In this document: positions 1 to 37,784 of the stretch, in pieces
Position numbering within the stretch: position 1 is the stretch's first letter
Layout: each line of letters opens with the position of its first letter
Source: a virus
Strand: one strand, 5' to 3'
DNA length: 37,784 bases
IMG/VR virus record: IMGVR_UViG_3300048838_000353
Location: 1-37,784 of that record
Notes under the pieces: model-generated
What the model was told of the DNA's origin: nothing
Database searches by the model: none
What the model saw: only the letters and a program-made list of their open reading frames with translations
Translations under genes and position numbers: made by a program

Positions 1-907
1 CCGCGCCGGTGAAGGAGCACGTTTGACGGTCCGAGATGCTCCCGGACGTGTCGCGCACGATCACAACGGGGGGCAGTTCCACCGATAGCAGCGATGGCAG
101 GATGAAGCGGCGTTGCAGGTATCTGCGGTTGGGGCGGGTCCAAGAGTAGTCGTTGCGGGCGCTGCGTTGAATCCAGTCCGCCAGGAGCGTCCGCCAGTCT
201 ACCGGGGGGTGAAGAATCTCGTTCACGAGCCGTTCGGCAAAAGCCGGACACTTCCCCTGATTTTTCGCGTTGCGGGCCGCGGAGATCACTGCGCCTCGCC
301 AGTCGTCTTCCGTATTGCGGTCTTCCTCGGCGTTGCTCGTGCCATCCTCGGGGGGCGCGTCTTCGACCGCGCCACATCCGCCAGGGTCGTCCGATGGCGC
401 GCCGCCTTTTCCCTCTCCGTCTCCGTCTCCCTTGCCTTTGCCTGTGCCTTGCGCCTTGCCTCCAGGTGCGCCCGCGCTGCCTGCCTTGCCTTTCCCCTGC
501 TGGTCGTCGGGGTCGGGTCCAAGCCGGGCGAAAATGTGCTCCGCGCTGTCGTCAATTCCCGGCAGTGCTCCCTTCGGCAGTTTCCATCGGCAGTCCGTGT
601 CCAGAACGTGGTTTACCGCGTGGTCACAAGCCACGTTCCATTTCTTGATACCTCGCGCTCCGCGCCGCCAGGGGTGAAGCAGTGCGCAGTGTAGTACCTC
701 GTGGCATAGAACGGCGCAAAGCTCGTCGTCCGTGATTCCCTCCACAAACGTGGGGTTATATTTGATCCTCGTTCCATCGGTCGCCATAGTCTGTACTGCC
801 TGCGATTCCTCCATTGTAAATCTGACCGCGAGCGCGCCAAAAAAGGGCTGGTCTATGATCAGCCGTATTCTCGCCTTGGTTAGTCTTTTCGCAGTTTCTT
901 GGTTCAT
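1..907 (-). CDS. VWA / HExxH metallopeptidase-like protein (partial, runs off left edge)
   Basis: The frame stays open from ATG 907 to the window edge, giving 302 residues without the C-terminus. A HEVLH motif (residues 69-73, with H78) is the zinc-site signature of the putative metallopeptidase domain found with VWA-like domains (DUF2201 type). A long Gly/Lys/Asp-rich hydrophilic linker follows. Near residue 290 the string VIVRDTSGSIS is a DxSxS MIDAS metal site that opens a von Willebrand A domain. An AAAGAGG ribosome site lies 8 bases before the ATG. It is the last visible gene of a leftward operon behind a MoxR ATPase and a DUF3150-like gene; known MoxR ATPases work with VWA partners, so a joint remodelling or assembly role is inferred. 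Whether the zinc site is catalytic cannot be judged. The family call is firm, the role is not. Confidence 0.85.
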   Translation of the reverse strand, partial: MNQETAKRLTKARIRLIIDQPFFGALAVRFTMEESQAVQTMATDGTRIKYNPTFVEGITDDELCAVLCHEVLHCALLHPWRRGARGIKKWNVACDHAVNHVLDTDCRWKLPKGALPGIDDSAEHIFARLGPDPDDQQGKGKAGSAGAPGGKAQGTGKGKGDGDGEGKGGAPSDDPGGCGAVEDAPPEDGTSNAEEDRNTEDDWRGAVISAARNAKNQGKCPAFAERLVNEILHPPVDWRTLLADWIQRSARNDYSWTRPNRRYLQRRFILPSLLSVELPPVVIVRDTSGSISDRQTCSFTGA

Positions 908-983
908 GGTTTTAACCTCTTTCTCCGGGGCGAAAGCCTCGGCGCTTCGCGTCCGCCAGGGCGGGCGCGTCGCGTCGGTGCTC

Positions 984-1862
984 TCACATAAACTCGGCCA
1001 TTTTGTTCATGATGCGCTTCGCGTCGTCGGCAGCGGTCGCGCGCTCCTGCGGGTATTTCCTGAGCGTCTCCGGGTCGAGCGCGGCCAGTCTCGCCAGGGC
1101 GTCAATCCGAAAAGCTTCTAGGTTGCAGTCGTCGGTAATGTTCAACAGTGGCAGCACTCCGCAAACGTCTCGGATGTTGCCGATCAGCGTGTCGTGGAAC
1201 TTCGCGTCTGCGGTGCTCAAGCGCTCGAAAGCGCGGCTGATTGCGTCGTGAAGCCTCGTCCATGCGTCCATCATCCCGGCCTGAACGGCGCTGCAGGTCG
1301 AGTCGTCTACAAGCCTCCGGATGCGGGCAAGCTCGTGAGAATCCAGGGCGGCGCGGAAGTCGTCGCCCGTCGGCAAGGGACCGTATTTCACCTCGTATGT
1401 GAATTTCCGGCTGATACGATCATCGCTGGGGTAGTCTTTGGGGTTGAACGTGCCGTTGAGACGGGCGCGGGCCTCGTCCACCAGGATGGGATAGCGGTCG
1501 CAAAAGTCGCGCACCTCAACCTGAAACTGATTTTCGTATCGGTGGAGCGTTTCGCGGTACGTGTCGAAAGCTCTCACCGGCAGGATTCGGCTACCGTCGT
1601 CCATCCAGGGCAGGGTTAAGCGGTAGTGCTCGGCGCGGGCCGCGTTGGCGATTGCCTGCACCTTCTTCAGCGCGTCGGGGCTGATTAGGTTCTTGTTCCA
1701 CTTGCCAGCGTCCGCGGCCAGGGCGTGTTCCTCCTGCACCGTGTTTGTCAACGGCTTGTCGAGTCTGCGTGAAGTCCATTGGGTAATGCTCAAGCGGGCA
1801 AGCATCGCGCGCTCCGCCAGGGAGCCCATTGCCGGTTCGGTCGTGGTCGTCGTGGTCGTCAT
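984..1862 (-). CDS. DUF3150-like protein between MoxR ATPase and VWA protein
   Basis: This 292-residue soluble protein begins with a Thr run. It has blocks that recall the DUF3150 family: LPWMDDGSRILP near residue 84, a central FCDRYPILVDEARARL, then KDYPSDD and GDDFRAAL. No enzyme motif, signal peptide or membrane segment is visible. The ATG at 1862 has AGGAGA 9 bases upstream. It lies 89 bases after the ATPase stop and 76 before the VWA start, so the three are probably co-transcribed. In my memory DUF3150 proteins sit beside CobS/MoxR-like ATPases in phages and mobile elements, which agrees with this order; their molecular role is unknown. The name rests on remembered sequence pattern rather than a search. 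Confidence 0.6.
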   Translation of the reverse strand: MTTTTTTTEPAMGSLAERAMLARLSITQWTSRRLDKPLTNTVQEEHALAADAGKWNKNLISPDALKKVQAIANAARAEHYRLTLPWMDDGSRILPVRAFDTYRETLHRYENQFQVEVRDFCDRYPILVDEARARLNGTFNPKDYPSDDRISRKFTYEVKYGPLPTGDDFRAALDSHELARIRRLVDDSTCSAVQAGMMDAWTRLHDAISRAFERLSTADAKFHDTLIGNIRDVCGVLPLLNITDDCNLEAFRIDALARLAALDPETLRKYPQERATAADDAKRIMNKMAEFM

Positions 1863-1951
1863 GGTTCACAGTCTCCTGTATCTGGGGTCGTCCAGGTCCG
1901 GTCCGTCCGGGCCATCCCGTCGCGCTCCGCAGAGCGCTCCGGGGCAGTCCG

Positions 1952-2938
1952 TCAGACGTACTCTCCGTTTTTCGCAACCCACTGCTGCCATGCCTGCGTG
2001 TTGGCGATTCCCTTTTCCCTCCTATAGCAGTCGTTCACGCACGTGGTCTCGACTTCCTTCGATATGCGTTCAACGTACCTCACAATCTGGCCGAAATTTC
2101 GCGTCGTGCATCGCGCCGCGAGTCCTACCGCGCACGCGATTCGGGCGCTCGTTCCAGAGGGGATAGGCGACGTGTCGGGTTGCAGAATGCAGCCATCTAG
2201 GTCCGGCAAGCTGCGGAAGATTTTGAGAAACTCCCGAAACTCAGACGCGCGGCCTTTTCCCACTGCGCCCGCGAGCGTCTCGTCGTCACTCAGTCCTGCT
2301 TGCAATAGATCACTGACGTGTTTCCAGGTGCGCGGGCAGGGCGAGTTTGTAACGTCGGTGGTTGCCCGAAACTCGTGGAGAGCATCGGGGCGGAAGCGTA
2401 GGTAGGCAACCACTTCGGGCGAGATCGAATGGGCATACGCCCATAACGTCCAGTCGTCTAAGTCAACGTCCAAGCTGATAATCGAGTGAAAGCGGCTCTT
2501 GACGGGTTCAATCAGTGCCGATACTGCCGCGCGGTCTTCGCGTCTGTTGGTTGCCGCATAAAAACAGACGTGCGGGGGCAAGTGGTGCTCGCCTACGCGA
2601 TTGGACAAAATCAACTGCATAAGCGCCGCCTGTACTGCGGGCGGGGCCTGTCCCAGGTCGTCGAGTAAGATCGCCAGGGGCTTGCTAGCCTCCATGGCGC
2701 GCCGGAGATCCCCATAGGGCAAAAAGCTGGCGCGTCCGTCTGCCGATGCGTAGGGCAAGCCGCGGGCGTCTACGACATCCCAAGTACTGGGATGCCAGAT
2801 CTCCAGATCAATACCTGCCTCCGCCGCGGCCTGTGCGAATATGTCGCTTTTGCCGACTCCAGGCGGTCCGGCCAGCATGACGCGCAGTCGCTTATCCAGG
2901 CACGTTCGCAGGGTCTTGAGGGCTTGACTCGGTTTCAT
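1952..2938 (-). CDS. MoxR-type AAA+ ATPase
   Basis: A 328-residue AAA+ ATPase of the MoxR / AAA_5 type. Walker A is GPPGVGKS at residues 24-31, Walker B is LAILLDD at 88-94, sensor 1 is N131 in FYAATNR, and a probable arginine finger is R148 in PVKSRF. The C-terminal half should be the helical lid and contains no second enzyme domain. The ATG at 2938 is chosen over an upstream TTG at 2959 because GGAG lies 11 bases before it. It is the first gene of the leftward operon, about 50 bases below a candidate promoter. MoxR ATPases use ATP hydrolysis to remodel or load metal into partner proteins, commonly VWA proteins, and a VWA gene lies two genes downstream. The substrate in this phage is unknown. 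Confidence 0.9.
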   Translation of the reverse strand: MKPSQALKTLRTCLDKRLRVMLAGPPGVGKSDIFAQAAAEAGIDLEIWHPSTWDVVDARGLPYASADGRASFLPYGDLRRAMEASKPLAILLDDLGQAPPAVQAALMQLILSNRVGEHHLPPHVCFYAATNRREDRAAVSALIEPVKSRFHSIISLDVDLDDWTLWAYAHSISPEVVAYLRFRPDALHEFRATTDVTNSPCPRTWKHVSDLLQAGLSDDETLAGAVGKGRASEFREFLKIFRSLPDLDGCILQPDTSPIPSGTSARIACAVGLAARCTTRNFGQIVRYVERISKEVETTCVNDCYRREKGIANTQAWQQWVAKNGEYV

Positions 2939-2995
2939 GGTTCGTTGTTCTCCGTTCAAGGGGTTTTCCGCGGCGTCACGGTGGCGCCAGCATGT

Positions 2996-3024
2996 AAGGT
3001 ATCATGTCTTTCGGTCATTGCCAA
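2996..3024 (-). promoter_or_regulatory. Candidate leftward promoter of the MoxR operon
   Basis: On the minus strand, TTGGCA (3024-3019) and TACCTT (3001-2996) are separated by 17 bases. The -10 is preceded by TGA, an extended -10 (TGn) element. Transcription would start near 2989, about 50 bases before the ATPase ATG. The -10 match is only moderate and is helped by the extended motif. Confidence 0.5.
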
Positions 3025-3070
3025 GCGTTAAAAGTCAATTCCAGCCAATAATGGCGTTAATGGTCGTCTA

Positions 3071-3090
3071 ATCACAGTCCATACTGTAAT
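3071..3090. promoter_or_regulatory. Operator-like palindrome
   Basis: ACAGT (3074-3078) and ACTGT (3083-3087) are inverted repeats around a CCAT spacer. The outer AT/AT bases extend the dyad to 20 bp with one mismatch per half. It lies about 50 bp upstream of the leftward -35 box and could be a repressor or activator site. No binding protein can be assigned. Confidence 0.35.
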
Positions 3091-3371
3091 CGCACGATAT
3101 TTCGCGCTTGCAGCCCGATCAGCGGCTTGCTAGGCTCGGGGGAAGGGGGATAGGGGGTCGGGGGCTTCACCTCAATCCAGTTACCGATTGCCTATCTCTC
3201 TGCCTCTCTCCAAGCATCCGTTCATCGTCCGTTCATCCAGGTAGAGCCATAGAAGCAAGGGCGGCGACAGGTCGGGACCGCGGCGGGGCGTCGTGGGCGT
3301 CTTTGCCAGCGGATTGGCAATGCCTGAACCGCATTCTTGGGCCATTCCTGCGGGTTTCTGGCCTCTCTGTG

Positions 3372-3398
3372 TGGCGTCGTGGGTGACCCATTGCGCCA
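3372..3398. repeat. 27-bp interrupted inverted repeat
   Basis: TGGCG (3372-3376) and TGGGT (3380-3384) are mirrored by ACCCA (3386-3390) and CGCCA (3394-3398) about a single central G, with three non-pairing bases in each arm. The exact symmetry of the spacing suggests a protein-binding dyad or a structured origin element. No function is known. Confidence 0.4.
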
Positions 3399-3526
3399 GC
3401 CAGGATGAGGGGACCGCGGTACAACGCTGGCATGGTCTGCGGCGCTGGGCTGGCCGCGTTCGTGGCCTGAAAACGATGGTAGGGCGGACCGGGAACCCAG
3501 TTGATCGGAAACTCGATCCAGCCCCC

Positions 3527-3546
3527 GGCCCCGGCTGTGCCGGGCC
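3527..3546. repeat. GC-rich hairpin in control region
   Basis: GGCCC-C-GGC pairs with GCC-GGGCC around a TGT loop, with one bulged C. A pyrimidine-rich tract starts about 20 bases later, too far for a normal intrinsic terminator. It may be structural or incidental in this GC-rich stretch. Confidence 0.3.
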
Positions 3547-3596
3547 GCTCTCACCTATCCCCCGCTCCCTCATTTCCCTTTTTCTTCTATATATTT

Positions 3597-3626
3597 TTGA
3601 TGTTTTCTGGCTAATTATGGTATAGG
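3597..3626 (+). promoter_or_regulatory. Candidate rightward promoter (extended -10) of the small-gene cluster
   Basis: TTGATG (3597-3602) is followed after 18 bases by TATAGG (3621-3626), which is preceded by TGG, an extended -10 element. The surrounding 3575-3630 is the most AT-rich stretch of the area. Transcription would start near 3633, just before a strong purine-rich AAGGAGG at 3638-3644. The first clear gene begins at 3739. Confidence 0.5.
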
Positions 3627-3673
3627 TTATTGAGGAGAAGGAGGACGGGTTCCGGAAGCTGTCGCTTCAGAAC

Positions 3674-3739
3674 ATGCGGCGGATTCGTGAGTCGATGGTT
3701 GAGGTGGGGCTGATTGTCCCATCGGAGTATGGGGGTTGA
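3674..3739 (+). CDS. Candidate leader peptide or very small gene
   Basis: An open frame ends TGA at 3737-3739, overlapping the next gene's ATG as TGATG, which suggests translational coupling. From ATG 3674 it encodes 21 residues (MRRIRESMVEVG...). The frame is open back to 3626 with plausible protein sequence, and AAGGAGG at 3638-3644 lies inside that extension, so a non-ATG start between them is possible. Charged, soluble and unrecognised. It may be the remnant C-terminus of a larger gene. Real translation is uncertain. Confidence 0.35.
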   Translation: MRRIRESMVEVGLIVPSEYGG

Positions 3740-3942
3740 TGGTGGAGTTTGAAAAAGGGAAGTGGCGTCCGGTGACTGCGGCTGGTCCTGGGTATTACAT
3801 GACTCGGGACTCGGCTGGGGTTGTGATCATGGTGAAGGTGGAGGCGTGTTGGCGGTTCGTTGGTGGGAAGTGGGAGCCAGTTGTTGGTGGCGAGTTGGCG
3901 ATACCTGATCATGTGAAGGAGGTTTATGAGCATTCTGAGTGA
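3739..3942 (+). CDS. Small hypothetical protein, 67 aa
   Basis: ATG 3739 overlaps the stop of the preceding small frame, and the coding end overlaps the next gene by 17 bases. The product is small, with two similar Lys-Trp-x-Pro-Val strings (GKWRPV near the N-terminus and GKWEPV in the middle), each beside a Gly-rich turn. This suggests two copies of a beta hairpin repeat. There is no signal peptide, membrane segment or cysteine pair. I do not recognise a family. Its place as the first clear gene after a promoter suggests early expression (inference). Confidence 0.65.
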   Translation: MVEFEKGKWRPVTAAGPGYYMTRDSAGVVIMVKVEACWRFVGGKWEPVVGGELAIPDHVKEVYEHSE

Positions 3943-4249
3943 CAGGCTGTGTGAGGAGTTGAGGAGTGAGAACTGGCTTGAGGTTCGGAGGATTCTGGAG
4001 CAGTTGTTTGCTGATCCTGAGCCTCCGAAGGCGGACCCTGATCGTGTTCCTGCTCCCTCCGACGCCGAGGAGATCCTGACGTGGATCGAGACGCAGCAGC
4101 CCGACATTGTGGAGGTGGGCGACCCGGTTCCGGGGCGGCGGTGGGCTTGTCGTGAGGAATTGGGCAGACCGTGGTTCTACGGCGACACCTACCGGGAGGC
4201 GGTGAGACTGGCGATGCGGATGGGGAGGAAGGGGGTGATGCGGAAATGA
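3926..4249 (+). CDS. Hypothetical protein, 107 aa
   Basis: The start ATG 3926 has AAGGAGG ending only 3 bases upstream, an unusually tight spacing. The N-terminal third is a charged helix (LCEELRSENWLEVRRILEQL); the C-terminal part is aromatic and basic (GRPWFYGDTYREAVRLAMRM), a pattern seen in small phage-ART or DUF-type alpha/beta proteins that I cannot name. It overlaps its upstream neighbour by 17 bases and its downstream neighbour by ATGA, as throughout this cluster. No catalytic motif is evident. Confidence 0.65.
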   Translation: MSILSDRLCEELRSENWLEVRRILEQLFADPEPPKADPDRVPAPSDAEEILTWIETQQPDIVEVGDPVPGRRWACREELGRPWFYGDTYREAVRLAMRMGRKGVMRK

Positions 4250-4515
4250 AGACGAAGAAGAAGAGGACGGTCTGGTTGGCGCGGAACACCCACTATGTGG
4301 GGGACGAGCACGCGGTCTACATCCTGTTCGCCGCGAAGCCGAGGTGGGGCAGGTGCGATGGTGGTTGCTGCATTGAGTGGAATGCTCCTGCGAGCAATAG
4401 CGCCGCCATGCTGGGCCGGTATTGCGCCGCCGGGTGGGAGCGGATTGTCGGGTTCCAGCTCAAGCCGGGGACGTGTAGGCAAGTAACGATCAGCGTGCAG
4501 GAGGTGCAGGAATGA
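4246..4515 (+). CDS. Hypothetical protein, 89 aa, Cys-containing
   Basis: The start at ATG 4246 forms an ATGA overlap with the previous stop and is preceded by purine-rich sequence. A longer in-frame GTG start at 4171 would overlap far more. The product starts with a basic MKTKKKR tail and contains a DGGCCIEW segment and later single cysteines. These are too few and too irregular for a clear zinc site. No membrane segment. I do not recognise it. Confidence 0.65.
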   Translation: MKTKKKRTVWLARNTHYVGDEHAVYILFAAKPRWGRCDGGCCIEWNAPASNSAAMLGRYCAAGWERIVGFQLKPGTCRQVTISVQEVQE

Positions 4516-4709
4516 CCAGGGTATTCCCGTACCCATTCCAATGCGTCTGCGGTTGGAGGTCCGAGTTGCTCGTGGACGATCCGGCGGGCGTGCTGCTCGG
4601 CGTTGTCTGCCAGCAGTGTCGCCGCGAATGGAGAGTCGTCAATGCTGAGCGTCTCGGCCAAGGGTTGCGATTGGCGGACAGAACAGAGGAGAGTCCAAAT
4701 GAACACTAA
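4512..4709 (+). CDS. Small putative zinc-ribbon protein, 65 aa
   Basis: ATG 4512 overlaps the previous stop as ATGA. The product has C11-x-C13 and C33-x-x-C36 separated by 19 residues, resembling a minimal zinc ribbon with one shortened knuckle. The C-terminal tail is charged. Phage zinc ribbons of this size often bind nucleic acid or host proteins, but nothing here fixes a target. The C-terminal 11 bases overlap the next gene. Confidence 0.65.
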   Translation: MTRVFPYPFQCVCGWRSELLVDDPAGVLLGVVCQQCRREWRVVNAERLGQGLRLADRTEESPNEH

Positions 4710-4965
4710 GACCGTGAATAAGAAGGCTGGCGTCAAGAAGGTTTACGTGGTATGGGACGAGTGGTCTGAGGGGTGGATGGTGTGTGTGGACAAGCCGAAG
4801 CGGGCGAATGATCCTGTTGGTATGCGCTACTGGCGAGCGCTTTACTTCCGCAGGCTGTGTGCGGAGTCTGCGAGGCTGCTTGGCTTCGGTCGCCTCGACA
4901 AGAGCCTGTGCCACGAGTTCGCGTTGTCGAGGGCGGGGAATGTGTTCAGGAAGGCGGATGAGTGA
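4699..4965 (+). CDS. Hypothetical protein, 88 aa
   Basis: ATG 4699 is chosen because GAGGAGAG lies just upstream; an earlier in-frame start at 4603 would overlap the previous gene extensively. The N-terminus is basic and is followed by VYVVWDEWSEGWMVCVD, which looks like two beta strands. A helical Arg/Leu-rich middle follows (YFRRLCAESARLLGF). The stop overlaps the next ATG as TGATG. No known family. Confidence 0.65.
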   Translation: MNTKTVNKKAGVKKVYVVWDEWSEGWMVCVDKPKRANDPVGMRYWRALYFRRLCAESARLLGFGRLDKSLCHEFALSRAGNVFRKADE

Positions 4966-5735
4966 TGGACGTTCGCAAGATGACTCCCCCCAGGGTGATT
5001 CTGGACACGCTGACCGAGCTGTACCGGGATGCGGTTCTTGCCGCGGTCGCTCAGGAGAAGTGCGTGTGGGTCTTCTCGGCGCGGAACCCCGCGTATGGGG
5101 GCCACGCGCTTGACTACATGACGGACCCCGAGCCTGATGGCTCCCTGGGGTTCTACTGCTGCGAGAAGGAGCAAGAGAATCGCCCCAACGTGATGAGGTG
5201 GTACCACAGCGCGAAGATGTTCAAGCGGGAGGTGAGCATCGTCGGGGGCAGGGTGGATTACTACCTGGGCTCCTGCGAGGGGTGCGGGACGTTTTACTGG
5301 GCGTGCCCCGCGATGGAGGCGCTGTTCAGCCCCGTCAGTCAGATGATCGCCGATGCCGAGATGAAGCTGGACCGCGACCGCATGGAGCGCCTGCTCGGCC
5401 TCAGTCCCGCAAGCCCGGTCGGCCAGACGTGGATCAACACGCAGCAGATGAATCAGCTCGGACAGGGGCTCCTGGAGCAGCAGCGCGATCAGCAGCGTAT
5501 CATGGTGGGGAATCAGCTCGTGCAGGATCTCCGTAGCCTTGGTAACACCGGAGGTCCGTTCATTCGGGATCTGTCGTCGTTTGAGGATAATGTCCAATGG
5601 GCCTTCATGCAGGGCAACGCAGTGGTGAGGGTGGACTCTTTCGACAGGGATTATCTGCTGACGATGCAACCGACGAGGGGTCCGGGGATCCTGGGGTCGC
5701 TGTCGATGTTCCTGCCGGAGCGGCCACTCTTCTGA
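4965..5735 (+). CDS. Hypothetical protein, 256 aa, with Cys cluster
   Basis: The largest gene of the small-gene cluster. Cysteines occur at about residues 33, 65-66, and as CEGC (104-107) with another at about 114, which could form one zinc site. The C-terminal half is Gln-rich and helical (GQGLLEQQRDQQR). It carries ADAEMKLDR, encoded by a 29-bp segment identical to one in the portal gene. ATG 4965 overlaps the preceding stop; a GTG at 4962 is also possible. There is no signal peptide or membrane segment. No family recognised. Confidence 0.7.
   Translation: MDVRKMTPPRVILDTLTELYRDAVLAAVAQEKCVWVFSARNPAYGGHALDYMTDPEPDGSLGFYCCEKEQENRPNVMRWYHSAKMFKREVSIVGGRVDYYLGSCEGCGTFYWACPAMEALFSPVSQMIADAEMKLDRDRMERLLGLSPASPVGQTWINTQQMNQLGQGLLEQQRDQQRIMVGNQLVQDLRSLGNTGGPFIRDLSSFEDNVQWAFMQGNAVVRVDSFDRDYLLTMQPTRGPGILGSLSMFLPERPLF
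5347..5375 (+). repeat. 29-bp perfect direct repeat, copy 1
   Basis: Identical over 29 bases to 12296-12324 in the portal gene, in the same codon phase, encoding ADAEMKLDR in both. Flanking bases diverge at once. Confidence 0.9.
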
Positions 5736-5767
5736 GAGATCGGCTGAACCCCTTCATCGAGGAGGCG

Positions 5768-6097
5768 ATGAGGGACTACCCCCCGCTGGCGAATGCGCGG
5801 GTGAAGTGGATGAACACCGGCAAGCGCTTCTGCGCTGGCCCCCCGGGGTGCCTTGCGGTGCTGATCGTCCACCGCGAGGGGATACCGCGTGAGTACCGCG
5901 AGGTGATCTACCTGTACGACGACGTGCTGCGGAAAAACTTTTTGCCTGGGCTGCGGGTGGTCTACTACCGCGACCTGATCCGCGCTGCGGTTCGCAAGAT
6001 CGAGAACAAGTACGATCTCAGTCGGAGCGACTTCTGGCAACAGGTGAGAAAGACGCTCAGGGAGGTGGCGGATGAGCGAACCAGTGGTGTCGCGTAG
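5768..6097 (+). CDS. Hypothetical protein, about 109 aa
   Basis: The frame is clearly coding from about 5732, but the start is unsettled. ATG 5768 has AGGAGG only 2 bases upstream. A CTG at 5732 would make a CTGA overlap with the previous stop, the local style, and gives a good N-terminus (LRDRLNPFIEEA). The protein is mixed alpha/beta with VIYLYDDVLRKNFLPGLRVVYYRDLIRAAVRKIENKY and no cysteine pairs. It overlaps the next gene by 26 bases. Not recognised. Confidence 0.6.
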   Translation: MRDYPPLANARVKWMNTGKRFCAGPPGCLAVLIVHREGIPREYREVIYLYDDVLRKNFLPGLRVVYYRDLIRAAVRKIENKYDLSRSDFWQQVRKTLREVADERTSGVA

Positions 6098-6470
6098 TGC
6101 TACGGGGTGGTTGAAAGAGATCATCAAGCGGGCGAACAAGGAGGGGGTGTTTGGGCAGTTCGAGATCAGTGACCCGATTGCGACTGTGGATCAGCCAGAC
6201 ATTATTTACGTTACCATCGAATCGCTTGAGTATCCGATGTGGTTTACCACTGCATCATTCAGCAAGAGTGAGATATTGCTCCTGCGGAGCCCTCAAGCGG
6301 TGGCAAACATTGTCCGAATCAGAATCGCACAGGCGATCTATCAGCTTGAGAGGACCATAGAAACCAACGAGATGACCCCGTTCCGGGCGGCGGTGCGGAA
6401 GACGCAGCATCAGCAGGGCCAGGACTTGAGGGCGTCGTTCGGGGAATCTCTCAGGAGGAAGCGGGGATGA
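6072..6470 (+). CDS. Hypothetical protein, 132 aa
   Basis: ATG 6072 is preceded by GGGAGGTGGCGG. The N-terminus is helical and basic (GWLKEIIKRANKEGVFGQF), followed by beta strands (IIYVTIESLEYPMWFTT) and a helix containing a run of hydrophobic residues that is not long enough for a membrane segment. The C-terminus is basic and Gln-rich. It overlaps the next gene by ATGATG. No family recognised. Confidence 0.65.
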   Translation: MSEPVVSRSATGWLKEIIKRANKEGVFGQFEISDPIATVDQPDIIYVTIESLEYPMWFTTASFSKSEILLLRSPQAVANIVRIRIAQAIYQLERTIETNEMTPFRAAVRKTQHQQGQDLRASFGESLRRKRG

Positions 6471-6718
6471 TGGAGATCCCGACCGCGACAGTGCTCGTGA
6501 ACGGGGTGGAGCGGCATATCGCCTGCTGCACTTGCATGACGTGCGGGAACGCATTCCTGGTGTTCGCAGGGGCAGAGTTTCTCCCGCTCTACTGCCCCTA
6601 CTGCCGCAACAGCCTCGATGTGCATGAGTACCAGGGGAAGTTCTATAATGCCGCTGGTCAGGAGATCGAGCGGCCCGAGGGGATCAGGGACGACGAGGAG
6701 CAGGATGATGAAGGTTGA
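6467..6718 (+). CDS. Zinc-ribbon protein, 83 aa
   Basis: A classic ribbon spacing is visible: C23-M-T-C26 and C43-P-Y-C46, the second pair in YCPYCRN, with an aromatic/hydrophobic strand between. The C-terminal third is very acidic (RDDEEQDDEG), suggesting interaction with a basic surface or mimicry of nucleic acid (inference). ATG 6467 overlaps the previous stop, and a second ATG at 6470 is equally placed. Small zinc-ribbon proteins in phages include transcription modulators; no target can be given. Confidence 0.75.
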   Translation: MMEIPTATVLVNGVERHIACCTCMTCGNAFLVFAGAEFLPLYCPYCRNSLDVHEYQGKFYNAAGQEIERPEGIRDDEEQDDEG

Positions 6719-6935
6719 ACGAGTAGATTCTGATGAGATCGCCCGCATGATGTTCCAGTCCTTGAGCAAGGGGGACAAGGTTGGCGTGGTGCTGACGCGC
6801 ACAGACCTTGACGCCATTATTGATGCGCTGTTCCGTGTGCCCGATCCGACAGATTCGCAAAAGAACCTCTTTGCGGGCATGAGTCGGTTCCGGCTTGAGG
6901 TGTTTGGTCATGAGCTGGCCGGTTCGGATCAATAA
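6705..6935 (+). CDS. Hypothetical protein, 76 aa
   Basis: Tandem ATGs at 6705 and 6708 follow GAGGAGCAGG and lie inside the end of the zinc-ribbon gene. The product is a small, mostly helical, acidic protein with a DALFRVPDPTD turn. It ends overlapping the following terminase-region gene by 26 bases. No cysteine pairs, signal or membrane segment. Not recognised. Confidence 0.6.
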   Translation: MMKVERVDSDEIARMMFQSLSKGDKVGVVLTRTDLDAIIDALFRVPDPTDSQKNLFAGMSRFRLEVFGHELAGSDQ

Positions 6936-7602
6936 GCAGAAGGTCAGAAACCGCATCGAACAGCTCAAGATCCCATGGCAGCAGTTCGTGGAGATCCGCG
7001 AGCGGTTCGTGAAGGATGGCGTCCCCCGGCAGGAAGCATGGGAGCGGACCGCCCTGGTGTTCCTGGAGGCCGACTTCTGGACCCCCAAGCTCGATCCCCG
7101 CATCCCCGATCTGGGGGACAATCAGGCTCCCGGCCCCGTCGCCATCCCCGTGGCCGAGGAGTCGCAGCCCGCCGAAACCGAGGGCAACGCGCCTGCCAGC
7201 GTCTTCATCAACAAGGCGAAAGCGAACATCCGGCGCGATATTCTGTGGGTCTATGAGAACCTCCACCTGACCGGGGTGCGCGCCAAGAACGCGCCGAGCG
7301 GGGGGGCGTGGGGACTGCTGGTCTGGGCGCGGAAGACCTCCGCCAACGAGGCTTCCTTCATCACCCAGATCCTTTCCAAAGTGATCAGCAAGGACGACGA
7401 CGAAAAAGATTCACGGATGGAAGACGATGATCGAACTGCCGCCGACCTCATTTCGCAGATCAGACGGATTGGACCAGACTCCGTTCATACACCTGTGTCC
7501 GAAAGAGTGGGAGACGAACCTGGAGTATCGCCTTCGTCTCCGGACAGAGGCGGTGTCCTCTCGAAAGATGCAGCAAAGCCTGTGGATATGCTGCAAACGT
7601 GA
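6910..7602 (+). CDS. Probable terminase small subunit
   Basis: A 230-residue protein directly before the large terminase. Residues 8-50 are helical, basic then acidic (KVRNRIEQLKIPWQQFVEIRE and PRQEAWERTALVF), fitting a DNA-binding helical N-terminus. A Pro/Glu-rich linker follows, then a compact region near residues 95-155. This resembles small-terminase architecture, but the identification rests mainly on position. ATG 6910 has GAGG 9 bases upstream. The last 58 residues overlap the large-terminase frame and are low-complexity (SPSSPDRGG), suggesting the functional protein ends earlier. TerS recognises viral DNA and recruits TerL. Confidence 0.5.
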   Translation: MSWPVRINKQKVRNRIEQLKIPWQQFVEIRERFVKDGVPRQEAWERTALVFLEADFWTPKLDPRIPDLGDNQAPGPVAIPVAEESQPAETEGNAPASVFINKAKANIRRDILWVYENLHLTGVRAKNAPSGGAWGLLVWARKTSANEASFITQILSKVISKDDDEKDSRMEDDDRTAADLISQIRRIGPDSVHTPVSERVGDEPGVSPSSPDRGGVLSKDAAKPVDMLQT

Positions 7603-9274
7603 CATCCTCTACTGGGTGAACAGCTTCGTGTTCATCGAGGAGCCACGCGCCGCCAGGGTGCTGCCCTTCATCACCTACCCCTACCAGGACGTGGGCTTTC
7701 TTGAAATGGTCAAGGCGGTGGGAAACTACCCGCTGCTCATGAAGAAGTCCCGCGACATGGGGGTGTCGTGGATGCTGGTGTGCCTGTTCTCGTGGTTCTG
7801 GTTGTTTCACAAGTACTCCACGTTCCTCCTGGGCTCCAGGAAGGAGGAGTACGTTGACTCGCCGGACACGAAGTCTCTCTTCGGGAAGATCCGCTTTTTG
7901 CTCGACCACCTCCCGCCCTGGATGATCCCGAAGCACCGGACCACCTTCAAGCACCTGATCAACACCGAGCGGCACAACAACATCGACGGGGAGGCGAGCA
8001 ACCCGGATTGGGGGCGAGGCGACCGGCGCACCGCCATGGGCATGGACGAGTTCGCTTACTGGCCGGACGACTGGGCAACCCTCGCCGCCACGGACGACGC
8101 CTCGAAGTGCCGGATCTGGGTGAGCACGCCGAACGGGACGCAGACCGCGTTCTACAGCCTGTCGAAGAACCCCGCGGTGCGACAGCTTATCCTGAAGTGG
8201 ACCCTCCACCCCGAGAAGACCCGCGGCCTGTACGCTACCGAGAACGGGGCGCTCAAGATCATCGACCGGGGGTACAACTTCCCCCCGGACTATCCCTTCA
8301 TCCTCGACGGAAAGCTCCGGAGCCCCTGGTACGACGAGATGTGCCGGGAGCGGCAGAACGACCGGGTGCGCATCGGCCAGGAGCTGGACCTGAGCGACTT
8401 CGGGTCCGTCCAGCAGTTCTTCGATGACGAGATGCTGACCAAGTACGCCGCCGAACACGTCGAGCCCCCCCTCCACATCGGGGAGATCGACTATGACCCT
8501 GAAACCCTCGAACCCTCCGGGTGGTCGTCCTCCTCTGGAGGACGATGGAGCCTGTACACCCATTTCGATGCCAGCCAAAAAATGCCAGATGACAGACGGT
8601 ACGTCGTCGCGGCGGACATCGCCGCCGGTACGGGGGCATCAAACTCCGCAATCATCGTTGGAGACTGCCAGACACGCCGCATCGTCGCCACGTTCGTTTC
8701 ACCCTTCGTCACCCCCGAGGCGCTCGGCAGGATGGCTGTAGTCGCCTGCAAGTGGTTCGCAGGCAGCGAAAAAGCGGACGGTGGTGCCCGTCTGACCTGG
8801 GAGACGAACGGCTACGGAGCGATCTTCGGCAAGACGGTCGTGGACGTGATTCGCTACCGGAATCTGGACTATCGCCAGAAGGAGAGCGCGATCACCAAGA
8901 AGCCAACCGACGTGCCCGGCTGGCACTCCTCCCCTGAGAACAAAACTGCACTATTGGGCGAGCTGAGACGGTCGGTCGGCACTCAGCCGCCAGAGATCAT
9001 CATTCCTGCACACATCATCATCGAGGAGATGCGAGAGTTCGTGCATGGCACCAACGGCGTGCCGGAACACACCGGCTCCCTCAACGCGAAAGACGCCTCC
9101 GGAGCAGGAGATGCCCACGGCGATACGGTGATACCCGCGGCGCTCGTGTGCCGCCTGCTGCGAATGGCTCCCAAAGGCGAAACTGCACAAACGCCCAAGG
9201 TACACCCCGACTCGTTCAAGGCCCGCCAGGAGGCCGCGCAGAAAAAGCGGCGGATGGACAAATATTGGTCTTGA
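7427..9274 (+). CDS. terL: Terminase large subunit (packaging ATPase and nuclease)
   Basis: This 615-residue protein powers DNA packaging and cuts the concatemer. The ATPase domain has a viral Walker A-like motif KSRDMGVSW at 107-115, Walker B MGMDEFAYW with D207-E208, and the coupling motif STPNG at 233-237. The RNase H-fold nuclease has acidic residues D397 in VVAADIAAG, E459 in WETNGYG and D562/D566 in GAGDAHGD. The N-terminal segment (ICCKRDILYWVNSFVF) fits the family. ATG 7427 overlaps the upstream gene by 176 bases; an internal ATG at 7568 would shorten this but would cut residues that look genuine. Identification is certain; the exact start is not. Confidence 0.95.
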   Translation: MIELPPTSFRRSDGLDQTPFIHLCPKEWETNLEYRLRLRTEAVSSRKMQQSLWICCKRDILYWVNSFVFIEEPRAARVLPFITYPYQDVGFLEMVKAVGNYPLLMKKSRDMGVSWMLVCLFSWFWLFHKYSTFLLGSRKEEYVDSPDTKSLFGKIRFLLDHLPPWMIPKHRTTFKHLINTERHNNIDGEASNPDWGRGDRRTAMGMDEFAYWPDDWATLAATDDASKCRIWVSTPNGTQTAFYSLSKNPAVRQLILKWTLHPEKTRGLYATENGALKIIDRGYNFPPDYPFILDGKLRSPWYDEMCRERQNDRVRIGQELDLSDFGSVQQFFDDEMLTKYAAEHVEPPLHIGEIDYDPETLEPSGWSSSSGGRWSLYTHFDASQKMPDDRRYVVAADIAAGTGASNSAIIVGDCQTRRIVATFVSPFVTPEALGRMAVVACKWFAGSEKADGGARLTWETNGYGAIFGKTVVDVIRYRNLDYRQKESAITKKPTDVPGWHSSPENKTALLGELRRSVGTQPPEIIIPAHIIIEEMREFVHGTNGVPEHTGSLNAKDASGAGDAHGDTVIPAALVCRLLRMAPKGETAQTPKVHPDSFKARQEAAQKKRRMDKYWS

Positions 9275-9305
9275 CTGATCAGGTCCGACACGTCCCAATG
9301 GTGGC

Positions 9306-9692
9306 ATGGCAGTCAAAGCGAAAGTCTCGGTTGCACTCCAGCTCCTCATCGATGAAGAGATCATCGAGGAGATGGGGTTTTCGCAGCTCGAAAGCACACT
9401 GGCCGGTCGCGACTGCATCAAGAAAACCCAGGCAATCGCCAACGCGGCGGAAGCGCTGGACATTGGAGACAACGCCACGCTCGGGTACGGGCTGTTCTAT
9501 CACACCGGGAAGGATGCTGGTGGAACGGCTCAGACCGACACGATCAGTCTCAGGACCGGATCAGGCGGGGCCGATGTCGTTACGCTGGCTCCGGGGCAGG
9601 TCGCCCTGCTGCCCCTGGCTGGCACGACGCCCTATGCTGTGGCGAGCAGCACCAATCTCCCCGTGCTGCGCTACTTGATCCTGGAGGATTGA
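9306..9692 (+). CDS. Small putative virion protein, 128 aa
   Basis: The gene begins 31 bases after the terminase. Its ATG lacks a clear Shine-Dalgarno sequence. The N-terminus has helices rich in Ile/Glu (LLIDEEIIEEMG); the C-terminal two thirds look beta-rich with Gly/Thr turns (GDNATLGYGLF, LAPGQVALLPLAG), as in phage head decoration or tail accessory proteins. That is only a fold impression. No cysteine pair, signal or membrane segment. Family not recognised. Confidence 0.6.
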   Translation: MAVKAKVSVALQLLIDEEIIEEMGFSQLESTLAGRDCIKKTQAIANAAEALDIGDNATLGYGLFYHTGKDAGGTAQTDTISLRTGSGGADVVTLAPGQVALLPLAGTTPYAVASSTNLPVLRYLILED

Positions 9693-9693
9693 G

Positions 9694-10014
9694 ATGGCGC
9701 GAGAGTTGATCCGCCGGTTGAGTAGAGAAATCTACGAGCATTACCAGCGGCATCAGCGACCACCGATGCGGCTGAGCGTGACGGTGGAGGAGTACGGAGA
9801 GCTGGTGGATCGGATGACGATGGCCCAGACGAGCCTGGGCATCGGGCACATGGATAGCTGGTCCGACAAGCTGCATTTCCGCGGCATTCCGGTTGATGTT
9901 ATCGAAAACCCGTTTCGGGAGGCAATAGAGAAGACGCGACAGGAGATCCGAGATGCTGCGGTATGCGATGCTGGTGGTCCTGGTGGCGGGAATCGTTGGG
10001 TGCTGCCAGAATGA
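9694..10014 (+). CDS. Hypothetical protein, 106 aa
   Basis: ATG 9694 has GGAGG 6 bases upstream. It starts with a basic amphipathic helix (ELIRRLSREIYEHYQRHQR) followed by short strands. The last 20 residues, Gly-rich, overlap the start of the lipoprotein gene by 62 bases and may be dispensable. Not recognised; position between terminase and lipoprotein genes gives no firm clue. Confidence 0.6.
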   Translation: MARELIRRLSREIYEHYQRHQRPPMRLSVTVEEYGELVDRMTMAQTSLGIGHMDSWSDKLHFRGIPVDVIENPFREAIEKTRQEIRDAAVCDAGGPGGGNRWVLPE

Positions 10015-10258
10015 GCGGACGGTCGATGAGCGGACGACACAGGGCGGGTGCCCTGGGGGGGTCTGCCCTGTCCCGACCACTCAGCCCGAATACGGGATGG
10101 GATTCAAACCGGAGCTGTTCGACAAGAAACGGTCTGCCCCGAAGCCCGAGTGCGACAACCCGGACTGCCCGGTGCATGGATACAAGGCGAAGGGGATGCT
10201 GCGTGTCGGCTCCTCGAAGTGTGACCCCATCATGGGGCATTACCTGTTCCCCGGGTGA
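9953..10258 (+). CDS. Predicted lipoprotein, 101 aa
   Basis: The N-terminus has a short hydrophobic segment ending in the lipobox IVGC, with Cys17 as the lipid-bearing residue, so the mature protein should be anchored in a membrane. It continues with PTTQPEYG, a Thr/Gln/Pro linker, and a cysteine motif (ECDNPDCPVHGYKAKG) that may bind metal or form disulfides in the periplasm. GGAG lies 7-8 bases before ATG 9953. Phage lipoproteins are known as outer-membrane spanins and as superinfection-exclusion proteins; either is possible. The lack of a C-terminal coiled coil makes a spanin less likely. Confidence 0.75.
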   Translation: MLRYAMLVVLVAGIVGCCQNERTVDERTTQGGCPGGVCPVPTTQPEYGMGFKPELFDKKRSAPKPECDNPDCPVHGYKAKGMLRVGSSKCDPIMGHYLFPG

Positions 10259-10261
10259 CTG

Positions 10262-10558
10262 ATGTTTCAGCGCGGATGGCACAAGCCCGACTCTCCCGAG
10301 ATGCGGGGCATCGACACCAGAGGCTTGAGCCTGTTCCTGACTGAGGCGGAGGCCGGTGCGGATGACTCGTGGTCCTTCCAGTTCTCGCGGTGCGATGGGA
10401 CGGGCAAGACCTGGACCCACACCCGCGTGCTGTCGAAGGACGACATTCGTTTCATCGGCAAGAGCCAGCGGGAACACGTCCTGGAGCGGCTGTACGCCAT
10501 TGCGGATCACGCGATCAGGCGGGAAACTGTTGACCTGACGAATGTTCTCGCCTCGTAG
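10262..10558 (+). CDS. Hypothetical protein, 98 aa
   Basis: A soluble alpha/beta protein beginning three bases after the lipoprotein stop, with only a weak ribosome site. The middle (WSFQFSRCDGTGKTWTHTRVL) looks like beta strands and the C-terminus is helical (REHVLERLYAIADHAIRRE). There is no signal peptide. It is the last gene before a strong terminator and so closes the first plus-strand unit. Not recognised. Confidence 0.65.
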   Translation: MFQRGWHKPDSPEMRGIDTRGLSLFLTEAEAGADDSWSFQFSRCDGTGKTWTHTRVLSKDDIRFIGKSQREHVLERLYAIADHAIRRETVDLTNVLAS

Positions 10559-10633
10559 GCGGGATTGACAATTTGGGCGGGGCAACGTCTTCCGGGAGCG
10601 GCCACTCCTGGGCGGCGTAGCCAGATAGATTTC

Positions 10634-10687
10634 AAGCCAAGGCATAATCGGTGCCGATTACACCGATCTGTCTTGGCTTTTTTATTT
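10634..10687 (+). terminator. Intrinsic transcription terminator
   Basis: AAGCCAAG (10634-10641) pairs with CTTGGCTT (10672-10679). Inside it a second perfect stem, ATCGGTG (10647-10653) with CACCGAT (10661-10667), closes a 7-base loop. A run of seven T starts in the outer stem and continues as TTTTTTTATTT. It lies about 75 bases after a stop codon and before the next ribosome site. This is the clearest terminator in the window. Confidence 0.9.
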
Positions 10688-10722
10688 GCTGCCCCGCCCG
10701 TGCCTTTAACTGGAGGTCTGCC

Positions 10723-11145
10723 ATGTTGGATGCGTTGATCACCTTCTTCATCGCCCTGTTCTCTGCTGATTTCTTCAAGCAGCTTCTTGCCACGCTCGGG
10801 CTCCTGACCCTGGTGGCGGTGGTGCTGATCGTCCCACTCGCCGGGTGCCAGCCCAATATGGAGCCCATGGAGAGGGTGTCGAACAAGGTGCTCGACAGCG
10901 TTATTGGTCCAGCCATCACCAAGGGGTTGCAGGATCTCGACTCGAAAGCCCTCTCTCTTCAGGGGGGTATGCAAGGAATCGAGCCTGGGTACGAGATCGT
11001 CGTTGAGGGCAAGATCGTCAACGGCTTTGAAGGAAAGGGCACGGTGCGGGCCAAGGGCTTGGCCGGTCAGTTGCAGGGCTCCTATTCCGCAACACCGGGC
11101 GAGAAGTCCCCCGCGAAGACCGAGGGGGCTACGGCCCCGCAGTAA
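10723..11145 (+). CDS. Predicted lipoprotein, 140 aa
   Basis: ATG 10723 is preceded by GGAGG with 6-base spacing and is the first gene after the terminator. A long hydrophobic N-terminus ends in a perfect lipobox LAGC with Cys42; the preceding 40 residues are longer than a usual lipoprotein signal and hold two hydrophobic stretches, so the N-terminus might instead span the membrane. The mature part has strand-like segments (YEIVVEGKIVNGFEGKGTVRAKG) and a disordered Thr/Ala/Pro tail. Role unknown; spanin or exclusion lipoprotein are guesses. Confidence 0.75.
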   Translation: MLDALITFFIALFSADFFKQLLATLGLLTLVAVVLIVPLAGCQPNMEPMERVSNKVLDSVIGPAITKGLQDLDSKALSLQGGMQGIEPGYEIVVEGKIVNGFEGKGTVRAKGLAGQLQGSYSATPGEKSPAKTEGATAPQ

Positions 11146-11156
11146 CCTCCATAGGA

Positions 11157-11192
11157 GCCCCGCCGGGAGCAAGACGCCAAGCCCGGCGGGGC
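11157..11192 (+). terminator. Strong GC hairpin, possible weak terminator or RNA structure
   Basis: GCCCCGCCGGG (11157-11167) and CCCGGCGGGGC (11182-11192) form an 11-bp perfect stem with a 14-base loop, followed by GTCGTTTCC and then directly by the ATG at 11202. The T tract is poor, so full termination is doubtful. Its closeness to a start without a Shine-Dalgarno suggests it may also affect translation or RNA stability. Confidence 0.55.
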
Positions 11193-11201
11193 GTCGTTTC
11201 C

Positions 11202-11570
11202 ATGAACAAGGACTTCATCATCACGATCCTGGTGCTGGCCGCATGTGTCCTGCTCATGGCGGCACTCTGCAACTGCTGCTCGTGCGCCGACCTGGAGCGG
11301 ACGCAGAAGATCGCGAACGTCACCACGACGCAGCCCGTCGATGCCCGGCTCAGCCAGGACATCAACGCGATGAAGACCCAGGTGGATCAGATCAACAACA
11401 GCCTCAACACCCAGGCGAACGTCACAGCCAAGCTGATTGAGACGACGAAGAACATCTCCTACGGCTGCGATGTCTGGGACAACCGGATCTCCACGGGACT
11501 CATGGTGATACTCGCGATTGTCTGCGGGTGGGCGCTCTACAGGACTCCACCGGGGAAGCGTAATGCCTGA
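11202..11570 (+). CDS. Candidate unimolecular spanin (lipobox plus C-terminal membrane segment)
   Basis: The 122-residue protein starts with a basic residue and a short hydrophobic stretch ending in the lipobox LAAC (Cys15). A polar middle of about 75 residues contains a TTTQP linker and a Gln/Asn-rich helix with heptad-like spacing. A single C-terminal membrane segment (about residues 100-116) is followed by a basic tail. Outer-membrane lipoprotein plus inner-membrane anchor is the u-spanin topology of phage T1 gp11, of similar length; u-spanins fuse the two membranes in the last lysis step. Extra cysteines after Cys15 (LCNCCSC) blur the lipobox, and a plain two-membrane-segment protein is the alternative. 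No endolysin is visible nearby. No clear Shine-Dalgarno precedes the ATG. Confidence 0.55.
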   Translation: MNKDFIITILVLAACVLLMAALCNCCSCADLERTQKIANVTTTQPVDARLSQDINAMKTQVDQINNSLNTQANVTAKLIETTKNISYGCDVWDNRISTGLMVILAIVCGWALYRTPPGKRNA

Positions 11571-13332
11571 CCGTCTCCTGGATCTCGACACCTACCAGCG
11601 CCTGAAGGGGGCGGTTCGCTTCAGCCAGCGCGAGCTGCGCCAGTATCGCACGAAGCGCATGGAGATCATCTCGCAGTACGTCGGTCGCCACTACAGCGAG
11701 AACGGCTCGACTGTCCGCGTGCCGATGAACCTGATCGAAATTGCCATCAACATCTATCTGCGATACCTCGCCTCCCACGCCCCGCGGTCCATGGTCGGGA
11801 CCGAGGCGATGCTGATGAAGCCCGTCGCCTATGAGCTGGAGCTGTTGCTCAACCAGACGAACCAGGAGGTTGACCTCGAATACCATGCCCGCATGGCGGT
11901 CCTCGATGCGATGTTCTGCATGGGGATCTTGATGGTCGGGGTGTCGTCCGGGGGCTACTCGCACATCGGTGATGAGCAGGTGGAGGTGGAGACGCCCTTC
12001 GCTGACTTCGTGTCGATGGACGACTGGGTACACGACTCGAACGCCAAGGTGCTGCCGCACGCCGGGTTCATGGGGAACCGGTTCCAGGTGCCCTACCGCG
12101 AGGTAATGGAGTCGGATGTCTACGACCCCCGCGCCCTGGAAAAGCTGGAGCCCACCGAGAAGGGCGACGACGAGAGCGGCGAGGACCGCGAGGAAGACCT
12201 TTCACACAGCAACAGCGCTTCCACCGATGGCGATGAGTTTGAGGAGATGGTTGAGCTGCGCAACCTGTACCTCCCGCAGCGCAAGGTGTTCATCGTCGCC
12301 GATGCCGAGATGAAGCTGGACCGCCCGTTGCTTGAGCGGCCATGGACCGGCCCGAAGCATGGTCCGTACAACATCCTCTCGTTCGCAGACGTGCCCGGCC
12401 AGATCATGCCCCTCGCGCCCGGTCACCTCATGATGGACCTCCACGATCTCGCCAACCGCCTGATGAGAAAGCTGGGGCGGCAGGCTGAGCGCCAGAAGAC
12501 AGTCCTGGGGTATTCGAGCACCGCCGCGGATGACGCCAAGCGCACCGTCGATGCGGAGGATGGCGAAGCGATCAAGATGGACAACCCTGGGCTCACCAGG
12601 GACTTCAGCTTCGGCGGTGTGGACCAGCGGAACCTCGCGTTCACGATGATGCTGAAGGATCTCTTCAGCTACTCCAACGGTGGCCTGGAGACGCTCGGCG
12701 GGCTCGGGACCGCCGCGGGCACGCTCGGCCAGGAGGAGATCATCAATCAGAACGCGAGCCTGCGGATGCAGCACATGCAGGGGCGCGTCCACAACTGGCT
12801 GACCCGCGTGCAGCGCAGTCTTGCGTACTACCTGTGGAGCAATCCGGTCATCAGCAAGAAGCTCGTGAAGGCGGGAAAGAATCCAGGGCTGAACGTCCCG
12901 TTCGAGTGGACCCCGGACCGCCGCATGGGCACGCTCGAAGACTACTCGATCTCGATTCAGCCCTACTCCTACGCCGAGCAGACACCGAGCAAGAAACTTC
13001 AGACTGTCACGATGTTCTGGGAGCGGTTCGTTGGGCCTTACCTCCCGCTGCTACAGCAGGCGGGCGTCCAGCCCAACGTGCGGGCGCTCCTGCGCATCGT
13101 CGCCAAGTACGCCCAGATGGACGAGCTGGAGGAGCTGCTGATCATGAACGGCGGTCCTCCTCCTGGAATATCCGAGGGCGGTCCGGCAGGGAGTGCGCCG
13201 CCGGTCACCAAGCGAACGCACGAGCGAGTGAATCGCGGTAGTTCATCCACGCCCGAAGGCAAGCAAGCAATGATGCTTGAGGCGTTGCTGACCAAGGACA
13301 TGGGGTCCGGCAGCCGCAATCGGGTTGCGTAG
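11563..13332 (+). CDS. Portal protein
   Basis: A 589-residue protein starting at ATG 11563 with GGGGAAG upstream. It has the portal pattern: an N-terminal helical region with an RVPMNLIEIAI block, a wing region with acidic linker (residues about 190-225), a GPYNILSFADVPGQIMPLAP strand-loop, then a long helical stem (LMMDLHDLANRLMRKLGRQAERQ) and a GLGTAAGTLGQEE loop before the helical crown. Twelve copies would form the DNA channel at one capsid vertex. It lies between terminase and capsid genes, the usual order. It contains the second copy of the 29-bp repeat. The C-terminal 60 residues are Gly/Ser-rich and probably flexible. Confidence 0.85.
   Translation: MPDRLLDLDTYQRLKGAVRFSQRELRQYRTKRMEIISQYVGRHYSENGSTVRVPMNLIEIAINIYLRYLASHAPRSMVGTEAMLMKPVAYELELLLNQTNQEVDLEYHARMAVLDAMFCMGILMVGVSSGGYSHIGDEQVEVETPFADFVSMDDWVHDSNAKVLPHAGFMGNRFQVPYREVMESDVYDPRALEKLEPTEKGDDESGEDREEDLSHSNSASTDGDEFEEMVELRNLYLPQRKVFIVADAEMKLDRPLLERPWTGPKHGPYNILSFADVPGQIMPLAPGHLMMDLHDLANRLMRKLGRQAERQKTVLGYSSTAADDAKRTVDAEDGEAIKMDNPGLTRDFSFGGVDQRNLAFTMMLKDLFSYSNGGLETLGGLGTAAGTLGQEEIINQNASLRMQHMQGRVHNWLTRVQRSLAYYLWSNPVISKKLVKAGKNPGLNVPFEWTPDRRMGTLEDYSISIQPYSYAEQTPSKKLQTVTMFWERFVGPYLPLLQQAGVQPNVRALLRIVAKYAQMDELEELLIMNGGPPPGISEGGPAGSAPPVTKRTHERVNRGSSSTPEGKQAMMLEALLTKDMGSGSRNRVA
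12296..12324 (+). repeat. 29-bp perfect direct repeat, copy 2
   Basis: Matches 5347-5375 base for base and in the same reading phase, encoding ADAEMKLDR inside the portal protein. Confidence 0.9.
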
Positions 13333-13342
13333 GAGGTGCGCC

Positions 13343-13570
13343 ATGAGAGACGCAGAAGACGTGAGCTGGAAGTGGCTGGCTGTGACAGCAACCGGGGCGA
13401 TTGGGCTCCTGGTTGTACTTTTCGGCGGCTGGGCGGCAACGGAGCTGAGAGAGCTGAGGACAGACATAACCAGCCTCAAGATCGAGGTAGCCCAGATGCG
13501 AGCGCAGCTTCGGACCCATGACCCCAGGAGCCTGTCCGATTCGCTGACCAGGGCAGAACCAGGAGTGTAA
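13343..13570 (+). CDS. Small membrane protein with coiled coil, 75 aa
   Basis: ATG 13343 has AGGAGG upstream. One membrane segment (about residues 12-34, WLAVTATGAIGLLVVLFGGW) precedes a heptad-patterned helix (ELRELRTDITSLKIEVAQMRAQL) that should form a coiled coil. N-in/C-out topology with a periplasmic coiled coil would suit an inner-membrane spanin, and holin-type roles are also possible. Neither is demonstrated. It lies between the portal and a Gln/Ala-rich protein. Confidence 0.65.
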   Translation: MRDAEDVSWKWLAVTATGAIGLLVVLFGGWAATELRELRTDITSLKIEVAQMRAQLRTHDPRSLSDSLTRAEPGV

Positions 13571-13571
13571 G

Positions 13572-14075
13572 GTGTTCAACATCTTCCAGAACAACCCGAT
13601 GATCATGCAGGAGCTTATGGCTCGCATGGGCCAGGGTGCGGGTGTGGGCGGGCAGATGAACGCGCCAGCCACGGGCGTAGCCGCTACCCGCGTGAACGCC
13701 GCCCGCGCCGGGGCTCCCCAGCAGTCGATGTTCCAGCCGCAGATGAACGTCGGGGATCAGTTCTCCCAGATGCAGAACCGCCGCAACTCCCTCATGGCGC
13801 AGATGCAGTCGCTCGGTGCCGGGTACGGCGCTCGCGGTTTCAGCCCGATGGGCCAGCACAGCACGCTGAACGGGGCGATGGCGAACGGGTACGCGCAGGC
13901 GGACATGCAGAGCCAGTATGCGAACGCGATCAACGCGGAGCGCCGCCGCATGTATCCGCAGCAGTCCACCAACCCGTGGATCAGGGCGGCGCTGGCTGGG
14001 GGCGCGACGCTGGGGCGGGACATCCAGCCCGCGGGCAATTTTGCGGTTCCGCCAACAGGGAGATGGGCACCGTGA
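13572..14075 (+). CDS. Gln/Ala/Met-rich putative virion protein, 167 aa
   Basis: A GTG start at 13572 follows GGAG with 6-base spacing and the previous stop by one base. The protein is low-complexity, rich in Gln, Met, Asn, Ala and Gly, with helical segments such as QFSQMQNRRNSLMAQMQSL. This composition resembles the internal virion genes at 27195 and 28482 and suggests a small internal or head-associated protein. The end overlaps the next GTG as GTGA. Confidence 0.6.
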   Translation: MFNIFQNNPMIMQELMARMGQGAGVGGQMNAPATGVAATRVNAARAGAPQQSMFQPQMNVGDQFSQMQNRRNSLMAQMQSLGAGYGARGFSPMGQHSTLNGAMANGYAQADMQSQYANAINAERRRMYPQQSTNPWIRAALAGGATLGRDIQPAGNFAVPPTGRWAP

Positions 14076-14467
14076 CGTACTGCTACAGCACCAGGGACCG
14101 CAAATACACCGTCGAGGCGAACTTTGCCATGGGCGCAGCGCCCAGGCGAATCCGCCGGAAGGTGGGCGGGAAGGTGCGCTCGCTCCTGCGGGATATGTCC
14201 GCCGAAGCCAGGGGCTCGACGCCTCGCTCCTGCGGCAACTGGCCGCTGGTGGCGGAGTTTGCGGGGGTTCATCCGTCCCAGGTGGCCCGGTTGCGTGAGC
14301 ACGAGGCGAAGCATGGGGTCACAACCGAGTACACGAAGGGCGGAGATCCCATCTGGACCGGCCCGGAGCACCGCAGGAAATACTGCGAGGTCCACGGGCT
14401 TTATGACCGGAACGGTGGTTACAGCGACCCGCAGCGGGGCGCGTCATCGAAATACCTCGAAGGGTAA
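14072..14467 (+). CDS. Conserved-type phage protein near capsid genes, 131 aa
   Basis: GTG 14072 makes a GTGA overlap with the previous stop and has AGGGAG 9 bases upstream, so it is preferred to the ATG at 14063 that abuts that site. The C-terminal half has a recognisable arrangement (VAEFAGVHPSQV, HEAKHGVTTEY, CEVHGLYDRNGGYSDP) that recalls unnamed proteins near podovirus capsid genes; this is from memory. The N-terminal part is basic (RRIRRKVGGKVRSLLRD). Its function in head assembly, if any, is unknown. Confidence 0.6.
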   Translation: MTYCYSTRDRKYTVEANFAMGAAPRRIRRKVGGKVRSLLRDMSAEARGSTPRSCGNWPLVAEFAGVHPSQVARLREHEAKHGVTTEYTKGGDPIWTGPEHRRKYCEVHGLYDRNGGYSDPQRGASSKYLEG

Positions 14468-14470
14468 ACC

Positions 14471-15472
14471 ATGGCAGACGAAGTGACAGCGCAGGACACG
14501 GGCGGAGACGCCGGGCAGCAGGCCCCGGCTGATTCGCGTTACGACTTCTCCGATGTCGATGATGGCATTCAGGAGAACGTCCACGATGAGGTACTACCCG
14601 CCGATGAAAATTCCGGCGGTGAAACCGGCGCGAAGGACAGCGCCGAAGGCGACACCGGAAAGCCTTCCAAGCCCGATTCCGGATCGGGTTTTGATGCGGC
14701 ACTGGTGAAGCGAGCCCGCGAGGCGGGCATGTCAGACGACGAAGCACGGAGCTTCGGATCACCGGACGCGCTCAAGAGGGCTCTGGACTGGGGAGATCGC
14801 CGCCGCGGTCAGAGCAGCGAACAGGGGCAGTCGCAGGAGCGCGAACAGAAGCCCACCGCGCCGCAGCAGCAGCGCAAGCCGCGGATCAACCTCGAACAGT
14901 TCGAGTTGGATCCGGCGTTCGATCCGTCGCTTCACGCGATGGCGAAGAACCTCAAGGGGATGGCGGAGCAGATCAACTCCGCGTTCGATGAACTGGAGAG
15001 CCACACCCTGGGTGTGGTGAACCACTTCCAGGAGCAGCAGCGGGAAGCGTTCTATGACCGCTTCGATTCGATGATCGAGGAGCTGGGCGAGGATTACGCC
15101 CCCATCTTTGGGAAGGGGCGTCGGGCCGACGTGTTGAATGACGCGAAGGCGGTGGCGGCGCGGGCCGAACTCATCAACCAGATGCTGGTCGATGCCGAAT
15201 CACATGCTCGCATCAACCCCGACAAGCCGATCCCCTCGGAGAGAGAGCTGTTGCAGAGGGCGGTGCGTGCCCTTCACGGTGACAAACAACAAACCATCGC
15301 CAGGAGAGAGGTGGCTAAGAATCTTCGAGATCGTAAGACTGGTCAATTCGTATCCAGGCCAGCGCAGCGGCAGAGCGCGGAAAGCAAGGGCACTCCCGAG
15401 CAGCGGGCGAATGCCTACGTCAACCGCTTCTTTGCCGAGCGCGGGCACGACCAGGACGATGGCGAGATTTAG
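14471..15472 (+). CDS. Capsid scaffolding protein
   Basis: The gene lies directly upstream of the major capsid gene and encodes a 333-residue, very hydrophilic protein. The N-terminal 140 residues are acidic and disordered, and the rest is helical (FDELESHTLGVVNHFQEQQREAFYDRF) with a basic C-terminal region (RREVAKNLRDRKTGQFVSRP), as expected for a scaffold that binds coat protein with its basic end. No protease active site is visible, so this is probably not a scaffold-protease fusion. It would be expelled or degraded before packaging. Confidence 0.75.
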   Translation: MADEVTAQDTGGDAGQQAPADSRYDFSDVDDGIQENVHDEVLPADENSGGETGAKDSAEGDTGKPSKPDSGSGFDAALVKRAREAGMSDDEARSFGSPDALKRALDWGDRRRGQSSEQGQSQEREQKPTAPQQQRKPRINLEQFELDPAFDPSLHAMAKNLKGMAEQINSAFDELESHTLGVVNHFQEQQREAFYDRFDSMIEELGEDYAPIFGKGRRADVLNDAKAVAARAELINQMLVDAESHARINPDKPIPSERELLQRAVRALHGDKQQTIARREVAKNLRDRKTGQFVSRPAQRQSAESKGTPEQRANAYVNRFFAERGHDQDDGEI

Positions 15473-15510
15473 AGTCGCCTGTCTTCAGCGAGCAAAAGAG
15501 GTAATGAGCA

Positions 15511-16536
15511 ATGCTTACGCTTGCTGACAGCGAAATTCGCGATCTTGCGACCGGCACGCTGAAAGAGCTTGGCCGGTTGAAGTTCAATCAGATTGCGACC
15601 ACCTACCAGCGGTATGAGGTGATGGGTCGCATCATGCGCAAGGATAAGGTCGAGTTCGAGGACGGGACCGGCATCCAGCGCTCGTTCATGATCGATCAGT
15701 CGGGCGCGGCCCGGATGGTCGGCATGTTCGCGTCGTACACCCGCAACGTGGGTGACGTGCTGCGGACCACGGAAATCCCGTGGCGGCACACGAACACCTA
15801 CTATATGTGGGAACGGCGCGAGATGCTGATGAACAACGGCAAGTCCCGCATCGTGCCGTTGATGAGGCTGCGCCGGGCCGATGCGATGATCAGCCTCGCC
15901 AAGCTGATGGAGGACGAGTTCTGGAGCAAGCCGACCGACTCGACCGACAAGCTCCACGTCTTCGGCGTGCCCTACTGGGTGGTGAAGAATGCCACCCTGG
16001 GCTTCAACGGCGGTGCCCCGACCGGCTTCGCCGCTGGCGCTGGCGGTCTGCTTCATGCCCGCTGGCAGAATTACACCGGGCAGTACGTCTCGGTGTCGAA
16101 GCCCGACCTGATCAAGAAGATGCGCAAGGCGCATCGGCTCTGCGACTTCCAGAGCCCCACGGACATCCCGGATTACCGGAACGGTGCCGGTGACCAGTAC
16201 CGCATCTACATGAACGAGGTTACGCTCAGCCTCTACGAGGATCTGGCGGAGACGCAGAACCAGAACCTCGGGCGCGACCTCGCTCCGATGGATGACACCA
16301 CGTCGTTCCGTCGCAACCCGGTCCGGTACGTTCCGAAGCTGGACGAGGACACCGCGAATCCCGTCTACATGCTCAACTTCGCGGACTTCCACCCGGTTTT
16401 CCTCAAGGGGGACTATCTCCGCGAGGCCGAGCCGCGTAACGGCATCGACGCCCCGAACAACTGGTTCGTGGACATCGACATGACCTGGAACGTGCTCTGC
16501 ACGAACCGCCGGACCCAGGCTGTCTTCTACCAGTAA
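15511..16536 (+). CDS. Major capsid protein
   Basis: A 341-residue protein with no long low-complexity region, immediately after the scaffold gene. The N-terminal helix (EIRDLATGTLKELGRLKFNQI) and the central RIVPLMRLRRADAMISLAKLMEDEFW block resemble coat proteins of uncultured podoviruses; the C-terminal strands (NPVYMLNFADFHPVFLKGDYLREAEP) fit the axial domain of an HK97-type fold. That fold is assumed from context. No pro-peptide is obvious. ATG 15511 follows AAAGAGGTAATGAGCA, in which an out-of-frame ATG at 15503 sits between the ribosome site and the start. Confidence 0.85.
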   Translation: MLTLADSEIRDLATGTLKELGRLKFNQIATTYQRYEVMGRIMRKDKVEFEDGTGIQRSFMIDQSGAARMVGMFASYTRNVGDVLRTTEIPWRHTNTYYMWERREMLMNNGKSRIVPLMRLRRADAMISLAKLMEDEFWSKPTDSTDKLHVFGVPYWVVKNATLGFNGGAPTGFAAGAGGLLHARWQNYTGQYVSVSKPDLIKKMRKAHRLCDFQSPTDIPDYRNGAGDQYRIYMNEVTLSLYEDLAETQNQNLGRDLAPMDDTTSFRRNPVRYVPKLDEDTANPVYMLNFADFHPVFLKGDYLREAEPRNGIDAPNNWFVDIDMTWNVLCTNRRTQAVFYQ

Positions 16537-16613
16537 GCGATTGCTGGCTGAGGGCTGTCTGAGGGCTCTTAAGAGTCAGGTGGTTTGAACAGGGACATTT
16601 TTGGAGACGAATC

Positions 16614-17408
16614 ATGTTGGAACAGTACCCGTACATCAGCCAGGCGCGAGCGCTTCTGCGCAAGGTCTGGTACAGCGGCAGCGATGCGGTGACCAAGGGT
16701 TACGGTCTGTGCTACAACCGTGACTATGGCACCGCGACGGATGCCGATGGGCTGCGCGACCGCCATGTTGCGCTGCCCGACAACACCAACAACAACAGCT
16801 TCGCGGGAGTGGCCGCACACTCCTACGCTGCTGTGTCTGGTGGGCAGTGGATCGAGATTTGCGAACCGGGCTCGGTTTGTGAAATCTACGTCGATGCGTC
16901 GGTGACCATCGGTGACAACCTCTTCACCACTTGCCAGATCGGCGGCGGCGGAAGCGGCACGTTCGAGGTCACCTATCTCGGCTTCATGGGCAAAGGCACT
17001 GCCCGGATCATGCAGACGCGCACCGGCGCGGGTCTGGTCCTGGCCGAGCTGATGACCGGCCCCGAGAGCGGGCTGATCGAGACGCTCGCCCTCACGACCG
17101 CCTCGACCGGCGCGACGCCCGCCATGAAGGGCGGAGTCACCGTTTACACGACCGGCGGTGCGAACCTTGCCGGTGACGTGACCGACACGCTCGCGAATGG
17201 GACGTACCTGGGCATGAAGAAGCGATTCTTCTGCGTCACCGCCCCAGGTGCCAATGACATCGTCATCACTGTGACCGCGGGCGAGCAGCTCGACGGGGCC
17301 ACGGATCTGGCGACGATGGAGTTGGATGGCACTGGCGACGACTCACTCTTGGAGTGGGGCGGCACCAAGTGGCGTCTCATGCACAACGCTGGCACGGGTC
17401 TTGCGTAG
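16614..17408 (+). CDS. Capsid decoration-like protein, 264 aa
   Basis: This follows the coat gene. The N-terminal 130 residues resemble capsid-cement (DUF2190-like) proteins: KGYGLCY, a FAGVAAHSY turn, then an EICEPGSVCEIYVDASVTIGDN stretch, where a metabolite-free beta barrel is expected. The C-terminal about 90 residues form a second beta domain with DIVITVTAGEQLDG and a WRLMHNAGTGLA ending that also appears in the 118-residue protein at 23518. GGAG is 9 bases before ATG 16614. Probably coats the capsid surface; the exact family is uncertain. Confidence 0.65.
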   Translation: MLEQYPYISQARALLRKVWYSGSDAVTKGYGLCYNRDYGTATDADGLRDRHVALPDNTNNNSFAGVAAHSYAAVSGGQWIEICEPGSVCEIYVDASVTIGDNLFTTCQIGGGGSGTFEVTYLGFMGKGTARIMQTRTGAGLVLAELMTGPESGLIETLALTTASTGATPAMKGGVTVYTTGGANLAGDVTDTLANGTYLGMKKRFFCVTAPGANDIVITVTAGEQLDGATDLATMELDGTGDDSLLEWGGTKWRLMHNAGTGLA

Positions 17409-17424
17409 TCCGTTGTCGAATCAT

Positions 17425-17455
17425 GGGCAGGGTGGGGCGCGCAAGCGCCCTGCCC
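17425..17455 (+). terminator. GC hairpin after decoration gene
   Basis: GGGCAGGG (17425-17432) pairs with CCCTGCCC (17448-17455), with an inner CGC/GCG closing a GCAA tetraloop-like turn. No T tract follows, so it may be a weak terminator, a processing site or an RNA-stabilising element between the abundant head genes and the next unit. Confidence 0.5.
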
Positions 17456-17489
17456 CGCTCGTGGTGTTTCCTCCGAAGGGAAAAACGAA

Positions 17490-17927
17490 ATGGCAGAAGA
17501 CATCAGAGACATTCATCTTCAGTGGATGCGGCAGATGCTCGGTTGCGTCGAGCTGCCGAAAGAGGTGCTGGATCTGTACTGCGAGGTGAAGCTCGCGAAC
17601 GACCGGGTGTCCGGCGGCGAGCTGAATCCCCAGGTGCTTGCCCTGATCGCGGTCTGGGGCGCTCGGAAGGCGGGCATGGACCTGATGGACCCCCCCGAAG
17701 TTGACGACGGGGAGGACGACGACGAGCGGGGCGATACGGAGATCAACTGGTCGCTCGTTCCCGAAGGTGCCCCGGTCATTGCCGACTGGCAGGGCGGGCG
17801 CAAGCGGGGAACCTTCCAGGGGGTCGCACCGCGGAACAAGCTCCGGGTGAAGCTGGAAACGGGCGCGATGAAGCTCATTCGAGCCAGGCGCGTCGAGGTG
17901 GTGACCGAACCGGTCACGGGTGGGTAA
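17490..17927 (+). CDS. Hypothetical head/tail protein with SH3-like end, 145 aa
   Basis: AAGGGA lies upstream of ATG 17490. The N-terminal 60 residues are helical, an acidic linker follows (DDGEDDDERGD), and the C-terminal 50 residues (VIADWQGGRKRGTFQGVAP, then a strand-rich end) look like an SH3/Tudor-type barrel. A similar GDMVSW...RRGKVLAIDADG element lies in the giant protein. Its position before the adaptor gene suggests a head-completion or connector role, which remains unproven. Confidence 0.6.
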   Translation: MAEDIRDIHLQWMRQMLGCVELPKEVLDLYCEVKLANDRVSGGELNPQVLALIAVWGARKAGMDLMDPPEVDDGEDDDERGDTEINWSLVPEGAPVIADWQGGRKRGTFQGVAPRNKLRVKLETGAMKLIRARRVEVVTEPVTGG

Positions 17928-17928
17928 C

Positions 17929-18705
17929 GTGGAATCTGGGCTCGCCATCACGTTCGATGACCTGAAGAAGGCGGTCGGGTACTACCTGGGTATCACCGCC
18001 GATTCTTCGCTGTGGTCCACGCTGGAAGCGTCCGAGGTCGCCATGGACATCGACGCCGGGCTCCGCATGGTCTACAAGCCGCCCCTGCTGCCTGGGCAGA
18101 CCGCCCCGTATGCGTGGAAGTTCATGAAGCCCGTGACGGTGCTCACGACGGTGGCCGACCAGGGCGACTATGACGCGCCGGAAGACTTCGGCGGCTTCCA
18201 CGGTCCGGGCACCTTCGCCCCGTTCGATGGGAGCAGGCAGATCAACGTGATTGACGAGGTGCAGATCCGGGCATGGCGGCAGGCTTACACCGCCAGCGCC
18301 AGACCGCAGGCAATGGCGTTCCGGGCCAAGAAGGGCACCGATGCCGCCAGCGGCACGCGCTACACGCTCCTCCTGCATCCCACGCCGGACGGTGAGTACG
18401 TCATCACCTACCGGTACATCGCGATTCCCCCGCGGCTGTCGGACAACCGGCCTTACCCGCTCGGCGGGGCGCTCCATGGCGAGATGTTCCTGGCCGCGGC
18501 CCGCGCCGCTGCTGAGAAGCGCATCCGGGGCGGCAACGGCCCTGAATACGAAGCGTTCTTGCGCGAGCTGGCATCGTCAGTTGCGCTGGAGCAGTCCCAG
18601 GCTCCGGATTCGCTGGGATACTGCGGCGACCGCTCGGACGAGGCGTCCACCCGTCCATACGATGACCGCACAATCGCATTCACCTACAACGGTGTGGAGT
18701 ACTGA
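17929..18705 (+). CDS. Head-tail adaptor-like protein, about 258 aa
   Basis: The sequence has features of podovirus adaptor/neck proteins: an N-terminal helical FDDLKKAVGYYLG region, a FMKPVTVLTT beta stretch, PEDFGGFHG, and a central RPQAMAFRAKK ... YTLLLHPTPDGEYVITYRYIAIPPRLSD block typical of proteins that sit under the portal. It would join portal to nozzle. Starts are GTG at 17929 or GTG 17920, the latter overlapping the previous stop; both have weak ribosome sites. Identification is by pattern and place. Confidence 0.65.
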   Translation: MESGLAITFDDLKKAVGYYLGITADSSLWSTLEASEVAMDIDAGLRMVYKPPLLPGQTAPYAWKFMKPVTVLTTVADQGDYDAPEDFGGFHGPGTFAPFDGSRQINVIDEVQIRAWRQAYTASARPQAMAFRAKKGTDAASGTRYTLLLHPTPDGEYVITYRYIAIPPRLSDNRPYPLGGALHGEMFLAAARAAAEKRIRGGNGPEYEAFLRELASSVALEQSQAPDSLGYCGDRSDEASTRPYDDRTIAFTYNGVEY

Positions 18706-18706
18706 T

Positions 18707-18982
18707 ATGGCAACTGCTGCCCCGATGAAAAACATGATCGTCACCTGTGCCACGGGAAGCGACGTGGACAGCGATCCGCTCGAATCGGATGTCAGCGCCT
18801 TTATTCTCCAGGCGATTGGCGGGAACGTGTCCTGGGAAGACCCGGACGGGATTCAGTTCACGCTGATCGCGGGCGTGCCTTTGTTCGTGGAGGCAATCAG
18901 CTTCCGCGGGCACGTCCTGACGTTCAACGGCGCGACCGGTACGACGGTCGAGATCATGCAGATTCTCGGCATCCCGATGTGA
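18707..18982 (+). CDS. Hypothetical protein, 91 aa
   Basis: ATG 18707 lies one base after the previous stop. The product is a small beta-rich protein (MIVTCATGSDV, GNVSWEDPDGIQFTLIAG, FRGHVLTFNGATGTTVEIM) with no cysteine pairs or membrane segment. The regular strand-turn pattern suggests a single small beta sandwich in the virion, possibly a fibre-associated cap. Family not recognised. Confidence 0.6.
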   Translation: MATAAPMKNMIVTCATGSDVDSDPLESDVSAFILQAIGGNVSWEDPDGIQFTLIAGVPLFVEAISFRGHVLTFNGATGTTVEIMQILGIPM

Positions 18983-18989
18983 GGCTGAC

Positions 18990-21900
18990 ATGCTGGTGCG
19001 TTCCATCAACCCATCTCGCCCCCATGGGCTCCGCGCATTCGGTGGCGGCACAGTGGCCGATGCGCCCGTGGACGTGCTGATTACCGATGTCGTGGCGCTC
19101 GGATCAAACGTGGTGCGCTTCTACCTCGACAACGTGTTCGGGGTGGACTGCGACGACTTTGAAATGGGCGGACTGCTCGTCCAGGGCGGTCCAATCTTCT
19201 ACATCGGCGGCGGCAGGATCGGTGACAACTACATCGACCTTCAATACACGAGCGCGGAAGCGGGAGACTCGTGGGAGGTCGATTATGTGATGAATATTGG
19301 CAGACAGCGCTGGGTCTACAAGCCCCAGACCGGCACGGTTGGCGGCACTGCCGGAACGATCACCGTCAGCGCGCTCACTTCGACAACCGCCGAGTTCCCG
19401 GACGATACTGCCAGCCTTCTGGGTGGTGACACCTACCTTATCCCCGCATCCATGCCTCATTCGACGCGCATGTTTGCTGTGGGCAATTCGACGGGTCGGT
19501 TGTACCGGATGGCCGAGGGCGACACCGGCTGGACCCGCACCGGTTACGCGACACAGCTCAACCTGGGCGGGTTTGTCTACGCGCTGAGCACCGGGGCGAT
19601 TCTCGCGAAGCTGGCGTCCGGACCGCTGGTGCGGTCTACTGATCTTGGGGAGACGTTTTCGGAGGTGATTGGTCCCAGCTCCGCGGTCAACTTCAGCGCC
19701 ACGGGTTACCCGCTCGACTGGTCATTTGCTGAGGGTGCGAGTGGACATTGCCTGCTGGTCGAATATGGTTCGATCAGCGGGGACAACAAGGTGGGTCCGC
19801 GCATCTTCTACAGCGCGGACCATGGGGTGACGTGGAGCGTCAAGTATGACACCACTCTCGACTTCCCGGCTGGCGAGCAGTGGAACCACGTTCACGCTGT
19901 CCACTATCAAGCATCCGCCGGAAAGTTCGTTGTCGGCGTCGGCGATACTGCCAGGGCAAGGGTGTTCACGCTCGACAACAACGGAGACAACCTGACCAAC
20001 ATTCTCGACCAGCCCAACGCGGCTCAGCCCGTCTGGTTTGTGGACGGGGTTGGGAACGAAGTGCTTTTTGGAGACGATACCCACGCCCAAGTGGCGGTGC
20101 TCAATGTTTCCACGGGTGCAGTGCGACAGGTGTTCAACGGCTGGCGGTGTCTCAGCACCTTCAACTGGTGCTGGCACATCACCAAGTACGCCGGGCTTTA
20201 TTACGCCTTCCAGTATCAATCTGACGTGTTTTCGTACCATCGGCGCGAGGCTGTAGTGTTGGTTGCGCCGAGCCCGGATGGTCCGTGGAGTATCGCCCAT
20301 GTTTTCGATGCGACAGTTCTGGGCGTAACCTCTTTCGCTGGATTCATGAACGGAGTTCTGCACTTCAAGGTGAAGACCGCCACCGCGCTGGGAGTTCATT
20401 GGGTGGTCAATCCGGTGGAGTTGACGATCAAGGGCGCTTCCGCGGCGAATGGCACCAGAACCAACACGGAGGTTGCCACCGCCGCATCTTCTACCACTGG
20501 ATGGTTCCAGTACCAGGGCGCTCTTGATGTTGTCGTGGGTGGTGGTATTTCTGGTGGAGATGTGGTTCGGTACACCGGAAATGGGCTTGGGGGCACCCCC
20601 CAGCTCGGTCGCGCGGGTGTCGGGGTGGCCCCGGTCACCGCAGGCAAGGTCTATCAGGCGCAATGCTGGATCAAGGTAACATCGTCTCGTGATTTACAGA
20701 TAGGTGTCGGGTACGCGGTTGGCTCAATTAACACAAGCACGAAGCATGCGCAGTATTTTCCTTCCGGGGTGTGGACTCTGGCGAAGTCGATGGCGTTTCT
20801 TGTTCCAGCCGGTGTGACTTGGGCCTCGATTCAGTTCCAGCTTGCGGCGTCTGACAACATTGCGGGCGACCCGCCCACCATGCTGTTTGATCGCGTGATG
20901 GTTGTGGAGGCTCCGGCCCCGAACGAATGGGTTGCCAATGGATCTCCGCTGGCTGAAACCGCCCACGCTGGGACGCTTGAGGAAAGGCCGAAGTGGACCG
21001 ACATCTTCTGGTTTGAGCCAGCCGAATCCCATCATCGACTCGTGGGGCACCTGTCGTTCTGCGACGTGCCACACTGCATCCGATCATGGAAGGTCGGAAG
21101 CGCCATCATCGAGTTGTGGATGCACGCGGGCGCGAAGTCCACCTTGAATGGCGCGCCTACCAACGTCGCAAACAGCGTTGTTACAGCGAACGGTGCCATA
21201 TTCAGCTCCGGTATGGTTGGGGAGATGCTGCACGCCGGGAAACTGGATGATACCGCCGGTAGTTCTGCAAAGATTACGGCGGTGAATCCCCCTTACGAGT
21301 GTACCGTCAACGCGAACATTTCGGCTCGTCTCAACGGCGAGAACGTCACGGTAGAATACCCGCGGTTTGAGCTGCGAATCGATGATGCGGACGGACACAG
21401 TGAATCTATCTACTCTCCTCGCCTCAACTGGCTTCGCGGTTGCGGAATCGGCTTCGCGGTGCAGGTCGGCGGAGCGTCCGACTCGAAGATCCGGGCATAC
21501 GCGATGTTCGGTGGGACGCTCCATGCGTTCGACGTGAGCACGAACTCTTACACCGCCTTTTCGGATGTGGAGATCACAACCCACTTCGGTGCGTCCTCTC
21601 TGACTGCGGAGCGGGCGTTCTCCGGGGCGTGCGGGAAGTTCGTCCACCTGGGAGACTTCGGATACGTCCCCGAGGATCAGTTGCCCGACGTGATCCCCAC
21701 GGGAGACTTTGACGACTCGCATCCCACTCACGTCCCGAACGATGTGAAGGTGAGCGCGATTGCTCAGATTGCTGGCGGACAAAGCAACACCCAGGTTGGC
21801 TGGGAGTTCTCCACGCACACGGGCGGATTCGTGTCCCTGTTGTCGTCGGACCCCGACGCAGAGCTAACGGCGGAGGATGTGGCTGGTTTGCAGATCCAGG

Positions 21901-22103
21901 TGGACGGTATCTGGTACAGCCCCATCGCGTGGGATGGTGGTCTGAACTACCTGGGCTGTACCTATCCGGTGGGCATGGATTCGTCGCTCGTTTACAAGTT
22001 CAGAACACGGGAAGTGAACATCGAATTTTTCGAGAACGTCGAGGGCGACCTCCCGGCTGGCCTCGAATACGGACGAGAAGGGAACATCACCCCCTATGTG
22101 TAA
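18990..22103 (+). CDS. Large fibre/receptor-binding protein with sialidase-type Asp boxes
   Basis: A 1037-residue protein. Residues about 160-480 look like a beta-propeller: two Asp boxes (SxDxGxT[FW]) are clear at S216-F223 (STDLGETF) and S275-W282 (SADHGVTW), with a degenerate PSPDGPWS near 430. The boxes mark BNR/sialidase-like propellers. Residues about 500-640 resemble a CBM_4_9-type jelly roll (AGKVYQAQCWIKV, and a FDRVMVVEAP end), and about 690-780 a laminin-G/concanavalin-like sandwich. This suits a tail fibre that binds, and perhaps cleaves, host surface glycans. I cannot identify catalytic residues. ATG 18990 follows the previous gene closely. Confidence 0.7.
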   Translation: MLVRSINPSRPHGLRAFGGGTVADAPVDVLITDVVALGSNVVRFYLDNVFGVDCDDFEMGGLLVQGGPIFYIGGGRIGDNYIDLQYTSAEAGDSWEVDYVMNIGRQRWVYKPQTGTVGGTAGTITVSALTSTTAEFPDDTASLLGGDTYLIPASMPHSTRMFAVGNSTGRLYRMAEGDTGWTRTGYATQLNLGGFVYALSTGAILAKLASGPLVRSTDLGETFSEVIGPSSAVNFSATGYPLDWSFAEGASGHCLLVEYGSISGDNKVGPRIFYSADHGVTWSVKYDTTLDFPAGEQWNHVHAVHYQASAGKFVVGVGDTARARVFTLDNNGDNLTNILDQPNAAQPVWFVDGVGNEVLFGDDTHAQVAVLNVSTGAVRQVFNGWRCLSTFNWCWHITKYAGLYYAFQYQSDVFSYHRREAVVLVAPSPDGPWSIAHVFDATVLGVTSFAGFMNGVLHFKVKTATALGVHWVVNPVELTIKGASAANGTRTNTEVATAASSTTGWFQYQGALDVVVGGGISGGDVVRYTGNGLGGTPQLGRAGVGVAPVTAGKVYQAQCWIKVTSSRDLQIGVGYAVGSINTSTKHAQYFPSGVWTLAKSMAFLVPAGVTWASIQFQLAASDNIAGDPPTMLFDRVMVVEAPAPNEWVANGSPLAETAHAGTLEERPKWTDIFWFEPAESHHRLVGHLSFCDVPHCIRSWKVGSAIIELWMHAGAKSTLNGAPTNVANSVVTANGAIFSSGMVGEMLHAGKLDDTAGSSAKITAVNPPYECTVNANISARLNGENVTVEYPRFELRIDDADGHSESIYSPRLNWLRGCGIGFAVQVGGASDSKIRAYAMFGGTLHAFDVSTNSYTAFSDVEITTHFGASSLTAERAFSGACGKFVHLGDFGYVPEDQLPDVIPTGDFDDSHPTHVPNDVKVSAIAQIAGGQSNTQVGWEFSTHTGGFVSLLSSDPDAELTAEDVAGLQIQVDGIWYSPIAWDGGLNYLGCTYPVGMDSSLVYKFRTREVNIEFFENVEGDLPAGLEYGREGNITPYV

Positions 22104-23022
22104 CATGATCGCATTCCTCCTGGCGGCACAGACATGCTTCGCGGCGTTGAACGCGGGAGACTTCCCGACGTTCCGCGCCTGCGTCGAGAAGGCGATTGAG
22201 CAGAACGAGTCTGAGATTTTCGTTCCAAGAATGAAAACCTCTGCGTTCGTCCTGCGCGAACCACTTCCCGCGTGGCCGAACGGAAGGTTGATTATCCGCG
22301 GCGAGGGCGAAACGTCGATCATCTGGCTTGAAGACCAGGGGAGTATCTGCATCCCTGGATGCGTTCTCAAACTTCGCGACCTTCGGATTTATGGCAACCC
22401 AGCCAAGCCGCCAAAGGTTGGAGTGTGCTTTTGCCGCCCAGAAGAGGGGCCGCGCAAGGGGCAGTCCACCAATATGTGCCAGATCCGCGATTGCATCATC
22501 AATGGTAGCTATTCGTGCGCCGCTGTCCTGGTGCTGTGCGCCGAGCACTCCTGCATCATGTCGAGCGGAATCAACAACGATTGCGGCGACGGGCTGGTGT
22601 ACGACTCCAATGACAGGTACGGGTTCGGTCGGGTGACTGACACCGGCATGTTCACCAACACGATGCACAGCCTGATCGACTGCGGCATTGCGGTGTGGAA
22701 CAAAAGCGGCAAGGACGTGTTCCCCCTGAAAATTTGCGGCTTTACCGACAGCCTCGTGGCCCAATCGTGCTACATCACAGCTCAGAAATGCAGGGCATAC
22801 GTCGCGGTGGAGTCATACCCGACAAGCTACAACCGGGGGAACGTCCCGCGGTGGAACACGCTGGAGACGTGCGGATGGGAGACACGGGCTGGCGTCGAAC
22901 CGGTCTACGGTATTCTGTATCGTCGGCTTGGCGGACAGATGGCGTATCCCGAGACGCTCAAAAAAGTGCCAGCCATCCGCTGGCAAACCGGCCCCGCGTC
23001 GGGCCAGGAGACGGTTCCTTGA
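22096..23022 (+). CDS. Exported Cys-rich beta-helix protein, 308 aa
   Basis: The N-terminus MCNMIAFLLAAQTCFA is a likely signal peptide. The body has pectate-lyase-like right-handed beta-helix rungs (GRLIIRGEGETSIIWLEDQG, VLKLRDLRIYGN, CQIRDCIINGS). About 18 cysteines are spread through the rungs, unusual for a phage spike. Starts are ATG 22096, overlapping the fibre stop, or ATG 22105; neither has a strong ribosome site. Such helices bind or cleave polysaccharide in tailspikes; a signal peptide is odd for a virion part and suggests a secreted or periplasmic protein, or a misleading hydrophobic N-terminus. Function is open. Confidence 0.65.
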   Translation: MCNMIAFLLAAQTCFAALNAGDFPTFRACVEKAIEQNESEIFVPRMKTSAFVLREPLPAWPNGRLIIRGEGETSIIWLEDQGSICIPGCVLKLRDLRIYGNPAKPPKVGVCFCRPEEGPRKGQSTNMCQIRDCIINGSYSCAAVLVLCAEHSCIMSSGINNDCGDGLVYDSNDRYGFGRVTDTGMFTNTMHSLIDCGIAVWNKSGKDVFPLKICGFTDSLVAQSCYITAQKCRAYVAVESYPTSYNRGNVPRWNTLETCGWETRAGVEPVYGILYRRLGGQMAYPETLKKVPAIRWQTGPASGQETVP

Positions 23023-23474
23023 AGGCGAGAAACGCGATCCTGTTGTCGTTGGTGGCTGCTGGTCTGGGTGTCGCCTGCACGCTGGCTGCAAGCGGAGATC
23101 CCGCGGTAGCCGAGGTGCGCAATGCTCAGCCCTCGCTCGACCTGTTCGAGTTCAAGGTTGAGACGAGTGCCTCGACCACACTACCGGCCACGCAGCCATC
23201 CGGCCCTGAGATGTGCTCTCAGAATATCCGGATCTGCGGGGACAACGGGGTGCCGGTCCCTGGCGTTCTGGTCGAGTGGTTCCAGCGTTACGGGGAGGTG
23301 TTCGTCTTGAAGGATTCGTGCCGGACGAGCGCCGAGGGGATGTGCTCTGTCACCGTGGAGGTGGGCGCGAACGGGAAGCTGCAAGTGACGCAGCAGCTCA
23401 GTCGCGCGGTGCGTTTCGTTCGCCGGACGCCAGCAGGGGAAATCGGACCCTGCACGTCGGGCATTGCTGAATAG
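23019..23474 (+). CDS. Exported Ig-like protein, 151 aa
   Basis: A TTG start at 23019 overlaps the previous stop (TTGA) and is strongly supported by AGGAG 8 bases upstream. A basic N-terminus and a hydrophobic segment end at GVAC20, a poor lipobox, or at the later AAS site, so it is secreted or lipid-anchored. A TTLPATQPSGPE linker precedes a strand-rich region (DNGVPVPGVLVEWFQRYG, AEGMCSVTVEVGANGKLQV) resembling Ig-like or carboxypeptidase-regulatory domains; five cysteines may form disulfides. Possible surface exclusion or adhesion role, not shown by sequence. Confidence 0.65.
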   Translation: MKARNAILLSLVAAGLGVACTLAASGDPAVAEVRNAQPSLDLFEFKVETSASTTLPATQPSGPEMCSQNIRICGDNGVPVPGVLVEWFQRYGEVFVLKDSCRTSAEGMCSVTVEVGANGKLQVTQQLSRAVRFVRRTPAGEIGPCTSGIAE

Positions 23475-23517
23475 GTCGCGGCGGTGTGTCCGTCGCTTTT
23501 TAAAGAGGAGTGCAAGG

Positions 23518-23874
23518 ATGAATCCGCAGAACTTGAGTGCAGGCATGGCCCGATGCGACCAGGAGATCATCGACCCTGGCGACGGTGCCGCAATTCCGAC
23601 CACGCGGAACGGGATTGTGACGATCATCAGCGGGGCGTCTGGCGAGACGAACACGCTGGCCCGCCCCGATCACGTCGGCCAGGAGATCGGCTTCCTGATG
23701 AAGACGCACGGGGGTGGCGACCGGGTAATTACGGTGACCGGCACGATCAACCAAGCCGGAAATAACGTCATTACACTTGGCGCGATCCAGGACTTCATCC
23801 TGCTTCGCGCGGTGCAGCGTGCAGCGGGCCTGAGCTGGCAGGTGGTCGCCAATGACGGAGCGGCGCTGAGCTAG
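23518..23874 (+). CDS. Small beta-domain virion protein, 118 aa
   Basis: ATG 23518 has AAAGAGGAG 7 bases upstream and is preferred to an earlier in-frame start. The C-terminal 70 residues (GDRVITVTGTINQAGNNVI, SWQVVANDGAALS) match the C-terminal domain of the decoration-like protein at 16614 in order and spacing: the VITVT strand, then a long gap, then W and an N-x-G-x-x-L end. This looks like a reused beta module placed before the nozzle-like gene. Probably a structural protein. Confidence 0.65.
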   Translation: MNPQNLSAGMARCDQEIIDPGDGAAIPTTRNGIVTIISGASGETNTLARPDHVGQEIGFLMKTHGGGDRVITVTGTINQAGNNVITLGAIQDFILLRAVQRAAGLSWQVVANDGAALS

Positions 23875-23876
23875 TG

Positions 23877-26009
23877 ATGAACACCCTGCGACCTATCGAG
23901 TTGCGTTTTCCCTTCGGGGGGTTGAACCGCAGGCTGGGCCTACAATCTCAGCCTGCGGCAACCTCTCCTGACATGGTGAACGTGCGCCCACGCACCGGCT
24001 CTGACCGGCGGCAGCGGGGCGGATCTCGTCCCATGCTGGAGAAGGCGTTCAGCACGCAACTGGGGAGCGGTGGAGATCCCATCCGCCTGCTCGCCTCCGT
24101 CCGGTCCGGTGGAAGCAGCCGGGTGTTCCTCGACACCTTTGCCGGGTCTACACTTTCATCGGCTTACACGCTTCTGACCGGACCGGGGGCGCATCTTGCC
24201 TACGATTCGCTGGAGACGGATGCCGATGCCGCCTCTGCTGCGTCCGCGTCACGGTACAGGAGGGATGCGCCGACTGATTTCGACGACACGTTGCCATATG
24301 CGTTCGAGATGGACGTTCGCCTGCTGGGTCGAGAGGGACAGAGGTACGTCATAACGTGGCAGGAGAACGCTGTTGGCAATGACTACTACTATCTGGAATT
24401 CTACACTTTTTCAAACTACACCGACGTTCCGAACGTCGGGTTTTTGCTCAGAAAATTTGGTGTTGGCGGCTTTATCGATAACGTCACATGGATAGATACC
24501 GACCCGGACGTTAATGGAACGGTCCGAATCGAGGTGGACCCCGGCGTGTCGGTAAAAGTCTTCTTCAGGGGCACAGAGTACCTGACGCGACTATCGCACA
24601 CTGTTTCTGCGGAAACGCGCATCGGGGTTCAGGTTCAGGCGGGACTTTCCGCGTCCACGGGGTATGCCGGAATCTACTACAACGCCTCCATGATGGAATG
24701 GCGGATGTACTACACGTCCACTTCGGTGGCCGATACCACGCGCCTCATCGCAAGCAGCGACGGTGACCTGTACGCAGAGAACGGGCTGGGCGGGCTGACT
24801 GATCTTGCCAGCGCGATCACCCTCGACAGCGATCATGCGCTCCAGGCCGCGGAGTGGCTCGGCAAGCTGTTCATCGTCAACACGACGACGCCCTGCTACC
24901 TGGACACAGACGATGAGACGGTAAAAGACTGGGCGGCGAAGGTGTCGAGCGATGGGGTGGGGTCGCTTCCCGCCGATCCGAAACTGATCGCGAACTGGCG
25001 GGGCCGCATCGTCATCACCGATGGAACCGCACAGTTCTACATGAGCCGCCAAGCCGCGCCGCTCGATTGGGACTTTTCCGCGAGCGACACGGACCCCTCG
25101 CGCGCCATCAGCTCGACCTCCACCAACGTGGACAAGCTGGGCTACCCGATCACCGCGCTGATCCCATTCAGCAACGACTACCTGATCTTCGGGTGTCTGG
25201 ACTCACTCTGGATGTTGGCCGGTGACCCTGGCGTGTCGGGCTCGCAGATGGTGAACCTGTCGCAGAGCGTCGGGATCATTGGGGCCAACGCATGGTGCAT
25301 CACCCCGACCGGAGCGGTGATCTTCCTCTCCCGGTACGGAGTCTATGCGGTCCAGCCGGGTGGGACTCCGGTGCCCGTCAGCCAGCCGCTCCTCCCCAGG
25401 GAGTTGCAGAATCTCGACCCGTCTCAGTACGAGATCAGCATGGCGTTCGACACCACGGACTATGGGGTGCTGCTGTTCCTCAACAACATCGCGGGGGGCA
25501 CTTCAACCCAGTGGTGGATCGACTGGCAGGATCAGAGCTTCTGGCCCGCGACCTACGCTGAGGCGCATGAAGCCTGTGCCATGTACTCATACGACGCCTT
25601 CCAGTCCTCTGGCTCGCGGGTCATGATCGGCGGATCGGACGGGTACATTCGACGCCACGCGAACGACGCGGGCAGCGACGATGGAACCGCGGTGAGCAGC
25701 TACGTCATCATCGGACCCTGGAGCATCTCCAGTAACCCGCTGGAGAACGGGAGACTGGAGGAGATCGATGCCCTTCTGGGAGAGACGAGCGGGAATGTGA
25801 CCTGGGAGGTGCGGACCGGCGTTACGCATTATGAGGCGCTGGCGGCGACCGCGAAAAGATCCGGCACCTGGACCGCCGGTCGCAATCCCACGCGGAACGT
25901 CTTCCTGCGGGGTCCGAGCGCGGCCCTGAAGCTGTCCTCCAGCACCTCGTGGGTGATGGATCAGATCATCGGGTTGTCTACCCCGCATGGTCGTATTCGG
26001 AAGTTCTGA
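23877..26009 (+). CDS. Tail nozzle-like protein, 710 aa
   Basis: The N-terminus (FPFGGLNRRLGLQSQPAATS then NVRPRTGSDRRQRGG) is the opening seen in nozzle/tail-tubular-B proteins of podoviruses, where it makes contact with the adaptor. The rest is beta-rich with repeated propeller-like strands (RVFLDTFAG, DGDLYAENG, LGKLFIVNTTT, LIFGCLDSLWMLAG), and a central insertion (about 95-290). It ends in a strand-rich C-terminus. The nozzle closes the portal channel and opens during infection. ATG 23877 follows the previous stop by two bases; GTG 23874 also fits. No close family name is claimed. Confidence 0.7.
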   Translation: MNTLRPIELRFPFGGLNRRLGLQSQPAATSPDMVNVRPRTGSDRRQRGGSRPMLEKAFSTQLGSGGDPIRLLASVRSGGSSRVFLDTFAGSTLSSAYTLLTGPGAHLAYDSLETDADAASAASASRYRRDAPTDFDDTLPYAFEMDVRLLGREGQRYVITWQENAVGNDYYYLEFYTFSNYTDVPNVGFLLRKFGVGGFIDNVTWIDTDPDVNGTVRIEVDPGVSVKVFFRGTEYLTRLSHTVSAETRIGVQVQAGLSASTGYAGIYYNASMMEWRMYYTSTSVADTTRLIASSDGDLYAENGLGGLTDLASAITLDSDHALQAAEWLGKLFIVNTTTPCYLDTDDETVKDWAAKVSSDGVGSLPADPKLIANWRGRIVITDGTAQFYMSRQAAPLDWDFSASDTDPSRAISSTSTNVDKLGYPITALIPFSNDYLIFGCLDSLWMLAGDPGVSGSQMVNLSQSVGIIGANAWCITPTGAVIFLSRYGVYAVQPGGTPVPVSQPLLPRELQNLDPSQYEISMAFDTTDYGVLLFLNNIAGGTSTQWWIDWQDQSFWPATYAEAHEACAMYSYDAFQSSGSRVMIGGSDGYIRRHANDAGSDDGTAVSSYVIIGPWSISSNPLENGRLEEIDALLGETSGNVTWEVRTGVTHYEALAATAKRSGTWTAGRNPTRNVFLRGPSAALKLSSSTSWVMDQIIGLSTPHGRIRKF

Positions 26010-26497
26010 TGGTCAGGACGCGCGTATTCACCTTCGAGGAGGCCAGCAGGGCTCTGGCGGCGTTGCAGGCCCGCGTTGAGGCGGTTGCCCTGGTTGCAGC
26101 AGCCCCGCCCGGAACCACGACGGTGGAGGTGAATCTGGGCTCGGCCAGGACCAGTGGTCGGTTCACGATCACCGATGCGGCGATTGGGACGACCAGCAGC
26201 GTGCTCGTGTGGCAGGCTCCCGGACCCTACACCGGCAAGGGCACCAGGGCGGACGAAGCGGAGATGCAACCGGTTCAGGTGGTGTCGGTCAGTCCGGCGG
26301 CGGGATCTGCGAGCGTCATCTGGCAGACGCCGCCGATGATCACGCAGTCGCGGACGCTGGACGATAGCCCCAGGCGTGACGCCGCCGGTGCCACGTTTGA
26401 CCGGGCAGCTAACCAGCGGTGGCCCGATGAGTTCGTTCCCAGGCGTCTGGGAAAGGTGGGCGGGAACGTGAAGTTTTCCTATGTCGTTCTGGGGTGA
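26009..26497 (+). CDS. Hypothetical structural protein, 162 aa
   Basis: ATG 26009 overlaps the nozzle stop as TGATG, suggesting coupled translation. The N-terminus has an Ala-rich helix (FEEASRALAALQARVEAVAL), and the rest is beta-rich with Gly/Thr turns and a C-terminal strand (GNVKFSYVVLG), as in small tail or fibre-attachment proteins. No enzyme motif. A role beside the nozzle is inferred. Confidence 0.65.
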   Translation: MVRTRVFTFEEASRALAALQARVEAVALVAAAPPGTTTVEVNLGSARTSGRFTITDAAIGTTSSVLVWQAPGPYTGKGTRADEAEMQPVQVVSVSPAAGSASVIWQTPPMITQSRTLDDSPRRDAAGATFDRAANQRWPDEFVPRRLGKVGGNVKFSYVVLG

Positions 26498-26500
26498 GCC

Positions 26501-27184
26501 ATGGCAGTTATCGAAGGCGGAACAACCGGGAGTCTGGCCGAGGTGGGCAATGCTGCTGCGCTGGCGCAGCACGTCACATGCAAGCCGCTTCCACATGGTT
26601 CCCTTGGGCAGTATCGCCTGTCGCTGATCACGGGAACGATTGCCGCCGCGCTGGCTGCTAACGCGCAGTTGTTCTATGTTCGCTGGACAGACGCCACAAG
26701 GTTTTTTGTGCTCCACAAATTCAAGGCGTCGTTCCAGTGCTTGACCCCGTTCACCGCGGCCACGCTCACTGACTTCGGGTTCGACCTCATTAAAGCTACT
26801 GCGGTTTCTGCGGGCGGCGGCGGAAGCGACCTTTCTTCTCCGAAGTGCAAGATGCGGTCCACCATGGGGGCGAGCTTGCTTGACGTGTCCGGCGCGGCCC
26901 GCCTTGCGACCACTGCGGCGCTGACCGCCCTGACTACCCTGGACTCCTACCCAATCGCGTGCAGCATCGGAGACCCGCAGAGGGTCAATCCCGCGGCGGG
27001 CACCGAGGAGCAGCGGGTGAATGACCCGACGTTGATCTATCGGGCGGACATGGCGAACGGTGAGCATCCGCTGGTTCTGGCTCAGAACGAGGGGATCGTA
27101 TTGCGCAACCGGGCGGTTTGGCCCGCGGCGGGAACCGGGATTGTGGCGGTCGAGATGGTGTGGTCCGAGGTGTCGGCGTTCTAG
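26501..27184 (+). CDS. Hypothetical structural protein, 227 aa
   Basis: A beta-rich protein with several short strands (QYRLSLITGTIAAAL, AQLFYVRWTDATRFFVL) and a Gly-rich VSAGGGGSD loop. It ends GIVAVEMVWSEVSAF, resembling the last strand of a jelly-roll domain. The gene starts 4 bases after the previous stop with a weak ribosome site. Its place between nozzle and internal virion protein genes suggests a tail or head-tail accessory protein. Family not recognised. Confidence 0.65.
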   Translation: MAVIEGGTTGSLAEVGNAAALAQHVTCKPLPHGSLGQYRLSLITGTIAAALAANAQLFYVRWTDATRFFVLHKFKASFQCLTPFTAATLTDFGFDLIKATAVSAGGGGSDLSSPKCKMRSTMGASLLDVSGAARLATTAALTALTTLDSYPIACSIGDPQRVNPAAGTEEQRVNDPTLIYRADMANGEHPLVLAQNEGIVLRNRAVWPAAGTGIVAVEMVWSEVSAF

Positions 27185-27194
27185 GGGGTGCATC

Positions 27195-28466
27195 ATGCCG
27201 GGTCTTTTTGGGCAGCTTCCGTTCAACCTCGCGCTGGGTGGGGCGACCGCTCTTTCCCAGTTGTTTGCTGATCGCCAGTTCAATGAGGCGGAGCAGGCGC
27301 GTCTTGAAACCGTGCTTGGGGACATCGACCGTCTTCAGCAGATGAAGATGGGGCACTTGGCGGACGACTACGCCAGCCAGTCCACGCGCCTCGCGACCGA
27401 CACCAGGAACGCCCTCGACTCACTGCGCAAGGTCGGGAGCGATTCGGTCAACCGGTTCGGCCAGTTTGCCGCGGGCAACCTCGCGGACTATGGGCGGATG
27501 GCGGGCAACATCAACGCATGGTCCGGCGACCGGGCATCCCAGGTGATGGGCGACTTCGACAGCCGCAACAGCGACTATGTGCGGTGGATGCAGGACCGCG
27601 GGAACAATCTGGTGGGCGAGTTCGACACCCGCCAGGGGGATCTCGTCAAGGGGTTCGACGCCCGGTATCAGCGGGGGCTGGCGAACCTCGAAGGCGCAGG
27701 GCGGCAGGCCCGGAACGACATCGACCGCGACTATCAGGCGCTCCAGGGCAAGACGCAGCAGGATATGTACAGCCGCGGATTGCAGAACAGCACCGTGGCG
27801 CAGGGCCAGCGGCAGGCGGTCGAGCGGGAGCGACAGGGCGCGATCGGTCGCCTGAACGAGCAGCTTCGCCAGGAGCGGGCCGCTACGGACGCCTCCCTGT
27901 CCGGAGACACGCTGAACGCCCAGAGCGCGGGAAACACTGCTCGTGCTGCGCTTCGGCAGGGGCTCACGGGCGACGTTGGCAACGCGCTGGCGTCCGGCAA
28001 CACCAACCGGACCAACCTCCAGGTGGGGCTGACCGGCGACGTGCTCAACACGAAGACCGGGTTGGCGCAGGGGAAGTTTGACCTGGGCCGCGGGTACGGG
28101 CTCACCCAGATCGGGATGCAGGACCAGAACGCTCGCGACGTTTGGAACACCGGCCAGAACTACGCCACGGAGGGCCGGAACCTCATGGCAGACTACTACG
28201 GTCGCCGGTTCGGGTTTGATACCGATATGGGGCTCAAGCACATCGACACGCTGGCGTCGGTCGAGAGTGCGCCTCCGGATCAGGGATACTTCGGAAGCAT
28301 CATGCAGTCGCTCGGGCAGGGCTACGGGATGCGCCAGTATCTCCAGTCGATGATGAGTCCTGGCGGCATGGCGAGCTGGGACGGTGCCCAGAACCTCCTG
28401 CCCATGGGCGGGCTGAATTACAACAACAGAACCGGGCTCGGATACGGCGTGGGGCTCGGTTTCTAG
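27195..28466 (+). CDS. Internal virion protein-like, 423 aa
   Basis: ATG 27195 has GGGGGTG upstream; in-frame sequence before it belongs to the previous gene. The N-terminus has a hydrophobic patch (LFGQLPFNLALGGATALSQLF), followed by an almost continuous charged helix region, Gln/Arg/Asp-rich, with recurrent short units such as two GLTGDV strings (about residues 255 and 277). The C-terminus is Gly/Met/Gln-rich. This matches podovirus ejection proteins that enter the cell with the DNA. The position before two other such genes supports it. Confidence 0.65.
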   Translation: MPGLFGQLPFNLALGGATALSQLFADRQFNEAEQARLETVLGDIDRLQQMKMGHLADDYASQSTRLATDTRNALDSLRKVGSDSVNRFGQFAAGNLADYGRMAGNINAWSGDRASQVMGDFDSRNSDYVRWMQDRGNNLVGEFDTRQGDLVKGFDARYQRGLANLEGAGRQARNDIDRDYQALQGKTQQDMYSRGLQNSTVAQGQRQAVERERQGAIGRLNEQLRQERAATDASLSGDTLNAQSAGNTARAALRQGLTGDVGNALASGNTNRTNLQVGLTGDVLNTKTGLAQGKFDLGRGYGLTQIGMQDQNARDVWNTGQNYATEGRNLMADYYGRRFGFDTDMGLKHIDTLASVESAPPDQGYFGSIMQSLGQGYGMRQYLQSMMSPGGMASWDGAQNLLPMGGLNYNNRTGLGYGVGLGF

Positions 28467-28481
28467 TCAGGAGCCGGGTCA

Positions 28482-29900
28482 ATGCCATTCAGACGAACTT
28501 ACAACATCAACCCGCTGGTGAGCGGCCTTGCGCAGTGGGTTGGCTCGTACAACACCGCCAAGGGTGGAAAGCTCGGGGATTACTACGCCCAGCGCAACCT
28601 CACCGACCAGCGCGCCCAGATCGCCCAGCGCGCGCAGACATTCAACCAACTGCATGACATCGGCACGCAGTACATGGCGCAGCAGAACCGGATTGAGCTG
28701 GAGAACCTCAATCACGCGAACGCCATGGCGAAGCTCGATGCTACACGTCAGGCAGGGGTAGACGCCTACTATCAGAAGCAGTACGGGACGGACTATGCGG
28801 GCTTCCTGTCGAGGGCTCGCGATGCCGGAATGTCTCCTGGAGACTTCAAGTCCAGCCTGGACATGAAGAACTACCAGGATCAGGTCAACGCCCGCGCCGC
28901 CGCCCAGAACCTTGAGTATCGCATCCCGGACGACGAGGACACGAAGTCCAGAATCAACTCGCTGCACGAAGAGTTCAACAGCAACGTGGCGGATGGGGTG
29001 TATCGCGAGGAAGAGATCCCGCTTGCCCGCCAGCAGCTTGAGCAGCAGATTTCGGAGCTTCAGCAGCCTCAGCTTCTCCCGAAGAAGCCGCGACCGGCCA
29101 CGGTACAGGAGAAGATGCAGGCCGGTGAGATTTTCCCGGTTCCCGGTGGCTACCTTGCCCTGAACGACAAGGGGGCGATCACTGGGATTCGGATGGCTCC
29201 ACCGTCCGCAGGGTCCGGTGGAAGTGCTGGCTCGAAGGGCAACTTCCTCACGCAGATGGGGTTTGCTGGTCCGACGCAGATGCAGGGACCGGCCCCTGGC
29301 GCTCCTGGTGCCGCCGCAGCCATCCCCATGCAGCAGCCCCCGCCCGCGTCGATGCCAGCGGGTGGCGCGCCGATGGCGATTCCAACGACTCAGCCCGCCG
29401 GAGGGATGCAGCTTCCCGCGGGATCGGCTCAGGCTTCGCAGCAGCAGACGATTGCCGAGCAGCTATACCCGCAGTTCAACATGGAGCGGGGCGGCGTGGA
29501 TTTGTCTCTGGACCCGCAAACGGGAAAATGGGACAAGAATTATAGCAAGCTGGAGATGCGGACCCAGCTCATGCTCAAGGCTATGGAGGCGGGGAAAACG
29601 AACGTCAAAGGCGTGGAGAGCTACGACGACGCGAAGGTACTCAGCTTCTTCAAGATGATGGAGAAGGAAGTCTTCGGAGGAGCCGAAAACTATCAGGCAA
29701 TGCCGCAGATGGGCGCTCCGCAGGGCGGGTCGCCAAGCTCGCAGCCAGCGCCGAGTGCCGGTCAGCCCGGATCGAAGATCCCCGTCTACAACGGCCAAGC
29801 CATGGACGAGACGAGGGACGTTGGGAAGGTGTACTGGGATGCCGACCGGCAGCAGGCGTTCAAATACCTGGGCAACGGTAAGGGAGTCTGGTTGAAATGA
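28482..29900 (+). CDS. Internal virion protein-like, 472 aa
   Basis: AGGAG sits 8 bases before ATG 28482. The N-terminal 120 residues are a Gln/Ala-rich helix region, a Gln/Glu coil follows at about 160-200, and about 245-330 is a low-complexity Ala/Pro/Gln/Met linker that includes IPTTQPAGG. The C-terminal 140 residues are more regular and globular. The stop overlaps the giant gene's ATG (ATGA). Such composition is typical of ejection proteins; the TTQP string echoes the lipoprotein linkers. No enzymatic motif. Confidence 0.65.
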   Translation: MPFRRTYNINPLVSGLAQWVGSYNTAKGGKLGDYYAQRNLTDQRAQIAQRAQTFNQLHDIGTQYMAQQNRIELENLNHANAMAKLDATRQAGVDAYYQKQYGTDYAGFLSRARDAGMSPGDFKSSLDMKNYQDQVNARAAAQNLEYRIPDDEDTKSRINSLHEEFNSNVADGVYREEEIPLARQQLEQQISELQQPQLLPKKPRPATVQEKMQAGEIFPVPGGYLALNDKGAITGIRMAPPSAGSGGSAGSKGNFLTQMGFAGPTQMQGPAPGAPGAAAAIPMQQPPPASMPAGGAPMAIPTTQPAGGMQLPAGSAQASQQQTIAEQLYPQFNMERGGVDLSLDPQTGKWDKNYSKLEMRTQLMLKAMEAGKTNVKGVESYDDAKVLSFFKMMEKEVFGGAENYQAMPQMGAPQGGSPSSQPAPSAGQPGSKIPVYNGQAMDETRDVGKVYWDADRQQAFKYLGNGKGVWLK

Positions 29901-32900
29901 CGCCGTACAACCCCGAGGACGTTTTCGACCTCTCCGATCTTAAGAAGGAGAAGGAGAAGAAGGCGAGCCCGGACACGGTAACGGTGCCCCCGCCGATGGT
30001 GCGCGCGCCTGGTCCCCTGATGAAAGAGCCCGATGGTCAGGTGTTCGCTGTTGCACAGGTGGCTGAGCAGAACCAGCGCCTGAAGAACGCCAACGCGGCG
30101 CTCATTGAGTCCGCCGCGGAACTGGAGGCTCGCAACTGGAGCGGCGAGAACGCAGAGGGGAAGGAGATTGGCTTCGCGGACCTTGACCCGCAGAGCCAGC
30201 AGTCGCATTACAACCGCATCCGCCAGCAGTACGGTCTGGCGTCGAAGGATCTTCAGGGCGAGATCGGGGTCATTGAGAACACCAAGGGTGCTTCCTGGCA
30301 GGGCGTCAAGGAGTCCGCCCCGTTCGTGGGTGGCGTCGAGACGTTCAGGCGGCTGTGGAACGTGAGTCAGGCTGCGGATCGCATCGAGGGCAAGACCGCC
30401 ACGGTCGAGGATTACGAGGCGGTTGCGGGGTTCCAGAAGGATCTTGCGAGGCACAAGCGAGGGAAAAGCCTTGCCGCTGGCGCTGAGGACATCGTTACGC
30501 AGGGAATCCCGTTCGCGATTGAGTACATGATCTCCGCTGGTCTGGTGCCCGCTGGCCGGAAGGTGGCCCAGGAAACGCTGGAGAAGCAGGCTCGCGGGAT
30601 CGTGGAGCGCATGGTAGCGAAAGCAGTGGGCGTCGGAATCAGCTCCGCATACAGGATGCCCGCGATGGGCGGACACGTCCTGGCTGACTACGAGAAGAAC
30701 CGGCTGGGTGAGGTGATCGTTGTTCCGCGCAACGATGGCAGCACGTTCGTTTACAAGAAGGGCGACAATTTCATTCCGGCAATGCTGAAGTCTCTCGGCT
30801 CCAACTACATCGAGCTGTTCAGCGAAGGCGCTGGCGACGTGTTCGACGTGGCTGGTGAAGCCGCGAAAGGCGCGGCGCGACGAATCAAGCCGCTGCGCAT
30901 GGCTGGCGAGAAGCTGGACGACCTCAAGGCGATGGTGCTCAACCGCTACGGAGTGCTCAAGAAGCTGTCGGAGAAGGGGGTTGGTGAGAAGCTCAAGGAG
31001 ATGGGGTGGAACGGAATCCTGAACGAGATGGGCGAGGAGCGCCTGGGCGAGCTGTTGAGGGCGGGCGCGTTCATCGAAGAGTACAAGCCCCCGACCGGCA
31101 AGCAACTGCTCACTGAAGCCATCGGCTTCCCGCTCATGGGCGGCGCGATGCGCATTGCCGGTCGCGCCATGGATCGCTCTGAGTGGCCCGCTGACATGCG
31201 GAAGGCTGCTCTGTCCAACGAGGTGGGCGTTACCGAATGGGCCAAGCAATTCCCGACGCAGGCCGCTGCCTTGAAAGCGAAGGCTGATGCGGGCAAGCTG
31301 TCTGCCAGCGATCTGCACGAGGCGGGTATCACCGACGCGCGTCGCCCCGCCAACCCAAATCAGCGGTGGTCGCAGACGGAACGTGACTGGCTGGGGAAAA
31401 TGATCCAGCAAGTCATGGCCCCGCAAGCGCCCGCCCCACCGGAGAACGCAAATGCCCAAGTCCAAGCAGGCCAAGCCGCCGCAGTCGAAAACGCCCAACC
31501 TGGGAGTCCTCCGCCAAGCGGCCAAAATGTACCGCAAGCTGGAGGGACCGCGGAAGGTGAAACCGGCGAGCCAGACTTCCCACGCATCACGCCTGAAGGC
31601 GGCTCCCAAAGTCCACCGGCTGACGTAGCCAGCGAAGCCGAGATCCAGCCGGGCGACATGGTGAGCTGGAACACCGCCAGCGGCCAGGAGCGGCGGGGCA
31701 AGGTGCTCGCCATCGACGCTGATGGCAGCGTACAGGTAAGGCCGGACGGGGGCGGTCCGCGCTTCAGTCTCGATCCTTCGGTTCTGACCGTTGAGGGCGG
31801 GGAGGAAGCTGCGCCGCCAGCAGAGACGAAGCCGCCCGAGCCCGCTGGGCCAGCGCCTCCCAAAACCCTTGAGGAGGCGGAAGAGAACCTCGCCGTATTC
31901 GAGGGTGTTCAGCAACTCGTTCGCCAGGACTGGCTGGAGGCGTCGAACGATCTCAAGAAGGCGGAGCAAGACCCCAACACCACGCCCGAGCAGCTCAAGC
32001 AGCTCAAGAAGAACGAGCTGGATAGGCGGAAGGCGCTTGAGGAGGCGGCGTTTGAAACAGCCGCAGCCGCACGTCATCGCGACCTACTCCAGATGAACGC
32101 CCGCCAGGGCAAGACCGGCAGCGCGACGGTCGCGCCGCCAACACCTCCACCACCGTCTGAGGAGAAACCAGATGGCACGGAAACCCAAGGGCAAGGGGAA
32201 ACCCAAGCCGAAGTGCTGACGACCGCTTCTGATGCCGGGGGTGGGGCTGTACCGGAGGGGAACCCGGTGCAGACCTCGCCCCAGGCGTCTAAAGAGAAGT
32301 GGCAGATGACGCGGGCCGAGTTCGTCGCCCATCGCCAAAAGCTGATCGACCGATTCAAAGAGTTGTCTGCGAAGCACGGTGGATCTCCGAAATCTGCTGG
32401 CGTTCCAGAGGTAGACGCGGCATTTACTGAGCAGGCGGATTGGGGTGATCTGGACTTCCACAAGTCGTATGTGGCAGGAGCAGTGGCGCGCGGGGAAGCG
32501 GTTCCGGATGAAGTCCTGGCGGATTATCCGAATCTGAAGCGACCCGCGCAGACAATCGATCAGCGGCAGGGGAAGCGTGCCCGCCCCGAGGCTCCCTCCG
32601 TCCCTCAATCAGCCAAGCCAGCGGAGCAGGCGCGCCTTCACGATCTCCTGGAGGGGCTGCGCGCGGACAGCAACGAGCCCGAGCTGAGAATCGCCTACAG
32701 CCAGGACCGCGATCAGTTCTTCGTGATTGCCCCGAAGGGCTTTACGCCGCCGCAGGGCTGGAACCTGAGAGGCTCGACCAAGCAGGGCGACGGGATTCGA
32801 TACAGCGTTCCCGATCTCGACGTGCTGGCCGACCAGATCCGCAAAGAGAAGCAGGCGCAGCGCGAACGCGGGAAGCCATCGAAGAAGCCGCGCACCTTCA

Positions 32901-35900
32901 CTCTGCAATCGCTCAACCGCAAGGTCGAGCAGATCCACGAGAAGTACAAGCTGTTCATCAAGGGTGGGATGTCCGACGACATGGAGCTGGAGGAAACGGA
33001 CGCCTCCGGAGAAATGTCGTACAAAGACTACGGCTACCACTTCATGGACACGCCGCAGGGGCGCTCTGATTACAAGGAGCTGCTGAACGCCCTGGAGGGA
33101 AAGCTCCCCGCAGAATACATCGCGGACATGGTGACGCTCCGAACCGGTCAGAAGTCAGGCGGGGGCATGACCGGCTCTGATGCGATTGGAGCCATTGGCA
33201 TCGATGAAATGGCCGCTTCGGTCATCAAGGGCTACGAGAGCACGAACAGGGAAAGCCGGATCGCCCGCACGCTGGAATGGATGCAGGCGAACCCCGAGAA
33301 GTTGGAACCCGACGAGTTCCGCGCGCTGGTCGAGCGCACGCTCTACACCAACAAGGAGGCCCGCGATGCCGCACAGGGCAAGCGCGTCCGTCTCGTGGAC
33401 GTGTCTACCCTGTCGGTTGGTCAGAAGTTCAAGATCGCAGGCGACGAGTTCGAGGTGAAAGCCATCGACCCGGACACCGGGGAGGTCACGCTGGAGGATG
33501 GTGTTCCGGTCATCATGCCGCCCCATGGCGAGGTGCTGATCGACAACAAGACGCTGACCAAGCCGCCCGCGGGCCAGGAGGAGGGCGACACGTCGTTTGA
33601 CACTAGCACCATGAATCAGCGGCAGGGCCGAACCGTTCAAACGAACTTACTTGGCGAGGCCGAGCCCGAAGCGCCGACCACGGGCGACCAGAAGGGGCTG
33701 GAGTTCGGCGCGGACACCGAGGGCAACCAGCCCTCACCAAGCGGTTGGGTAACACCGGAAGGCAGGCTGCGCCAGGGCAAAGACACCGACTCCGAGGAAA
33801 AGGCCCGGATCAAGGCCGCTGAGGACAAGCTCAAGAAAGACAGCGAAGAGAACGACCAGGGGCTTATGTTCGTCAGCGAGGAGGAGGACGAGCAGGATCT
33901 CCCCGAAGAAGCGGAGATGACCGGCACCGCCAACCGGCTCGGTCCTGGTGAAGTGAAGGCGGGCAATCAGACCGCGCCGCTGCCGGGCAGGGCGAAAGCC
34001 CCGGTTCCTCCGCAGGAGATCGTCCAGGGCTGGTCCAAGGTGTTCGGCGTCACGCTGACGACGGGCGGATACCGCGGGCGGGCGCTGGGGCAGTACCAGA
34101 CCAAGCCCGAGGTGATTCGTACCCGCAACTCGTTCTCGTCTTCACTGGGAACGATCTCCCATGAGGTCGCCCACCATATCGACAAGACCTATCGGCCCCG
34201 CAAGGGCATCAAGCGCAAGATGCAGACCGAGCTGGCCGGTATGGACTACGACCCGAAGCAGCGCCGCACGTTCGAGGGCTTCGCGGAGTTCATTCGCAAG
34301 TGGCTCACCGAGAACGAGGTGGGCGAATCGAAGAAGCGGGCTCCGCTGTTCTACGATTACTTCTTCAATACCTTCCTGCCCGCACACCCGGACCTCCAGA
34401 AAAAACTGAACGACGCGCGCGAGCGTGTCGAGGAGTACCGCAGGCAAGATCCGAAGCAGGCGATGGAGGCGGCGATCAGTTGGGACGGGAAGAAGTTCTC
34501 TGGCCGGTCCGTGCGGGATCGGCTGGCCCGCGCCCTCAACCGCCTGTCACGCTGGTGGTACGACTCGCAGGGCATCGTCTTGCAGATGGTGAAGGCCGGT
34601 GACCGCAAAAAGGCTCTGCGCCCCGGAGAAGACCCGTACAAGTGGATGCAAGTGCTCACGCACGCCTCCGCGGCCATGGCGCGAGACGCAATCGATGATG
34701 GCGTATGGTCGCTGGAGACGGGCAACCGCATCGGCCCCGCGGTCCGCGATGCGTTCGAGGTGCTCAACTACGACGGAAAGCTGGACAAGCAGCGCCTGAA
34801 AGACTGGACGATGTACCTCGCGGCGCGTCACGCCAGGGAGATGTGGGCTCAGGACCGCAACCCAGGGGTCGAGGAGCGATACGCAGAAGCGTACTACCAG
34901 GGTCACAAGAACGATCCGGGATTTGAGCAGGCCGCTGTCCTCTTCACGGAGTTCCACAAGGCGCTGGTGGTGATGGTTGCAGAGGTCGGGCGTCTCGATG
35001 GAGAGTCGCTGAAGAACATTCTGCAAGCGTTCCCCGCCTATGTGCCCATGCAGCGCGTGCTTGAGGACGAGCGCGTGAGCAGCTCGACCGGCGGCGGGCG
35101 CGGAGTCGCGAACGCCAGGAACCCCGTGCGCCGCATGTCCGAAGAAGGCAGCGGTGCGCAGATCATCGACCCGCTCGCGGTCACCATGTCGATGGCGGAA
35201 TCCTTCTATCTGGCCGCGGCTCAGACGATGGCTGCGCGTCGCGTGGTGGAGTACGCCGAGTCGCGTGAGGGCATGGGAGACTATGTGTCTCCGGTTGATC
35301 CGCCTCAAGACGTAATGCAGACCGAGCTGGGCAATCTGGCTTCGCAACTCAAGGATGCCGGGGTGGACCTGACGGGCATCGACCTGACGACGATGCTCAC
35401 GATTGCGCGTGCGTCCAACGTCTACAACGGGGACAAGCCCTACATCGTCATCTACAAGGGTGGCAAGCCCAAGTGGTATCGGGTACATCCCGATCTGTGG
35501 TACGCGCTGAAAGACATCGCGCCCTACCAGTTGCCTGCGGGGATCGAATCCACGTTGCCGGGCAAGGCGATGGTCGGAGCCACGAAGCTGAAGCGGCTTG
35601 GTGCTACCGAGCTGCGCCCATCGTTCGGTCTGCTCATCAACCCCTCGCGAGACTTCTTTACCTACGCGATTCGTACCCAGGGCAACTCCGCGACAGCGCC
35701 GTTCCGGCTTCTGAAGTCGTTTGCCCACGAGATGATGAATGGCTGGCTGAAGGCGACCGGCAGGGGCGAAGATCCCATGATCCGCCTCTACAACCAATAC
35801 GGCGGATACATGGCGGGATTCATCGGGCAGGACTACGCGAAGTCGAAGGACGTCGCAGGCGACCTGATGAACGACGTTCGTAACCAGGGCTGGAAGAACT

Positions 35901-37384
35901 ACCTTAAACACCCCGTCGAGCTGCTGCGCAACATCTTCAGCGTGTTTGAGAAGACCCCGCGACTCGCTGAGTTCGAGATGATCCTGAAGCGGAATGGGTA
36001 CACCAGGGCGGACCTGAACGCGGGTAGAACGCCGCCTCCGGGTCTGATCGTGGAGGCAATGTACGCTGGCGCGTCGGTCACCACCAACTTCAAGCGGGCC
36101 GGTGCCGCCGGTCGTGTGCTGAACAAGATCAGCGCCTACAGCAACGCCAAGATCCAGGACATCGTAGACGATTGGCGCGTGGCCCAGGCGCATCCGGGCC
36201 GGACGCTGCTCCGCGGCACGCTCTGGCTGACGCTCCCGAGCCTGTTCCTGTGGCTGATGAACAAGGATGAGGACTGGTATCGGGAGCTTCCCGCCTGGAG
36301 GAAGCTGGCTGGCTGGAACCCGACGAAGGGCGTCTTCATTCCCAGCCCGTTCATGCTGGGGATGGTCTTCGCGCATCTGCCCATTGCCGCCCTCGACAGC
36401 TCGTATCGGAAAGACCCGACCGCGATCAACGACTGGCTGGGTCAGTTGGGCGACGAGTACGGAATGAGCGGCGACCCCAAGAAGATGGTCAACAACGTGG
36501 TCCGATTCGCGATGCCCGACCTCCTGGAGCCCGCCATGGAGGCTTACGTCGCAGAAGCGGACTGGCGGAACAAGCCGATTGAGACGCAGGCCCAGAAGGG
36601 GCTTCCTCCTGACCAGCGGTTCACTGAACGCACGACGCCCGCCGCCAAGTATTTCGGGTGGCTGTTCAACCAGAGCCCCATGAAGATCGACCACATGATC
36701 GGCGGGCACTTCCCGCTGGGCCGCGACATTCTCAACATCACCCAGCAGGGGATCTCCAAAGCCCTGGGCACCAGCCGAGTGACGCCCTACAGCCGCGCCC
36801 GGTCCATAGACGACTTTTATCAGGCGGTTACCAAAGCCGAGGAGGACTACAACGGGGCTCGCCAGAAGAAGCTGATGGGCGGACCCGAGGTGTCCCAGGA
36901 GGTGGCGGACCGTCAGTTCGAGCTGACCAAGTATGCGGACCTGATGGCGTCCCTCCGCAATGCCCGGACCGCCGCGGGCGACGACGAAGCCATGAAGCAG
37001 TCCATCGACGCTTACATGGGGGGCCTGTCGCGTGCTGCGCTGGGCCGGGAGGAGCTTGGGGACTATCCGAACCCCCTGAGGGACCGGATGGCCCCGGAGC
37101 CCGTCAGGAAGGCTGTGGACGAGTTCCTGGGGGCTCGCCTGGACCAGTTGACAGACCCCGGACCGGCCAAGCGGAAGCCGGGCGAGACCGAGGAGGAGTG
37201 GGACGCCAGGGACCAAGCCGCTGCCAAGAACGCGAAGCGGGCGGAGCCATTCATTCGCAGCGCAAACCTTGATGATGACTACGTTTGGGAGCTTATCCAG
37301 GCCAGGGGGCTCAAGATGGGGCTGCGGTCCAGCAGCTTCGGAGCCCGGTATCAGCGCTACCTCGCGTGGAAACGCGGGGAATAG
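29897..37384 (+). CDS. Giant polyvalent virion protein (zincin motif, LPD38-like C-terminus), 2495 aa
   Basis: This single frame fills 7.5 kb. Order: helical N-terminal region (1-520) with hydrophobic patches; Ala/Pro/Gln linkers (about 515-580, 740-780); an SH3-like element (about 584-630); a charged region; a small beta element near 1165-1220; acidic linkers (about 1255-1345); a zinc peptidase region with HEVAHH at 1422-1427 and a possible third ligand in EGFAEF (1460-1464); a long helical region; and a hydrophobic LRGTLWLTLPSLFLWLM segment at about 2102 followed by ELPAW, resembling the LPD38 domain of polyvalent proteins. Such proteins travel with phage DNA and may digest peptidoglycan or modify host targets. 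Four RQG[KR] strings mark linker regions. I see no RNA polymerase motifs. Confidence 0.8.
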   Translation: MTPYNPEDVFDLSDLKKEKEKKASPDTVTVPPPMVRAPGPLMKEPDGQVFAVAQVAEQNQRLKNANAALIESAAELEARNWSGENAEGKEIGFADLDPQSQQSHYNRIRQQYGLASKDLQGEIGVIENTKGASWQGVKESAPFVGGVETFRRLWNVSQAADRIEGKTATVEDYEAVAGFQKDLARHKRGKSLAAGAEDIVTQGIPFAIEYMISAGLVPAGRKVAQETLEKQARGIVERMVAKAVGVGISSAYRMPAMGGHVLADYEKNRLGEVIVVPRNDGSTFVYKKGDNFIPAMLKSLGSNYIELFSEGAGDVFDVAGEAAKGAARRIKPLRMAGEKLDDLKAMVLNRYGVLKKLSEKGVGEKLKEMGWNGILNEMGEERLGELLRAGAFIEEYKPPTGKQLLTEAIGFPLMGGAMRIAGRAMDRSEWPADMRKAALSNEVGVTEWAKQFPTQAAALKAKADAGKLSASDLHEAGITDARRPANPNQRWSQTERDWLGKMIQQVMAPQAPAPPENANAQVQAGQAAAVENAQPGSPPPSGQNVPQAGGTAEGETGEPDFPRITPEGGSQSPPADVASEAEIQPGDMVSWNTASGQERRGKVLAIDADGSVQVRPDGGGPRFSLDPSVLTVEGGEEAAPPAETKPPEPAGPAPPKTLEEAEENLAVFEGVQQLVRQDWLEASNDLKKAEQDPNTTPEQLKQLKKNELDRRKALEEAAFETAAAARHRDLLQMNARQGKTGSATVAPPTPPPPSEEKPDGTETQGQGETQAEVLTTASDAGGGAVPEGNPVQTSPQASKEKWQMTRAEFVAHRQKLIDRFKELSAKHGGSPKSAGVPEVDAAFTEQADWGDLDFHKSYVAGAVARGEAVPDEVLADYPNLKRPAQTIDQRQGKRARPEAPSVPQSAKPAEQARLHDLLEGLRADSNEPELRIAYSQDRDQFFVIAPKGFTPPQGWNLRGSTKQGDGIRYSVPDLDVLADQIRKEKQAQRERGKPSKKPRTFTLQSLNRKVEQIHEKYKLFIKGGMSDDMELEETDASGEMSYKDYGYHFMDTPQGRSDYKELLNALEGKLPAEYIADMVTLRTGQKSGGGMTGSDAIGAIGIDEMAASVIKGYESTNRESRIARTLEWMQANPEKLEPDEFRALVERTLYTNKEARDAAQGKRVRLVDVSTLSVGQKFKIAGDEFEVKAIDPDTGEVTLEDGVPVIMPPHGEVLIDNKTLTKPPAGQEEGDTSFDTSTMNQRQGRTVQTNLLGEAEPEAPTTGDQKGLEFGADTEGNQPSPSGWVTPEGRLRQGKDTDSEEKARIKAAEDKLKKDSEENDQGLMFVSEEEDEQDLPEEAEMTGTANRLGPGEVKAGNQTAPLPGRAKAPVPPQEIVQGWSKVFGVTLTTGGYRGRALGQYQTKPEVIRTRNSFSSSLGTISHEVAHHIDKTYRPRKGIKRKMQTELAGMDYDPKQRRTFEGFAEFIRKWLTENEVGESKKRAPLFYDYFFNTFLPAHPDLQKKLNDARERVEEYRRQDPKQAMEAAISWDGKKFSGRSVRDRLARALNRLSRWWYDSQGIVLQMVKAGDRKKALRPGEDPYKWMQVLTHASAAMARDAIDDGVWSLETGNRIGPAVRDAFEVLNYDGKLDKQRLKDWTMYLAARHAREMWAQDRNPGVEERYAEAYYQGHKNDPGFEQAAVLFTEFHKALVVMVAEVGRLDGESLKNILQAFPAYVPMQRVLEDERVSSSTGGGRGVANARNPVRRMSEEGSGAQIIDPLAVTMSMAESFYLAAAQTMAARRVVEYAESREGMGDYVSPVDPPQDVMQTELGNLASQLKDAGVDLTGIDLTTMLTIARASNVYNGDKPYIVIYKGGKPKWYRVHPDLWYALKDIAPYQLPAGIESTLPGKAMVGATKLKRLGATELRPSFGLLINPSRDFFTYAIRTQGNSATAPFRLLKSFAHEMMNGWLKATGRGEDPMIRLYNQYGGYMAGFIGQDYAKSKDVAGDLMNDVRNQGWKNYLKHPVELLRNIFSVFEKTPRLAEFEMILKRNGYTRADLNAGRTPPPGLIVEAMYAGASVTTNFKRAGAAGRVLNKISAYSNAKIQDIVDDWRVAQAHPGRTLLRGTLWLTLPSLFLWLMNKDEDWYRELPAWRKLAGWNPTKGVFIPSPFMLGMVFAHLPIAALDSSYRKDPTAINDWLGQLGDEYGMSGDPKKMVNNVVRFAMPDLLEPAMEAYVAEADWRNKPIETQAQKGLPPDQRFTERTTPAAKYFGWLFNQSPMKIDHMIGGHFPLGRDILNITQQGISKALGTSRVTPYSRARSIDDFYQAVTKAEEDYNGARQKKLMGGPEVSQEVADRQFELTKYADLMASLRNARTAAGDDEAMKQSIDAYMGGLSRAALGREELGDYPNPLRDRMAPEPVRKAVDEFLGARLDQLTDPGPAKRKPGETEEEWDARDQAAAKNAKRAEPFIRSANLDDDYVWELIQARGLKMGLRSSSFGARYQRYLAWKRGE
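31452..31628 (+). CDS. Candidate nested basic ORF inside the giant gene, 58 aa
   Basis: In the +1 frame relative to the giant gene, GGAG (31441-31444) lies 7 bases before ATG 31452 and the frame closes at TAG 31626-31628. The product is strongly basic (MPKSKQAKPPQSK..., then KMYRKLEGPRKVK). It coincides with a low-complexity Ala/Gln/Gly/Pro linker of the main protein (about residues 519-577), where few constraints would oppose a second gene. It could also be a compositional echo of that linker. No family recognised; translation unproven. Confidence 0.35.
   Translation: MPKSKQAKPPQSKTPNLGVLRQAAKMYRKLEGPRKVKPASQTSHASRLKAAPKVHRLT
32172..32219 (+). CDS. Candidate nested mini-ORF inside the giant gene, 15 aa
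   Basis: GAGGAG (32159-32164) precedes ATG 32172 by 7 bases, and the frame ends TGA 32217-32219. The peptide MARKPKGKGKPKPKC is in the same +1 frame as the nested ORF at 31452 and also falls in a low-complexity linker. The Lys/Pro alternation is partly forced by the ETQGQGETQ coding above it, so chance is a real option. Confidence 0.2.
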   Translation: MARKPKGKGKPKPKC

Positions 37385-37387
37385 CTG

Positions 37388-37415
37388 TTGCTATTTGGCT
37401 GTATCTGGCTAGTAT
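37388..37415 (+). promoter_or_regulatory. Candidate promoter for the HTH gene
   Basis: TTGCTA (37388-37393) and TAGTAT (37410-37415) have 16-base spacing. Each matches consensus at about four of six places. CTGGCTA and TATTGAGGGGAAGGAG following it recur upstream of the small-gene cluster at 3607-3643. The start point would lie about 15 bases before the ATG. Confidence 0.35.
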
Positions 37416-37436
37416 TGAGGGGAAGGAGTGTTTCAC

Positions 37437-37718
37437 ATGGAACATAAAGAGCAGGAGCAGCACCTCCGGATGTCCGAGGTGTGCCGTATGCTGGGCATGA
37501 ACCGGATGACCGTCCGGGACATGATCTGGCGCGACGAGTTACCCGGGGCGTACCAACTGAACCAGCGGGGTGACTGGCGCATTCCCCTGTCGTCGGTCCA
37601 CGAGTGGCTGCGGAAGCGCCGCGAAGCCATCGAGCCCAAGGCGTTCGGGGCGCACTACAAAAAAGACGAACACTCGTCAGCAGAAAAACCGAAAAAGGTG
37701 CTTGAAACTCGACAATAG
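37437..37718 (+). CDS. MerR/excisionase-type helix-turn-helix protein, 93 aa
   Basis: ATG 37437 has GGAAGGAG 8 bases upstream; GTG 37428 is less likely because it overlaps that site. Residues 12-62 form a helix-turn-helix of the excisionase/HTH_17 kind: MSEVCRMLGMNRMTVRDMIW, a wing (QRGDWRIP) and SSVHEWLRKRRE. The C-terminal 30 residues are basic and disordered. It probably binds DNA as a small regulator; with no integrase in view, an excisionase role is unsupported. It starts a new unit after the giant gene. Confidence 0.8.
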   Translation: MEHKEQEQHLRMSEVCRMLGMNRMTVRDMIWRDELPGAYQLNQRGDWRIPLSSVHEWLRKRREAIEPKAFGAHYKKDEHSSAEKPKKVLETRQ

Positions 37719-37729
37719 TGGTGTATATT
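37702..37729 (+). promoter_or_regulatory. Candidate promoter reading out of the window
   Basis: TTGAAA (37702-37707) and TATATT (37724-37729) are separated by 16 bases and overlap the end of the HTH gene. The match is good. A weak GACC/GGTC inverted repeat follows near 37753-37769. Its gene lies beyond the right edge. Confidence 0.45.
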
Positions 37730-37784
37730 TTTGGCGGTCATTGATGGAACTTTGACCTTCCACTTCGGTCTGTCGAGGGTACAC

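Follow-up and report, generated by a model that had tools for sequence, protein, structure and literature searches.

The three genes at the left end of this viral DNA encode a MoxR-type AAA+ ATPase, a DUF3150-like protein and a metallopeptidase-VWA protein (MPT-VWA). They are a real unit of three genes, found in phages, in conjugative plasmids and near the genes of conjugative transposons. The trio is tentatively read, with a probability of about 0.4, as a three-part ATP-driven remodelling machine of mobile elements, with a proposed target in the newly invaded cell, which may aid establishment. The window is the whole stretch of DNA that was analysed, 37,784 nucleotides in length. Features of the unit are as follows.

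1952..2938, minus strand: MoxR-type AAA+ ATPase, 328 aa, first gene of the unit (PF07728 AAA_5; phrog_1297; alignments A3/A4).
984..1862, minus strand: DUF3150-like protein, 292 aa (PF11348, E 0.0054; model with pLDDT 94.7; BFVD match; hhalign).
2..907, minus strand: metallopeptidase (PF13203)-VWA protein, MPT-VWA (PF13203, E 3e-52; phrog_1314; alignments A2/A5).
689..703, minus strand: HEVLH zinc-binding/catalytic motif, residues 69-73 of MPT-VWA (alignments A2/A5).
38..52, minus strand: MIDAS motif DTSGS, residues 286-290, in the VWA domain of MPT-VWA (survey of relatives).

The three ORFs are co-directional, on the minus strand, with gaps of 89 and 76 bases, in agreement with the single leftward unit of the preliminary description. 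The separation from virion genes claimed there is also borne out: the gene of the terminase large subunit (7427-9274) and a possible major head protein gene lie on the plus strand, opposite to the trio. The claim that the unit has its own promoter was not supported. A consensus scan found no promoter upstream of MoxR; the lone site lies inside the MPT gene and is at chance level. The terminator scan of the window was likewise at chance level. No relatives of the window virus were found by a pattern search via the terminase, and a PF04466 terminase search of six viral records, MinM2 and N4 gave no match and was uninformative. At 29897-37384 (plus strand) the window encodes a protein of 2495 aa with an LPD38 ('large polyvalent protein') domain (E 9e-19). 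It shows distant similarity to large phage proteins, DarB-like ones among them, and is a candidate injected polyvalent protein.

The ATPase matches PF07728 AAA_5 above the cut-off (24.4 bits against 22) and belongs to phrog_1297 of PHROGs (E 5.9e-72). Walker A (GPPGVGKS, at about 2846-2869) and Walker B (LLDD, at about 2657-2674) were correctly recognised earlier; the P-loop and Walker B residues are conserved across relatives (alignments A3/A4). The AAA+ core has a genetically linked VWA partner, MPT-VWA being adjacent in the window and in most relatives. The ATPase is matched by 602 phage records. In the MoxR tree, a quick tree with many open forks, the window is placed in a supported clade of 56 rows, in which trios from phages, plasmids and chromosomes stand mixed, and the N4-like ATPases fall outside this clade. 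Phages, plasmids and chromosomal elements are intermixed in the tree, with at least 14 changes of element type. The window ATPase is matched in Pseudoalteromonas phage pYD6-A (15604-17465) across two adjacent ATPase annotations, possibly a split or duplicated gene.

The match of MPT-VWA to PF13203 reaches 178 bits against a cut-off of 23.2, and the protein belongs to phrog_1314 of PHROGs (E 8.8e-62). Thus two of the three genes exceed the cut-offs of the profiles proposed for them. The protein consists of an N-terminal zincin-like metallopeptidase, a linker rich in glycine, lysine and aspartate, and a C-terminal VWA domain. HEVLH and DTSGS are both present in it, as first described, and a further conserved His stands at residue 78. 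The gene is cut by the end of the contig (base 1) just after the first MIDAS motif, DxSxS, so the VWA domain is incomplete and the first MIDAS motif alone is seen in the window. Full-length relatives carry the whole VWA domain, including the later MIDAS T and D. Phage records matching the window peptidase number 307. Both phrog_1314 and RefSeq phage records (for example NC_008720 gp25) label the family 'HNH endonuclease'; the protein shows HExxH and MIDAS, and the label is probably a propagated mislabel. The peptidase-VWA gene is in two fragments at loci L028 (11084-12121) and L046 (1423-2670), perhaps through frameshift or decay.

The catalytic Glu of HExxH is kept in 105 of 113 scored relatives, the second and third His of the peptidase site in 113 of 113, and the MIDAS D, S and S in 108 of 109. 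Nine loci have an altered HExxH and an intact MIDAS (L004, L005, L006, L060, L062, L063, L030, L032, L033): one small phage clade of five loci, two of them from the same contig, and four phage, plasmid-like or chromosomal loci. Since the alteration occurs across several groups, cutting would not be universal. The MIDAS is near-universal and HExxH is sometimes lost, which suggests that the remodelling core is more constant than the cutting site. The peptidase domain is the probable protease arm of the machine.

The middle protein of the window matches PF11348 below the curated cut-off (16.5 bits against 24.9; E 0.0054). Counting this protein, 19 of the 39 aligned family members (alignment A7) match this profile, the best at 6e-9. 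Its AlphaFold model (pLDDT 94.7, pTM 0.88) predicts a mixed helix/strand fold with long helices. The best viral structural matches of the model in BFVD are phage proteins, the top one named DUF3150 (TM 0.86). The family matches and the model uphold the earlier DUF3150-like assignment. Profile comparison by hhalign of the window family with the DUF3150 of pCAR1 and R478 gave 89.5% (E 2e-6), which places the window protein in the same wider family as the plasmid DUF3150. Matches to the DUF3150 of the window come from only three phage records, and a direct scan of IMG/VR with this protein gave no matches. DUF3150 was considered as an already solved fold and this was rejected: the model has no PDB match at E 0.001, and VIA-align Z values of up to 8.9 concern mostly the helical half and lie within the helical-bundle background. 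The lack of a solved-fold match does not make the modelled DUF3150 a new fold. General Pfam profiles, applied to the 39 middle-gene members, gave no match to a STAND family.

In one phage group another gene takes the middle place. It was rejected as a divergent DUF3150 (profile comparison 0.1%) and has its own family, Nmad5, assigned in eight of nine members (best 7.6e-6). The Nmad5-family gene sits between MoxR and MPT-VWA in L073, L074, L083, L089, L090, L091, L094, L100 and L132. This suggests that the third component is exchangeable. A further Nmad5-like gene, more distantly related, lies close by in six of the nine loci. In Dhillonvirus a point mutation of nmad5 gives escape from Tmn and deletion of nmad5 does not (PMC11846954); Nmad5 as an anti-defence gene thus has no clean support.

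The trio recurs, so that neither of the two outcomes named in the preliminary description as refuting it came about. With MoxR as the starting point, scans yielded 37 genomic loci and 80 more viral ones. MoxR and DUF3150 occur together in 57 loci, all co-directional (median gap 138 bp), and DUF3150 and MPT-VWA in 53 loci, all on the same strand (median gap 50 bases), seed loci being counted in both. The full trio is present in 24 of the 37 genomic loci; several of the remaining loci are cut by contig ends. A search that started from DUF3150 found it in 4 of 197 and 31 of 299 genomes, in the families of a Chitinophaga and a Paraburkholderia genome, respectively. The new loci, judged on fetched stretches of <4 kb, have MPT-VWA alongside in 31 of 31 and MoxR in 28 of 31. 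Many phages carry the MoxR/MPT-VWA pair only, among them N4 (gp24/gp25), phage G, PA5oct and Phosso. The N4-like and jumbo phages have no recognisable DUF3150, so the putative adaptor is not universal.

Outside phages the trio is carried by plasmids such as pBcn842-1 and P. dioscoreae pIII, which are conjugative or mobilizable elements. In both it lies directly upstream of genes of a VirB11-type ATPase, VirB2-4 and a TraI domain; in pIII a coupling protein gene is also located downstream of the trio. VirB4 lies 3.9-5.4 kb downstream of the trio and on its strand in 20 of 30 Burkholderiaceae loci, a placement with a chance of about 0.1% per locus, the loci being related and not independent. In Bacteroidota the conjugative-transposon gene TraM is found on the same strand, 5-20 kb off, in seven of ten DUF3150 loci; two others have no TraM on the same contig, and G108 was left out of this comparison. 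TraG, TraJ and DUF4138 occur in the sampled Bacteroidota neighbourhoods. The trio is also present, with no transfer genes in view, in plasmids of C. taiwanensis, Simplicispira, Variovorax and Rhodovastum, and some carriers are not typed as mobilizable. The 'independent phage machine' of the preliminary description is therefore too narrow. Because the trio sits by the transfer genes of plasmids and transposons, its work probably goes beyond virion construction; nothing in the window speaks as strongly against a role restricted to the virion as the presence in conjugative elements does.

Distant plasmid relatives have the same gene order. The operons of pCAR1 (ORF101-103) and R478 encode MoxR, DUF3150 and VWA, as in the window (PMC2642839). 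Their VWA proteins, 604-668 aa, have HExxH at residues 57 and 70 and MIDAS nearer the C-terminus, which is the layout of the window protein. They are very distant: the VWA proteins have no significant match to the MPT profile, and the MoxR proteins match that of the window at E 2e-5 and 9e-4. A study of pCAR1 in 2009 noted MoxR and VWA, conserved in R478, Rts1, SXT and R391, and proposed that they take part in transfer (PMC2642839). Plasmid records with DUF3150 of the R478 type number 1980 (1776 typed conjugative), and those with the pCAR1 type 1118 (969 conjugative); clinical plasmids are heavily sampled in these counts, and the two sets possibly overlap. An IncC plasmid copy (L186, 5980-9138) has DUF3150 and VWA and no adjacent MoxR gene. 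SXT mutants deleted for s067, s068 or s070 lost no more than 10-fold in transfer (PMC2791158), which is relevant if these genes are the counterparts of the trio.

The proposed mechanism is as follows. By analogy with NorQD, the MoxR ring would bind the VWA domain, and ATP hydrolysis would move the VWA domain against the tethered zincin domain. The window protein has the zincin in the place of the NorQD N-terminal domain, and its linker is long and polar; a movement of this kind could thus bring a target to the zincin. DUF3150 may be the adaptor that selects or holds the target, and the zincin would cut it in most copies. The most likely target would be a protein of the newly invaded cell, the inactivation of which would help the incoming DNA to establish. 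A host-directed target would explain the presence of the trio in both phages and conjugative elements; inactivation of a host defence by the trio is possible. A broader statement is rather unlikely: that one family of ATP-driven chaperone-proteases serves tailed phages, conjugative plasmids and conjugative transposons alike as a weapon for establishment, in which the middle protein (DUF3150, or an Nmad5-family protein in one phage group) selects the invaded-cell protein to be pulled apart or cut.

Since plasmids and transposons do not form virions, the trio would serve either a general assembly of export complexes or a need after entry. As an assembly chaperone-protease it would act on a large complex of the element itself, the virion or tail or the conjugation channel; MoxR-VWA would remodel a structural subunit and the zincin would trim it. 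This extends the proposal published for the phage pair (PMC7824862) and is the chief alternative, credible if doubtful. A precedent exists in ATV p618/p892, for which a role in tail development was proposed, the MoxR protein being a major virion component that interacts with virion proteins (PMC4124505), and the PA5oct ATPase record is annotated ESI-MS/MS. The type IV secretion genes immediately neighbouring the trio on plasmids fit assembly as well as they fit a host-directed target. However, the neighbouring transfer systems are of differing types and unlike virions, which makes a common substrate hard to see. The N4 pair is expressed in the middle phase, some carriers have no transfer genes nearby, and the SXT deletions in the corresponding region are mild in effect (PMC2791158); for these reasons a need after entry is modestly ahead of assembly. 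The lead is small.

Less probable by far is a chaperone that inserts a metal cofactor into, or activates, a metalloenzyme of the element or the host, as NorQD, CoxDE and CobST do, the HExxH domain carrying or delivering the metal without cutting. MoxR-VWA partners with known function often insert metals, and the second and third His are always kept, even where the catalytic Glu is lost; against this, the Glu is kept in most copies and the neighbourhoods inspected hold no metalloenzyme gene shared beside the trio across carriers. A conflict system that the element carries to counter rival phages or plasmids would follow the logic of the bacterial ternary systems, MoxR with a peptidase-bearing vWA protein and a third component (PMC7159879, PMC12839542), and is the least probable reading: the neighbourhoods inspected show neither a VMAP nor an FtsH component, although an iSTAND-type component is conceivable (the window's own record ends beside the trio), PADLOC defence-system models gave no meaningful match for any of the three genes, and core genes of the virulent N4-like family are unlikely to be defence genes.

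The MoxR/peptidase-VWA pair in phages (PMC7824862) and the plasmid operon, noted in 2009 (PMC2642839), were already known. In the open-licence literature searched, the term DUF3150 was not found, nor were the DUF3150 link between the groups, the proximity of the metallopeptidase form to conjugation genes and the distribution of active-site losses. Connecting the N4 gp24/gp25 core genes, the plasmid DUF3150-VWA operons and the virion-less carriers narrows the possible function. DUF3150-VWA operons are present in thousands of conjugative plasmid records (IncHI2, IncC and others), and function can be tested in two laboratory systems, N4 in E. coli K-12 and pCAR1 in P. putida KT2440.

In NorQD, RavA-ViaA and CobS-CobT a MoxR-type ring acts with a MIDAS protein, as proposed for the window trio. 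These systems are not known to have a fused PF13203-type peptidase or a DUF3150 protein, and their known substrates are housekeeping ones. In NorQD the MoxR-type ring takes up a finger of the VWA protein, and VWA turns against the N-terminal domain as ATP is hydrolysed (PMC13036017). With ATV p618/p892, this supports as a sound analogy the initial view of MoxR and a VWA protein as partners in remodelling targets.

The preliminary description took the trio to have no described function in phages; this calls for correction. Group 2.2 jumbo phages are reported to carry a MoxR/metallopeptidase-vWA pair, for which a part in virion assembly was proposed (Viruses 2021; PMC7824862). As in the window, MoxR stands beside a vWA protein with an N-terminal metallopeptidase domain, and homology of the window MoxR and MPT-VWA to the jumbo type was aligned on proteins of phage G, PA5oct and Phosso. 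The window differs in having DUF3150 between the two, whereas no third gene is described for the jumbo pair (PMC7824862); its MoxR is on a different branch, one common to plasmids and transposons. N4 gp24/gp25, core genes of Schitoviridae expressed as middle and not late genes (PMC4193335), encode a homologous ATPase and HExxH-VWA protein, adjacent and on one strand. They lack DUF3150, and the N4 MoxR is 26% identical to that of the window. MoxR-vWA ternary conflict systems of the VMAP, iSTAND and FtsH types combine MoxR, a vWA protein with an effector or peptidase domain and a third component (PMC7159879, PMC12839542). In the window trio, by comparison, the third component is DUF3150 and the carriers are phages and conjugative elements.
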